Shown: positions 1 through 64,000 of the stretch, in pieces
Position numbering within the stretch: position 1 is the stretch's first letter
Layout: each line of letters starts with the position of its first letter
Assembly: GCF_011764445.1 (NCBI RefSeq)
Contig: NZ_BLPG01000001.1
Location: 3,658,001-3,722,000, forward strand
DNA from: Phytohabitans rumicis
GTDB lineage: Bacteria; Actinomycetota; Actinomycetes; Mycobacteriales; Micromonosporaceae
Reading direction: 5' to 3'
DNA: 64,000 nucleotides
Notes under the pieces: model-generated
What the model saw: only the letters and a program-made list of their open reading frames with translations
Told to the model about the DNA's origin: nothing
Database searches by the model: none
Made by a program: the position numbers and the translations under genes

Positions 1-783
1 CTGGCCGAGGAGTTCCTGGTCTCCGGCAAACCGTACTACTTCGGTGGCCAGGTACGGTACTGCGACGCGCGGACGTACCTGCCGTGGCACCGGGTCGGCG
101 ACGCGCTGCGCACCGACCGGCCGCTGACCTGGGACCCGGACAGCCAGGAGTCGATGTTCGAGACCGAGGACCCGCAGATCCTCGAGCTCTTCTGGGAGGC
201 CATGTACTCCACATCGATCTTCACAGCCCGCGCGCTCGGCGAGGCGTACGACTTCGGCGCGCACACCCGACTGCTCGACGTGGGCGGCGGCTCCGGCGCG
301 TACCCGATCGAGCTGTGCCGGCGGTATGCCGGCCTCCAGGCGACGGTGTACGACCTGCCGCATGTCTGCCCCATCGCCGACGAGAAGGGCGCGGCGGCCG
401 GGCTGAGCGACCGCATCGACAGCTTCGCCGGCAACTTCCTGCACGAGCCGGCGCTGCCGCCCGGGTACGACGTCATCCTGCTCAGCATGATCCTGCACGA
501 CTGGGACGAGCCGACCAATCGTGAGCTGCTGGGCAAGTGCTTCGCGGCGCTGCCGACCGGGGGCGCGGTGGTGGTGTCCGAGCTGCTGCTGAACGCCGAC
601 CGGACCGGCCCGCCGGAGGCCGCCCTGATGGGGATGAACATGCTCGTCGAGACGGTGGGCGGCCGGAACTACTCGGAGACGGAGTACGTCACCTGGCTGA
701 CCGAGGCCGGCTTCGTCGACGCCGAGGTCATCCACTTCGAGGCGCCCGGCGCGAACGGCGTCGTGGTGGCCCGCAAGCCCTGA
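1..783 (+). CDS. SAM-dependent O-methyltransferase, 5' end cut by window edge
   Basis: The open frame enters at base 1 and runs 260 codons to a TGA, so the N-terminal dimerisation domain is mostly outside the window. The visible part is the Rossmann-type catalytic domain of the caffeate/DnrK-like O-methyltransferase family (PF00891). It has a glycine-rich SAM loop LLDVGGGSGAYP near visible residue 91, an acidic residue in VYDLP about 22 residues later, and the family's catalytic histidine in SMILHDWDE near residue 166. Such enzymes methylate hydroxyls of secondary metabolites. No biosynthetic neighbours are visible downstream, so the substrate is unknown. The gene converges on the thiamine operon across a palindromic repeat. 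Confidence 0.85.
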   Translation: MAEEFLVSGKPYYFGGQVRYCDARTYLPWHRVGDALRTDRPLTWDPDSQESMFETEDPQILELFWEAMYSTSIFTARALGEAYDFGAHTRLLDVGGGSGAYPIELCRRYAGLQATVYDLPHVCPIADEKGAAAGLSDRIDSFAGNFLHEPALPPGYDVILLSMILHDWDEPTNRELLGKCFAALPTGGAVVVSELLLNADRTGPPEAALMGMNMLVETVGGRNYSETEYVTWLTEAGFVDAEVIHFEAPGANGVVVARKP

Positions 784-848
784 CGCTCCCCGGGCGCGGC
801 GGGCGCCGCGCCCGCTGTGGCGCCGCGCGTCGCGGCGCCGCGCCCGCC

Positions 849-2589
<1,741 letters not shown>

Positions 2590-2596
2590 TCAGCTG

Positions 2597-3384
2597 CTAG
2601 ATCGACTTCCAGTCCAGGTGGTCGAGCGGCCCGGTGCCGCCGCCCAGCTTCCAGTCGCGCGCACCCGCGAGCGCTCGGGCGACGTACTGCTTGGCGAACA
2701 CGAGCGCGTCCGGCACCGAGTCGCCCAGGGCGAGCCGGGCGGCGATCGCGGCCGAGAACGTGCAGCCGGTGCCGTGCGTGTTGCGGGTGAGGATGCGCGG
2801 GTACCGCAGAAACCGCGTGCCCGCGTCGGTCCACACCGCGTCCACGGCCTCGCCGCCGGCCACCATGTCGCCGCCGGTCACCACCACGTACTTCGGCCCG
2901 CCGGCCGCGAGCTGGCCCGCGGCGCCGGCCATGTCCGCCGGCGTGGTCACCGGCCAGCCGACCAGCGCCGACGCCTCCTCGCGGTTCGGCGTGGCCACCA
3001 GCGCGTACGGCAGCAGCCGCTCGATCGCGCCGACCACGCCCAGCCGCCGGCCGCTGGACGACTCCAGCACCGGGTCGATGACCAGGTTGGGCAGCAGCCC
3101 GGCGCGGGCCTTGGCCAGGACCGCCGCCGCGACCTCGCCGGTGGCCAGCATGCCGGTCTTCACCGCGAGCGGCGGGAGGTCGTCGAGCACCGAGGTCAGC
3201 TGCGCGCTGACCACGTTGCCGGGCATCGGGTAGACGTCCTGAACGCCCCGGGTGTTCTGCGCGGTCGTGGCGGTGATGACCGACGTGCCGTACACCCGCA
3301 GCGCCGCGAAGACCTTGAGGTCGGCCTGGATGCCGGCGCCGCCACCCGAGTCCGAGCCGGCGATGGTGAGCGCGATCGGAGGTG

Positions 3385-3388
<4 letters not shown>
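2597..3388 (-). CDS. thiD: Hydroxymethylpyrimidine/phosphomethylpyrimidine kinase ThiD
   Basis: This ribokinase-fold kinase phosphorylates HMP and HMP-phosphate to HMP-pyrophosphate. It is 263 residues, a normal family length. The N-terminal [12 protein letters not shown] substrate loop is at residues 11-22 and the C-terminal [12 protein letters not shown] anion-hole/ATP motif is near residue 205. Its ATG overlaps the stop of the upstream tenI-like gene (ATGA), and thiC follows, so it is translationally coupled inside the thiamine operon. Confidence 0.95.
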
Positions 3389-5946
<2,558 letters not shown>

Positions 5947-5950
<4 letters not shown>

Positions 5951-6555
5951 GTCAGCGCCTTCCACAGTTCCGCCGACGCTTGAGCCGGATCTTTCGCGTT
6001 CGCGATCGCGCCGACCACCGCCACCCCGTACGCGCCCGCCCGCCTCAGCTCGGGCACCCGGTCGGCGGTGACCCCACCGATCGCGATGACCGGTACGTCG
6101 ACGGCGGCGGCCACGGCCGCGACCCCGCCCGGCCCGATCGGCGGCGGCAGCCCGTCCTTGGTGCTCGTGGCAAAGGCCGGCCCGACGCCCAGGTACGTGG
6201 CCCCGCTGTCGACAGCGGCCCGCGCCGTGTCGGGATCGCGGGCGGTCGCGCCGAGCACGGCGTGCCGGCCCAGCACCCGGCGGGCCGCGTCGACGGGCAG
6301 GTCGAGCGCCCCGACGTGCCCGCCCGCCGCGCCGACCGCGAGGGCGATGTGCAGCCGGTCGTTGACCAGCAGCAACGCGTCGCCGCATGCGGCCTTGACG
6401 CGACACGCCAGCTCGTACGCGTCCCGGTCGCTCGTGTCGTCCTCGACGCGCACCTGGATCGCGATGTCCCCACCGGTGGCGGCGACGGCGGCCCGTACGA
6501 CGGCAAGCGGGTCGCGCCGGGCGTCGGTGATGAGATGAAGCCTAGGAAAGGACAC
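5947..6555 (-). CDS. thiE: Thiamine phosphate synthase ThiE
   Basis: ThiE joins HMP-pyrophosphate and thiazole phosphate to give thiamine phosphate. The TIM-barrel protein shows LHLITD at the N-terminus, the pyrophosphate-handling loop ALLLVNDRLHIAL, GVGPAFATSTK and VIAIGGV near the C-terminus. The GTG at 6555 is chosen because GGGAGGAG sits 4 nt upstream at the 3' edge of the riboswitch. A longer frame to 6612 would run through the aptamer. This gives 202 residues. It is the first gene of the seven-gene thi operon. Confidence 0.93.
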
Positions 6556-6561
6556 GCCGCT

Positions 6562-6650
6562 CCTCCCTGCGCCGGCATTACCCGGATCAGGTTCGACGGT
6601 CGGGGGCTGCATGCCCCCTCTCAGCCCGGTGCACCGGGCTCCCGCGGGGT
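6562..6650 (-). promoter_or_regulatory. TPP riboswitch (THI element) controlling the thi operon
   Basis: Read on the minus strand, the leader has the diagnostic GGCTGAGAGGG block, a variable GC stem, then GAACCTGATCCGGGTAATG and CCGGCGCAGGGA. These are the pyrimidine- and pyrophosphate-binding cores of TPP aptamers. The aptamer 3' end runs straight into the thiE Shine-Dalgarno (CAGGGAGGAG), so ligand binding probably hides the ribosome site. No separate terminator is visible before the start codon. Confidence 0.95.
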
Positions 6651-6666
6651 TGTACTCCTTGCGGCG

Positions 6667-6695
6667 AGACTACGACGCTGACCTCAAGGCGTAAA
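6667..6695 (-). promoter_or_regulatory. Candidate promoter of the thi operon
   Basis: On the minus strand TTTACG (6695-6690) and TAGTCT (6672-6667) are separated by exactly 17 nt. Transcription would start just before the riboswitch. Each hexamer matches the housekeeping consensus only partly. Confidence 0.4.
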
Positions 6696-6709
6696 GGGCG
6701 GGACAGCGG

Positions 6710-7642
6710 GTGAGACTTCTGTTACGCCATGATGTCCCGATGCCTCGGCACGCCCACATCCCACCGCGGCTCGGTTTCCTCCCCTTCCGGGGCAGCGAGG
6801 CGATAGCCAGCGGCCGGCTCACCAAGGCCATGCTGCGCGGCCCTACGTGGTTCCGGCTCCTACCGGATGTGTATGTAAGTACTGCCTCCTTCGAGGAGCA
6901 CCCAGACCATCGCATGTGGTGCGACGCCGTCGCGCTGTTGCTCCCCGAAGGCGCGGCGATCGGTGGGCTGAGTGCCGCGTACCTGTGGGGTGTGAACCTG
7001 CTGCCCCACGACGCGCCGGTCCATGTGGTGATCCCCGAACGGCGACGGCTTCGACCGCATCCGCGCATTGCGACCATCCGGTCTTCAGTCGCCACATCCG
7101 ACGTCACGCGCTTTGCCAATGTGCCCGTCACCACGCCGGTGCGTACGGCCTTCGACCTCGCGAGGCGCCCACCTCGCGTGGACGCGCTCGTCGCTGTCGA
7201 CGCGCTCTTACACCGGCGGGTTGTCAAGCTTTCCACGCTCGCGGCGTACGCCGAGGCGCACCGCGGTTGGCCGGGCGCCCGCCTCCTCGGCGAGGTGCTC
7301 GCCCTCGCCGAGGAGAAGAGTGAGTCGCCCATGGAGACGCGGCTGCGCCTGCTTCTCATCGACGGCGGCTTGCCCCGCCCGGTGGCTCAGCACGACGTCC
7401 TCGACAAGCTCGGCCGCTTCCTCGCCCGCCTCGATTTGGCGTACCCCGAGTTGCTGATCGGCATCGAGTACGAGGGCGATCACCACCGGGAACGGGCGAC
7501 GTTCCGGCGGGACGTCGCCCGCCTCAACGCCCTCCGCGCGATGGGCTGGCTGATCCTCCGCTGCACCGCCGACGACATTTACCGACATTCCGCCCGGCTG
7601 ATCCGCGACGTCACCGCCGCCCGGAAGGAGCGCGGCGCGTGA
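6710..7642 (+). CDS. AbiEi-like / DUF559 domain protein
   Basis: The 310-residue product resembles the many actinobacterial proteins that join an AbiEi-like N-terminal part to a DUF559 (Vsr/very-short-patch-like) nuclease-fold C-terminus. The N-terminal part has a LTKAMLRGPTWFRLLPDVYV segment near residue 40. The C-terminal part has GIEYEGDHHRERATFRRD near residue 247 with acidic and histidine residues. AbiEi proteins are antitoxins of type IV systems, but no AbiEii-type toxin gene lies next to it, so the role is unknown. Translation may start at the GTG at 6710 or an internal ATG at 6740. It diverges from the thi operon and converges on copCD. Confidence 0.7.
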   Translation: MRLLLRHDVPMPRHAHIPPRLGFLPFRGSEAIASGRLTKAMLRGPTWFRLLPDVYVSTASFEEHPDHRMWCDAVALLLPEGAAIGGLSAAYLWGVNLLPHDAPVHVVIPERRRLRPHPRIATIRSSVATSDVTRFANVPVTTPVRTAFDLARRPPRVDALVAVDALLHRRVVKLSTLAAYAEAHRGWPGARLLGEVLALAEEKSESPMETRLRLLLIDGGLPRPVAQHDVLDKLGRFLARLDLAYPELLIGIEYEGDHHRERATFRRDVARLNALRAMGWLILRCTADDIYRHSARLIRDVTAARKERGA

Positions 7643-7695
7643 CTGGAACGCCAGTGCTGTTATGGCGGGGGTTTAACAGCACTGGTGTTCCGGTC
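7641..7695. terminator. Bidirectional terminator palindrome
   Basis: Two 22-nt arms (7641-7662 and 7674-7695) pair with two mismatches around an 11-nt loop. They span the stop codons of two convergent genes. No long T run follows on either strand. Confidence 0.7.
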
Positions 7696-9315
7696 AGGGC
7701 ACGGGGACCGTGGTGCGGACGGTCGCCTGGTCGACGTCGGAGATGCGGATCGTAAGGGTTAGCTCCCACTTGCCCGGGTACGGGAACGACAGCGGGCCGA
7801 TCCCCTGGTTGCCGTCGATCGTCACGACGTCGTTCTTCAGCCCGTCGATGCCCTTCTCCGGAAGGGAGAGCGTCACTTTCCACTCCGCCACGTCCTGGAC
7901 CGGCTTGCCCTCGGGCGTGTAGACGAACGCGTGCAGCGTGTTGTACTCCCCCAACTGCACCGGAAAGATCTCGAACTGTACAGAGTAGACAGAACTGTTC
8001 AGGGTAGTGGAAAAACCAACCGCCTGCTCGGCGGCGGCGGCTTCGACGCCGGCTGAGCGGCCCGGCGTCGTCTGCACGAGGGCCGAGCTGGCGACGAGGA
8101 TGAACGCGGTGATGCCCAGTTCGACCGACGCGAGGCGGCGCACCCCACCGGGCGAACTGCGCAGCACCAGCCGCCGGGAGAAGAACGCCACCGCCAGCAC
8201 GGCGATCAGCAGGCCGGCCTTCACGAGCAGGAGTTGGCCGTAGCGAGTGTCGAAGAGGCGGGCGAGGCCGCCGATCTCGATGACGGCCTGCAGCACACCG
8301 CCCAGCACGAGCCAGCACACCGCCGCGGTCGCCCACCTGGACCAGATGGGGAGGATGATGCCCAGCACGCGGTGGTCGGGCCCGCCGCGACGCAGGAGGA
8401 AGGCCACCAGCACGATCAGGCCGCCCAGCCACACCGCCATGCTGGCCAGATGCAGGACGTCCCCGACGGCCGAGACCGGCGGAATCGGCGAGGCGGCCGG
8501 GTGACCGGCGAACGGCCAGGTGAAGAGGCCGACGACGGCCGCTCCCGCGAGCGCGAACCGGGTGACCCGCCGGGCCTTGACCCGCAGCGCGGGGCGGATG
8601 AGCGCCGCCACGACGGCGATCACGAGCAGGCGCACCAGCAGGGCGACGCCGGTCTCGCTGGTCACCACCTGCTTCAGCTCCAGCGGCGAGACGTCGAACG
8701 GTCCGGCACCCGACGTGTACGGCGCTTGCAGCCACAGCGAGCACACCGTGCTCGCGGCGAGGAGCGACAGTCCGGCCCACACCAGGCGCAGCGGCCCGCG
8801 CCGCGATTGGCGCCGGGGCCAGAGCACCGCGAGCATCAGCAGCGGCCCGACGACGAAGGTCAGGCCGACATAACCGGCGTACTTCGCGGCGGAGAGCAGT
8901 ACCGCCACCGCCGTGTTGTCCGTGGACACCTCGGGCGCGGTCTCGGACGGCGCGCCGACCGAAAACGTGTACGCGCCGGTGAGCGGGTGGCTGTCGGCGG
9001 AGATGATGCGGTAGCTGACCACGTACGTGCCGAGCGGCCGGTCAGCCGTCCGCACCGCGATGGTGAGCGTGGTGCCGGTCGCCACCGGGTCGCCGTCGTT
9101 GATGCGCTTGCCGTTCGGCGCGATGACCTGCGTCTTGCCGGGGATCACGCGGACCGGCTCGTTGAAGGTGAGCGCGATCGTGGTCGGCGCTGTGGCGACG
9201 ACGGCGCCCTGCTGCGGGGTCGCGGTCACGAGGACCGCGTGTGCGCTGGCTGCCGTCGGGGCACCAGGAGCCCGAGGCACAGCCCGAGCAGCACTGCCCC
9301 CAGCCAGCGTCTCAT
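7694..9315 (-). CDS. CopC-CopD fusion copper-related membrane protein, frameshifted in the signal peptide
   Basis: The protein (540 residues if repaired) has a CopC-like extracytoplasmic domain starting HAVLVTATPQQG, with NEPV and a YRIISADSHP motif. A CopD-type domain with about eight membrane segments follows, then a C-terminal YtkA-like beta domain (FSTTLN to TTVPVP). CopC/CopD proteins bind copper in the periplasm or cell wall and import it. A clear signal peptide, MRRWLGAVLLGLCLGLLV, starts at 9315 in another frame. Adding one base in the G4 run at 9258-9261 (+ strand) joins it to the mature start after an ASA cleavage site. It is the last gene after the ABC-F gene. Confidence 0.85.
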
Positions 9316-9353
9316 GCCAGTAGTTCGGATCCCGGCGGGGAAAGGTTCAACGG

Positions 9354-10940
9354 TCACCACACCGGCTCGGGCGTCTCGACCACCTCGCCATCGCCGGCGA
9401 AGACGACAAACCGGTCGAACGACCGCGTGAACCACCGGTCGTGCGTCACCGCGATCACCGTGCCCTCGAAGGCGCGCAGGCCCTCTTCGAGGGCCTCCGC
9501 CGACGCCAGGTCCAGGTTGTCGGTGGGTTCGTCGAGCAACAGCAGCGTCGCCCCCGACAGCTCCAGCATGAGTACGAGGAACCGCGCTTGCTGCCCGCCC
9601 GAGAGGGTGCCGAAGCGCTGGTCGCCCTGCCCCGCCAGGTCATACCGGTTGAGCACCTTCATCGCGGCGTGCCGGTCCATGCCGGCCCGATGATCGTCGC
9701 CCCGCCACAGCACCTCGACCAGCGTCTTGTCGAGCAGTTCGGGATGGTCATGCGTTTGGGAGAAGTGACCGGGATGGACCCGGGCACCGAGCCGGGCCAC
9801 CCCGGCGTGGGCCACCGAGGACGGATCGCCGAAGAGCCGTAGGAAGTGCGACTTGCCGGTGCCGTTCGCGCCGAGGACGGCCACCCGGTCGCCGTACCAA
9901 ATCTCCAGGTCGAATGGGTAGGTGAGGCCGTCAAGCTCGAGCTGCTCGCACATCACGGCTCTCTTGCCGGTCCGCCCGCCGGTCAGGCGGATGCGGATGT
10001 CCTGGTCGCGCGGCGGCAGCGGCGGCGGCCCGGCCTCCTCGAACTTCCGCAGCCGGGTCTGCGCGGCCTGGTAGCGCGAGGCCAGGCCGTCGTTGTACGC
10101 GGCCTTCTGCTTGTACATCAGCATCAGCTCGCGCAGCTTCTGGTGCTCCTCGTCCCAGCGGCGGCGCGTCTCCTCCAGGCGGTCGTGCCGGGCCGCCCGG
10201 GCGTCGTGCCAGGACGCGAAGCCGCCGGGGTGCACCCACGCGCTCCCGCCCTCGACGGCCACCACCCGGTCGGCCGTTTGAGCCAACAATTCTCGATCAT
10301 GCGATACGTAGAGGATGGACTTGCTCGACTCCCGCAGGCGCTCCTCCAGCCAGCGCTTTCCGGGCACGTCGAGGAAGTTGTCCGGCTCGTCGAGCAGCAG
10401 CACCTCGTCGGTGCCGCGGAGCAGCAGTTCGAGGGCGAAGCGCTTCTGCTGGCCGCCGGAGAGCGTGCGCACCGGCCTATCTCTCGTCTCTTCCCAAGGT
10501 CGCCCCATGACAATGGTCGACACGGTGTCGAAGAGGACCTCGGCGTCGTACCCGCCGGCCTCACCCCAGGCGGCCAGCGCGTTCGCGTACGCGATCTGCT
10601 GCCGCTCGGTGGTGAGCGAGGCGGCTGCGGCGGCCAGCCGCTCGCCGGCGGCCCGCAGCGCCGGCGGCGCCAGCGAGAGGGCGAGGTCGTGCAGCGTGGA
10701 TTCATCTCCGATCATGCCGATGAACTGCCGCATCGCGCCCAGCCCGCCGGCGCGGGCGATGCCACCGGTCGGCACCGGCAGATCGCCGGCCACCATCCGC
10801 AGCAGCGTCGTCTTGCCGGCGCCGTTGGGCCCGACCAGGGCCACCTTGGCGCCCTCGCCGACCCGAAACGAGACGTCCCGGAAGAGCTCCCGCCCGTCCG
10901 GCAGCGTGTGCCCGACCCCGGCGACGTCCACATAACCCAC
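9354..10940 (-). CDS. ABC-F family ATP-binding protein
   Basis: The 528-residue product has two nucleotide-binding domains and no membrane segments. The Walker A motifs are GPNGAGKTT (about residue 37) and GANGTGKSH (about 343). There are two LSGGQQ signatures and Walker B LLLDEPDNFLD and LLLDEPTDNLD. The linker between domains is charged and helical, with RRRWDEEHQKLRELMLMYKQ. ABC-F proteins act on the ribosome as translation factors or antibiotic-protection proteins. Which applies here cannot be read from sequence. It lies 24 nt downstream of the RsmC-like gene and 38 nt before copCD. Confidence 0.88.
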   Translation of the reverse strand: MGYVDVAGVGHTLPDGRELFRDVSFRVGEGAKVALVGPNGAGKTTLLRMVAGDLPVPTGGIARAGGLGAMRQFIGMIGDESTLHDLALSLAPPALRAAGERLAAAAASLTTERQQIAYANALAAWGEAGGYDAEVLFDTVSTIVMGRPWEETRDRPVRTLSGGQQKRFALELLLRGTDEVLLLDEPDNFLDVPGKRWLEERLRESSKSILYVSHDRELLAQTADRVVAVEGGSAWVHPGGFASWHDARAARHDRLEETRRRWDEEHQKLRELMLMYKQKAAYNDGLASRYQAAQTRLRKFEEAGPPPLPPRDQDIRIRLTGGRTGKRAVMCEQLELDGLTYPFDLEIWYGDRVAVLGANGTGKSHFLRLFGDPSSVAHAGVARLGARVHPGHFSQTHDHPELLDKTLVEVLWRGDDHRAGMDRHAAMKVLNRYDLAGQGDQRFGTLSGGQQARFLVLMLELSGATLLLLDEPTDNLDLASAEALEEGLRAFEGTVIAVTHDRWFTRSFDRFVVFAGDGEVVETPEPVW

Positions 10941-10964
10941 GCAGGCATCCTGCCCGATGCCCTG

Positions 10965-11578
10965 TTACCCGTCACCTACTTTAAGAACACGAAACCCCTT
11001 CTGGCTGGCGTGCCGCTGCACCGTCCGGCCGCGGTCGACGAGCCACTGCTGGAGCGAGTCGGCGCCGAGGTGCCGGGCCACGACCAACCACGCCACGCCG
11101 CCCGGAGCCAGCCGGGGCAGCCAGCGGTCGAGCATCGCGTGCAGTTCCGGCTTGCCGATCCGGATGGGCGGGTTCGAGTAGATCGCGGCCAGCGCGACCC
11201 CGTCCGGGATGTCGGCCACCACCTCGATGTTCTCCGCCCCGACCCGCACGGCGTTCTCGGCGGCCAACTCGCGGGCGCGGGCGTTCACGTCGACGGCGTA
11301 CACCGTGGCCTTGGGCACCGCGGTCGCCAGGACACAGGCGATGGGGCCATAGCCACAGCCCAGGTCGAGGAACGGACCGGCGGCGCCGGCCTCCGGCAGC
11401 GGGGCCTTGCGCAGGAGTACAGCGGTGCCGGGGTCGAGCCGGTCGGCGGAGAACACGCCCCCGCGGTGACCAACGTGAAGTCCCGGCCCGCGGCGGTGAA
11501 GCCGATCTCGCGGCGGCGTTCGGTCACGCGCGGCTCGGCGCTGAAGTAGTGCTCTCCGGTCACGTCGAGCATTCTCAC
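10965..11578 (-). CDS. RsmC/MTS-type class I methyltransferase, frameshifted
   Basis: The N-terminus (MLDVTGEHYFSAEPRV) and the body lie in different frames. The body includes FLDLGCGYGPIACVL, VYAVDVNARARELA and the substrate motif IYSNPPIRIGK. One missing base in the C5 run at 11458-11462 (+ strand) restores LVTAGGVFSADRLDPGTAVLL and a 204-residue protein. The NPP motif and size match the single-domain relatives of 16S rRNA G1207 methyltransferase RsmC found in actinobacteria. It heads a probable three-gene unit with the ABC-F gene and copCD. Confidence 0.8.
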
Positions 11579-11642
11579 ACGGGGATCGCTCTATCGTGGA
11601 TTGCGGCTTTTTGACCCAAATACCTAAGTTACCCTGTCCGGC

Positions 11643-12428
11643 ATGGTTTATGGGCGACATGCCCACACAGGTCCCAGACACGCCCGCCCGGCGCTGGCGC
11701 CCGTCGCCGCCCTGCTCAGGCGGCCCCGGAAGCGGACCTGGCAGGCGCTGACCAGCGGGCTCAGCGCCGTGGCCCTGCTGATGGTGTGCGGGCTGAGCTC
11801 GTACTTCATCGTGGCGGACGAGCGGCAGGGGCGGGACGCGCAGGCGTCGGGCAGTGCCGCCCCCACCGCGCTCCCGCGCGACATCAGCTCGCGCGAGGTG
11901 GACGCGGCGCCGCTCACCACGGCCGAGGTCTTTCCCGGCCGGGAGATCCGCATCGGTCCGGGTGAACCGCCGTACCGGGTGCTGAAGACGCAGTCGACCG
12001 GGCGCTGCCGGCTCGCCGCCACCGGCGAGCTGGGCAAGCTGCTGGCCGACCTCGGCTGCGCCCAGGTCGTCCGGGCGACGCTGCGCTCGCCGACCGGCAA
12101 GTACCTGGTCACCGCGGGGGTGTTCAACCTCGACGACGTGGAGGGCGCCAACTGGGCGCACATGAAGATCAAGCCGATGGTGGACACGGGGAGGGGCCGC
12201 TTCGCCGGGTTGGTCGCGGGCCGGGGCACCGAGCCGGTCGCGCTGGCGTCCGCCCAGGTCGGCTGGCACGTGCGCGGGCACTACCTGGTCTACTGCGTGA
12301 TCGCGCGCGCCGATGGAAAGACCATCACGGCGCGCGACCCGTACGCCCCGCAGATCCTCTTCGACATGATCGAACTGCACCTGCGCGGCACAGTCCTGGC
12401 GAAGCGGGCGACGCGGTCAGCCGCGTAG
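11643..12428 (+). CDS. Uncharacterised membrane-anchored extracytoplasmic protein
   Basis: I do not recognise this family. The 261-residue product has a basic N-terminus (to about residue 33), one hydrophobic segment (LSAVALLMVCGLSSYFIVA, about 39-57), a short Ala/Ser-rich linker and a soluble domain of about 185 residues. That domain contains cysteines in TGRCRLAA, LADLGCAQVV and YLVYCVIA. The topology suggests an anchored or secreted domain. It diverges from the RsmC-like gene, and its last 12 bases overlap convergent truA. A TTGACC lies at 11611, but no well-spaced -10 box is evident. Confidence 0.7.
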   Translation: MVYGRHAHTGPRHARPALAPVAALLRRPRKRTWQALTSGLSAVALLMVCGLSSYFIVADERQGRDAQASGSAAPTALPRDISSREVDAAPLTTAEVFPGREIRIGPGEPPYRVLKTQSTGRCRLAATGELGKLLADLGCAQVVRATLRSPTGKYLVTAGVFNLDDVEGANWAHMKIKPMVDTGRGRFAGLVAGRGTEPVALASAQVGWHVRGHYLVYCVIARADGKTITARDPYAPQILFDMIELHLRGTVLAKRATRSAA

Positions 12429-13226
12429 CCGGCGGGTCAGCTCGGCGCGCCGGGCGTACTCGACGGGATCCGCGGGGTAGCCGACCGCGACGAGGGTCAG
12501 GCCGTGCGCGGGCGCGACGGTGACCTCGCTGGAGCGTTCCCGGCGGGTCAGCAGCGCGGCCGGCCAGTCGACCGGGCGGCGGCCGTCGCCGGCGGCGAGC
12601 ATCGCCCCCACCAGGCTGCGCACCATCGCTTGGCAGAACGCGTCGGCCTGCACGGTGGCGACCAGGATGCCGTCCGGGTCACGCCGCCAGTCGAGGCGGG
12701 AGATCGCCCGGATCGTGGTGGCGTTCTCCTTGCGCTTGCAGTACGCCGCGAAGTCGTGCTCGCCCAGGAGGCCCTCGGCGGCGGCGTTGAGCGCGGCCAG
12801 GTCGAGCGGGCGAGGCCAGGCGAGCGTGTCGTGGCGGGCCAGCGGCAGGGCGCCGTACGGGACGTCGGTGACCCGGTACTCGTACCGGCGGAACGTCGCG
12901 GAGAACCGGGCGTCGAAGTCGGCCGGCACCGCGGCGGCCGTGGTAACCCGCGCATCGGCGGGCAGCAGGGCGGCGAGGCGGCGTACCAGGGTCGGCGCCA
13001 GCCGCTCCCACGCGTCGTCCGGCAGGTCGACGTGGCAGACCTGGCCGGTGGCGTGCACCCCCGCGTCGGTACGCCCCGCCACGGTCAGGCCGGTCGCCGC
13101 GCCGGGTCCGAGGAGCCGGTCCAGTGCCGCGCAGAGCACGCCGGCGACGGTACGGCGCTCCGGCTGGGCCGCCCAACCGGAGAAGTCGGTGCCGTCGTAC
13201 GCCACATCCAGCCGTACCCGCGTCAT
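12417..13226 (-). CDS. truA: tRNA pseudouridine synthase A
   Basis: TruA makes pseudouridine at positions 38-40 of tRNA anticodon stems. The 269-residue protein carries the catalytic aspartate in GRTDAGVHA (residues 51-59), the N-terminal VAYDGTDFSGWA and RRYEYRV. It is the last gene after rplQ, the usual actinobacterial order, and is separated from rplQ by a strong palindrome. Its 3' end overlaps the convergent unknown gene. Confidence 0.95.
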   Translation of the reverse strand: MTRVRLDVAYDGTDFSGWAAQPERRTVAGVLCAALDRLLGPGAATGLTVAGRTDAGVHATGQVCHVDLPDDAWERLAPTLVRRLAALLPADARVTTAAAVPADFDARFSATFRRYEYRVTDVPYGALPLARHDTLAWPRPLDLAALNAAAEGLLGEHDFAAYCKRKENATTIRAISRLDWRRDPDGILVATVQADAFCQAMVRSLVGAMLAAGDGRRPVDWPAALLTRRERSSEVTVAPAHGLTLVAVGYPADPVEYARRAELTRRLRG

Positions 13227-13248
13227 CCCCTCCTCCCCCTCCCAACGT

Positions 13249-13298
13249 GATCAAGGCGTCCTTCAAGTCGTTCTAACGACTTGAAGGACGCCTTGATC
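13249..13298. terminator. Perfect 24-bp palindrome between rplQ and truA
   Basis: The two 24-nt arms (13249-13272 and 13275-13298) are perfectly complementary around a 2-nt loop and begin with GATCAAGGCGTCC. It is a very stable hairpin placed as an rplQ terminator, although no T run follows. The outer GATCAAGG resembles the ends of the dispersed palindromic element. Confidence 0.75.
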
Positions 13299-13316
13299 GC
13301 TATGCGGTGGTGCTGC

Positions 13317-13865
13317 TCAGTCCTTGACCTCGTCCTTGGCGCCGGGCGCCTCGGTGGCCTCGGCCTCGGGCTCGGGCTCGGTGGCTTCGCTCGACGCGGC
13401 CGGGGGCTCCTCCTCGCCGGCGAGCGCCTCGACCTTGTCCTGCTGGGCGGCCGCCTTGCGGGCGGTCTTCTTGGCAGCCTTCGCGGCCTTCGCCGGCGGC
13501 GCGACCACCAGCTCCTCGACCAGCTCGATGATCGCCATAGGCGCGGCGTCACCCTTGCGCGGACCGGTCTTCACGATCCGGGTGTAGCCGCCGCTGCGGT
13601 TGGCGTACCGCGGGGCGATCTGGTCGAACAGCTCGAAGACCACGTCCTTGTCCCGGACCACGGTCAGCACGCGACGCCGCGAGTGCAGGTCACCGCGCTT
13701 GGCCTTGGTGATCAGCTGCTCCGCGAGCGGGCGCAGCCGCCGGGCCTTGGTCTCGGTCGTGGTGATCTTGCCGTGCCGGAACAGCGACGTGGCCAGGTTG
13801 GCCAGCATCATCCGCTCGTGCGCGGGGCTGCCGCCGAGGCGGGCACCCTTGGTGGGCGTGGGCAT
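13317..13865 (-). CDS. rplQ: 50S ribosomal protein L17
   Basis: L17 sits near the exit tunnel of the large subunit. The conserved core ([20 protein letters not shown] to about residue 118) is followed by an Ala/Lys then Glu/Ala/Pro-rich tail of about 60 residues, making 182 in total. Such acidic extensions occur in actinobacterial L17. It follows rpoA by 29 nt, as in alpha operons generally. Confidence 0.97.
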
Positions 13866-13894
13866 CTTTTCGTGCTCCTGTAATCGGGCAGTCG

Positions 13895-14917
13895 CTAGAG
13901 CTGCTCGGTCTCGCGGTAGTCGTCGGAGTCGTAGTCAACCTCGCCGAAGGAGTCCACGACGTGCGCCGGGTCGAAGTTCGGAGCCGAGTCCTTCAGCCCC
14001 AGGCCCATCCCGGCGAGCTTCATCTTGACCTCGTCGATGGACTTCTGACCGAAGTTCCTTATATCGAGCAGGTCGGCCTCCGTACGCCCGATCAGCTCGC
14101 CGACGGTGTTGATGCCCTCACGCTTGAGGCAGTTGTACGACCGGACGGTGAGGTCCAGCTCCTCGATCGGCAGAGCCAGGTCGGCGGCCAGCTGGGCGTC
14201 CTGCGGGGACGGCCCGATGTCGATGCCCTCGGCGGTCTCGTCCAGCTCGCGGGCCAGGCCGAAGAGCTCGACCAGGGTCGAGCCGGCCGAGGCCAGCGCC
14301 GTACGCGGGCCGATCGACGCCTTGGTCTCGACGTCGATGATCAGCCGGTCGAAGTCGGTGCGCTGCTCGACACGGGTCGCCTCGACGCGGTACGTCACCT
14401 TCAGCACCGGCGAGTAGATCGAGTCGACCGGGATGCGGCCGATCTCGGCGCCGGCCTGCTTGTTCTGCGCGGCGGTGACGTAGCCGCGACCCCGCTCGAC
14501 GGTCAGCTCCATGTCGAGCCGGCCCTTGCCGTTCAGGGTGGCGAGCTTGAGGTCGGCGTTGTGCACGGACACGCCGGCCGGGGGCTGGATGTCGCCCGCG
14601 GTGACGTCGCCGGGGCCCTGCTTGCGCAGGTACATGCTGACCGGCTCGTCGTGCTCGGAGCTGACGCACAGCTCCTTGACGTTCATGACGAGCTCGACCA
14701 CGTCCTCCTTGACACCGGGGATCGTGGTGAACTCGTGCAGCACGCCGTCCACCTTGATCGACGTCACGGCCGCGCCGGGGATGGACGACAGCAGCGTGCG
14801 CCGCAGGGAGTTGCCGAGCGTGTAGCCGAAGCCGGGCTCGAGCGGCTCGATGGTGAACCGCGAACGGGTCTCGCTGATCGACTCCTCGGAGAGGGTCGGC
14901 CGCTGGGTGATGAGCAC
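13895..14917 (-). CDS. rpoA: RNA polymerase alpha subunit
   Basis: Alpha nucleates assembly of RNA polymerase. Its C-terminal domain contacts UP elements and activators. The 340-residue protein has the N-terminal dimerisation domain starting [12 protein letters not shown], with [20 protein letters not shown], and the alpha-CTD around [20 protein letters not shown]. An acidic C-terminus ([13 protein letters not shown]) follows. It lies between rpsD and rplQ. Confidence 0.98.
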
Positions 14918-15011
14918 TGTGTTTCTCTTTTCTGCCGGGGCCGCCCACTATTTGACGACCGCGAACCTGACGGCCGGCGCGCCCAGGTCGACGCGCCGGC
15001 CCTCTCAAGCG

Positions 15012-15638
15012 TTACTTGGAGTAAAGCTCGACGATCAGCTGCTCCTGGACCTGCGTGTCGATGACCTGCCGGGCCGGGAGGGTGTGCACGAGGATCTTCA
15101 TCTGGCTGGGGATCGCCTCGATCCACGCCGGGACGCTCTTGGAGCCGGCCTGCGCCTGCGCGACGATGAAGGGCGTCAGCTCCTTCGACTTCGGCCGCAC
15201 GTCGACGATGTCGTGCTCCTTGACGCGGTACGACGGGATGTCGACCTTCTTGCCGTTGACCAGGAAGTGGCCGTGCTTGACGAGCTGGCGCGCCATGTCG
15301 CGGGACATGGCGTACCCGGCCCGGTAGACCACGTTGTCCAGGCGGGACTCGAGGATCTGCAGCAGCACCTCACCGGTCTTGCCCGGCTTGGTGACGGCCT
15401 CTTCGTAGTAGCCGCGGAACTGCTTCTCCAGCACGCCGTACACCCGGCGGGCCTTCTGCTTCTCGCGAAGCTGGAGCAGGTACTCGCCCTCCTTGGTACG
15501 GCCGCGGCCGTGCTGCCCGGGCGGGAACGGCCGGGACTCGAAGGGGCACTTGGGACCGTCGCACTTGCTGCCCTTGAGGAACAGCTTCATCTTCTCCCGC
15601 CGGCAACGGCGGCAGTCAGCACCGGTGTAACGAGCCAT
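15012..15638 (-). CDS. rpsD: 30S ribosomal protein S4
   Basis: S4 is a primary 16S rRNA binder needed for early 30S assembly. The 208-residue product has four N-terminal cysteines (C9, C12, C26, C31) of the zinc-binding S4 type, and the S4 RNA-binding domain in the second half (LDNVVYRAGYAMSRDMARQL). It is preceded by rpsK and followed by rpoA after 94 nt. Confidence 0.97.
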   Translation of the reverse strand: MARYTGADCRRCRREKMKLFLKGSKCDGPKCPFESRPFPPGQHGRGRTKEGEYLLQLREKQKARRVYGVLEKQFRGYYEEAVTKPGKTGEVLLQILESRLDNVVYRAGYAMSRDMARQLVKHGHFLVNGKKVDIPSYRVKEHDIVDVRPKSKELTPFIVAQAQAGSKSVPAWIEAIPSQMKILVHTLPARQVIDTQVQEQLIVELYSK

Positions 15639-15658
15639 GTTCTTCTAACCCATCCCTC

Positions 15659-16066
15659 TCAGACCCGGCGCCGCTTCGGCGGACGGCACCCGTTGTGCGG
15701 CTGCGGCGTGACGTCGGCGATCTGGCCGACCTCGAGGCCGACGGCCTGCAGCGAACGGATGGCGGTCTCCCGGCCGGAGCCCGGCCCCTTCACGAAAACG
15801 TCGACCTTGCGCATGCCGTGCTCCATGGCCCGGCGAGCGGCTGCCTCGGCGGCGAGCTGCGCGGCGAACGGAGTCGACTTGCGGGAGCCCTTGAACCCCA
15901 CCTGACCGGCGGACGCCCAAGAGATCACCGCACCGGTCGGGTCCGTGATCGAGACGATGGTGTTGTTGAACGTGCTCTTGATGTGCGCCTGCCCGTGGGC
16001 GACGTTCTTGCGTTCCTTGCGCCGGACCTTCTTGACGGCGGCCCCGGTGCGAGCCTTCGGTGGCAT
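15659..16066 (-). CDS. rpsK: 30S ribosomal protein S11
   Basis: S11 lies on the platform of the small subunit near the mRNA exit. It is 135 residues, with the family motifs [15 protein letters not shown] and [15 protein letters not shown] and the basic C-terminus RPPKRRRV. It lies 19 nt after rpsM and 20 nt before rpsD. Confidence 0.97.
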
Positions 16067-16085
16067 AAGTCTTCTGCGCTCCTAA

Positions 16086-16466
16086 TTACTTCTTGCCGGG
16101 CTTCTTCTTGCCGGCGACGGTCCGCTTCGGACCCTTGCGGGTACGCGCGTTGGTACGAGTCCGCTGCCCACGGACGGGCAGGCCCCGGCGGTGCCGGATG
16201 CCGGCGTAGCAGCCGATCTCGACCTTGCGGCGGATGTCCGCGGCGACCTCGCGGCGCAGGTCACCCTCTACCTTGAAATTGGCCTCGATGTAGTCGCGGA
16301 GCTGCACGAGCTCCTCGTCCGTGAGGTCCTTAGCGCGCTTGTCGGGGCTGATGCCGGTCGCGGTGAGCGCCTCGATGGCGCGGGTCCGACCGACCCCGAA
16401 GATGTAGGTGAGCGCGATCTCCATCCGCTTTTCGCGGGGGAGGTCGACGCCGACTAGACGAGCCAT
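16086..16466 (-). CDS. rpsM: 30S ribosomal protein S13
   Basis: S13 sits in the 30S head, contacts P-site tRNA and forms a bridge to L5. It is 126 residues with an N-terminal helix-two-turn-helix ([13 protein letters not shown]), [13 protein letters not shown] and a lysine-rich tail that reaches the decoding site. It follows rpmJ in the infA-rpmJ-rpsM-rpsK-rpsD-rpoA-rplQ series. Confidence 0.97.
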
Positions 16467-16619
16467 GCGCGGGCGTACTCCTTGTGGGTTTCGCGGAGGT
16501 CTGTGCCCGGCCCACCCCGCTTGCCCAAGCGGGCCCCGGCCTCCGACCGGGGGTCAGCCACGAATGCGCCGTGATCGGCGGAATTCCGCGGCTGGGACGA
16601 GCTTCTTCTGTTGGGTGCG

Positions 16620-16733
16620 TCAGCCCTGGCGCTGCTTGTGGCGCGGGTCAACGCAGATGACCATGACCCGGCCGTGCCGGCGGATAACCCGGCACTTGTT
16701 GCAGATCCTCTTGACGCTCGGCTTGACCTTCAC
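16620..16733 (-). CDS. rpmJ: 50S ribosomal protein L36, zinc-binding type
   Basis: A 37-codon frame starting at GTG reads [19 protein letters not shown], then [17 protein letters not shown]. It keeps the three cysteines and one histidine of zinc-type L36 (C11, C14, C27, H33). It lies between infA and rpsM with 36 nt to infA. It is too short for automatic gene finders that need 60 codons. Confidence 0.96.
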
Positions 16734-16769
16734 GGTTCGCCTTTACTCTTCCGGTTGTTAGCTCGACGA

Positions 16770-16991
16770 CTACTTGTAGCGGTAGACGATGCGCCCGCGA
16801 GTGAGGTCGTACGGCGAGAGTTCGACGACGACCCGGTCTTCGGGCAGGATGCGGATGTAGTGCTGCCGCATCTTGCCGCTGATGTGGGCCAACACCTTGT
16901 GGCCGTTGGCGAGCTCCACCCGGAACATGGCGTTCGGGAGTGGCTCGATGACCCGGCCCTCGATCTCGATGGCCCCGTCCTTCTTGGGCAT
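16770..16991 (-). CDS. infA: Translation initiation factor IF-1
   Basis: IF-1 is an S1/OB-fold protein that occupies the A site of the 30S subunit during initiation. The 73-residue product [14 protein letters not shown] to GRIVYRYK is a canonical full-length IF-1. It lies upstream of rpmJ and about 190 nt downstream of the DUF1707 gene, so transcription of the alpha group may begin in that gap. Confidence 0.97.
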
Positions 16992-17178
16992 GTCCTCCGC
17001 TGTCCTGACGTCGGGTTCTTCGGACAGGCTCGCACCGTCTTACACGAGTGAGGAAATCCACCCGCGCCAGCCGCGGCTCCGGCTACCCACAGAAGCGCGT
17101 GGTGGGCATGCCAGAGTGGACGCTGCGCGCCGACCGCCCAGTGTACGCGCGTTCACGTATCGACAGCAAACCGAGTGG

Positions 17179-17715
17179 TTAGCCGTCACTCTCGGCTTCT
17201 TTGCTGGCCTTTTTGTCTGCCTTTGCGGCCTTTTTGCGGGCCTTCTTGGCGGCCCACTTCTGCGGCTCGCCGCTCATCAGCCCGGTCACCGTCTGGACGA
17301 GGAGCACCGCGCCCCACGGGCCAGCCACCCAACCCGGCCAGAAGTAGATCAGGTCCTGCGCCATCAGGCAGATGACCGCCCAGATGCCCACCGTGATCGC
17401 GACCACGCCGGCGTAACGCTCCCAGACGTCGATCAACCAGCGCCGGGTCGCGTCGGAGTAGGGCAGGTCCAGGTCTGGTCGCGCACCGGCGGGAACGACC
17501 TGGGACCGCTCCAGCGGCACGGTGCCCGGCAGGTCGGCGAGCAGGCGGTCCAGGTCGCCATACGTCTTCGCCGTGTACGCCCGCTGCAGGCGCTCGTCGT
17601 ACTCATGCAGGTCCAGCCGACCCTCGTTCAGCGCGGTGCGCAGCCGTTCCGCGACCGCATGCCGGTCGTCGTCCGCGGCGCGCATCTCGTCCCGCCCATC
17701 CACGCCTACGAGCAT
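17179..17715 (-). CDS. DUF1707 domain membrane protein
   Basis: The protein has an N-terminal DUF1707 domain, typical of actinobacterial SHOCT-like proteins (AVAERLRTALNEGRLDLHEYDERL). Two closely spaced hydrophobic segments follow (GVVAITVGIWAVICLMAQDL and the next 25 residues), then a lysine-rich cytoplasmic tail (KKARKKAAKADKKASK). Start ATG 17715 is chosen because an upstream frame to 17784 would run through an inverted repeat. An in-frame ATG ten codons further in (DDDRHAVAE) is also plausible. The function is unknown. It lies between map and infA. Confidence 0.8.
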   Translation of the reverse strand: MLVGVDGRDEMRAADDDRHAVAERLRTALNEGRLDLHEYDERLQRAYTAKTYGDLDRLLADLPGTVPLERSQVVPAGARPDLDLPYSDATRRWLIDVWERYAGVVAITVGIWAVICLMAQDLIYFWPGWVAGPWGAVLLVQTVTGLMSGEPQKWAAKKARKKAAKADKKASKEAESDG

Positions 17716-17756
17716 GCCATCCGCGTACGTTCCACGGCAGCGCCGACCTTGATCAC

Positions 17757-17817
17757 GTTGATCAGGGAATGCCTCTCTCGACACGCCACAACATGCCCGA
17801 GCCGTTCCCTGATCAAC
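17757..17817. terminator. Inverted repeat GTTGATCAGGGAA downstream of map
   Basis: Perfect 13-nt arms at 17757-17769 and 17805-17817 are separated by 35 nt, 10 nt beyond the map stop codon. It may terminate map transcription, but the large loop makes this uncertain. It shares the GATCA core with the other intergenic palindromes here. Confidence 0.45.
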
Positions 17818-17827
17818 TCGCTCGCGG

Positions 17828-18673
17828 CTACGCCCGGGCGGGCTCGCGGGCGGTGACCAGCTCGCCGAGGCGTTCGCGGCCGCCGTCGGGGGCGGTGAGG
17901 ACCCAGACGCCGTCGTCCAGGAGCGCCATCGAGTGCTCCACGTGGGCGGCGACCGAGCCGTCGCGGGTGACCACGGTCCAGCCGTCGTCGAGCTCCTCGG
18001 TCTTGGGCGAACCGATCGTGATCATGGGCTCGATGGCGAGGGCCAGCCCGGGCACCAGGCGCGGACCGCGGCCGGGGCGACCGTGGTTGAGCACGTGCGG
18101 GTCCTGGTGCATCTCGGTGCCGATGCCGTGCCCGCCGTACCCGTCGACGATGCCGTACCGGCGGCCGGATCGCCGGACGGCGGACTCCACGGCGTACGAG
18201 ATGTCGGTGAGCCGGCCGCGTCCGGAGGCGGCGCCGCGCGCGGCGGCGGCGATGCCCGCCCACATCGCGTCTTCCGCCACTTCGGCCATGTGCAACAGTT
18301 CGGGACGTACCTCGCCGACCGGTACGGTGATCGCCGCGTCGCCGTGCCAGCCGTCGAGCACCGCGCCACAGTCGATGGAGATCAGGTCGCCGTCGCGCAG
18401 GATCTGCTGGGGCGAGGGGATGGCGTGCACGATCTGCTCGTTGACGGAGGAGCAGATCGAGGCCGGAAAGCCGTGGTAGCCCTTGAACGACGGCACCGCG
18501 CCGGCACCCCGGATCACCGATTCGGCGAGCGCGTCCAGGTCGGCGGTGGACACGCCCGGCGCCACCGCTTCACCCATCTTGGCCAGCGCGGACGCCACGA
18601 CGAGACCCGCGGCACGCATCTTCTCGATCTGTGCGGGGGTCTTGAGCTGGATAGCGAGTTGGTGGCGGCGCAT
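17828..18673 (-). CDS. map: Type I methionine aminopeptidase
   Basis: The enzyme removes initiator methionine from nascent proteins. It is 281 residues of pita-bread fold. The metal ligands are recognisable as D in SIDCGAVLDGWHGDAA (two aspartates), H in HGIGTEMHQDPH, E in LAIEPMITIG and E in VAAHVEHSMAL. It follows adk after 9 nt, as in the secY-adk-map unit. Confidence 0.96.
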   Translation of the reverse strand: MRRHQLAIQLKTPAQIEKMRAAGLVVASALAKMGEAVAPGVSTADLDALAESVIRGAGAVPSFKGYHGFPASICSSVNEQIVHAIPSPQQILRDGDLISIDCGAVLDGWHGDAAITVPVGEVRPELLHMAEVAEDAMWAGIAAAARGAASGRGRLTDISYAVESAVRRSGRRYGIVDGYGGHGIGTEMHQDPHVLNHGRPGRGPRLVPGLALAIEPMITIGSPKTEELDDGWTVVTRDGSVAAHVEHSMALLDDGVWVLTAPDGGRERLGELVTAREPARA

Positions 18674-18682
18674 AGTTCGAGG

Positions 18683-19336
18683 CTAGCCGCCGTACGAGCG
18701 GAGGGCGTCGATCGCGCGCACGGTCACGTCTTCGACGGGGCCGGTGGCGTCGATGCCGACCAGCTTGCCCTGCGCGCCGTAGTAGTCGACCAGCGGCGCG
18801 GTCTTCTCGGCGTACTCCACGAGGCGGTTGGCGATCGTCTCCGCCTGGTCGTCGTCGCGCTGGAAGAGCTGGCCGCCGCACCGGTCGCAGATGCCCTCGC
18901 GGGACGTCGGGTCGAACTCGACGTGCCAGATCTTGCCGCAGCCCCGGCAGGTGCGCCGGCCGGACAGCCGCCGGATGACCTCGTCGTCGTCGACCACCAG
19001 CTCCATGACCAGGTCGAGCGCGGTGCCGAGGTCGGCGAGCAGCTTGTCGAGCGCGACCGCCTGCGGGGTGGTACGCGGGAAGCCGTCGAGCAGGAAGCCG
19101 TCCGACGCGTCCGTCTCCGCCAGCCGGTCGCGCACCATGTTGATCGTGACCTCGTCAGGCACCAACTGGCCGGCGTCCATGTACCGCCGCGCCTCCACGC
19201 CGAGCGGCGTGCCTTGCGACACGTTGGCGCGGAAGATGTCCCCGGTCGAGATCTTGGGCACGGCCAGGTGGGCGGCGATGAACTCTGCCTGGGTCCCCTT
19301 TCCCGCCCCTGGAGGACCGACCAGTACGAGGCGCAT
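18683..19336 (-). CDS. adk: Adenylate kinase with zinc-type LID
   Basis: Adk interconverts ATP+AMP and 2 ADP. The 217-residue protein has the P-loop [10 protein letters not shown] at residues 7-16, a DGFPRT motif and a long LID bearing CRGC and CDRC pairs that would bind zinc. Short LID-less forms occur in mycobacteria. The start ATG directly abuts the secY stop codon, so the two are translationally coupled. Confidence 0.96.
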
Positions 19337-20668
19337 CTACCGCAGGAACCCTTCGTAGTTCCGCTGCATGAGTTGGCTCTCGATCTGCTTCACGGTCTCC
19401 AGGCCGACGCCGACCATGATCAGCACTGCCGTGCCGCCGAACGGGAAGTTCTGATACTGGCTGCTGTTCAGCCAGATGAAGAAGAAGTTCGGCAAGATCG
19501 AGATTAGGCCCAGGTAGAGGGCACCCGGAAGGGTGATCCGGCTCAGGATGAAGTCGAGGTACTCGGCGGTGGGCTTGCCCGGGCGGATACCTGGCACGAA
19601 CCCGCCGTACTTCTTCATGTTCTCCGCGACCTCGGTCGGGTTGAACGTGATCGACACGTAGAAGTACGTGAAGAAGATGATCATGAAGAAGTAGACGACG
19701 ATGTAGACCCAGTCGGCCGGGTTGGCCAGGTGGTTGTTGACCCAGGCTTCCCACTTGCTCGGGTTGGTCTGGTAGTCGGTGAACTGCAGGCCGAGCTGCG
19801 GCAGGTAGAGCAGCGACGACGCGAAGATGACCGGGATGACGCCAGCCTGGTTGACCTTGAGCGGGATGTACGTCGAGGTGCCGCCGTACATCCGGCGACC
19901 GATCATGCGCTTGGCGTACTGCACCGGGATGCGGCGCTGCGCCTGCTCGATGAAGACGACCGCGGTGATGACCACCAGGACCAGCGCGAGCACAAGGAAG
20001 AATGCGCCCCAGCCCTCGCTCTCCTTGATCGTCCAGCCCTCGGAGGGGAGCCGGGCCGCGATCGAGGTGAAGATCAGGACGGACATGCCGTTGCCGACGC
20101 CGCGGTCGGTGATCAGCTCGCCGAGCCACATGACCACGCCGGTACCGGCGGTCATCGTGACGACGAGGGCGACGAGCGTGATCCACAGCGGCATGCCGGT
20201 GCCCTCGGGAATGAGGGGCCACTGGTCACACTGGTTGTTGAAGAGCTGCCCGGAGCGGGCCAGCGCCACGAACGCCGACGCCTGGAGCACCGCGAGACCG
20301 AGCGTCAAGTAGCGGGTGTACTGCGTGATCTTCGCCTGGCCGGCCTGACCCTCCTTGCGGAGCTGCTCCAACCGCGGAATCACCACGGTCAGCAGCTGCA
20401 GGATGATCGACGCGGTGATGTAGGGCATGATGCCCAGCGCGAAGACCGACAGCGACAGCAGCGCGCCGCCAGAGAATAGGTTCAACAGCGTGAAGACGCC
20501 GGGCGCACCCTGCTCCATCGCCTCGATACACCGCTGGGCGTTGCCATACGACACACCAGGGCTCGGCAGCGTCGCGCCGAGCCGGTATATCGCCACGATG
20601 AAGATCGTGAACAGCAGCTTCTTGCGCAGGTCAGGCGTGCGGAACGCACTGAGAAACGCGGAGAGCAA
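19337..20668 (-). CDS. secY: Preprotein translocase subunit SecY
   Basis: SecY is the channel of the Sec translocon in the cytoplasmic membrane. The 443-residue product has the family's ten membrane segments, with the plug and TM2 region GVFTLLNLFSGGALLSLSVF and cytoplasmic loops RPGKPTAEYLD and RLPSEGWTIKES. It is followed without a gap by adk. The 224-nt space before it, after rplO, holds a strong hairpin, so secY-adk-map may also have its own promoter. Confidence 0.97.
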   Translation of the reverse strand: MLSAFLSAFRTPDLRKKLLFTIFIVAIYRLGATLPSPGVSYGNAQRCIEAMEQGAPGVFTLLNLFSGGALLSLSVFALGIMPYITASIILQLLTVVIPRLEQLRKEGQAGQAKITQYTRYLTLGLAVLQASAFVALARSGQLFNNQCDQWPLIPEGTGMPLWITLVALVVTMTAGTGVVMWLGELITDRGVGNGMSVLIFTSIAARLPSEGWTIKESEGWGAFFLVLALVLVVITAVVFIEQAQRRIPVQYAKRMIGRRMYGGTSTYIPLKVNQAGVIPVIFASSLLYLPQLGLQFTDYQTNPSKWEAWVNNHLANPADWVYIVVYFFMIIFFTYFYVSITFNPTEVAENMKKYGGFVPGIRPGKPTAEYLDFILSRITLPGALYLGLISILPNFFFIWLNSSQYQNFPFGGTAVLIMVGVGLETVKQIESQLMQRNYEGFLR

Positions 20669-20844
20669 CTTCTTCCTCCTGCGCGAGGCGGCCGCCGGAT
20701 GATGGCGGGCGGGTCGGGCGTCGGGCGGTCACCCGACATCCATACTGGCAACGGACTCTAACAGTACGGTGTGAGTTCGGGCAGATGCGCCCGGGGACAT
20801 ACACCGTTCCCTATGTTAACTGGGCGAAACGCCAGATAGTAGAC

Positions 20845-20883
20845 GTGGCGCCCGTCAGTCGCTAGGCAACTGGCGGGCGCCAC
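20845..20883 (-). terminator. Hairpin after rplO
   Basis: Arms of 15 nt (20845-20859 and 20869-20883, GTGGCGCCCG core) pair with one mismatch and a 9-nt loop, 10 nt downstream of the rplO stop. There is no T run. It may terminate or attenuate spc-operon transcription before secY. Confidence 0.6.
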
Positions 20884-20892
20884 TGAATCGTC

Positions 20893-21336
20893 CTACAGCT
20901 CGGTGACCGTGCCACCGGCGGCAGTGATCTTCTCCTTGGCCGACGCGCTGAACGCGTGCGCCGACAGCTGGAGCCGTACGCCGCCGAGGTCGCCGGTGCC
21001 GAGCACCTTGACCAGCTGGCCCTTGCGGACCGCGCCGGCCTCGACCAGCTCCGCCGGGCCGATCTCTCCACCGTTCGGGAAGAGCTCGGCCAGGCGCTCC
21101 AGGTTGACCACCTGGAACACGACCTTGAACCTGTTCTTGAAGCCCTTCAGCTTCGGCAGCCGCATGTGGATGGGCATCTGCCCACCCTCGAACGACGCCG
21201 GAACGTTCTTGCGGGCCTTCGAGCCCTTCGTACCGCGACCGGCGGTCTTGCCCTTGGAGCCCTCACCGCGACCCACACGGGTCTTTGCGGTCTTGGAACC
21301 GGGAGCCGGCCGGAGGTGGTGGACCTTGATCGTCAT
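20893..21336 (-). CDS. rplO: 50S ribosomal protein L15
   Basis: L15 is a late-assembly large-subunit protein. The 147-residue product has the Gly/Arg/Lys-rich N-terminal extension ([17 protein letters not shown]) that threads into 23S rRNA, and a C-terminal globular domain. It abuts rpmD (one shared base) and ends the ribosomal part of the spc group. Confidence 0.97.
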
Positions 21337-21518
21337 TACTCGACCTCCTCGACCTTCACGAGGTGGTTCACAGCGAAGATCATGCCCCGAATCTCGGGAC
21401 GGTCCTCCTTGACCACCACGTCGTTGATCCGCTTCAGCCCCAGCGACCGCAGCGAATCCCGCTGGTTGCGCTTGGCCCCGATGTCGGAACGGGTCTGGGT
21501 GACCTTAAGGCGTGCCAT
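21336..21518 (-). CDS. rpmD: 50S ribosomal protein L30
   Basis: The product is 60 residues of the small ferredoxin-like L30 fold: [25 protein letters not shown] and [14 protein letters not shown]. Start ATG 21518 lies 1 nt after the rpsE stop. A longer frame upstream is only overlap with rpsE. Confidence 0.96.
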
Positions 21519-21519
21519 G

Positions 21520-22140
21520 CTACGCACCCACCCCTGCCCGGTTCGCCAGCATGGCGGCCGGAGCGACGTCCTCGACCGGCAAGCCGCGGCGCGCCGCGAC
21601 CGCCTCGGGCGACTCAAGGCTCTTCAGGGCCGCGACGGTGGCGTGCACGATGTTGATCGGGTTCGACGAGCCGAGGCTCTTGGAGAGCACGTCGTGGATG
21701 CCCGCGCACTCCAGCACCGCGCGCACCGGGCCACCCGCGATGACGCCCGTACCGGCACTGGCCGGCTTGAGCAGCACGACGCCGGCGGCGTCTTCGCCGG
21801 TCACCGGGTGCGGGATCGACGCGGCGATCCGGGGCACCTTGAAGAAGTGCTTCTTGGCCTCCTCGACGCCCTTGGCGATCGCCGCGGGCACCTCCTTGGC
21901 CTTGCCGTAGCCGACGCCGACGGTGCCGTCGCCGTCGCCCACCACGACCAGCGCGGTGAAGCTGAACCGGCGACCGCCCTTGACGACCTTGGCGACACGG
22001 TTGATGGTGACTACCCGCTCGAGGTGCGGGGTCTTCTCTACGGGCGCGTTGCCCCCGTCACGGCCGCGACCGCGACCTTCACGACGGCCGCCACCTTCGG
22101 TGTTACCGGACCCGCCGCCCCGGCGCTGCTGACCTGGCAT
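21520..22140 (-). CDS. rpsE: 30S ribosomal protein S5
   Basis: S5 helps decoding fidelity and mRNA unwinding at the 30S entry. The 206-residue product has a Gly/Arg-rich N-terminal tail of about 38 residues, then the dsRBD-like domain ([19 protein letters not shown]) and the C-terminal domain ([18 protein letters not shown]). It lies between rplR and rpmD. Confidence 0.97.
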
Positions 22141-22153
22141 TGGTCATTCCTTC

Positions 22154-22543
22154 CTAGAACTCGAGTCCGGCTTCGCGGGCGGCGGACGCCAGAGCGGCGA
22201 TGCGCCCGGCGTACCTGTTGCCACCGCGGTCGAAGACGACCTTGGAGATACCCGCGGCCTTGGCGCGGTCGGCGAGCAGAGCGCCCACCTTGCCGGCCAG
22301 GGCGCTCTTGTCGCCCTCGCCGCCCCGGATCGACGCGTCCAGGGTCGACGCCGACACCAGGGTGTGCCCCTTGGCGTCGTCGACGATCTGGGCGGTGACG
22401 TGCCGCAGCGAGCGGGTAACCACCAGGCGCGGACGCTCGGCGGTGCCGACGACGTTCCTGCGGACCCGGAAGTGCCGGCGCGCCCGCCCGACGGCGCGCT
22501 TCGCGGCGACACCGCGGCGGCGCTTGAGCAGAGTCGCGCTCAC
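22154..22543 (-). CDS. rplR: 50S ribosomal protein L18
   Basis: L18 binds 5S rRNA. It is 129 residues with a basic N-terminus and the motifs [12 protein letters not shown] and [14 protein letters not shown]. Its ATG overlaps the rplF stop by 4 nt. Confidence 0.97.
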
Positions 22544-23082
22544 TTCTTACCTGCCTTTCCAGCCTTGCGGCGGATGACCTCGCCCTGGTACTTGACGCCC
22601 TTGCCCTTGTACGGCTCCGGCGGGCGGATCTTCCGGATGTTCGCGGCGACCTCACCGACCTGCTGCTTGTCGATGCCGGCCACGTGGAAGAGCGTCGGCC
22701 GCTCCACCGAGAAGGTGATGCCCTCCGGCGCGGGAACGAGCACCGGGTGCGAGAACCCGAGCGCGAACTCCAGGTCATTGCCCTTGGCCGTCACCCGGTA
22801 GCCGGTGCCGTTGATCTCCAGGCTCTTCCGGTAGCCCTCGGTGACGCCGATGATCATGTTGGCGACCAGGGTACGGGAGAGGCCGTGCAGCGCCTTGGAG
22901 CGGCGCTCGTCGTCGGGCCGGTTGACGTGCACGTTGCCGTCGTCGCCCCGCTCCGCCGTGATCGGCTCGGCGAGGGTGTGCGACAGCTCGCCCTTCGGGC
23001 CCTTGACCTGCACGGTACGGCCGTTGATGGTGACGTCGACGCCGGTGGGTACGGGGATCGACTTGCGTCCAATTCGCGACAT
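22540..23082 (-). CDS. rplF: 50S ribosomal protein L6
   Basis: L6 lies near the factor-binding site of the 50S. It is 180 residues with two repeated alpha/beta domains, [15 protein letters not shown] at the start and the C-terminal [16 protein letters not shown]. The ATG at 23082 is the true start. The frame is open upstream into rpsH only because rpsH carries a one-base deletion, which creates a false S8-L6 fusion. Confidence 0.96.
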
Positions 23083-23098
23083 ATCTAGCTGCCTCCCG

Positions 23099-23505
23099 TC
23101 ACCAGACGTAGGCGAGGACTTCCCCGCCCACCCTCGCTTGCGAGCCTGCCGGTCGGTGAGCAGCCCCTGAGACGTCGAAATGATCGCCACGCCGAGGCCG
23201 CCGAGCACGCGCGGAAGCTCCGGGGACTTGGCGTACACCCGAAGGCCGGGCTTGGATACGCGCCGGATGCCGGCGAGGCTGCGCTCGCGGCTCTGGCCGT
23301 ACTTCAGCTCGACGATCAGGCGCTTGCCGACGGCGCCCTCTTCGGGGTCCTCGACGGACCAACCGGCGATGTAGCCCTCGGCCTTGAGGACCTCGGCGAC
23401 GTTCGCCTTGATCTTCGAGTAGGGCATGGTCACCCGGTCGTGGTACGCCTGGTTGGCGTTACGCAGACGCGTCAGCATGTCTGCGATCGGGTCGGTCATG
23501 GTCAT
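23099..23505 (-). CDS. rpsH: 30S ribosomal protein S8, frameshifted near the C-terminus
   Basis: S8 organises the central domain of 16S rRNA. The frame from ATG 23505 (or 23499) reads [20 protein letters not shown] to [16 protein letters not shown], then leaves frame. The expected ending GGEVLAYVW and stop are present in another frame, ending at 23099. One missing base in the CCC at 23131-23133 (+ strand) accounts for it and gives 135 residues. Since S8 is essential, the assembly is probably wrong here. Confidence 0.93.
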
Positions 23506-23571
23506 GGGTTTGAATCAGCCTTTCTCACCGCGGTTCCCGCCTGAAGTGGGCCTACGGCGAAGCGATAGCTA

Positions 23572-23757
23572 CTACCAGGAAGCCTTGGACACGCCGGGCA
23601 GCTCACCGCGGTGGGCCATCTCCCGGATGCAGACGCGGCAGAGACCGAACTTGCGGTACACCGCCTTCGGCCGCCCGCACCGCTGGCAGCGGGTGTACGC
23701 GCGCACCGAGAACTTGGGCTTCGCGGCCGCTTTGAGGATCAGCGCCTTCTTCGCCAT
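23572..23757 (-). CDS. rpsN: 30S ribosomal protein S14, zinc (type Z) form
   Basis: This short, 61-residue S14 has two CXXC pairs ([20 protein letters not shown]) that bind zinc. It sits in the canonical spc position between rplE (3 nt) and rpsH. No zinc-independent paralog is in the window. Confidence 0.97.
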
Positions 23758-23760
23758 TGA

Positions 23761-24327
23761 TCAGTTCTCCTTGAACGGGAAGCCCAGGAGCTTGAGCAGC
23801 GCCCGGCCCTCGTCATCGGTCTTCGCGGTGGTGACCACCGTGATGTCCATGCCCCGGACCCGATCGATCCGGTCCTGGTCAATCTCGTGGAACACCGACT
23901 GCTCGGTGAGCCCGAACGTGTAGTTGCCGTTGCCGTCGAGCTTGCGCGCGTCGAGGCCGCGGAAGTCGCGGATACGCGGCAGCGCGATCGACAGCAACCG
24001 GTCCAGGAACTCCCACATCCGGTCGCCACGCAGCGTCACCTTGGCGCCGATCGGCATGCCCTCGCGGAGCTTGAACTGCGCGATCGACTTGGTCGCCCGG
24101 CGTACCTGCGGCTTCTGACCGGTGATCGTGGCGAGGTCGCGGACCGCGCCGTCGATCAGCTTGGCGTCCCGGGCGGCGTCGCCGACACCCATGTTCACCA
24201 CGATCTTGACCAGGCCCGGCACCTGCATCGCGTTCGCGTACGTGTACTGCTCGCGCAGCTTCGCCACGATCTCGTTGCGGTACCGCTCCTTCAAGCGGGG
24301 AAGCGTCTTCACGGGAGCAGTCATCAC
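23761..24327 (-). CDS. rplE: 50S ribosomal protein L5
   Basis: L5 binds 5S rRNA and forms the bridge to S13. It is 188 residues with [34 protein letters not shown] and the [20 protein letters not shown] loop. The start overlaps the rplX stop. Confidence 0.97.
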
Positions 24328-24638
24328 AGGTCCTTACCGGAGCGGCGCGAGATGCGGACCTTCTGGCCGTTCTCGTCGATGCGGTAACCGACGCGGGTCG
24401 GCTTGCCGTCGGAGTCCACGACCATCACGTTCGAGACGTGGATCGCGGCCTCCTGCGTGACGATGCCACCGGTCTTCGCACCACGCTGGGTCGTGCGGAT
24501 GCGGGTGTGCTTCTTGACGCGGTTGACGCCCTCGACGATGACCTTGTCCTGCCGCGGCAGGGCCGAAATGACCTTGCCCCGGGCACCCTTGTCCTTGCCG
24601 GCGATGACCTCGACCGTGTCGCCCTTCTTAACCTTCAC
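24324..24638 (-). CDS. rplX: 50S ribosomal protein L24
   Basis: L24 initiates 50S assembly. It is 104 residues with an N-terminal KOW motif ([20 protein letters not shown]) and the [15 protein letters not shown] segment. It follows rplN by 2 nt. Confidence 0.97.
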
Positions 24639-24640
24639 GG

Positions 24641-25009
24641 TTAGAGCACCTCCGGTGCCAGCGAAATGATCTTCATGAACCGCTTGTCCCGCAGCTCGCG
24701 GCCAACCGGACCGAAGATGCGGGTGCCACGCGGGTCACCGCCGTCCTTGATGATCACGGCGGCATTCTCGTCGAAGCGGATGTACGACCCGTCCGGCCGG
24801 CGCTTCTCCTTCGCGGTGCGGACGACGACCGCCTTGACGACGTCGCCCTTCTTGACACCCGCGCCGGGGATCGCGTCCTTGACCGTGGCCACGATGACGT
24901 CGCCGATGCCGGCGTAGCGCCGACCCGAGCCACCGAGCACCCGGATGCACAGGATCTCCCGCGCACCCGTGTTGTCGGCGACCCGCAGTCGCGACTCCTG
25001 CTGAATCAC
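24641..25009 (-). CDS. rplN: 50S ribosomal protein L14
   Basis: The product is 122 residues, the universal L14 length, starting [19 protein letters not shown], with [21 protein letters not shown]14 forms an intersubunit bridge with L19. A 71-nt gap separates it from rpsQ upstream and is the widest space within this part of the cluster. Confidence 0.97.
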
Positions 25010-25080
25010 GTCTAACTCCTATGTCTGCCAGTTCTCCGCCGGGCCGAAGCCGACGGAGCTTGGCGGAACGGTCGGCTGAA

Positions 25081-25356
25081 CTACTTTGCCTTCTCGAGGA
25101 TCTCCACGACCCGCCACCGCTTGGTAGCGGACAGCGGACGGGTCTCCATCAGCAGCACCCGGTCGCCGACGCCGCACGCGTTCTGCTCGTCGTGCACCTT
25201 CAGCTTGCTCGTACGGCGGATGACCTTGCCGTACAGCGGGTGCTTGACCCGGTCCTCGACCTCGACCACGACGGTCTTGTCCATCTTGTCGCTGACGACC
25301 AGACCCTCACGGACCTTGCGCCGGGCCCGAGGCGCGGCGACGTTCGACTCACTCAT
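25081..25356 (-). CDS. rpsQ: 30S ribosomal protein S17
   Basis: S17 is an OB-fold 16S rRNA binder. It is 91 residues with [20 protein letters not shown] and [19 protein letters not shown]. The start overlaps the rpmC stop (4 nt). Confidence 0.97.
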
Positions 25357-25589
25357 GAAGCAATCACCTCAGTCGGCGCGGCCGAGAGCCCCAGCTCGCG
25401 CTCGCGCATGATCGTGTAAATCCGGGCGATCTCCTTGCGGATGACCTGCAGACGCTTGTTGTTGTCCAGCTGCCCGGTCGCGCTCTGTACGCGGAGGTTG
25501 AACAGCTCCGCCTTGGCCTCCCGCAGCAGCGCGACCAGTTCCTCGTCGGACTGCTCGCGCAGCTCGGCGGCCTTGGTGCCCGCTGCCAT
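25353..25589 (-). CDS. rpmC: 50S ribosomal protein L29
   Basis: L29 is a two-helix protein at the tunnel exit that contacts the signal recognition particle and trigger factor. It is 78 residues with [20 protein letters not shown] and [18 protein letters not shown]. It overlaps both rplP (1 nt) and rpsQ. Confidence 0.97.
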
Positions 25590-26014
25590 CAGACCTCACC
25601 CACTTCGCGCGTCACGATGCGGCACTTCATCGGAAGCTTGTGGATCGCGCGACGCATCGCCTCTCGCGCGATCGCCTCGTTCGGGAATGACATCTCGAAC
25701 AGGACCCGTCCCGGCTTGATGTTGGCGACCCACCACTCCGGCGAGCCCTTACCGGAACCCATCCGGGTTTCGGCCGGCTTCTTCGTCAGGGCCTGGTCCG
25801 GGAAGACCGTGATCCAGACCTTGCCACCACGCTTGATGTGGCGGGTCATCGCGATACGCGCCGACTCGATCTGCCGGTTGGTCACGTAGGCGGGCTCCAG
25901 CGCCTGGATACCAAACTCACCGAAGACCACCCGGTTGCCGCCCTTGCTCGCCCCGGACCGGGACGGGTGGTGCGGCTTGCGGAAGCCCTTCGGGGGCTTA
26001 CGCGGCATCAGCAT
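25589..26014 (-). CDS. rplP: 50S ribosomal protein L16
   Basis: L16 shapes the A-site side of the peptidyl-transferase centre. It is 141 residues with [17 protein letters not shown], the [14 protein letters not shown] loop that reaches the active site and [13 protein letters not shown]. It follows rpsC by 3 nt. Confidence 0.97.
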
Positions 26015-26017
26015 GTG

Positions 26018-26872
26018 TCAGCCCTCCTGCTGCTGCTCACTGGGAGCGTCACTCGGTGCGGCCTCCGGAGCGGCGGCCGCGGGCGCGGGCTGCTCGGCAG
26101 CCGCCGCGGCAGCCGCACGGCCCGCCTCGGTGCCGCCGGCGGTCGTACCGGAAGAACCGGAACGGCCACGGCGCGGCCGCTCGGGACGGTCGCCGCGATC
26201 GCGCCGCGGACGCGCCGGGCCCGTGTCGGCCGGGGTCTCCCGGCCGGGTACGGCGTCGCCCTTGTAGATCCACACCTTCACGCCGATCCGGCCGAAGGTG
26301 GTACGCGCCTCGAAGAAGCCGTACTCGATGTTGGCCCGCAGCGTGTGCAGCGGCACCCGGCCCTCGCGGTAGAACTCGGTGCGGCTCATCTCGGCGCCGC
26401 CCAGGCGGCCCGAGACCTGCACCCGGATGCCCCGCACGATCGGGTTCTTCATCGCGGACTGCATGGCCTTGCGCATCGCCCGGCGGAAGCTGACCCGGCT
26501 GGACAGCTGCTCGGCCACGCCCTGCGCGACGAGCTGCGCGTCCGACTCGGGGCTCTTTACCTCGAGGATGTTGAGCTGCACCTGCTTGCCGGTGAGCTTC
26601 TCCAGCTCGCCGCGGATCCGGTCGGCCTCCGCGCCCTTACGGCCGATGACGATGCCCGGCCGGGCGGTGTGGATGTCGACCCGGACCCGGTCGCGGGTGC
26701 GCTCGATGTCAACCTTGGAAATGCCAGCGCGCTCCAGGCCCTTGGACATCATCCGCCGGATCTTCACGTCCTCGGCGATGTAGTCCTTGTAGAGCTTGTC
26801 CGCGTACCAGCGGGACTTCCAGTCGGTCGAGATGCCGAGCCGGAACCCGTGCGGGTGAACCTTCTGACCCAT
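26018..26872 (-). CDS. rpsC: 30S ribosomal protein S3 with long C-terminal tail
   Basis: S3 lines the mRNA entry channel. It has an N-terminal KH domain ([18 protein letters not shown]) and a C-terminal S3 domain ending near residue 212. The remaining 70 residues are a low-complexity Pro/Arg then Ala/Glu/Gln tail, making 284 in total, much longer than the roughly 230 of E. coli. Similar tails are known in actinobacteria. It shares one base with the end of rplV. Confidence 0.96.
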
Positions 26873-27339
26873 TACTCGGTCCCTTCCTCGGCGGTCTCCG
26901 CCTTCGTCTCAGCCGGCTCGGTCGCCTTGGCCGGAGCGGCGGCCTTCTTCGCCGCCTTGCGAGCCGGCCCCTTCGGCGCCACGGCCTCCACCACGATCGT
27001 GATGTGGCAGGTGCGCTTGCGGATCCGGTACGCCCGACCCTGCGCCCGCGGCTGGAACCGCTTCAGCGTCGGTCCCTCGTCGACGTACGCCTCGCTGACG
27101 AGCAGCGCCTCGGGGTCCAGCCGCTCGTTGTTCTCGGCGTTCGCGATCGCGCTGGCGAGGACCTTGTAAACCGGCTCGCTCGCCCCTTGCGGCGCGAACT
27201 TCAGCACCGTGAGTGCCTCCTGCGCGGGCAGACCGCGGACGAGGTTGACCACCCGGCGCGCCTTGGTCGGCGAGATGCGCACGTGCCGCGCAACCGCCCG
27301 CGCGCCCGGAAGCGCCGGAGCGTCGCCCTTAACTGGCAT
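26872..27339 (-). CDS. rplV: 50S ribosomal protein L22
   Basis: L22 extends a beta-hairpin into the exit tunnel and is where some macrolide-resistance changes occur. The core is about 120 residues ([34 protein letters not shown]), followed by an Ala/Lys/Glu-rich tail of about 35 residues, giving 155. It lies 39 nt downstream of rpsS. Confidence 0.96.
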
Positions 27340-27378
27340 CGCTGTAACCCCTTGATCCTTTATCCGTAGTCCTGCCGC

Positions 27379-27660
27379 TTACCGGCGCCGGCTCTTGCGG
27401 TCGTCCTTCTCGTGACCCTTGAACGTGCGGGTCAGCGCGAACTCGCCGAGCTTGTGCCCGACCATCGCCTCGGTGACGAACACCGGTACGTGCTTGCGTC
27501 CGTCGTGCACCGCGATCGTGTGCCCGAGCATCTCGGGGATGATCGTGGAACGCCGGGACCAAGTCTTGATGACGTTCTTCGAGCCCTTGTCGTTCTGCGT
27601 CTCCACCTTCTTGAGCAGGTGGTCGTCGATGAACGGGCCCTTCTTGAGACTGCGTGGCAT
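27379..27660 (-). CDS. rpsS: 30S ribosomal protein S19
   Basis: S19 lies in the 30S head with S13. It is 93 residues: [19 protein letters not shown], then [20 protein letters not shown] and [14 protein letters not shown]. It starts 3 nt after the rplB stop. Confidence 0.97.
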
Positions 27661-27663
27661 GGG

Positions 27664-28503
27664 TTAACCCCGCTTCCGGTTTGCGTAACGACGGCGGACG
27701 ATCAGCCGGTCGCTCGGCTGGCCCTTACGGCGGGTGCGGCCCTCGGGCTTGCCCTGCGGGTTCACCGGGTGGCGACCGCCGGAGGTCTTGCCCTCACCGC
27801 CACCGTGCGGGTGGTCGACCGGGTTCATGGCCACACCGCGGACGGTCGGGCGCTTGCCCTTCCACCGCATCCGGCCGGCCTTACCCCAGTTGATGTTGGA
27901 CTGGTCGGCGTTGCCGATCTCGCCCACGGTCGCGCGGCAGCGCACGTCGACCCGGCGGATCTCACCCGACGGCATACGCAGCGTGGCGTACGCGCCCTCG
28001 CGGCCGAGCAGTTGGATGCCGACGCCGGCCGAGCGGGCCAGCTTGGCGCCGCCGCCCGGGCGCAGCTCCACGCAGTGGATCTGCGTACCCACCGGAATGT
28101 TGCGCAGCGGCAGGTTGTTGCCCGGCTTGATGTCGGCACCCGGCCCGGACTCGACCCGGTCGCCCTGCTTCAGGTCCTTCGGCGCGACGATGTAGCGCTT
28201 CTCGCCGTCGACGTAGTGCAGCAGCGCGATACGGGCGGTGCGGTTCGGGTCGTACTCGATGTGCGCGACCTTCGCCGGTACGCCGTCCTTGTCGACCCGC
28301 TTGAAGTCGATCAGCCGGTACTGGCGCTTGTGCCCGCCGCCCTGGTGACGCGTGGTGATCTTGCCGGTGGCGTTCCGGCCGCCCTTCTTGGGCAGCGGCA
28401 CCAGCAGCGACTTCTCCGGCGTCGAGCGCGTGATCTCGGCGAAGTCGGCGACGCTGGAGCCACGGCGGCCCGGCGACGTCGGCTTGTACTTACGAATCGG
28501 CAT
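27664..28503 (-). CDS. rplB: 50S ribosomal protein L2
   Basis: L2 is a universal 23S rRNA binder near the peptidyl-transferase centre. It is 279 residues with the OB and SH3-like domains and the conserved loop [17 protein letters not shown], whose histidine is nearly invariant. It lies 13 nt downstream of rplW. Confidence 0.97.
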
Positions 28504-28516
28504 CGTTTACCACTCC

Positions 28517-28819
28517 CTAGCTGACCGGGCCGCCGAAGGCCTCGATGCGGTCACCGTCAGCCAGCTTCACCAGCGCCCGCTTGGTGGCCTTGCGCTGCCC
28601 CCACCCGGTACGGGTGCGCTTGCGCTTGCCCTCGCGGTTGGCGGTGTTGACCGTCAGGACGCGGACGTTGAAGATCTGCTGGATAGCGATCTTGATCTCG
28701 GTCTTGTTGGCGTCCGGGCGGACCAGGAACGTGTACCAGTTCTGGTCGAGAACGCTGTAGCTCTTCTCGGACACGACCGGCGCGATGATGATGTCGCGCG
28801 GATCCGGGATCGTGGTCAC
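28517..28819 (-). CDS. rplW: 50S ribosomal protein L23
   Basis: L23 is the trigger factor and SRP docking protein at the exit tunnel. The GTG at 28819 overlaps the rplD stop (GTGA) and gives a 100-residue protein, [20 protein letters not shown] to [11 protein letters not shown], with [18 protein letters not shown]. The longer open frame upstream is overlap with rplD. Confidence 0.95.
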
Positions 28820-29459
28820 TTGCCTTCCTCCGTCGTCTCGCCCAGGAACTCGGCCAGCGCGTCCTTGGTGAAGACCACGTCGTCGGCGAGCAGCACGTCG
28901 TACGTGTTGAGCTGGCCGGCCTCGATGAGGTGCACGCCGCTGCCGCCCAGGTTGCGCAGGGAGAGCCAATTGAGCTCGTCCACGCTCGTGAGCACGACCA
29001 GCACGCGCTTGCGCTCGGTCGCCGTACGCAGCGTCTTCAGGGCTTCCTTCGTCGACGGCTTCTCGCCCGTGACGAAACCCTCGACGACGTGCAGGCGGCC
29101 CTCGCGCGCCCGGTCCGACAGGGCGCCACGCAACGCGGCGACCTTCATCTTCTTCGGGGTCCGCTGGCTGTAGTCGCGCGGCACCGGGCCGTGGACCACG
29201 CCACCGCCGGTGAACTGCGGCGCGCGGATCGAGCCCTGGCGGGCACGACCGGTGCCCTTCTGCTTGTACGGCTTCTTGCCGCCACCGGCGACCTCACCGC
29301 GCGTCTTCGCCTTGTGCGTGCCCTGGCGGGCGGCCGCGAGCTGGGCCACCACGACCTGGTGCATCAGCGGGATGTTCGCCTGTACGTCGAACACCTCGGC
29401 GGGCAGCTCGACGGTGCCGGCGGTCGTGCCCTCGGGGTCAGTACGCCAACCGTGGTCAC
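28816..29459 (-). CDS. rplD: 50S ribosomal protein L4, frameshifted near the N-terminus
   Basis: The GTG at 29459 overlaps the rplC stop (GTGA) and reads VTTVGVLTP, after which the frame is lost. The body ([20 protein letters not shown] to [13 protein letters not shown], with the tunnel loop [19 protein letters not shown]) is in another frame. Restoring one base in the G4 run at 29434-29437 (+ strand) gives a continuous 214-residue L4. The protein is essential, so this is very probably a base-call deletion. Confidence 0.93.
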
Positions 29460-30118
29460 TTGGTAGCACCACCCTTCGCCTTGGCCTTGGCCGCCGTGCG
29501 GACCAGGACCAGCGCGCCGGCCGGGCCGGGGATCGCGCCCCTGACCAGCAGCAGGTTGTTGTCGGAGTCGATCGCCTGGATGGTGAGGTTCTGCGCGGTG
29601 TACCGCACGCCACCCATCCGGCCGGCCATCCGTACGCCCTTGAAGACGCGACCCGGGGTCGCGCAGGCGCCGATCGAGCCGGGCGAGCGGTGCTTCCGCT
29701 CCACACCGTGGCTCGCGCGGAGGCCGTGGAAGCCGTGCCGCTTCATGACGCCGGCGAAGCCCTTGCCCTTGGTACGACCGGTGACGTCGATCGGGGCGCC
29801 CGCCTCGAACGACTCGACGGTGACCTCCTGGCCGAGCTCGTACTCGCTCGCGTCGGTCGTGCGCAGCTCGACGATGTGTCGCCGCGGCGCCGTGCCGGCC
29901 TTCTCGAAGTGGCCGGTCCGGGGCTTGTTCACCTTGCGCGGGTCAACAGCGCCGAACGCGAGCTGGATGGCGGCGTAGCCGTCCTTGTCCGCGGTGCGCA
30001 CCTGGGTCACGACGCACGGGCCGGCCTGCACCACGGTCACCGGGACAACCTTGTTGTTGTCCCAGACCTGGGTCATGCCGAGCTTGGCGCCCAGGATGCC
30101 CTTCACTTGCCTGTCCAT
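29456..30118 (-). CDS. rplC: 50S ribosomal protein L3
   Basis: L3 approaches the peptidyl-transferase centre with a long loop. It is 220 residues beginning [18 protein letters not shown], with [21 protein letters not shown] and [17 protein letters not shown] in the conserved core. It follows rpsJ by 13 nt and overlaps rplD. Confidence 0.97.
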
Positions 30119-30131
30119 GAGTTCGCAGTCC

Positions 30132-30440
30132 CTACAGCTTGATCTCGATGTCGACGCCAGCCGGCAGGTCGAGGCGCATGAGCGAGTCGACCGTCTTGGG
30201 GGTCGGGTCGATGATGTCGATCAGACGCTTGTGCGTGCGCATCTCGAAGTGCTCGCGCGAATCCTTGTACTTGTGCGGCGACCGGATCACGCAGAAACGG
30301 TTGATCTCGGTCGGCAGCGGCACCGGGCCCGCGACCTGAGCACCGGTACGGGTCACCGTCTCCACGATCTTCCGAGCCGAGGAGTCGACGACCTCGTGGT
30401 CATAGGCCTTGAGCCGGATGCGGATCTTCTGTCCCGCCAT
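30132..30440 (-). CDS. rpsJ: 30S ribosomal protein S10 / NusE
   Basis: S10 is both a 30S head protein and the NusE partner of NusB in antitermination. The start ATG 30440 ([19 protein letters not shown]) has GAAGGAA upstream and gives 102 residues, the family norm. It opens the S10 operon after a 276-nt gap behind tuf that holds a strong hairpin. Confidence 0.97.
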
Positions 30441-30604
30441 GGTGGCTTCTGTTCCTTCTCTCGCGATGCCGCTGTTTGGCCGACCCCCGCGGTCGGGCGT
30501 GTCGCGCCCTGTGGCCAGACTCCGCCCCATATCTGGGGCCGATCCTGGTTGGTGCGGGGGTCAAGGCACCGGGCGTGTCAACACACCCCGGCCACCCGCG
30601 AGGA

Positions 30605-30647
30605 TGGCCGGCTGCTGTTTATCGTTACGAACGGCAGCAGCCGGCCA
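30605..30647 (-). terminator. Terminator-like hairpin between tuf and rpsJ
   Basis: Perfect 13-nt arms TGGCCGGCTGCTG (30605-30617) and its complement (30635-30647) surround a 17-nt loop, about 70 nt downstream of the tuf stop. It separates the str operon from the S10 operon. There is no T tract. Confidence 0.7.
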
Positions 30648-30716
30648 CCCCGCAAAAGCGCAACCTGACTAGTATGCCGTACTACCGCACGGCAGGTCTA
30701 ATCGGGGTTACTCAGT

Positions 30717-31910
30717 TCACTTGATGATCTTGGTAACCTGGCCGGCGCCGACCGTACGGCCACCCTCGCGGATCGCGAACTTCAGACCCTGGTCCATGGC
30801 GATGGGCTGGATCAGCTTCACGGTCATCGAGGTGTTGTCGCCCGGCATGACCATCTCGGTGCCCTCGGGCAGCGTGACGACGCCGGTGACGTCCGTGGTG
30901 CGGAAGTAGAACTGCGGCCGGTAGTTCTGGAAGAACGGCGTGTGACGGCCGCCCTCCTCCTTGGACAGGATGTAAACCTGGCCCTCGAACTCGGTGTGCG
31001 GCGTGGTCGTGCCGGGCTTGATGACAACCATGCCCCGCTCGACGTCCTCACGCTTCACACCACGCAGCAGCAGACCGACGTTCTCGCCAGCGCGGGCCTC
31101 GTCGAGCAGCTTGCGGAACATCTCGATGCCGGTGCAGGTGGTCTTGATCGACTTCTCGCGAATGCCGACGATCTCGACTTCCTCGTTCGGCTTCAGCACG
31201 CCACGCTCGGCGCGACCGGTCACCACGGTGCCGCGACCGGTGATCGTGAAGACGTCCTCGATCGGCATCAGGAACGGCTTCTCGACCTCGCGCTCCGGCT
31301 GCGGGATCGCGGTGTCGACCGCGTTCATCAGCTCCATGAGCTTCTCGGTCCACTCCGCGTCGCCCTCGAGCGCCTTGAGCGCCGAGACGCGCACGACCGG
31401 CAGGTCGTCGCCCGGGAACTCGTAGATGGACAGCAGCTCACGGACCTCGAGCTCGACGAGCTCAAGGAGCTCCTCGTCCTCGACCATGTCGCTCTTGTTG
31501 AGCGCCACGACGATGTAGGGAACGCCGACCTGGCGGGCCAGGAGCACGTGCTCCTTGGTCTGCGGCATCGGGCCGTCGGTGGCGGCCACGACCAGGATCG
31601 CGCCGTCCATCTGCGCGGCACCGGTGATCATGTTCTTGATGTAGTCGGCGTGACCAGGACAGTCAACGTGCGCGTAGTGCCGCGCCTCAGTCTGGTACTC
31701 GACGTGAGCGATCGAGATCGTGATGCCGCGGGCCTTCTCCTCCGGCGCCTTGTCGATCTCGTCGAACGGCGTGTACGGGTTGAGGGTGGGCATCTTGTCG
31801 TGCAGGACCTTGGTGATGGCCGCGGTCAGCGTCGTCTTACCGTGGTCGATATGACCAATGGTGCCGATGTTGACGTGCGGCTTAGTCCGCTCGAACTTCG
31901 CCTTCGCCAC
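30717..31910 (-). CDS. tuf: Elongation factor Tu
   Basis: EF-Tu delivers aminoacyl-tRNA to the ribosome as a GTP complex. The full-length 397-residue protein has GHIDHGKTT (P-loop), DCPGHADY (G3), NKSD (G4), and domains 2 and 3 ending [11 protein letters not shown]. It follows fusA by 85 nt as the last gene of the str operon. No second tuf is in the window. Confidence 0.98.
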
Positions 31911-31995
31911 TGGTGTCCTCCTGTGGACTTCTTGGTTCGTACGCTTGGTCTTGCAACTGTGCGGCCATCAGGCCCGGTCTGGCGCAGTTCTTGGG

Positions 31996-34093
31996 CTACT
32001 CGCCCGTCGCCTTCGCGATGATCTCCTTCGCCACGTTCTGGGGAACCTCGGCGTAGGAGTCAAACTGCATGCTGTAGCTCGCCCGGCCCTGGGTCTTCGA
32101 CCGCAGGTCGCCGACGTAGCCGAACATCTCCGACAGGGGAACCAGGGCGCGGACGACGCGGGCACCCCGCGCTCTTCCATCGCCTGGATGATGCCCCGGC
32201 GGGAGTTGAGGTCGCCGATGACGTCACCCATGTTCTCCTCAGGAGTGGTGACCTCAACGGCCATCATCGGCTCGAGCAGCGCCGGGTCGGCCTTGCGGGC
32301 GGCCTCCTTGAGCACCATCGAGCCAGCGATCTTGAACGCCATTTCGGACGAGTCGACCTCGTGGTACTTCCCGTCCAGCAGCGTGAGCTTCACGCCCACC
32401 AGCGGGTAACCGGCGAGGATGCCGTACTGCATGGCGTCCTGGGCACCGGCGTCGACCGAGGGGATGAACTCCTTCGGGATGCGACCACCGGTGACCGAGT
32501 TCTGGAACTCGTACGTCGGCGCGTCGGTCTCCAGCGGCAGCGGCTCAAGGCTGACGACGACGCTCGCGTACTGGCCGGAGCCGCCCGTCTGCTTCTTGTG
32601 CGTGTACTCGACCTTGTCCACCTTCCGGCGGATGGTCTCGCGGTACGCCACCTGAGGCTTGCCGATGTTGGCCTCGACGTTGAACTCCCGGCGCATCCGG
32701 TCGACCAGGATGTCGAGGTGCAGCTCGCCCATACCGGAGATGACCGTCTGACCGGTCTCCTCGTCGTTGGCGACGCGGAACGTCGGGTCCTCTTCGGCCA
32801 GGCGCTGGATCGCGGTGCCCAGCTTCTCCTGGTCGGCCTTGGTCTTCGGCTCGATCGCCACCTGGATGACCGGCTCAGGGAACGTCATCGACTCCAGGAT
32901 CACCGGGTTGGTCGGGTCGCACAGCGTGTCACCAGTGGTGGTCTGCTTGAGCCCTGTACCGCGATGATGTCGCCGGCCTGCGCCGTGGCACGCTCTTCCC
33001 GCTTGTTGGCGTGCATCTGGTAGATCTTGCCGATGCGCTCTTTGCGGTCCTTGGTGGAGTTAATCACCTGGGAACCGGATTCGAGCTTGCCCGAGTAGAG
33101 CCGGACGTAGGTGAGCTTGCCGAGGTGCTTGTCCGTCTGGATCTTGAAGGCCAGCGCGGAGAACGGCTCGCTCATCGACGGCTTGCGCAGCAACGGCGTC
33201 TCACCGTCGGTCGCCGTACCCTCGATCGCCGGGATGTCCAGCGGCGAGGGCAGGAAGTCGATCACCGCGTCGAGCATCGGCTGGATGCCCTTGTTCTTGA
33301 ACGCGGAACCGCACAGCACCGGGTTGGCCTTGCCTGCGACGGTGGCCCGCCGGATGCCCGCCTTGATCGCCTCGGCGGAGAGCTCCTCACCCTCGAGGTA
33401 CTTCTCCATGACAGTGTCGTCAACGTCGGCGAGCGTCTCGATCAGCTTCTCGCGCCACTCGGCGGCATCGTCGGCGAGGCCGGCCGGGATCTCCTCGATC
33501 GCGTAGTCCTCGCCCTTCTGGGTCTCACCACGCCAGGTCAGCGCGCGCATGCCGATCAGGTCGACGACGCCGATGTGGTCGCCTTCGAGCCCGATCGGGA
33601 TCTGCAGCACCAGCGGGGTGGCGTTCAGCCGGTCGATCATCATCTGCACGCAGCGGAAGAAGTCCGCGCCGGTCCGGTCGAGCTTGTTGACGAAGCACAT
33701 CCGGGGAACGTTGTACTTGTCCGCCTGGCGCCACACGTTCTCGGTCTGCGGCTCCACGCCGGCCACGCCGTCGTACACCGCGATCGCACCGTCGAGCACC
33801 CGCAGGTTGCGCTCCACCTCGACCGTGAAGTCGACGTGGCCCGGGGTGTCGATGATGTTGATCGGGTGACCCTTCCACTCGACCTTGGTGGCGGCCGAGG
33901 TGATGGTGATGCCCCGCTCTTGCTCCTGCTCCATCCAGTCCATGACGGCGGCGCCCTCGTGGACCTCACCGATCTTGTACGTGATGCCGGTGTAGAACAG
34001 GATCCGCTCAGTCGTGGTCGTCTTACCGGCATCGATGTGCGCCATGATGCCGATGTTGCGGAGCTTGGCAAGCGCGTTGTCGGCGGCAGCCAC
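31996..34093 (-). CDS. fusA: Elongation factor G, broken by two one-base frameshifts
   Basis: EF-G drives ribosomal translocation. The N-terminal frame (G-domain [21 protein letters not shown]) is lost at AGDIIAVQG, where a GG at about 32951 appears collapsed to G ([10 protein letters not shown] is expected). The middle frame ([19 protein letters not shown] onward) is lost after IQAMEERG, where the C run at 32165-32168 (+ strand) is one short. The third frame supplies [16 protein letters not shown] and the end [11 protein letters not shown] at 31996. With both repairs the protein is 699 residues, the normal length. Two disabling breaks in an essential single gene point to assembly error. Confidence 0.95.
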
Positions 34094-34131
34094 GGTAATC
34101 CCTACTTCGTCGTCTCGTCGGGGTGCTGGGG

Positions 34132-34602
34132 TTACCAGCGGTAGTGGGCGAAAGCCTTGTTGGACTCCGCCATCTTGTGCGTGTCCTCGCGCCGCTTCAC
34201 CGAAGCGCCGAGGCCGTTGCTCGCGTCGAGCAGCTCATTCTGCAGCCGCTCGATCATGGTCTTCTCGCGGCGGGCCTTGGAGTACTGCACCAGCCAGCGC
34301 AGGCCCAGGGTGGTCGCCCGGGTCGGACGGACCTCGACCGGCACCTGGTAGGTCGCGCCACCGACACGGCGGCTGCGGACCTCGAGGGTCGGCTTCACGT
34401 TGTCCATCGCCCGCTTGAGGGTGACGACCGGGTCGGTGCCGGTCTTCTCCCGGCAACCCTCCAGCGCGCCGTACACCACACGCTCGGCGAGCTGGCGCTT
34501 GCCGCGCATCAGGATCTTGTTGACCAACTGGGTGACCAGCGGTGAGTTGTACACCGGATCGGCGACCAGCGGCCGGCGCGGCGCGGGGCCCTTACGCGGC
34601 AT
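34132..34602 (-). CDS. rpsG: 30S ribosomal protein S7
   Basis: S7 nucleates the 3' domain of 16S rRNA and contacts E-site tRNA. The ATG at 34602 lies 1 nt after the rpsL stop and gives 156 residues: [36 protein letters not shown], ending AFAHYRW. It lies between rpsL and fusA (38 nt). Confidence 0.97.
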
Positions 34603-34603
34603 A

Positions 34604-34978
34604 TCAGCTCTTCTCCTTCTTCGCGCCGTAGCGGCTGCGCGCCTGCTTACGGTTGCGGACGCCCTGGGTGTCCAGCGAACCGCGGACAATCTTGTAACGC
34701 ACGCCCGGGAGGTCCTTCACCCGGCCGCCGCGCACGAGCACGATCGAGTGCTCCTGCAGGTTGTGGCCAACACCGGGGATGTACGCGGTCACCTCGATCT
34801 GGCTGCTCAGCTTCACACGAGCGACCTTGCGCAGCGCCGAGTTCGGCTTCTTCGGGGTGGTGGTGTACACACGCGTGCACACCCCGCGCCGCTGAGGGCT
34901 CCCCTTCAGCGCCGGGGTCTTGGTCTTGCTCGTCTTGGCCTGCCGGCCCTTGCGGACCAGCTGCTGGATCGTGGGCAC
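34604..34978 (-). CDS. rpsL: 30S ribosomal protein S12
   Basis: S12 monitors decoding at the A site. Starting at GTG 34978, the 124-residue protein is [13 protein letters not shown] to [12 protein letters not shown]. The loops [12 protein letters not shown] and [13 protein letters not shown] keep the lysines that are changed in streptomycin-resistant mutants, so the allele looks drug-sensitive. It is the first gene of the str operon, with a good promoter about 220 nt upstream. Confidence 0.97.
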
Positions 34979-35196
34979 CGGGTTTCTCCGCTCCCTTGCT
35001 TCTGCGTCTGTGTGCCTTCTGTTGTGTCCCGGGTCAGCCCTCACGGGCGTCTCCGGCACCCGCGGTCGGGCGTGTCGTCCGGCACACGGTTCCGGTGCGC
35101 GCTGGCACGTGCACCAGGTTGTCTCGTTGTCCCCGCTGCGCCGCACCTGAGGGGCGCACGCACGGATTGCCCGGGCAGGCCCGGGCACGAGGGGAA

Positions 35197-35225
35197 AGAG
35201 TACCCACCGTGAGCGCACAGGTCAA
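35197..35225 (-). promoter_or_regulatory. Promoter of the str operon (rpsL-rpsG-fusA-tuf)
   Basis: On the minus strand TTGACC (35225-35220) and TACTCT (35202-35197) are spaced exactly 17 nt apart. This is a strong match to the housekeeping sigma consensus, leaving a leader of about 210 nt before rpsL. Confidence 0.65.
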
Positions 35226-35340
35226 AACGAGACCCGCTGGCCCACGCTCGGCAACTCCGACCCCAAGTGTAACGCGCCATCCCGCCCCTCCCCACCTCAC
35301 CCCACCCCCACCGCACCGCCCCGCCGCCATCCCGCCCCAC

Positions 35341-35425
35341 CGCGTCGATCAAGGGCAAACGGCCGTGCTTTGATCTCTAAACCACGACCGTTTGCCCTTG
35401 ATCGACGCGGAAATCCTTGATCGGC
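35341..35425. repeat. GATCAAGG palindromic element, copy 2 (orientation B, left outer arm missing)
   Basis: The inner arms GTCGATCAAGGGCAAACGG and their complement flank a CTTTGATCTC loop, which is the reverse complement of the loop in copies 1, 3 and 4. The right outer arm (AAATCCTTGATC) is present. The left outer GATCAAGGACTT is absent, so this copy is truncated on one side. It lies in the 919-bp gene-free gap between rpsL and the membrane-protein genes. Confidence 0.88.
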
Positions 35426-35483
35426 GCACAACAGGGTCGGGCGGGTCGCCAGGCCGGTGGCTCGGCACGCCTGGCCGTGAGTA

Positions 35484-35587
35484 GGGCGCCCCTGTTGGGC
35501 GCCCCGAGCTGAGTGGGGCGCCCCTACTCCCTCCCAGGCGACAGCAGGGGCGCCCCACTCACGCCAAATCGCCCAAGCGGGGCGCCC
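35484..35587. repeat. Cluster of five GGGCGCCC(C) palindromes
   Basis: Five copies of the self-complementary GGGCGCCC core start at about 35484, 35497, 35516, 35548 and 35580, embedded in larger inverted blocks (GAGTAGGGCGCCCC against GGGGCGCCCCTACTC). The 19-nt unit at 35547-35565 recurs with one mismatch at 62878-62896, again near a palindromic element. The cluster fills the space between element copies 2 and 3. No coding frame is supported. Confidence 0.75.
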
Positions 35588-35755
35588 AACTAGCGCGCCG
35601 CCCGCCGTGCCGTCAATCGGGAGCGCCGTGCACCCCACACCGCCTGCTCCATCCGAGCCGCTCCCCACCCCAGCACCACCGCCAGCCCGGAAAGCACCCC
35701 CGCCGAGACCGCGCCCGCCATCCAGCGGCACCCAACCCGGCACGGCCTCCACGCC

Positions 35756-35842
35756 GATCAAGGACTTCTGCGTCGATCAAGGGCAAACGGCCGTGGAAAA
35801 GAGATCAAAGCACGACCGTTTGCCCTTGATCGACGCAGAAGA
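35756..35842. repeat. GATCAAGG palindromic element, copy 3 (orientation A, right outer arm missing)
   Basis: The left outer arm GATCAAGGACTTCTGC and both inner arms (GTCGATCAAGGGCAAACGG and complement) surround a GGAAAAGAGATCAAAGC loop. The right outer arm is replaced by an imperfect GGGGCACGAG-like short-period stretch (35843-35885). It lies about 330 bp from copy 2 and in the opposite orientation. Confidence 0.88.
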
Positions 35843-35897
35843 GGGGCACGAGGGGGCACGAGGGGCAGGAGAGGGCAAGGAGGGGCGCAGGAGAGAG

Positions 35898-36332
35898 CTA
35901 TGAGGCTAGTTGGATGGCTAGGGACGCGGCGAAGCCGATCACGGTGATGGCCAGGCCGGTGGCGCCGCACACGATGCCCGCGATCGCCAGCCCGCGCCCG
36001 GTGAACCGTACCGCCGGCGGTGGGGCCGCTCGGCGGATCTGGCGCAGCCCGAGCATGCCCAGTGCGACCGCCGCCGCCCCGGCCAGCCCGGAGATCAGCG
36101 CGAACGCCCCGGCCACCCAGGCTCCCCAGCCGTCCTGCGCGCCCAGCAGCCCGAAGCACGACACCACCAGCGAGACCAGCACCGACCCGATCCCGGCCAC
36201 GAGCGCCCCCACGGCGAGCCCGGACGTAACCGGCGGGACATTGAGGTGGACGACCGCGAAGGGCGTGCCCGGCACAGGCTCGACCCGCCGAGGCGTCAGC
36301 CACGCCTCACGCGGTGGTGGAGGGACGGTCAC
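35898..36332 (-). CDS. DUF4190-like small membrane protein
   Basis: The 144-residue product has a proline-rich cytosolic N-terminus (VPPPPREAWLTPRR) and three to four hydrophobic segments (about residues 36-64, 70-95 and 110-140), with GLAIAGIVCGATGLAITVIG in the last. This resembles actinobacterial DUF4190 proteins. Its role is unknown. It follows the next small membrane gene by 9 nt, in the same direction, between rpoC and rpsL. Confidence 0.7.
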   Translation of the reverse strand: MTVPPPPREAWLTPRRVEPVPGTPFAVVHLNVPPVTSGLAVGALVAGIGSVLVSLVVSCFGLLGAQDGWGAWVAGAFALISGLAGAAAVALGMLGLRQIRRAAPPPAVRFTGRGLAIAGIVCGATGLAITVIGFAASLAIQLAS

Positions 36333-36341
36333 GTCGCCACG

Positions 36342-36689
36342 CTAGTCGACCGTGGGACCGAAGTCCTGCCCAGTGGGCGCGGTCGCGAAGTCGACGACGC
36401 CGATCACGATCGCGATGACCACCGCGGTGGCGGCCAGCGCGAGGCCCGCCCAGGCGAGCCTTTCACCGCGGCGCAGCCACGCGCTCCCGGTCAGATAACC
36501 ACCCGACGAGTACGCCTCGCGGCGCGCCTGCGTCGCGAGGACGAGCGCGATGCTGGCCGGCACCACGCCGCCCACCAGCGGCCCGGTGAGCAGCGCGACG
36601 AGGCCCAGCGCGAACACCGCACCCGCCTTCGTCGAGCGCACCGGCTCCGGGTCGAGCGGATGGCGCAGTACGGGCGACGTGGTCACCAC
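36342..36689 (-). CDS. Small membrane protein of unknown function
   Basis: The 115-residue protein begins MVTTSPVLRHPLDPEPVRST, then has one long hydrophobic hairpin (about residues 22-54) and a second segment (LALAATAVVIAIVIGVVDF, about 84-102). It looks like a divergent relative of its downstream neighbour. It starts 76 nt after the rpoC stop. I do not recognise a specific family. Confidence 0.65.
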   Translation of the reverse strand: MVTTSPVLRHPLDPEPVRSTKAGAVFALGLVALLTGPLVGGVVPASIALVLATQARREAYSSGGYLTGSAWLRRGERLAWAGLALAATAVVIAIVIGVVDFATAPTGQDFGPTVD

Positions 36690-36765
36690 ACCACCCTACA
36701 AAGCGCGAGGCGCCCCGCACCGGGATCGGTACGGGGCACCTCGAACCAACAACGAACTAACAGAC

Positions 36766-40652
<3,887 letters not shown>

Positions 40653-40726
40653 TTTATGTCCCTCGAGTCGTGTCGTATCTCTTGCCAGCTGATGGGTGGG
40701 TCAGCGGGGGCCGCCGACCCACCACC

Positions 40727-43700
40727 TCACACTTCCTCGACGCTGCTTGGCTCACGCCGAGACAGGTCGATGCCCAACTCCTCCGCAGCCCGGAAGACCT
40801 CGTCGTCCGTCTCGCGCATCTCCAGAGCCACGCCGTCGCTGGAGAGCACCTCGACGTTGAGGCACAGCGACTGCAGCTCCTTGAGAAGCACCTTGAACGA
40901 CTCGGGGATGCCAGGCTCGGGGATGTTTTCGCCCTTGACGATGGCCTCGTAGACCTTCACGCGGCCGAGCACGTCGTCGGACTTGATCGTCAGCAGCTCC
41001 TGCAGCGCGTACGCGGCTCCGTACGCCTGCATCGCCCAGCACTCCATCTCACCGAAGCGCTGGCCACCGAACTGCGCCTTACCACCCAGCGGCTGCTGCG
41101 TGATCATCGAGTACGGCCCGGTCGAGCGTGCGTGGATCTTGTCGTCGACCAGGTGGTTGAGCTTCAGGATGTAGATGTAGCCGACCGCGATCGGGTCCGG
41201 CAGCGGCTCACCGGAGCGGCCGTCGAACAGCTGGGCCTTGCCCGAGCCGCCGACGAGCTGGACGCCGTCGCGGTTGGGCAGGGAGCTGGCCAGCAGGCCG
41301 GTGATCTCGGCCTCCTTGGCGCCGTCGAAGACCGGCGTCGCCACGTTGGTGTCCGGCACCGACTCTTCGGCGCCGATCGCCTTGAGCGCCCGCTTCCAGT
41401 CCGCGTCCTCGCCGTCGATCTTCCAACCGGTCTTGGCCACCCACCCGAGGTGGGTCTCCAGGACCTGGCCGATGTTCATCCGGCTCGGCACACCCAGCGG
41501 GTTGAGCACGATGTCGACCGGCGTGCCGTCCTCCAGGAACGGCATGTCCTCGACCGGCAGGATCTTGGAGATGACGCCCTTGTTGCCGTGACGACCGGCG
41601 AGCTTGTCACCGTCCTGGATCTTGCGCTTCTGGGCCACGTAGACCCGGACCAGCTCGTTGACGCCCGGGGGCAGCTCGTCGCCGTCCTCGCGGGAGAACG
41701 TCCGTACGCCGATGACCGTGCCGGTCTCGCCGTGCGGCACCTTCAGCGAGGTGTCGCGGACCTCGCGCGCCTTCTCGCCGAAGATCGCGCGAAGCAGCCG
41801 CTCCTCCGGGGTCAGCTCGGTCTCGCCCTTGGGCGTGACCTTGCCGACCAGGATGTCGCCGGGGACGACCTCCGCACCGATCCGGATGATGCCGCGCTCG
41901 TCGAGGTCGGCGAGCATTTCCTCGCTGACGTTCGGGATGTCGCGGGTGATCTCCTCCGGACCGAGCTTGGTGTCGCGGGCGTCGACCTCGTGCTCCTCGA
42001 TGTGGATCGAGGTGAGCACGTCCTGCTGCACGAGGCGCTGCGACAGGATGATCGCGTCCTCGTAGTTGTGGCCCTCCCACGGCATGAACGCGACGAGCAG
42101 GTTACGCCCGAGCGCCATCTCGCCCTCGTCGGTGCAGGGACCGTCGGCGATGACCTGGCCGGCCTCGATGCGGTCGCCCTCGAAGACGACCGGCTTCTGG
42201 TTGACGCAGGAGCCGGCGTTGGAGCGGCGGAACTTGTGCAGCAGGTAGGTGCGGCGGTGGCCGTCGTCCTGGTGCACCGTTACGTAGTCGGCGCACAGGT
42301 CCTCGACCACACCACCGAACTCGGCGACGACGACGTCACCGGCGTCGACGGCGGCCCGGTACTCCATGCCCGTGCCAACCAGCGGCGACTCGGCCTTGAC
42401 CAGCGGCACCGCCTGGCGCTGCATGTTGGCGCCCATCAGGGCCCGGTTGGCGTCGTCGTGCTCGAGGAACGGGATCATGGCGGTCGCGACCGACACCATC
42501 TGGCGCGGCGAGACGTCCATGTAGTCCACCGCGGCCGGCGTGACGTAGTCGACCTCGCCGCCCTTCCGGCGGACCAGGACCCGGTCCTCGGCGAACGTGC
42601 CATCCGACTTCAGCGGCGCGTTGGCCTGGGCCTTGACGAACCGGTCCTCTTCGTCCGCCGTCAGGTAGTCGATCTGGTCGGTGACCCGGCCATTGTCGAC
42701 CTTCCGGTACGGCGTCTCGATGAACCCGAACGGGTTGACCCGCCCGAACGTGGACAGCGCGCCGATCAGGCCGATGTTGGGGCCTTCCGGCGTCTCGATC
42801 GGGCACATCCGGCCGTAGTGGGACGGGTGTACGTCACGGACCTCGAAGCCGGCCCGCTCACGGGACAGACCACCGGGGCCCAGCGCGGAGAGGCGCCGGC
42901 GGTGGGTCAGGCCCGCCAGAGGGTTGGTCTGGTCCATGAACTGGGACAGCTGCGACGTACCGAAGAACTCCTTGATCGCCGCCACCACCGGGCGGATGTT
43001 GATCAGGGTCTGCGGCGTGATCGCCTCGACGTCCTGCGTGGTCATCCGCTCGCGGACGACGCGCTCCATGCGGGACAGGCCGACCCGAACCTGGTTCTGG
43101 ATCAGCTCGCCGACGGTGCGCAGGCGACGGTTGCCGAAGTGGTCGATGTCATCGGCCTCGTAGCCATCCTCGCCCGCGTGCAGGCGGGCAAGGTACTCGA
43201 CCGTGGCAACGATGTCCTCGACGGTCAGCGTCCCCGTGGTGATCGGGATGGCGACCTCGAGCTTCTTGTTGAACTTGTAACGACCGACCTTGGCGACGTC
43301 GTACCGCTTCGGGTTGAAGAAGAGGTTGTCGAGCAGGGTCTGGGCGTTCTCCCGCGTCGGCGGCTCCCCAGGGCGCAGCTTGCGGTAGATGTCCAACAGC
43401 GCCTCGTCCTGGCCGGCGATGTGGTCCTTCTCCAAGGTGGTCATCATCAGCTCGGACCAGCCGAACCGCTCGCGGATCTGCTCGTTGGTCCAGCCGATCG
43501 CCTTGAGCAGGACGGTGACGGCCTGGCGGCGCTTGCGGTCGATACGGACACCGACGGTGTCGCGCTTGTCGATGTCGAACTCCAGCCAGGCACCCCGGCT
43601 CGGGATGACCTTGACGCTGGACAGGTCGCGGTCGGACGTCTTGTCCGGCTGCTTGTCGAAGTAGACGCCCGGGGAGCGGACGAGCTGGCTGACCACGACG

Positions 43701-44158
43701 CGCTCGGTCCCGTTGATGATGAACGTGCCCTTGGGCGTCATCATCGGGAAGTCACCCATGAACACCGTCTGGCTCTTGATCTCGCCAGTGGTGTTGTTGG
43801 TGAACTCCGCGGTGACGAAGAGCGGAGCGCAGTAGGTCAGGTCCTTCTCCTTGCACTCCTCGATCGAGGCTTTGACCTCGTCGAAGCGCGGTGCGGAGAA
43901 GGAAAGGGACATGGTGCCCGAGAAGTCCTCAATTGGACTAATCTCGTCGAGGATCTCCGCGAGACCTGAGCGGGCGTGCGGGTCATCAGCCGACCGGCCC
44001 TGCCAGGCCTCGTTGCCCACCAGCCAGTCGAACGACTCGGTCTGGATGGCAAGGAGGTTGGGGACCTCAAGATGTTCGGTGATCCTGCCGAATGAAATCC
44101 GGCGGGGAGCGAAAGCGCTCGACGTACGACTGGTCTTCGCAGGGCGGGAAGCTGCCAA
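40727..44158 (-). CDS. rpoB: RNA polymerase beta subunit
   Basis: Beta forms the other half of the catalytic centre. Start TTG 44158 is preferred to the longer frame because GGAAGGA lies 6 nt upstream and the protein then begins [16 protein letters not shown], giving 1143 residues. The rifampicin pocket reads [18 protein letters not shown] then RRRLSAL, with the D, H and S found in drug-sensitive enzymes. The gene is intact, unlike rpoC. It lies 479 nt downstream of rplL, with its own promoter in that gap. Confidence 0.97.
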
Positions 44159-44285
44159 GATGCGTCCTTCCGAGGACCGGTGCTGCAAAACGGCCGTTGC
44201 GCGCGCACCCCGACTGGACCCGATCCGGACGGCCAGTTTCGGACATTCCGGGCAGGGCTAAAGTCGGAAGGCAGCGCAAACTAGC

Positions 44286-44314
44286 AGTGTAGCCGAACGG
44301 CTAACCGCTGTCCA
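44286..44314 (-). promoter_or_regulatory. Promoter of rpoBC
   Basis: On the minus strand TGGACA (44314-44309) and TACACT (44291-44286) are separated by 17 nt, a close match to the housekeeping consensus. It lies about 130 nt upstream of the rpoB TTG. The rest of the 479-bp gap (44315-44595) shows no supported gene. Confidence 0.7.
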
Positions 44315-44595
44315 GCCCACCACGGCAGCGCGCGGCGGAACGTGCTTCATGGCGCCTCACGGCGCCTCCAGCCCGCTCAGAACGCGGCGCGCAACCCCGG
44401 TGCCGACCCGATCCGGAGCATTGCGATCACGCAATCCCTGCGATCTCCCAAAACTCCAGCCCCAGCCGGTGGCCGTTGCAAGCGCGGAAGGACTTGCTGA
44501 TGTCAGCGTGCCTGCCAGCAAACGCTGCGTCAAGGGTTCTGCCGCGGGTCGGACTCGCGTGATCGCCGCCACGTCCGAATTTTGGGCAGAAATGA

Positions 44596-44624
44596 CGAAG
44601 AGGCCCCCATAGGGAGCCTCTTCG
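44596..44624 (-). terminator. Hairpin between rplL and rpoB
   Basis: CGAAGAGGC (44596-44604) and GCCTCTTCG (44616-44624) form a perfect 9-bp stem with further pairing of CCC with GGG inside. It lies 14 nt beyond the rplL stop codon. Its position matches the attenuator that reduces read-through from rplJL into rpoBC in other bacteria. Confidence 0.7.
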
Positions 44625-44637
44625 CAACGCGCTGAAT

Positions 44638-45021
44638 TTACTTGAGAGTAACCTTCGCGCCCTCGGCCTCGAGCTTGGCCTTGGCCTTCTCGGCGCTCTC
44701 CTTGTTCACCTTCTCCAGGATGGCCTTCGGCGCGGCCTCGACCACGTCCTTGGCCTCCTTGAGGCCCAGGCCGGTCAGCTCGCGCACGACCTTGATGACC
44801 TGGATCTTCTTGCCGCCGTCGCCCTCGAGAATGACGTCGAACTCGTCCTGCTCCTCCTCGACCGGCGCCGCGGCGGCGGCCGGGCCGGCGGCCGCGATGG
44901 CGACCGGTGCGGCGGCCTGAACGTCGAACGTGTCCTCGAACTGCTTCACGAAGTCCGAGAGCTCGATCAGCGTCATCTCCTTGAACGCGTCGAGCAGCTC
45001 GTCGGTGCTGAGCTTCGCCAT
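44638..45021 (-). CDS. rplL: 50S ribosomal protein L7/L12
   Basis: L7/L12 is the stalk protein that recruits translation GTPases. The 127-residue product has an N-terminal dimerisation domain ([20 protein letters not shown]), an Ala/Pro/Glu hinge and the C-terminal factor-binding domain ([32 protein letters not shown]). It follows rplJ by 44 nt. Confidence 0.97.
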
Positions 45022-45065
45022 GGTGTCTGGCGTCCTTCCTTAGTTGTTTGCGTCGCGGCCGCGAA

Positions 45066-45605
45066 TCAGGCGGCCTGTTCCTTTTCGCGCTTGTCCTGCA
45101 GAGCAGCCGCCAGACGGGCGGTCTTGGTCAGCGGAGCCTGGAACACGGCCGCGGCCTTGCTCAGGTTCGCCTTCATGGCGCCGGCCAGCTTGGCCAGCAG
45201 CACCTCACGGGACTCGAGGTCGGCGAGCTTGCTGACCTCGGTAGCCGAGATCGCCTTGCCCTCGAACACGCCGCCCTTGATGACCAGAGCCGGGTTGGCC
45301 TTCGCGAACTCACGCAGGCCCTTCGCCGCCTCCACGACATCGCCGGAGACGAAGGTGAGCGCGGTAGGACCGGAGAACAGCTCGTCGAGGCCGCTGATGC
45401 CCGCCTCCGTCGCGGCGCGCTTGGCCAGCGTGTTCTTCGCGACCGAGTACGTCGCGGTCTGGCCCAGCGAGCGCCGCAGCTGGGTGAGCTGCGCGACCGT
45501 CAGGCCGCGGTACTCGGTCAGCACGGTCGCCTCCGCGTTGCGGAAGTGCTCGGTGAGCTCGGCGACGGCGGTGGCTTTGTCGGCTCGAACCGGCTTGTCC
45601 GCCAT
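45066..45605 (-). CDS. rplJ: 50S ribosomal protein L10
   Basis: L10 anchors L7/L12 dimers to the ribosome and represses its own mRNA. Start ATG 45605 has GAGGAGGG just upstream, giving 179 residues: [34 protein letters not shown], and a C-terminal helix that binds L7/L12. It is preceded by a leader of about 200 nt with features of the L10 autoregulatory RNA. Confidence 0.96.
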
Positions 45606-45699
45606 GTCCCTCCTCTCTCGTTGCGCCAGGCTGGTGGTCCAAGGCCCGGCAACGAGAAACGCCCCGGCGCAGGGGCGCACGGGGCGGGACACGGAGCGT

Positions 45700-45795
45700 C
45701 ACGCTTGTACACCGCCCTGCGCGGGATGCCCGTCGAAGCGGGACCTTCGACCGCGCCGGAGCGCGGTAACCAGCGGTCTTCGGGTGGTACTTCGC
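45700..45795 (-). promoter_or_regulatory. Probable L10 leader RNA (autoregulatory)
   Basis: The transcript upstream of rplJ contains CCGAAGACCGCTGGTTACCG, then GAAGGTCCCGCTTCGAC and CCCGCGCAGGGCGGTGTAC. These resemble the kink-turn motif bound by L10 in the rplJL leaders of other bacteria. The boundaries are approximate, and a covariance search would be needed to confirm the fold. Confidence 0.55.
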
Positions 45796-45800
45796 CGGCA

Positions 45801-45829
45801 AGGGTACGCGGTTTCGCGCCCCCCACCAA
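45801..45829 (-). promoter_or_regulatory. Candidate rplJL promoter
   Basis: On the minus strand TTGGTG (45829-45824) and TACCCT (45806-45801) are 17 nt apart, between the rplA terminator palindrome and the L10 leader. The -10 box is good and the -35 box moderate. Confidence 0.5.
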
Positions 45830-45831
45830 AT

Positions 45832-45871
45832 CCGTGATCAGGACGTCCCTGAGGGGACGCCCTGATCACGG
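45832..45871. terminator. Palindrome after rplA (CCGTGATCAGG arms)
   Basis: Arms of about 18 nt beginning CCGTGATCAGG pair around a 3-nt loop with two mismatches, 10 nt beyond the rplA stop. It probably ends the secE-nusG-rplK-rplA transcript. Its GATCAGGACGTCC core resembles the GATCAAGGCGTCC of the rplQ terminator. Confidence 0.7.
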
Positions 45872-45880
45872 TGGAGAGCC

Positions 45881-46593
45881 TTAGGCGTCGGCAACCTCGA
45901 CGAGGTTCTTGGTCACGTTCGGGTCGATCGGCACACCGGGGCCCATCGTCGTGGTGACGGTGACCTTCTTCAGGTACTTGCCCTTGGCGGCAGAGGGCTT
46001 GGCGCGCAGGATCTCGTCGAGCACGGCCGCGTAGTTCTCGATCAGCTTGTCCTCCGCGAAGGAGGCTTTGCCGATGATCAGGTGCAGGTTCGAGTGCTTG
46101 TCCACCCGGAAGGTGATCTTTCCACCCTTGATGTCGGCCACGGCCTTGGTGACGTCCATGGTCACCGTGCCGGTCTTGGGTTCGGCATGAGACCGCGCGG
46201 GCCCAGGATCCGCGCGATCCGGCCGATCTTGGCCATCTGGTCCGGCGTGGCGATCGCCGCGTCGAAGTCCAGCCAACCCTCCTGGATGCGAGCGACCAGC
46301 TCGTCGGTGCCCACCTCGTCCGCGCCGGCGGCGACGGCCTCCTCGGCCTTGGCGCCGGCCGCGAAGACGATCACGCGGGCGGTCTTGCCCGTGCCGTGCG
46401 GCAGGTTGACCGTGCCGCGGACCATCTGGTCGGCCTTACGGGGGTCGACGCCGAGGCGCATAGCGACCTCGACCGTTGCGTCGAACTTGACGGTGCTGGT
46501 CTCCTTGGCGAGCTTGATCGCCTCGGCGGGGGTGTAGAGCTTCGAGCGGTCGATCAGCTCGATCGACTTGCGGTAGTTCTTGCTGTGCGGCAT
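45881..46593 (-). CDS. rplA: 50S ribosomal protein L1, frameshifted
   Basis: L1 forms the mobile stalk near the E site. The first frame ([20 protein letters not shown] to [13 protein letters not shown]) fails where [19 protein letters not shown] should follow. That sequence is present in the adjacent frame and ends [12 protein letters not shown] at 45881. One missing base in the GGG at 46178-46180 (+ strand) gives a 237-residue L1. It follows rplK by 58 nt. Real loss of function is unlikely given the intact surroundings. Confidence 0.94.
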
Positions 46594-46651
46594 TTCTGCG
46601 TTTCTCCTGTGGTCAATGGCGGGCCCGAGCGGACCCTCCCACGTACAGCGG

Positions 46652-47083
46652 TCAGTCCTTGACGGTGATGCCCATGGAGCGGGCGGTGCCGGCGATGATC
46701 TTCTCGGCCTGGTCGATGTCGTTGGCGTTCAGGTCCGACATCTTCTTCTCGGCGATCTCGCGCAGCTGGGCGCGGGTGACCGAGCCAACCTTCTCGGTGT
46801 GCGGCGTGCCGGAACCCTTCGGCACGCCGGCGGCCTTGATCAGCAGCCGGGCGGCGGGCGGGGTCTTCAGCACGAACGTGAAGGACCGGTCCTCGTACAC
46901 GCTGATCTCAGCCGGGACGATGTCGCCCCGCTGCGACTCGGTCTGCGCGTTGTACGACTTGCAGAACTCCATGATGTTGACGCCGTGCTGGCCCAGCGCG
47001 GGGCCGACCGGCGGTGCCGGGGTCGCCTGACCCGCCGGCAACTGCAGCGTGAACGTCTTGACGAGTTTCTTCTTCGGAGGCAT
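46652..47083 (-). CDS. rplK: 50S ribosomal protein L11
   Basis: L11 lies at the base of the GTPase centre, where thiostrepton binds and RelA is activated. Start ATG 47083 ([20 protein letters not shown]) gives 143 residues, with [19 protein letters not shown] in the N-terminal domain. It lies about 140 nt after nusG. Confidence 0.97.
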
Positions 47084-47220
47084 GGCTCTTCCTGGGCGTG
47101 TGGTGACGTGTTGTTGAGATCCTCGCCGACCTTCGGTCGGCTCAGGCAGACTCACGGCCATCGACGCGCGCACGGTCAAGCGCGGCCGACAGGCCGACGG
47201 TCAAGCGTAACGCAGACCGA

Positions 47221-47916
47221 TTAGATCTTGGCGACCTGGTTGAAGTTGAGCTCGACCGGGGTTTCCCGCCCGAAGATCGACACCAGCACCTTGAGCTTCT
47301 GCTGATCGGCGTTGATCTCGCTGATCGTCGCCGGCAGCGACGCGAACGCCCCGTCGGTGACGGTGACCGAGTCGCCCACCTCGAAGTCGAGCACCTTGAC
47401 CTCGGGCTTGGCCTTCTTCTGCTCGGTCTCGACCGCGGGCGCCAGCCACTTGAGCACCTCGTCGAGCGACAGCGGCGCGGGGCGGTCGGCACGGTCGGTC
47501 GCGCCCACGAAGCCGGTGACCCCGGGGGTGTTGCGCACGCAGGAGTACGACTCCGGGGTCAGCTCCATCCGGACCAGGATGTAGCCGGGAAAGACCTTGT
47601 TCTGCACCTGGAGGCGCTTGCCGTTCTTGACCTCGACCTCTTCGCGGGTCGGCACCTCGACCTGGAAGATGTACTCCTCCATGTCGAGGCTCGTGATCCG
47701 GGTCTCGAGGTTGGTCTTGACCTTGTTCTCGTAGCCGGCGTACGAGTGCACCACGTACCAGTCGCCGGGCGCGTAGCGCAGCTTCTGCCGCAGCTCGGCG
47801 ACCGGGTCGTAGTCGCTGTCCGGCTCGGCGACCGGCGCGTACTCCGGCTCGCTGGCAGCCGTCGCCACCGCGGACTGCTCGTCGGCGGTCCCAGCGGTCT
47901 CGTCGTACTCAGGCAC
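47221..47916 (-). CDS. nusG: Transcription antitermination factor NusG
   Basis: NusG couples RNA polymerase to the ribosome and modulates pausing. The 231-residue protein has an acidic N-terminal extension of about 45 residues typical of actinobacteria. The NGN domain ([32 protein letters not shown]) and the C-terminal KOW domain ([19 protein letters not shown]) follow. It lies 22 nt after secE. Confidence 0.97.
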
Positions 47917-47938
47917 GCTCGCTCACTTCCGTGTGTCT

Positions 47939-48316
47939 TTATTCCTGGTTGCCGAAGACGAACAGCACGCCCTTGGCGAACCCGAAGTCCAGTCCGGCCA
48001 CGATCGCCAGCATGAACGCGACGAACACGACCACGACCGCGGTGTAGGTCAGAAGCTCCTTGCGCGTCGGCCAGATGACCTTACGCAGCTCCGCCACGAC
48101 CTCGCGGACAAACCGCACGAGCCGGCCGAATATGCCCACCCGGCCGGTTTCCTTCTTGGCCTTGGGCTTGTCCGACTCCGCCTTGGGGCGCGCACGAGTG
48201 GCCACGCCGCCGCCCGAAACGGGCTCGTCGTCGGCGTCATCGTCGACAGCGTCGTCGAAGACCTCGTCGAGGTCGTCGTCTGCGGCGTCATCGTCGCGCC
48301 GGTTGCTCTCGGCCAC
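47939..48316 (-). CDS. secE: Preprotein translocase subunit SecE
   Basis: SecE clamps SecY. The 125-residue protein has a long acidic N-terminus (DDDAADDDLDEVFDDA) and the family segment FVREVVAELRKVIWPTRKEL, followed by one membrane helix (VVVVFVAFMLAIVAGLDFGF). The GTG at 48316 is preferred because GGAGGG sits 4 nt upstream. An in-frame GTG at 48343 is possible. It forms the secE-nusG pair downstream of tRNA-Trp. Confidence 0.93.
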   Translation of the reverse strand: MAESNRRDDDAADDDLDEVFDDAVDDDADDEPVSGGGVATRARPKAESDKPKAKKETGRVGIFGRLVRFVREVVAELRKVIWPTRKELLTYTAVVVVFVAFMLAIVAGLDFGFAKGVLFVFGNQE

Positions 48317-48425
48317 TTCGCCCTCCGTGGGGGTGGTTGTCACATCAGCCGCCCAACGGACCCGGGAAGAGCCACGGCCAGCAGAGCCGGCGGGACCCAC
48401 CCCGGGGCCGGTCAGGCCTAAGGCG

Positions 48426-48498
48426 CAGGGGCGACAGGACTCGAACCTGCAACCTGCGGTTTTGGAGACCGCTGCGCTGCCAATTGCGCCACACCCCT
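48426..48498 (-). tRNA. tRNA-Trp (anticodon CCA)
   Basis: A 73-nt cloverleaf is present on the minus strand. The acceptor stem is AGGGGTG/CGCCCCT, the anticodon loop is CTCCAAA with CCA, the T loop is GGTTCGAGTCC, and the discriminator is G. CCA is not encoded. It lies just upstream of secE, the usual actinobacterial place. Confidence 0.96.
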
Positions 48499-48511
48499 GT
48501 GCGGGAAGTCA

Positions 48512-48539
48512 CCCCGCTCGGGGCACACCCGAGCAGGGG
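48512..48539 (-). terminator. Hairpin between hadB and tRNA-Trp
   Basis: CCCCGCTCGGG and CCCGAGC-A-GGGG pair with one bulge and a 5-nt loop, about 60 nt beyond the hadB stop codon. It separates the hadAB transcript from the tRNA and secE unit. Confidence 0.55.
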
Positions 48540-48601
48540 TCACTACCCCACGGCGGACCAGTGTACGGGTAGCCGCCGGAGTTTCCCAACACCGGTACCC
48601 G

Positions 48602-48997
48602 CTAAGGACTTTCACGACGGACGATCGCCCGTGCCTGGGACAGCACCTTTTCCCCGTGACAGGTCGCGGTGATCTCGATCCGCGTGTCGCCGCCCTCGGT
48701 TTCGCCCTTCACGACGCCGCTCACCTGGACCTCGGTGCCCTCGTCGTCGTCCGGCACCGGCACCGGCCGGGAGAACCGCACGCTGTACTCCACCACCGCG
48801 TCCGGCGCGCCCGCCCACGCGGTGACCGCGCGGCCGACCAGCGCCATGGTGAACATCCCGTGCGCGATCACGCCGGGCAGGCCGACCTTGGTCGCGATCC
48901 GCTCGCTCCAGTGGATGGGGTTGAAGTCGCCCGACGCGCCCGCGTAGCGGACCAGGTCCGCGCGGGTCACCCGGTAGGTCTGCACCGGCAGATCCAT
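48602..48997 (-). CDS. MaoC-like hot-dog dehydratase, HadB type
   Basis: The 131-residue single hot-dog protein has the hydratase motif YAGASGDFNPIHWSERIA (the D and H of the catalytic dyad) near residue 18, and GVIAHGMFTMALVG. In mycobacteria the partner pair HadA/HadB dehydrates 3-hydroxyacyl-ACP in type II fatty acid elongation. It lies 1 nt after the hadA-like gene, so the two probably form a heterodimer. The exact acyl substrate here is inferred only. Confidence 0.85.
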   Translation of the reverse strand: MDLPVQTYRVTRADLVRYAGASGDFNPIHWSERIATKVGLPGVIAHGMFTMALVGRAVTAWAGAPDAVVEYSVRFSRPVPVPDDDEGTEVQVSGVVKGETEGGDTRIEITATCHGEKVLSQARAIVRRESP

Positions 48998-48998
48998 C

Positions 48999-49445
48999 TC
49001 AGCCCTCCCCGCGTACGACGAGCTTGGACCAGACGCTGACCACCGGCTCGCCGGCGGTCGTGGTGACGTCGGTCCGAGTGGTCAGGAACTCGTGTCCACC
49101 GCGGGAGATGATCTCCTCGATGGTGTTGACGCAGACCAGCTCGTCGCCCGCCACCACCGCGCGGGTGTACGCGAAGCGCTGCTCGCCGTGCACCACCCGG
49201 CTGTAGTCCACGCCCAGCTCGGGGTCGTCGACGATCTGCCGGCTCGCGGCCATGGTGATGACGACCGGGAACGTGGGTGGCGCCACGACATCCGCGTAGC
49301 CGCCGGCGCGGGCTGCCTCCGGATCGAGGTACAGCGCGTCGTCCGCGCCGATCGCGCGCGCGAACTCACGGATCTTCTCGCGACCAACCTGGTACGGAGC
49401 GGTCGGCGGATATGTCCGGCCGACGAAGGAGAGGTCCAAGGGCAT
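48999..49445 (-). CDS. MaoC-like dehydratase subunit, HadA/UPF0336 type
   Basis: Start ATG 49445 (MPLDLSFVGRTYPPTAPYQV) gives 148 residues of hot-dog fold, with GREKIREFARAIGADDALY, VVAPPTFPVVITM and GEQRFAYTRAVVAGDEL. This matches the HadA family, which lacks the full catalytic motif and pairs with HadB. It lies between rpmG and hadB, as in mycobacteria and other actinobacteria. Confidence 0.85.
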   Translation of the reverse strand: MPLDLSFVGRTYPPTAPYQVGREKIREFARAIGADDALYLDPEAARAGGYADVVAPPTFPVVITMAASRQIVDDPELGVDYSRVVHGEQRFAYTRAVVAGDELVCVNTIEEIISRGGHEFLTTRTDVTTTAGEPVVSVWSKLVVRGEG

Positions 49446-49512
49446 GCCAGCGAACCTACCGCCAGCGGGTGCCCTCGCGCTCAGCGCGTCTCGCACTGAG
49501 CCCGATGACCGC

Positions 49513-49680
49513 TTAGCGAGTCTCGCGGTGTGCGGTGTGCTTGCCGCAGCGCGGGCAGAACTTCTTCAGCTCGATGCGGTCCGGGTCGTTACGACGGTTC
49601 TTGCGCGTGATGTAGTTGCGCTCTTTGCACTCCACACACGCCATAGTGATCTTGGGACGGACGTCGGTCGCCTTAGCCAC
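49513..49680 (-). CDS. rpmG: 50S ribosomal protein L33, zinc type
   Basis: The 55-residue frame from GTG 49680 reads [20 protein letters not shown], then [20 protein letters not shown], then [14 protein letters not shown]. It keeps both cysteine pairs of the zinc-binding form. The longer upstream frame lacks support. Confidence 0.95.
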
Positions 49681-49746
49681 GGCGGAGTGCCTTCCTCGTC
49701 GACTTGCTCGTTTACCGGCACGCAAGCGTACCCGGACACGCGAAGC

Positions 49747-49768
49747 GGACGCCAGCGGGGTGGCGTCC
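49747..49768 (-). terminator. Hairpin downstream of tRNA-Met
   Basis: GGACGCC (49747-49753) and GGCGTCC (49762-49768) form a 7-bp stem with an 8-nt loop, 12 nt beyond the tRNA-Met 3' end and before rpmG. There is no T run. Confidence 0.5.
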
Positions 49769-49780
49769 GTTACGTTTGCG

Positions 49781-49853
49781 TAGCGGTGGCCGGACTTGAA
49801 CCGGCGACACAGCGATTATGAGCCGCTTGCTCTGCCATCTGAGCTACACCGCC
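49781..49853 (-). tRNA. tRNA-Met (elongator, anticodon CAT)
   Basis: A 73-nt cloverleaf is present on the minus strand, with acceptor GGCGGTG/CACCGCT (one G-U pair), a TAGCTCAG D-arm start, CTCATAA anticodon loop and GGTTCAAGTCC T loop. It has a closed 1-72 pair and lacks the three G-C pairs of initiator tRNA, so it is taken as elongator Met. Confidence 0.93.
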
Positions 49854-49877
49854 GTGATGGGTCAAGTAGACCCTCTG

Positions 49878-49950
49878 AGCCCCCTTACGGAATCGAACCG
49901 TAGACCTTCTCCTTACCATGGAGACGCTCTGCCGACTGAGCTAAGGGGGC
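49878..49950 (-). tRNA. tRNA-Thr (anticodon GGT)
   Basis: A 73-nt cloverleaf is present on the minus strand, with acceptor GCCCCCT/AGGGGGC, an anticodon loop containing GGT, T loop GGTTCGATTCC and discriminator T. It lies 24 nt upstream of tRNA-Met, probably in one transcript. Confidence 0.95.
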
Positions 49951-50022
49951 GCGTGCGCCTGGGTAAGAGTACACGGCGCCCTCCGCCTCACGAAATCGGA
50001 TAGCCGTGTCGCAGCATGCGGT

Positions 50023-52590
50023 CTAGGTCACGGCGCGCAGCCTGCGGACCTCGCCCAACGGCGTCGGTTCGGCCTCGGTGCGGGCGCCGAACCACGCCTC
50101 CAGCCGCTCGTACGGCAGCGGGCGGCTGAACAGGAAACCCTGGCCGATCTCGCAGCCCATCTCCTTGAGCAGCTCGAGCGTCAGCTCGCTCTCCACGCCC
50201 TCGGCGACCACGGTCAGCCCGAACTGCAACGACAGCGCGACCACGGCCCGCACGATCGCCAGATCGCCCGCGTCCGTCGCCATCCCCTGCACGAACGACC
50301 GGTCGATCTTCACCTCGTGCACCGGCAGCCGCCGCAGGTACGACAGCGACGAGTACCCGGTGCCGAAGTCGTCCACCGACAGCCGTACCCCCAGGTCACG
50401 GAGCCGGCGTAGGGTGGGCAACGGGCGGTCGTTCGGGCCGACGACGCCGTCTTCCTTGATCTCGAAGGTCACCTGCTCGGGCGCCACGCCGTACTCCCGC
50501 AGGAGCGCGTCGACGCGGCCCGGGAAACCCGGGTCGACCAGCGTACGCGGGGAGAGATTGACCGCGACGGACAGCGGGCGGTCCGCGTCGGCCCACTCCC
50601 GGCAGCGCCGCAGCCCTTCCTTGAGGACCGCCTCGGTGAGCCGGCCGAGCTGGCCGGTGTGCTCCGCCACCGCGACGAAGTCCTCCGGGGCGACCGCGCC
50701 GTGCGCCGGATGCTCCCAGCGGGCCAGGCACTCCACCCCGACCAGCCGGCGGTCGGTCAGCGTCACCTTCGGCTGGAAGTAGACCTCCAGCTCGTCGTTG
50801 TCGAGGGCGCGGCGCAGATCGCCGGCCAGCTCCAGCCGGCGCACCGACCGCGACTCCAGGCCGGCGCTGAAGAGCTGCACCCCACCGGGCACGGACTTCG
50901 CGGCGGTCGTCGCCACGTCGGCCCGCTGCAGCAGCGTCGCCGGATCGCTTCCATGATCCGGGTGTACGACGACGCCGACGGCTGTGTCGACGTCGATGGT
51001 CAGCGTGCCGAACTTGATCGGGTCGCGGACCTGCTCGCGCAGCTCGACGGCCAGCAGGGTGGCCGCGTCGGCGCTCTCCGAACGCAGCGTCACCACGAAC
51101 TCGTCGCCACCCACCCGGCCCACCAGGGCCGCCGGCGGGGCGAACGCGCGCAGCCGCTTGGCGACCTCGGCGAGCAGCTTGTCGCCGGCGGCGTGGCCGA
51201 GCGACTCGTTCACGTCGCGCAGCCGGTCGACGTCGAAGAGCAGCACCGCGACCACCTCGCCGGGCGCCCGGACGATGACCGACTCCTCCAGCGCCTCGGT
51301 GATCCGCCGCCGGTTGGCCAGCGCGGTGAGCCCGTCGTGGTACGCGTCGTAGCGCAGCCGGTCGACCAGCCGCGAATTTTCCACCGCGACGCCGGCGTGC
51401 GCGGCAATCGTCTCCAGCACGCGGACGTGGCCGGACGTGAAGTCGCCGATGTCGCCGAGCCGGTTGACCACCTCGAGCGTCCCGATGACCGCCTTGCCCG
51501 AACGGAGCGGGGTGACGATCAGGTCCTTGACTCCGCTCTCGCGCAGCGCCTGGCGCAGCGCGTCGTCGGCCTCGAACCGCGACCCCGCCGCCACCGTACG
51601 GCCGCCCGCCTCCTGCGCCCGGGCCCGGACGAGCGCCGGCGTCGGCACGACGTCGAGCAGCCCCGAGTCGTCGACCCGGGCGGAGAGCAGCACCTCAGGG
51701 TGCCGGCCCTGCGCCGGCAGCCACAGCGCCGCGTACTCCGCCTGCACCAACGCGCGGACCCGGAAGAGCAGGTCGTCGGCGAGCCCGCCGTCCTGGCCAC
51801 CCTTGCCGATCGCCCGGCTCAGGTCGTACAGCTCGGAGAGCATGCGGTGCTGGCCCAGGAACTGCGCGTACGAGCGGTACATGAGCAGCATGACCACGGC
51901 CAGGCCCAGCACCAGCAGGGCCGACCACGGGGTCACCTTGAGGACGAGCAGCACGATCAACCCGACCGCGACGTTGACCCCCACGGTCATGAGCAGCATG
52001 CGGTATCCGGTCCGGACGACCTCACGCCCGGCCGCGAGCCCTTGGATGACGGCGAAGACGCCGACCACCGAGACGAAGGTGGCCAGCGTGTACGTGGCGA
52101 CGGCGGCGAACAGGATCCCCCACGTGCCCGGCCCGACGCCCCGCATCGGGGGCAGCGCCAACAGCACCACGCCAGCGAGCGCGGTCGCGGCCGCAGCCCT
52201 GGCCACGTTGAACCAGAGCTTGACGGGCGGGAGCCGGCGGCGCAGCTGACCCACCAGCGCGGCGATCGTGAAGACCAGCACCACCACCACGGGTGGCAGG
52301 AAGAAGAACGCCAGCACCATCGGGATCTCGGTGACCACGACGGTGACGCCGTCCCGGCGTACGACGAAGGGAAGGATGACCACCTCGACGCCGACCGTGA
52401 TCGCCAGCAGCAGAGCCGCTACGGCGAGATCATTACCGGTGACGGAGTCATCGACCAGCGCCAAGCCGGTCGTCAGGATGACAGCGAAAAGCCCCAGTGG
52501 GCCCGTGATCAACCAGGCATCCTCGGCCGTGCGTCGTCTGGGCGCCTGCCGCGAAGACATGCCAATCAGGGAGTCGAGGAGACGGACCAC
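50023..52590 (-). CDS. Membrane-bound GAF-GGDEF-EAL cyclic-di-GMP protein
   Basis: In order, the 855-residue protein has about seven membrane segments (residues 27-240), a GAF domain (about 265-405), a GGDEF domain with intact GRVGGDEF near 492-499, and an EAL domain. The EAL domain has ECLARW in place of EALLRW (about 620), then FEIKED, DDFGTGYSSL (740-749), KIDRSFV and VAEGVE. Diguanylate cyclase activity is therefore likely. Phosphodiesterase activity is plausible, with key acidic residues kept but the signature varied. The GTG at 52590 overlaps the small gene upstream by 25 nt, and an ATG at 52560 is the alternative start. Confidence 0.92.
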   Translation of the reverse strand: MVRLLDSLIGMSSRQAPRRRTAEDAWLITGPLGLFAVILTTGLALVDDSVTGNDLAVAALLLAITVGVEVVILPFVVRRDGVTVVVTEIPMVLAFFFLPPVVVVLVFTIAALVGQLRRRLPPVKLWFNVARAAAATALAGVVLLALPPMRGVGPGTWGILFAAVATYTLATFVSVVGVFAVIQGLAAGREVVRTGYRMLLMTVGVNVAVGLIVLLVLKVTPWSALLVLGLAVVMLLMYRSYAQFLGQHRMLSELYDLSRAIGKGGQDGGLADDLLFRVRALVQAEYAALWLPAQGRHPEVLLSARVDDSGLLDVVPTPALVRARAQEAGGRTVAAGSRFEADDALRQALRESGVKDLIVTPLRSGKAVIGTLEVVNRLGDIGDFTSGHVRVLETIAAHAGVAVENSRLVDRLRYDAYHDGLTALANRRRITEALEESVIVRAPGEVVAVLLFDVDRLRDVNESLGHAAGDKLLAEVAKRLRAFAPPAALVGRVGGDEFVVTLRSESADAATLLAVELREQVRDPIKFGTLTIDVDTAVGVVVHPDHGSDPATLLQRADVATTAAKSVPGGVQLFSAGLESRSVRRLELAGDLRRALDNDELEVYFQPKVTLTDRRLVGVECLARWEHPAHGAVAPEDFVAVAEHTGQLGRLTEAVLKEGLRRCREWADADRPLSVAVNLSPRTLVDPGFPGRVDALLREYGVAPEQVTFEIKEDGVVGPNDRPLPTLRRLRDLGVRLSVDDFGTGYSSLSYLRRLPVHEVKIDRSFVQGMATDAGDLAIVRAVVALSLQFGLTVVAEGVESELTLELLKEMGCEIGQGFLFSRPLPYERLEAWFGARTEAEPTPLGEVRRLRAVT

Positions 52591-52721
52591 TCAAACCCGG
52601 CGAGCGGTGCGCTCCATTCGAACCCCATGGTGGTGAACCCGCCAGACCCCGCGACCACGCCGATCGCGAAGGCCAGCGCGAGAGCCAAGCCGGCCAAGCG
52701 GCCTAGTCTGCCTGCACGCAT
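52566..52721 (-). CDS. Tiny secreted or membrane peptide with two GFEW repeats
   Basis: The 51-codon frame from ATG 52721 is preceded by ACAGGAGCG at good spacing. It encodes a basic start (MRAGRLGRLAG), a hydrophobic stretch of about 18 residues (LALALAFAIGVVAGSGGF) and an extracytoplasmic tail that repeats GFEWS twice about 10 residues apart. It overlaps or nearly abuts the GGDEF-EAL gene, implying coupled translation. I do not recognise a named family. A signal peptide or single-pass peptide linked to cyclic-di-GMP signalling is an inference. Confidence 0.6.
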   Translation of the reverse strand: MRAGRLGRLAGLALALAFAIGVVAGSGGFTTMGFEWSAPLAGFEWSVSSTP

Positions 52722-53148
52722 CGAACGCTCCTGTCGGGGTAACCGCATGTGACTGCCATCTAAGATGGTGAAGCCCATCGTGCCACACCTACGGCTCGTG
52801 ACACATCCTGATCCGCCGCTAAGAACCACACTGCGCAAAAACATGTCTGAACGGCTGATCGAAAGCTTAGGTAGTCATTAGGGCCCCACCTGCAACGGGA
52901 GTTTACGCAGCCCCGGGCCCGTTGGCGAGCCCCGTCCGCGGTGTTGAGAAAGACCCGATTTTCCCGTCTCCAAGTCGGAGCAAGACTCACTTTTGTGCGT
53001 GATTTGCGGAGCTTCGCCACTCGGTCTCGTTTGTCCGTAGCTCGCCGCATCGGTCCGTTACGGAGGGCTCGTTCCCTGTATGCCACTTACGCCCCTCAGC
53101 TCCGCAGGCCCGGGTGCGGCGTCCACTGTGGTCGGCGACGGCAACGGG
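52722..53148. other. Gene-free region upstream of the GFEW peptide gene
   Basis: No frame here has a credible start site and recognisable product. It is less GC-rich than its surroundings in places (for example 52800-52880) and probably holds the promoter of the peptide and GGDEF-EAL genes. I could not settle a promoter. A TAAA-16-GGCCCTAA arrangement on the minus strand near 52882-52909 is only a weak match to WhiG/FliA-type sites. Confidence 0.4.
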
Positions 53149-53182
53149 AAAGCCCCCGCCAGCGTCGGCTGACGGGGGCTTT
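53149..53182 (-). terminator. Terminator of tRNA-Tyr
   Basis: Arms of 15 nt with an AAAGCCCCCG core pair with one mismatch around a 4-nt loop. They lie 12 nt beyond the tRNA 3' end. A short T run is present on either strand, so it could work both ways. Confidence 0.75.
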
Positions 53183-53193
53183 TGCCCAGCAAG

Positions 53194-53274
53194 TGGCGGG
53201 TAGAGGATTCGAACCTCTGTAGCTTTCGCGACGGATTTACAGTCCGCTCCCATTGGCCGCTCGGGCAACCCGCC
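53194..53274 (-). tRNA. tRNA-Tyr (anticodon GTA)
   Basis: An 81-nt class II tRNA is present on the minus strand, with acceptor GGCGGGT/ACCCGCC, anticodon loop CTGTAAA, a long variable arm (GTCGCGAAAGCTAC region), T loop GGTTCGAATCC and discriminator A. CCA is not encoded. Confidence 0.96.
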
Positions 53275-53410
53275 TAGGGCGTGCCGCCACGGCGATCGCG
53301 GCAGCGGAAGCAAGGATAGCGGTTGCACCGGCCCATCACGCAACCGGGTACGGTCGGCATGTCACGGCCCCGAGAACATCTTCATATCGTCGCAAAGCAG
53401 GAGCATGACC

Positions 53411-53905
53411 ATGGCAGCCAACCCGTCGTTCGACATCGTCAGCAAGGTCGACCGGCAGGAGGTCGACAACGCCCTCCGGCAGGCGGAGAAGGAGCTCACG
53501 ACGCGCTTCGACTTCCGCGGCACTGGGGCCCAGATCTCCTGGTCGGGCGAGGAAGCGGTCAGCCTCCAGGCGGAGACCGAAGACCGGGCCAAGGCCGCCC
53601 TCGAGGTCTTCAAGGACAAGCTGGTCAAGCGCAACATCTCGCTCAAGGCGCTGGACGCGGGCGAGCCCCGGACGTCCGGCAAGACCACCAAGATCGACTG
53701 CACGATCGTCCAGGGCATCGACCAGGAGAAGGCGAAGGCCATCGGGAAGAAGATCCGCGACGAGGGCCCCAAGGGCGTTCAGGCGCAGATCCAGGGCGAC
53801 CAGCTGCGCGTCACCGGCAAGAAGAAGGACGACCTGCAGGCCGTGATCGCGCTGCTCAAGGAGTCGGACTTCGGGATCGCCCTGCAGTTCACAAATTACC
53901 GGTAG
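53411..53905 (+). CDS. YajQ family nucleotide-binding protein
   Basis: The 164-residue product from ATG 53411 (AGGAG 7 nt upstream, better spaced than the ATG at 53405) begins [20 protein letters not shown]. It contains TRFDFRGTG, the [19 protein letters not shown] core and ends [12 protein letters not shown]. YajQ proteins are two-domain RRM-like nucleotide binders, and some bind cyclic-di-GMP in other bacteria. That is suggestive next to a GGDEF-EAL gene but unproven. Its last 17 bases overlap the convergent MFS gene. Confidence 0.93.
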
Positions 53906-55184
53906 CGGCCAGCGTCCGGTCGATCCGGGCGGTGGCGTGCGCGTCCGCGCGGGCGATCGCGCCGGAGGGCACGCCGGCGACTAGCGCGGCCATGCCGACG
54001 GCCGCGCCGGCGAAGAGGAACGCCCACGGTACGCCGCCGGGCTGGTCCACGATCAGCCCGGCGACCGATCCGCCGACCGCCGTGAACGCCACCGCCACGG
54101 TCACCACCCAGGTGTACGCCTCGTTCAGCATGCTGCCCGGGGCGATCCGCCCGACCATGTTGTTCTCCACGGTCAGCGCGGGCGCGATGGTGGCTCCGCC
54201 GAAGGCCAGTGCCAGGCCGAGCGCGACCGGGCTGGGCATGGCGCTGAAGAGCACGAAGGACGCCGCGACCCCGCCCAGCAGCAACGCGAACTGCCGGGCC
54301 TGGTTGCGCGCCGGCCGACGGGTGCCGAACCAGAACCCGCCGGCGGCGCTGCCCAGCGCCCACACCGCGAGCAGGACACCGCCGAGGCTGTCCCCGTCGC
54401 TATGCCGGCTGGCGTACGCGGGCACGATCACTCCGGCGGCGCCGAAGGCGGTGCCGAGGCCGGCGACGCACACCAGCAGCGCCGGGAATCCGCCGATCCG
54501 CAGCGGCCCGAGCCCGCGCGCCCGCGCGTCGTGCGGGTGGCGGCGCCAGCCGCGCATCGCGGCGCCGCGGGCGACGGTCACCGTGCCCACGAGGGTGAGG
54601 ACCGCCGCGCCGACGAGGGCCGCCGCCGCGTTGGACACCAGCACGAAGCCGGCCACCAGCAGCGGCCCGATCACGAAAACCAGCTCGAACAGCGAGGTCT
54701 CCGCGGCCAGCGCGGCGCCGCGTAGGTGATGACGGCCGCCGCCGGGCTCGGTCAGGTCGTTCCAGGCACCGCGGATCGCGGCGGTCAGCGGCGGGTACGT
54801 CGCACCGGCCACCCCCGAGGCCACGAACGTGAGCGGTAGCGCCTCGGCCCGGCTGGCGACCAGCAGGACGGCCAGTGCCACCGGGTGGGCGATGCCGGTC
54901 ACCAGGAGTACGGGGGACGGCCCGATCCGGTCGGCGATGCGCCCCGCGACGGGGCTGAGCGCGGCGCCGGCGACCGCGTAGATCCCGCCGGCGATGGCGG
55001 CCGGCGTGTACCGACCGGTGACGTCCTCGACCAGCAGGAGCAGGGCCAGCGTGGTCATGCCGATGCCGAGCCGGGCGATGATTCCGACGATCAGGAGGAC
55101 CGGGGCTCCGGGGATTCGCCACACCGCTAGGTACTGGCGCAACGCAGCCACAGCCGACCTCCCGTGTAATGACCGACGGCCCAT
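53889..55184 (-). CDS. Major facilitator superfamily transporter
   Basis: The 431-residue protein has about 12 hydrophobic segments and the MFS loop 2-3 motif [13 protein letters not shown] near residue 85. This is the layout of drug- and metabolite-efflux permeases of actinobacteria. The substrate is unknown. The first 15 residues are basic. It converges on yajQ, and copy 4 of the palindromic element lies just upstream of its start. Confidence 0.85.
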
Positions 55185-55206
55185 CCGTCCCTAACGTACC
55201 GTCCGC

Positions 55207-55308
55207 GATCAAGGAGTTTTTCGCCGATCAAGGGCGAACGGCCGTGGATCGGAGATCAAAGCACGGCCGTATGCCCTTGATCGACGGGAAAGCCCTTGAT
55301 CGACGCGG
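55207..55308. repeat. GATCAAGG palindromic element, copy 4 (orientation A)
   Basis: Both outer arms (GATCAAGGAGTTTTTC and the complement-like GGGAAAGCCCTTGATC) and both inner arms are present around a GGATCGGAGATCAAAGC loop. It lies 22 bp upstream of the MFS start codon and 140 bp past the htpX stop, between two genes on the same strand, so it is not confined to convergent gene ends. Confidence 0.88.
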
Positions 55309-55316
55309 AAAGGGCC

Positions 55317-55386
55317 CGCGCGAAGAACGGGCAACGCGCGAAGAACGGGCAACGCGCGGAGAGCGGGCAACGCGCGGAGAGCGGAC
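55317..55386. repeat. 18-bp tandem repeat, about four units
   Basis: Units CGCGCGAAGAACGGGCAA (twice, identical) and CGCGCGGAGAGCGGGCAA (one full, one partial) follow directly after palindromic element copy 4. No gene is supported across them. Confidence 0.85.
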
Positions 55387-55448
55387 GGGCGGGACATGTA
55401 GGGGCCCGCGCGGGGAGGGAGGCGCCCCGCGCGGGCGAGGGAGGGGGG

Positions 55449-56330
55449 CTACATGCGCTGGACGGGGCCGGCGTTGGCGGCCATCTGCTCCAGCCGGCGG
55501 ACGCGCTCCTCCATGGGCGGGTGGGTGGAGAAGAGGGACGCGATGCCGCCACCCCGGAACGGGTTGTCGATCATCAGGTGGGCGGTGGTCGTCAGCTGCC
55601 CGCTGGGCGGGAGCGGCATCTTCTGCGTGCCGTAGTGGATCTTGCGGAGGGCGGAGGCCAGGGCCAGCGGGTCGTTGGTCAGGCTGGCGCCGGACGCGTC
55701 GGCCTGGTACTCGCGGCTGCGGCTGATCGCCAGCTGGATCACCGAGGCGGCGATCGGGCCGAGGATCACCATGAGCAGCAGGACGGCCGGGTTGACGCCG
55801 TCGTCATCGTCGCCGCCGAGCGGGATGAAGAGCGCCAGGTTGGCGACGAACGTGATGATGGTGGCGAGCGCGCCGGCCACGCTGGAGATCAGGATGTCGC
55901 GGTTGTAGACGTGCGACAGTTCGTGGCCGATGACGCCGCGCAGCTCGCGGTAGTCGAGAATCTGCGTGATGCCCTGGGTCACCGCGACCGCCGCGTGCTT
56001 CGGGCTACGGCCGGTGGCGAACGCGTTGGGCTGCATCGTCGGGCTCACGTACAGGCGGGGCATGGGCTGGCCGGCCTGGGTCGAGAGCTCCCGGACCATC
56101 TGGTAGAGCGCGGGGAACTGGGCCTCGGTGACCGGCTGGGCCCGCATCGAGCGCAGCGCGATCTTGTCGGACCAGAAGTAGCTGACGGCGTTGATGCCCA
56201 GCGCGATCACCACGGCGATCATGAGACCGCCGCTGCCGCCGAGCCAGTAACCAAGGGCCAGGACGATACCGGAGAGCAGGCCGAGCAGGGCGGCCGTCTT
56301 GAGACCGTTCCAGTGGCTGTGCACTTTCAC
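55449..56330 (-). CDS. htpX: Membrane zinc metalloprotease HtpX
   Basis: HtpX degrades damaged membrane proteins under stress. The 293-residue protein has two N-terminal membrane segments (residues 12-55), the zinc motif GHELSHVYN with HEXXH near residue 135, two further hydrophobic segments, and the third ligand in [10 protein letters not shown]. It follows nuoN by 104 nt in the same direction. Confidence 0.94.
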
Positions 56331-56434
56331 TCACTCCTTCAGCACCCGGGACCTCTACGGGCCCGGCAACCCGTTCAACAACGGGCCACCCTCCCCATCA
56401 TCCGCGTACCGCTGTGAGTTGGCTGAGAGACCGT

Positions 56435-57865
56435 TCAGGACAGGTCGAGCACGACCTGAGGAGCGAAACCGGCCACGACGGCGGCGAGCGTCACCACGCC
56501 GAGGGCGGTGGCGACCACCCACGGCACCCGGACCCGCGGTGCCTGCGCCGGAGCCGCGTAGAGCACGGCGGCCACCCGGATGTAGTAGGCCAGCCCGATC
56601 ACCGCGTTGATGGCGACCACGACGGCGAGCCAGCCGGCTCCCCCGTCCAGCAGCGACCGCACGATCACGACCTTGGCGAAGAGTCCGGCCAGGCCCGGCG
56701 GCAGGCCGGCCAGGCCGACGAGCGCGAGGACCAGCGCCGCGCCCACCCACGGATGCCGCCGCGCGGCGCCCCGGTAGTCGGCGATGAGACCGCCGTCCGC
56801 GCCCGGTCGCAGCGCGGCCACCGCGCCAAAGGCAGCCAGTTCCATGAGTACGTAGAAGACGGTGTACGCGATGGTCGCCGACACCGCGGTGGACAGCGCC
56901 TCGTCGGTGCGCCCGCGGGACAGCATGAACGCGCCCAGCGGGGCCAGGATGTAGCCGGCCTGGGCCACGGAAGACCAGGCGAGCAGCCGTACCATCCGGG
57001 TTTGCCGCAGGGCGACCAGGTTGCCGACGGTCATGGTCAGCACGGCCAGCACGGCGAGCGCCGGGCCGGCCAGGTCCAGGGCGGGGCGGAGCCCGTCGAC
57101 GACGGCGTACAGGATCGCGATCACGCCGCCGAGCTTCGAGGCGGTCGACAGGTAGGCGGCGACCGGCACCGGGGCGCCGTCGTACGCGGCCGGCGCCCAG
57201 GCGTGGAACGGCACAGCCGCCACCTTGAACGCCAGCCCGGCCAGCACGAGCACCACCGCCGCGCCAGTCAACGGCAGATCGGGCAGCCCCGCGGCGAGCA
57301 GCGAAAGATGCACCCGGCCGGAGACGGCGTACAGCAGGGCGGCGCCGAGCAGGGTCACGGCGGTCGCCACGACGCTGACCACGAAGAACGTGACGGCTCC
57401 CTCGGCGCTCTCCACGGTGCGGCGGCGCAGCCCGACCAGGACGTACAGCGGCAGGGTGAGGGTCTCCAGCGCCACGATCAGCGTGATCAGGTCGCCCGCC
57501 GAGCCGAGGGCCACGCCGCCGGTCATCGAGCAGGCGAGGAGGAAGGCGTACTCCCCCGGCGGCACGTCCCGAGTCGCCGCGGAGAACCCGAGCACGCCCA
57601 GCGTCAGCACCGCGAAGAGGGCCGCGACCAGGGCGGACCGGTCGTTCGCGACGAACGAGCACGCGCCCGGCACGCAGAACGTCGCCCGGTCGTCGCCCAA
57701 CCCCACGATCACCGCGCCGGCGGCCGTCGCGAGCGCGCCCACTGCCGCCACCACCAGGACCGCCGCCCGCCGGGCCACGATCAGGTCGGTCAACAGCACG
57801 AGTACGGCGGTGCCGGCCGCCAGGTACGCCGGCAGCAGCGCCACATGGTCCACGGACTGGGTCAT
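56435..57865 (-). CDS. nuoN: NADH-quinone oxidoreductase subunit N
   Basis: NuoN is one of three antiporter-like proton-pumping subunits of complex I in the cytoplasmic membrane. Start ATG 57865 overlaps the nuoM stop (ATGA), giving 476 residues (MTQSVDHVALLP to APQVVLDLS) with about 14 hydrophobic segments and the conserved FKVAAVPFHAWAPAAYDGAP region. It is the last nuo gene. Confidence 0.96.
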   Translation of the reverse strand: MTQSVDHVALLPAYLAAGTAVLVLLTDLIVARRAAVLVVAAVGALATAAGAVIVGLGDDRATFCVPGACSFVANDRSALVAALFAVLTLGVLGFSAATRDVPPGEYAFLLACSMTGGVALGSAGDLITLIVALETLTLPLYVLVGLRRRTVESAEGAVTFFVVSVVATAVTLLGAALLYAVSGRVHLSLLAAGLPDLPLTGAAVVLVLAGLAFKVAAVPFHAWAPAAYDGAPVPVAAYLSTASKLGGVIAILYAVVDGLRPALDLAGPALAVLAVLTMTVGNLVALRQTRMVRLLAWSSVAQAGYILAPLGAFMLSRGRTDEALSTAVSATIAYTVFYVLMELAAFGAVAALRPGADGGLIADYRGAARRHPWVGAALVLALVGLAGLPPGLAGLFAKVVIVRSLLDGGAGWLAVVVAINAVIGLAYYIRVAAVLYAAPAQAPRVRVPWVVATALGVVTLAAVVAGFAPQVVLDLS

Positions 57866-59340
57866 GAGCCGACCACCGAGGTGAGCACGTTGATCGGGAA
57901 GTCCGACATGCCCAGCACCAGCGCCGGCAGCAGCCCGAGCACGAGCGCCAGCACCACCAGCGGCGCCCAGACCAGCACCTCCACGCGGGCCAGGCCCGGT
58001 GGCTCCAGCGCGCCTGCGGCCGGCCCGTGGGTGACCCGGCGCAGCAGCCGCAGGAAGTACGCCGCGGTGAGTGCCCCGCCGGCCGCCGCGACCACCCCGA
58101 GCGTGGTCCACAGGGGACCGCCCCGGTACAGGGCGGCCACCACGGCGAACGCCTCACCCCAGAAGCCGGCCAAGCCGGGCAGCCCCAGCGAGGCGATCGC
58201 GGCGAAGCCGAGGATGCCGGCCAGGGCTGGCGAGCGTTCCCGCAGCCCGCCCAGCCGCGTCAGGTCGCCGGTGTGCGCGCGGTCCTTGATGGCGCCGGCC
58301 AGGAAGAAGAGCAGGCCGGTGATGACGCCGTGTGCCACGTTGCCGATCAGCGCCGCCTGCAGGCCGGTCGCGGTCAGCGTGGCGATGCCGAGCAGCACGA
58401 AGCCCATGTGCCCGACGCTGGAGTACGCGATGAGGCGCTTCAGCTCGGTCTGCGCCAGGCACACCAGCGAACCGATCACGATCGCGGCGACGGCCAGCAC
58501 GCCGAGCGCGGGCGCGGCCCACCGCGCACCCTCCGGGGTCACGCCGACGCCGACCCGGATCAGGCCGTACGTGCCCATCTTCAGCAGCACGCCGGCGAGG
58601 ATCACGCTGCCGACCGTGGGCGCCTGGGTGTGCGCGTCGGGCAGCCACGTGTGCAGCGGCCAGAGCGGGCTCTTCACCGCGAACGCGATCGCCAGCAGGA
58701 TGAACGCCGCTATCTGGGTGTTGCGGGAGAGCTCGAAGCCGCCGGTGAGCGCCACGATGTCGGCGGTGCCGGCGGACACCACCACGGTGAACACGCCGAC
58801 CAGCAGCAGCACCGAGCCGAAGAGCGTGTAGAGCACGAACTTGCGCGCCGCGTGCGCCTTGCCCTCACCGCCCCAGATCGCGATCACCGCGTACATGGGC
58901 AGGAGCACGACCTCGAAGAAGATGAAGAAGAGCACCAGGTCCAGCGCCAGGAACGTGCCGAGGATGCCCACCTCGATCACCAGCAGCAGGGCCACGAGCG
59001 TGTTGCCCCGCCCGGGCTCCGGGACCCGCCACAGGGTGAACGCGCAACACAGCAGCGTCAGCAGCGCGGTGAGCACGATCAGCGGGTACGACACGCCGTC
59101 CACGCCGAGGTGAAAGCGCAGGTCGAGCCCCGGCACCCAGGACACGTCCATCTCGTACCACGGGCGCACCGCGGCGGAACCGTAGGCGAACCACGAGTCC
59201 CGGTAGAGCGGCACCGCCAGCACCAGGGCGACGGCGGCGGCGACCGTGCCGGCGAGGCGCCCGGCCCGATCCGGCAACGCCACGGCGCCGACCGCCCCGA
59301 TGGCAGGCACGACGAGCACCGCGACGAGGAGAGCGTTCAT
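57862..59340 (-). CDS. nuoM: NADH-quinone oxidoreductase subunit M
   Basis: NuoM is an antiporter-like proton-pumping subunit. The 492-residue product has about 14 membrane segments and the conserved lysine region FAVKSPLWPLHTWLPDAHTQ, with LKRLIAYSSVGHMGF. ATG overlaps the nuoL stop and the TGA overlaps nuoN. Confidence 0.96.
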   Translation of the reverse strand: MNALLVAVLVVPAIGAVGAVALPDRAGRLAGTVAAAVALVLAVPLYRDSWFAYGSAAVRPWYEMDVSWVPGLDLRFHLGVDGVSYPLIVLTALLTLLCCAFTLWRVPEPGRGNTLVALLLVIEVGILGTFLALDLVLFFIFFEVVLLPMYAVIAIWGGEGKAHAARKFVLYTLFGSVLLLVGVFTVVVSAGTADIVALTGGFELSRNTQIAAFILLAIAFAVKSPLWPLHTWLPDAHTQAPTVGSVILAGVLLKMGTYGLIRVGVGVTPEGARWAAPALGVLAVAAIVIGSLVCLAQTELKRLIAYSSVGHMGFVLLGIATLTATGLQAALIGNVAHGVITGLLFFLAGAIKDRAHTGDLTRLGGLRERSPALAGILGFAAIASLGLPGLAGFWGEAFAVVAALYRGGPLWTTLGVVAAAGGALTAAYFLRLLRRVTHGPAAGALEPPGLARVEVLVWAPLVVLALVLGLLPALVLGMSDFPINVLTSVVGS

Positions 59341-61091
59341 CGCAGTGCCACCCCTGCCACCGCGAGCAGGAGCGCGGCGGTGAGGACCGCCGTCGCGGCG
59401 CGCGGCAAGCCGGTGCGGTGAGCCGCGGCGAGACGCTTCGCGGCGCCCACGGCACCGCGCCCCGTCCCCTCCACGGCACCGTCCACACCGACCTCGTCAG
59501 CGAGTCGCACCGCGCTCGCCAGGGCACGCGTTGGGCGTACCAGAAGAAGATGCTGGACCGCGTCGAGCCAGAAGGCGCGGGCGAAGGCCGGGACGGCAGG
59601 CACGCCGCGCCAGCCAACGGCGAAGCCGGCGGCCAGCAGCGCGAGCGGGAGCAGCAGCCAGCCGTCCACGTGGAACTCCTCCAGGTCGAGCGCGGACCGG
59701 AAGGCCGGGAGGAAGACGGCGAGGCCGAGTACGGCGCTGGGGATCGCGAGGAGCGCGACGGGCCAGCGCATGAGCGGCGGCGGATCGTGTGCGACCGCAT
59801 CGGCCCTGGCCTCGCCCAGGAAGACGCCGCGGAGCAGGCGGGCGGAGTACCAGGCGGTGATGCCGATGCCGGCGAGGGCCGCCGACCAGACCAGCCAGCC
59901 GACCCACTCCGGCGCCGGGCCGTGCGGGTGGCGGGCGGCGTTGATGATGCCCTCCTTGCTCCAGAACCCGGACAGCGGCGGCAGCCCGGCCAGCGCGCCC
60001 AGCCCGATCGCGAACGACCAGAACGTCACCGGCATCCCCCGGCGCAGGCCGCCCATCGCGGACATCAGGTTGCTGCCGACCACGTGGATGACGCACCCGG
60101 CGGCGAGGAAGAGCAGGGCCTTGAACGCGGCGTGGGTGAGCAGGTGGAAGAGCGCGGCGGGGGGCGAGCCGACCGCCAGCGCGCCGGCCATGTAGCCGAT
60201 CTGGGAGACCGTCGACCAGGCGAGGACGCGCTTGATGTCGTCTTGCGCGGTGGCGGCGAGCGCGCCGAGCAGCAGCGTGATGGTCGCCATGACCCCGAGC
60301 ACGGCCAGGACGGTGCCATTGAAGATCGGGTAGAGCCTGGTCACCACGTAGATGCCGGCCGCCACCATGGTCGCCGCGTGGATGAGGGCGGAGATCGGCG
60401 TGGGGCCGGCCATCGCGTCGGGCAGCCAGGTGTGCAGCGGGAACTGGGCGCTCTTGCCGGCCACCCCGGCGAGCAGCAGCAGGCCGGCGACGGTGAGCGT
60501 GGTGGCGCTGTAGTCGTGCGCCAGGACGTCGTCGATGCGGAAGCTGCCGGCGCCGATGCCGAGCAGCGCGATGCCGAGGAGGAAGCCGACGTCGCCGACG
60601 CGGGTGACGATGAACGCCTTCACCGCGGCGGCCGGCGCCTCGGGGAGGGTGCGGTCGTGGCCGATGAGCAGGTACGAGCAGATGCCCATGACCTCCCAGC
60701 CGACCAGCAACATGATCAGGTCGTCGGCCACCACGACCAGCAGCATGGCGGCGGTGAAGAGGCCGACCTGGGCCGCGTACGGCGGGTAGCGGTCGTCGTG
60801 CGCCAGATAGGTGATCGAGTAGACCTGTACGGCGAGCGCGACCACGCCCACCGCGATGGCGACCAGGGCGGCCGGCTGGTCCACCAGCACGCCGAACGTG
60901 ATCGTGAAGTCGCCGATCCTGACCCACTCGCGGCTGGATTCGACGGGGTTGCCGGCGGCTAGGGCGACCGCACAGACCAGCGCGGCAGCCGCACCGATGA
61001 CCCCGAGCGCGGCGGCCGCCTTCCTGCTAGTCGTGAGAAGCCCGATGAGGGCGAGCGCGAACGGGATGCCCGGCAGCAGGTAGGCGATCAC
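59337..61091 (-). CDS. nuoL: NADH-quinone oxidoreductase subunit L
   Basis: NuoL is the distal proton-pumping subunit with the long lateral helix. From GTG 61091 (VIAYLLPGIPFALALIGLL) the protein is 584 residues. It contains GKSAQFPLHTWLPDAMAGPT, HAATMVAAGIYVV and DDIKRVLAWSTVSQIGYM. The stretch between it and nuoK (52 nt) is the only real gap in the J-N run. An upstream in-frame start would add 32 untypical residues and was not chosen. Confidence 0.94.
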   Translation of the reverse strand: MIAYLLPGIPFALALIGLLTTSRKAAAALGVIGAAAALVCAVALAAGNPVESSREWVRIGDFTITFGVLVDQPAALVAIAVGVVALAVQVYSITYLAHDDRYPPYAAQVGLFTAAMLLVVVADDLIMLLVGWEVMGICSYLLIGHDRTLPEAPAAAVKAFIVTRVGDVGFLLGIALLGIGAGSFRIDDVLAHDYSATTLTVAGLLLLAGVAGKSAQFPLHTWLPDAMAGPTPISALIHAATMVAAGIYVVTRLYPIFNGTVLAVLGVMATITLLLGALAATAQDDIKRVLAWSTVSQIGYMAGALAVGSPPAALFHLLTHAAFKALLFLAAGCVIHVVGSNLMSAMGGLRRGMPVTFWSFAIGLGALAGLPPLSGFWSKEGIINAARHPHGPAPEWVGWLVWSAALAGIGITAWYSARLLRGVFLGEARADAVAHDPPPLMRWPVALLAIPSAVLGLAVFLPAFRSALDLEEFHVDGWLLLPLALLAAGFAVGWRGVPAVPAFARAFWLDAVQHLLLVRPTRALASAVRLADEVGVDGAVEGTGRGAVGAAKRLAAAHRTGLPRAATAVLTAALLLAVAGVALR

Positions 61092-61143
61092 GCGGGGTCC
61101 CCGCGGAAACGTGGAGCGCAGCGGAGCGTTTTCGTGGGGTGCT

Positions 61144-61458
61144 TCATGCGTCCACCCGTTCGAGGGGGACCTCGTCGACGGCCACACTCGCCCGCAGGCG
61201 GTAGAGCTGAAGCACGATGGCCAGCCCGACGCCCACCTCGGCGGCGGCGATCACGATCACGAAGAGGGCGAAGACCTGCCCGGTGTGCGGGAGCGCGGCC
61301 CGTACCGTGGCGTCGGCGGTGATCAGGATCAGGTTGACCGCGTTGAGCATCAGCTCGACCGACATCAGCAGCAGTACGGCGTTGCGCCGGCGCAGCACGC
61401 CGTACACGCCGATGCCGAAGAGCAGGGCGGCGGTGACGTAGGGGATGACGGGCCTCAT
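61144..61458 (-). CDS. nuoK: NADH-quinone oxidoreductase subunit K
   Basis: NuoK is a three-helix membrane subunit. From ATG 61458 it is 104 residues ([20 protein letters not shown] to DEVPLERVDA), with the conserved glutamates in SVELMLNAVNL and AAAEVGVGLA. The ATG overlaps the nuoJ stop. Confidence 0.95.
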   Translation of the reverse strand: MRPVIPYVTAALLFGIGVYGVLRRRNAVLLLMSVELMLNAVNLILITADATVRAALPHTGQVFALFVIVIAAAEVGVGLAIVLQLYRLRASVAVDEVPLERVDA

Positions 61459-61957
61459 TGGTTCGCGCCTATGTCCGGCCGCGACACCACGATCGCGCCG
61501 ACCAGGGCGGCGAGCAGCAGCACCGACAGCACCTCGAACGGGAGCACCCAGGACCCGAAAATCTCCGCGCCGATCCGTTCGGCGGTGCCGGCCTCCGGCA
61601 GGTCCACGGTGGACCACCGGAACGCGTCGACGAGCAGCGCCGTCAGCCCCAGCCCGGCACCGCCGCCCACCAGCACGGCCGGCCAGCCGGGCCGGTCCAG
61701 GTCGGCCGAGGCGCCGATCGGGGCGCGGGTCAGCATCACCGCGAAGAGCAGCAACACCACCACCGCGCCGACGTAGATCAACACCTGCACCCAGGCGACC
61801 AACTCGGCCGTGAGCACCAGGTAAAGGCCGGCCATCGCGCCCAGGCACACGACCAGGTAGAGGCCGGCGCGGACGAGATGCTTGGTGGTGACGACGAGCA
61901 GGGCGGAGCCCACCGCTACGGCCCGAGCCCGAGCAGCAGCGCGTCCGCGGCGGTCAC
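61455..61957 (-). CDS. nuoJ: NADH-quinone oxidoreductase subunit J, frameshifted near the N-terminus
   Basis: The GTG at 61957 overlaps the nuoI stop (GTGA) and reads [13 protein letters not shown] followed by a stop. The body ([20 protein letters not shown] to [12 protein letters not shown], five membrane segments, with [20 protein letters not shown]) is in another frame. One missing base in the CCC at 61922-61924 (+ strand) joins them into a 167-residue NuoJ of normal length. Confidence 0.92.
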
Positions 61958-62460
61958 GTCTGAGCCTTCTTGGCCGCCGCCGCCTCTTCCTTCGAGGGCT
62001 CACCGTTGGGATCGTGCGAGGGCGGCGGCGGCACGGTGGCCATCCACTCGCCGAGCCGCTCCTTGTCGTGCAGGAGGTCGCGGATGTCGTACTCGGCGTA
62101 CTCGAACTCGGGCGTCCAGTAGAGCGCGTCGAACGGACACGCCTCGATGCAGATCCCGCAGTACATGCACAGGGAGAAGTCGATGTCGAAGCGGTCCAGC
62201 ACGTTGCGCTGCCGGGCCCGGGCCGCGCCGGGCACGACCACCTCTTCCTTGTGCGAGTCGATGTAGATGCACCAGTCCGGGCACTCGCGGGCGCACAGCA
62301 TGCAGACCGTGCAGTTCTCCTCGAGCAGCGCGATCACCCCACGGGTGCGCGGAGGCAGATCCGGCGCCACATCCGGGTACTGCTGCGTGTGCGACCGGCG
62401 GGTCATCGTCTTGAGGGTGACGGCCAGCCCTTTCGCCAGTCCTTCGCCAGGCACGCCCAT
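61954..62460 (-). CDS. nuoI: NADH-quinone oxidoreductase subunit I
   Basis: NuoI carries two 4Fe-4S clusters in the peripheral arm. The 168-residue protein has both ferredoxin motifs, [15 protein letters not shown] and [16 protein letters not shown], and an Ala/Lys/Glu-rich tail. The TGA overlaps nuoJ. Upstream it is separated from nuoH by about 870 bp that contain an unrelated gene and a palindromic element, whereas nuoH and nuoI are usually adjacent. Confidence 0.96.
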
Positions 62461-62607
62461 GCCGCATATCCTGCCCCCTCACCCCTACAGCGCGAGCACC
62501 AAGGCCCTTCGCCCCACTCCTTCCCGTCGATCAGCCCCTCACCGCGCCTCCGCCGCGTTTCCCGCCGCGCCCCTCGCCGCGCCTCCCGCCGCGCCTCCCG
62601 CCGCGTC

Positions 62608-62704
62608 GATCAAGGACTTCCGCGTCGATCAAGGGCAAACGGCCGTGCTTTGATCTCCGATCCACGACCATTCGCCCTTGATCGACGCGGAAGTCCTTGA
62701 TCGG
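62608..62704. repeat. GATCAAGG palindromic element, copy 5 (orientation B), inside the nuo operon
   Basis: This is the most regular copy. The 40-nt arms, starting GATCAAGGACTTCCGCG, pair with only three mismatches around a CTTTGATCTCCGATC loop in the inverse orientation to copies 1, 3 and 4. On the left is a degenerate CGCCGCGCCTCC short-period repeat (about 62545-62605). It lies between the SnoaL-like gene and nuoI. Confidence 0.92.
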
Positions 62705-62787
62705 GCTGAGGTGGGCGGGCGCTCGCCGGTCTCGCGGGCGGTCATGTCGGATACATCCGGGCGTAAGGCCCGCGGTAGCCCGACCGC

Positions 62788-62853
62788 TGCGGTGATCATG
62801 GAGTTGGCGTCCGGGCAAGCGCTCTCTCCACCGCCAACCTCATGATCACCGCA
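62788..62853. terminator. 22-bp inverted repeat TGCGGTGATCATG downstream of the SnoaL-like gene
   Basis: The arms 62788-62809 and 62832-62853 match with two mismatches around a 22-nt loop. They overlap the apparent 3' end of the SnoaL-like frame, supporting an earlier true stop for that gene. Confidence 0.55.
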
Positions 62854-63323
62854 GGCCGGCGCCGATCAAGCGACCTTGGGGCGCTCCACTCACGCCGGCG
62901 CCACACCCGGAGGCAGAGATGGAGGGGGAGGAAATCCACGCCTAGTTGTTGAAGGACCTGGAAGAGTTCGTTGACGCTCCAGATGTCGCTGATCTTGCCG
63001 TCGGCGTCGAAGCGCAGGAAGGTGGCGCCGGAGTAGCTGACCACCTGGCCGGTGGGCGGGACCGGGCCGAAGGGGCCCATCTGGGTGCCGGCCGCGCGCC
63101 AGTGGATGGCCGCGCGCTCGCCGTCTACGAGCAGGTCAACGATCTTGTAGCGCTGGTCCGGGAACGACGAGCGGCGGTCCCTGTGCCAGGCCAGTACGCC
63201 TTCCGGCCCGGTCGTGCCCAGTCCCGGGCAGTCGCCGGCGACCAGGTCGTACGCCGTTTCCTCGCGCTCGCCGTTCCAGACGTCGGCCACGAAGCGCCGC
63301 GCCACGGAGTCCACATCGACCAC
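62796..63323 (-). CDS. SnoaL-like (NTF2-fold) polyketide cyclase/ester cyclase family protein, doubtful 3' end
   Basis: From GTG 63323 (11 nt after nuoH) the product matches the SnoaL-like/ester cyclase NTF2 fold: VARRFVADVWNGERE, AYDLVAGDCPGLG, GVLAWHRDRRSSFPD, VDLLVDGERAAIHWRAAGTQ and DIWSVNELFQVLQQLGVDFLP. The substrate is unknown. The last 35 or so residues look non-native and run through an inverted repeat. One extra base in the G5 run at 62924-62928 (+ strand) would end the protein at 62890 after 144 residues, the usual family size. Its position inside the nuo operon suggests cotranscription with complex I genes. Confidence 0.75.
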   Translation of the reverse strand: MVDVDSVARRFVADVWNGEREETAYDLVAGDCPGLGTTGPEGVLAWHRDRRSSFPDQRYKIVDLLVDGERAAIHWRAAGTQMGPFGPVPPTGQVVSYSGATFLRFDADGKISDIWSVNELFQVLQQLGVDFLPLHLCLRVWRRREWSAPRSLDRRRPAVIMRLAVERALARTPTP

Positions 63324-63334
63324 GGTGGCGCAGC

Positions 63335-64000
63335 TTACAACAAGATCTTCACAGTTGCGGTCAAGACCAACTGGCCGAGCGCGATCGGCACGAGTACCAG
63401 CCAGCACAGCCGCTGGAGCTGGTCTTCGCGCAGCCGGGGGTACGCCACCCGCAGCCAGATGATCACAAAGGACACCGCGAAGATCTTGACTAGCGTCCAC
63501 AGCCAGCCGAGGTAGTCGTCGCCGAACGGGCCCTGCCAACCGCCCAGGAACAGCACGGTGGTCAGGGCGGCGATCACCACGATGCCGACGTACTCGGCGA
63601 GGAGGAAGAACGCGAACCGCAGGCCGGTGTACTCGGTCATGTACCCGAAGACCAGCTCGGAGTCGGCGATCGGCATGTCGAACGGCGGCCGGCGGATCTC
63701 GGCGACCCCCGCGATGAAGAAGACCGCCATGGCGGGGGCCTGCCACAGCAGCCACCACGGCTCCCACGCGTCGACGATGCCGGGCAGGGAGAGGGTGCCG
63801 GCGGCCATGGCCACGCTGGCGGCGGCGAGCACCAACGGCAGTTCGTACCCGAGCAGCTGAGCGGCGGCGCGGAGGCCGCCCAGCAGGCTGTACTTGTTGG
63901 CCGACGCCCAGCCGGACATGAGCACCGCGACCACGCCGACGCCGACGACCGCGAGCACGAAGAACAGCCCGATGTCGAGCGGCTGCCCGACCAGGTCACC
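63335..64000 (-). CDS. nuoH: NADH-quinone oxidoreductase subunit H, N-terminal part outside window
   Basis: NuoH lies at the junction of the membrane and peripheral arms and lines the quinone channel. The visible 221 codons enter at the window edge and end LTATVKILL. They include GWASANKYSLLGGLRAAAQ, EIRRPPFDMPIADSELV and GYMTEYTGLRFAFFLLAEY, the most conserved quinone-site loops. The membrane pattern is normal. The gene extends beyond base 64000. Confidence 0.96.
   Translation of the reverse strand, partial: GDLVGQPLDIGLFFVLAVVGVGVVAVLMSGWASANKYSLLGGLRAAAQLLGYELPLVLAAASVAMAAGTLSLPGIVDAWEPWWLLWQAPAMAVFFIAGVAEIRRPPFDMPIADSELVFGYMTEYTGLRFAFFLLAEYVGIVVIAALTTVLFLGGWQGPFGDDYLGWLWTLVKIFAVSFVIIWLRVAYPRLREDQLQRLCWLVLVPIALGQLVLTATVKILL

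Follow-up and report, generated by a model that had tools for sequence, protein, structure and literature searches.

What does a short open reading frame directly upstream of a gene for a membrane-bound GGDEF-EAL protein encode, and what could its product have to do with that protein? The question is raised by one locus of the window (the whole stretch of 64,000 nucleotides from Phytohabitans rumicis that was analysed), where a minus-strand frame running from ATG 52721 to the stop at 52566 (52566..52721, stop codon included) translates into the 51-residue peptide MRAGRLGRLAGLALALAFAIGVVAGSGGFTTMGFEWSAPLAGFEWSVSSTP. The preliminary description had noted a well-placed ribosome site and a product made of one hydrophobic helix and a tail with two GFEWS repeats, and all of these were found: the Shine-Dalgarno sequence AGGAG (52728..52732, minus strand) lies 6 nt 5' of the ATG, residues 1 to 25 (52647..52721, minus strand) form a basic N-terminus with a hydrophobic helix that could be a signal or an anchor, and the GFEWS copies occupy residues 33 to 37 (52611..52625, minus strand) and 42 to 46 (52584..52598, minus strand). 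The two copies are identical as protein and differ as DNA at 4 of 15 nt, all synonymous, and a DNA repeat scan reported no repeat between them. An exact 5-residue repeat in the tail of the peptide was reached by none of 400 shuffles. Considering the Shine-Dalgarno sequence, the helix, the core motif and the conservation of the frame described below, the 51-residue ORF is a genuine small gene, hereafter the precursor gene.

The adjacent gene (50023..52560, minus strand; 845 aa from the conserved ATG) encodes a membrane sensor, the putative receptor, which comprises, with numbering from the ATG start and all on the minus strand, a membrane domain (residues 1 to 250, 51811..52560), a GAF domain (residues 261 to 393, 51382..51780), a GGDEF domain with an intact GGDEF motif (residues 406 to 556, 50893..51345) and an EAL domain with the ECLARW signature and DDFGTG (residues 581 to 814, 50119..50820). 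The sensor thus carries the catalytic signatures of both the GGDEF and the EAL domain and is predicted to be an active enzyme. A Pfam match to ELFV_dehydrog (E 0.037) appeared chance-like and was discarded. According to the preliminary description, the precursor gene overlaps the start of the sensor gene, which is probably wrong, as the overlap depended on a start at GTG 52590. Seven aligned orthologs, namely six from the same genus, counting the window, and a seventh from a different genus, begin at the equivalent of ATG 52560, with M1 and R4 invariant, so the two genes are most likely 5 nt apart, and the sensor gene very probably starts at ATG 52560, 5 nt past the peptide stop and without a Shine-Dalgarno sequence of its own.

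The peptide was found in 5/5 other genomes of the same genus that were searched. A BLAST search with the peptide alone over 61 genomes gave E <0.01 solely within the genus, and more distant members were reached via the sensor gene, the N-terminal domain of which is present in 298/300 genomes of the family (Micromonosporaceae for the named members). The best 80 of 107 related stretches defined by this domain in a scan of named genomes (hereafter named loci) were subjected to an ORF selection based on a Shine-Dalgarno sequence, a hydrophobic helix and a basic residue near the start, that is, blind to tryptophan, although the W motif had already been seen in these loci before the selection was written. 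A candidate ORF was recovered upstream of the sensor gene in 80/80 named loci, and past residue 20 all 80 carry [FYWILVM]-x-W; as a control, the selection was applied to 1402 positions picked at random from these loci, which yielded 7 candidates, 1 with a core. Among the sensors of the named loci, the GGDEF motif is intact in 66/80 and altered or not found in 14/80, and ECLxRW and DDFG[TS]G are each present in 79/80. Of 50 further primary sensor loci, all from the family, the strict selection was passed by 45; 3 (G022, G033 and G070) passed under relaxed criteria only, and 2 (G018 and G019, the sensors of which are divergent) had no precursor. A further set of 123 loci (100 newly fetched and 23 earlier ones, 6 of them shared with the 50-locus set) gave 122 passes, all 122 with tryptophan, the remaining locus being that of G040, where a repeat ORF with DGAGWG twice fails the strict selection and has no Shine-Dalgarno sequence of at least 4 bases. 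In total, 41 of the 44 genera sampled in the family were tallied as having precursors, with relaxed criteria needed for 3 of them, and the 269 precursors correspond to 225 distinct ones, many loci being from the same or close species. Hence, loss of the reading frame in relatives, which the preliminary description had named as the outcome that would speak against the gene, is excluded by its conservation in the same genus, the named loci and the genera of the family, and there is strong support for the product being a genuine small protein linked to the sensor.

Outside the family, precursors were present in both of the sensor-bearing genomes among 3 genomes of f5 (G040, and G055, the precursor of which ends in GVVWL) and in 1/5 genomes of f43 (G358, GTRWG twice). 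Sensor loci that yielded no precursor were those of G421, G407, G392, G375, G339, G336, G051, G042 and G054, and the small ORF present at the sensor locus of G048 and G517 has no core. Second, diverged sensor copies in the same genomes (L202, L203, L224, L226, L227 and L228, which match the profile of the sensor membrane domain) were accompanied by a precursor in 0/6 cases and are possible receptors of other ligands. Two separate frames (L196 and L201, profile positions 1–142 and 141–306) make up the sensor of genome G034, the precursor of which ends in FEWN. A peptide profile built from the alignment A2 (see below) was rejected as a genome finder, being unspecific, with matches in 73/81 genomes at E ≤0.1, mostly to unrelated frames; its second match in the window's own genome had an E of 0.012.

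As for the surroundings, a 697-aa open frame on the plus strand (50659–52752) runs antisense to the precursor and sensor genes and is most likely a high-GC by-product. A divergent YajQ/DUF520 gene (PF04461; 53405–53905, plus strand) lies near the pair, with a tRNA-Tyr gene (53193–53274, minus strand) in between. The YajQ family has c-di-GMP-binding members elsewhere; as a conserved third partner, the gene was dropped, being located at most 3 kb away in only 23/80 named loci. Genes for tRNA-Thr and tRNA-Met follow the sensor gene in 12/12 loci inspected (L036–L039, L041 and L044–L050).

The alignment A2 holds 80 members (78/80 named loci, the window and L007; L048 and L114 were omitted owing to their repeats) and contains three invariant columns, which correspond to the start methionine, an arginine and the tryptophan. 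The GFEW repeats highlighted by the preliminary description are present in the window, but the motif is better described as [DEG]-[FYVIL]-x-W-x (hereafter W-type core), with D in position 1 in 128/202 members and E, I, V or D in position 3 in 172/202 W-type members, the core itself being defined by its tryptophan. Cores vary across species (e.g., DFEWN, DIIWQ, EYDWD and DVIWL), are 5 to 6 residues long and occur in one to eight copies per precursor, the longest precursor being of 122 aa. Exact repeated cores are found in 45/225 precursors, including DYSWG six times (L048), DVVWG five times (L268), DIVWQ four times (L297) and DHEWH three times (L236). Tryptophan is the last or second-last residue in 96/225 precursors; 55 W-type and 21 tryptophan-less precursors of 147 have a core at the exact C-terminus, and 4 to 33 residues follow the last W-type core in 70/125 W-type precursors. 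A strict AxA motif near the expected cleavage site was recognized in 123/225 precursors and was absent in 102/225, that of the window included; an N-terminal basic residue and hydrophobic helix had been required by the selection.

The cores are uniform within a precursor and diverse between precursors. Among the pattern-fitting cores, which are present in 178/203 W-type precursors, identity was 0.95 within a precursor (29 precursors) vs 0.41 between precursors, with related species not being independent, and when the cores were shuffled among precursors, the within-precursor identity was at most 0.54. Identical copies still differ at 303 of 3120 nt compared, differences that are synonymous by construction, indicating that not all of them are fresh duplications. 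Such variation between species, combined with uniformity within a precursor, would be expected from a shared receptor.

A second class of cores was found in the distant genus g12, which may be Glycomyces. An ORF of the same kind, with a GTG start, is located at the same place in 22/22 genomes of g12, but its tail is free of tryptophan; x-S-x-[DE]-[IVL]-x (GSGEIA, NSGDVS, NSADVG, GSGELN, VSGEIN and others) occurs there one to eight times, with 2 to 8 hexapeptide copies in 21/22 genomes. The precursor ends exactly at a core, next to the stop codon, in 21/22 cases and carries strict AxA in 19/22. The tryptophan-less cores mirror the W-type ones, with an identity of 0.97 within (21 precursors) vs 0.50 between precursors, here too with related species not being independent, and of at most 0.64 after shuffling among precursors.

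In 63 close pairs, the pN/pS ratio was 0.52 for the signal region, 0.67 for the linker before the core and 0.56 for the core without its tryptophan, as for a translated frame under amino-acid selection in all three regions; the core is not visibly more constrained than the signal region (0.56 vs 0.52). With the tryptophan counted, the core value was 0.43, and because the core was defined by its tryptophan, the unchanged residue in close pairs is not evidence. The tryptophan-less precursors were left out of this analysis and of the coevolution analysis. In the latter, the divergence of the core across 89 disjoint close pairs tracked that of the sensor membrane domain (r 0.71) more closely than that of the GAF domain (r 0.56). 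The partial correlation was 0.52 for the core vs the membrane domain given GAF and −0.05 for the core vs GAF given the membrane domain. The signal region, used as a control, gave a partial r of 0.54 in the same set, thus behaving like the core, so that part of the trend reflects the membrane domain being a better clock. At closer distances, the core reached a partial r of 0.55–0.60 vs 0.38–0.44 for the signal region, and with both GAF and the signal region fixed, the core and the membrane domain retained a partial r of 0.42–0.51. At the level of single columns, the top value in the 89 pairs was 0.28, below the 95% permutation maximum of 0.40; a first run with 897 overlapping pairs had columns 97, 108, 71, 122, 76 and 73 on top. 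The lid-side loops (see below) exceeded the rest with p 0.04 and the outer loops did not (p 0.98), both values being uncorrected and from the 89 pairs. Collectively, these results are only suggestive of coevolution between the core and the sensor.

A structural model was made of the first 250 residues of the sensor (pLDDT 91.7, from 92 sequences). In the model, the membrane domain has the six-helix fold of ECF S-components: in a second-look structural alignment, the first 22 matches listed are all ECF S-components or CbiM/NikM, with Z of 10.3–13.0 and the next one at 7.3, although Z up to approximately 13 can be chance for helical bundles. Given this high chance level and the weak Foldseek E-values (0.012 and worse), the fold assignment leans on the consistency of the list. 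An extra, eighth hydrophobic helix (residues 213 to 228, mean hydropathy 2.46) follows H6. Across 224 sequences, the mean number of lysines and arginines is 3.5 at the N-terminus, 2.0 in L1, 3.0 in L3, 1.6 in L5 and 3.3 after the last helix, compared to 0.1–0.8 in the loops of the opposite side. Because the enzyme domains must be cytoplasmic, and judging from helix parity and these charges, the side corresponding to the lid of S-components seems to face the cytoplasm, inverted relative to the transporters. Two tryptophans, W147 and W212, located in the loops predicted to be on the outside, are each 0.99 conserved in 147 sensor sequences.

We consider it rather probable that an exported oligopeptide pheromone is made from the product of the small gene and that the adjacent GGDEF-EAL protein is its receptor. 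The precursor would be exported through its N-terminal helix, proteases would release the cores of 5 to 6 residues, one to eight per precursor, and the membrane sensor would act as the receptor of the released cores. If the lid loops are cytoplasmic, an external peptide would find nothing but very short loops to contact, unless it were re-imported. A wider version, in which species-specific, multi-copy exported pheromones across the Micromonosporaceae act through receptors of the S-component fold directly on c-di-GMP, perhaps once they have been brought back into the cytoplasm, where the lid side of the receptor would lie, is held tentatively, as it falls somewhat short of being probable. Concerning the role of the peptide, the preliminary description had offered ligand, inhibitor and membrane partner; of these, the identical tandem copies and the exact C-terminal cores favour a ligand.

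The main rival is a membrane-anchored small regulatory subunit, the outer motif of which would serve as a lid, plug or co-sensor without being released. The conserved pairing with a membrane sensor and the nearly invariant W147 and W212 in its putative outer loops fit this possibility, and the lack of strict AxA in 102/225 precursors, among them that of the window, which might for this reason be anchored in the membrane, points in the same direction. However, a subunit of this kind would hardly call for up to eight near-identical tandem copies in precursors of up to 122 aa, for a core placed right at the C-terminal end, as in 55 W-type and 21 tryptophan-less precursors of 147, or for strict AxA in 19/22 precursors of g12, and we regard it as unlikely. 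Even less credit is due to the idea that the peptide is exported to serve as an antimicrobial, surface or metal-binding peptide, which the sensor only regulates or senses indirectly: toxins and surface components are known among small exported peptides that differ between species and bear repeats, and tryptophan-rich peptides are often membrane-active, but the pairing with one sensor clade, with 0/6 at the second copies, and the short and variable cores make it quite improbable. Least probable is a cis-acting leader, the translation of which would couple to or attenuate that of the sensor with no function for the peptide. The 5-nt gap and the missing Shine-Dalgarno sequence in the window and the constant gene order at paired loci speak for it; against it are a distance of 27 to 180 nt to the inferred sensor start in 122 precursor loci, a Shine-Dalgarno sequence near some sensor start in 61/80 named loci (a lenient count), the near-identical repeats, the swap of tryptophan for another repeat class in g12, a riboswitch scan of 52300–53500 that returned no riboswitch, only the tRNA and a sub-threshold sRNA match, and, making a SecM-like arrest unlikely, a helix that would not yet have left the ribosome tunnel by the time the core is synthesized.

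If the pheromone reading is correct, a direct route from a peptide to c-di-GMP would exist in a group of antibiotic producers, in 41/44 sampled genera. To our knowledge, many membrane-bound c-di-GMP enzymes are without a known signal. Here, the genome itself supplies the sequences of candidate ligands, which could be synthesized as penta- or hexapeptides, and this renders the signal of the sensor directly testable. Sensory domains without a known purpose are also recorded in the available text of a 2022 census (PMC8846402), in which the word "pheromone" occurs 0 times and "peptide" a single time, where it denotes one class of ligands of periplasmic binding proteins.

In line with the preliminary description, which recognised no described family, there is strong support for the peptide belonging to none that could be found. 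When the 80 members were scanned against Pfam and NCBIfam, no family was matched by more than 2/80 (best E 0.004 for Pfam and 0.008 for NCBIfam), and no match exceeded its cut-off for another 8 and 7 precursors, 5 of g12 among them. No account of this peptide–sensor pair was found in the open-access literature. On the side of the sensor, the membrane domain resembles the MASE-type domains of GGDEF/EAL proteins in being an N-terminal multi-helix sensor of unknown ligand; a weak match to MASE9 was obtained for 1/92 members (E 0.0012), and, with E ≤0.01 as the limit, none of the other 91 matched a MASE domain. We know of no MASE domain paired with a propeptide gene. The fold is, in the model, like that of the ECF S-components and 5TMR domains (LytS/BtsS/YpdA), but an inverted orientation is implied by the additional helix that follows H6 and by the distribution of charges, and 5TMR-LYT (PF07694) is not among the 6 Pfam families matched by the 92 members at E ≤0.01. 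Neighbour-encoded peptide ligands of the S-component fold are not known to us. According to the accessible part of PMC11109136, transporters and receptors alike employ this fold to bind ligands, and its fusions to GAF, GGDEF and EAL domains have been published.

The closest parallel to the precursor is offered by the Phr/RRNPPA systems of Bacillota. The receptors of RRNPPA systems are TPR proteins, and no TPR was detected in the Pfam scan of the window's sensor. Since the product of the neighbouring gene is not such a receptor, the pair is not an RRNPPA system. As outlined in the available portion of PMC11343458, RRNPPA propeptides are small, exported and encoded beside the receptor gene, with a mature peptide of 5 to 10 residues that is typically C-terminal, and some carry 1 to 4 identical or slightly modified copies. 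The anatomy is alike, with a small propeptide encoded beside a putative receptor gene and with short cores that are C-terminal or repeated; unlike in the Phr/RRNPPA systems, the neighbour is a membrane GAF-GGDEF-EAL enzyme rather than a cytosolic receptor, the host belongs to the Actinomycetota and the cores, in up to eight copies, are centred on tryptophan or follow x-S-x-[DE]-[IVL]-x, the comparison with Phr peptides at the sequence level being that of the Pfam and NCBIfam scans. Because the analysis turned up no peptide family homologous to this one and no published pair linking a peptide to c-di-GMP, we regard the system as categorically new; if judged on precursor anatomy alone, it would be a variant of peptide signalling.
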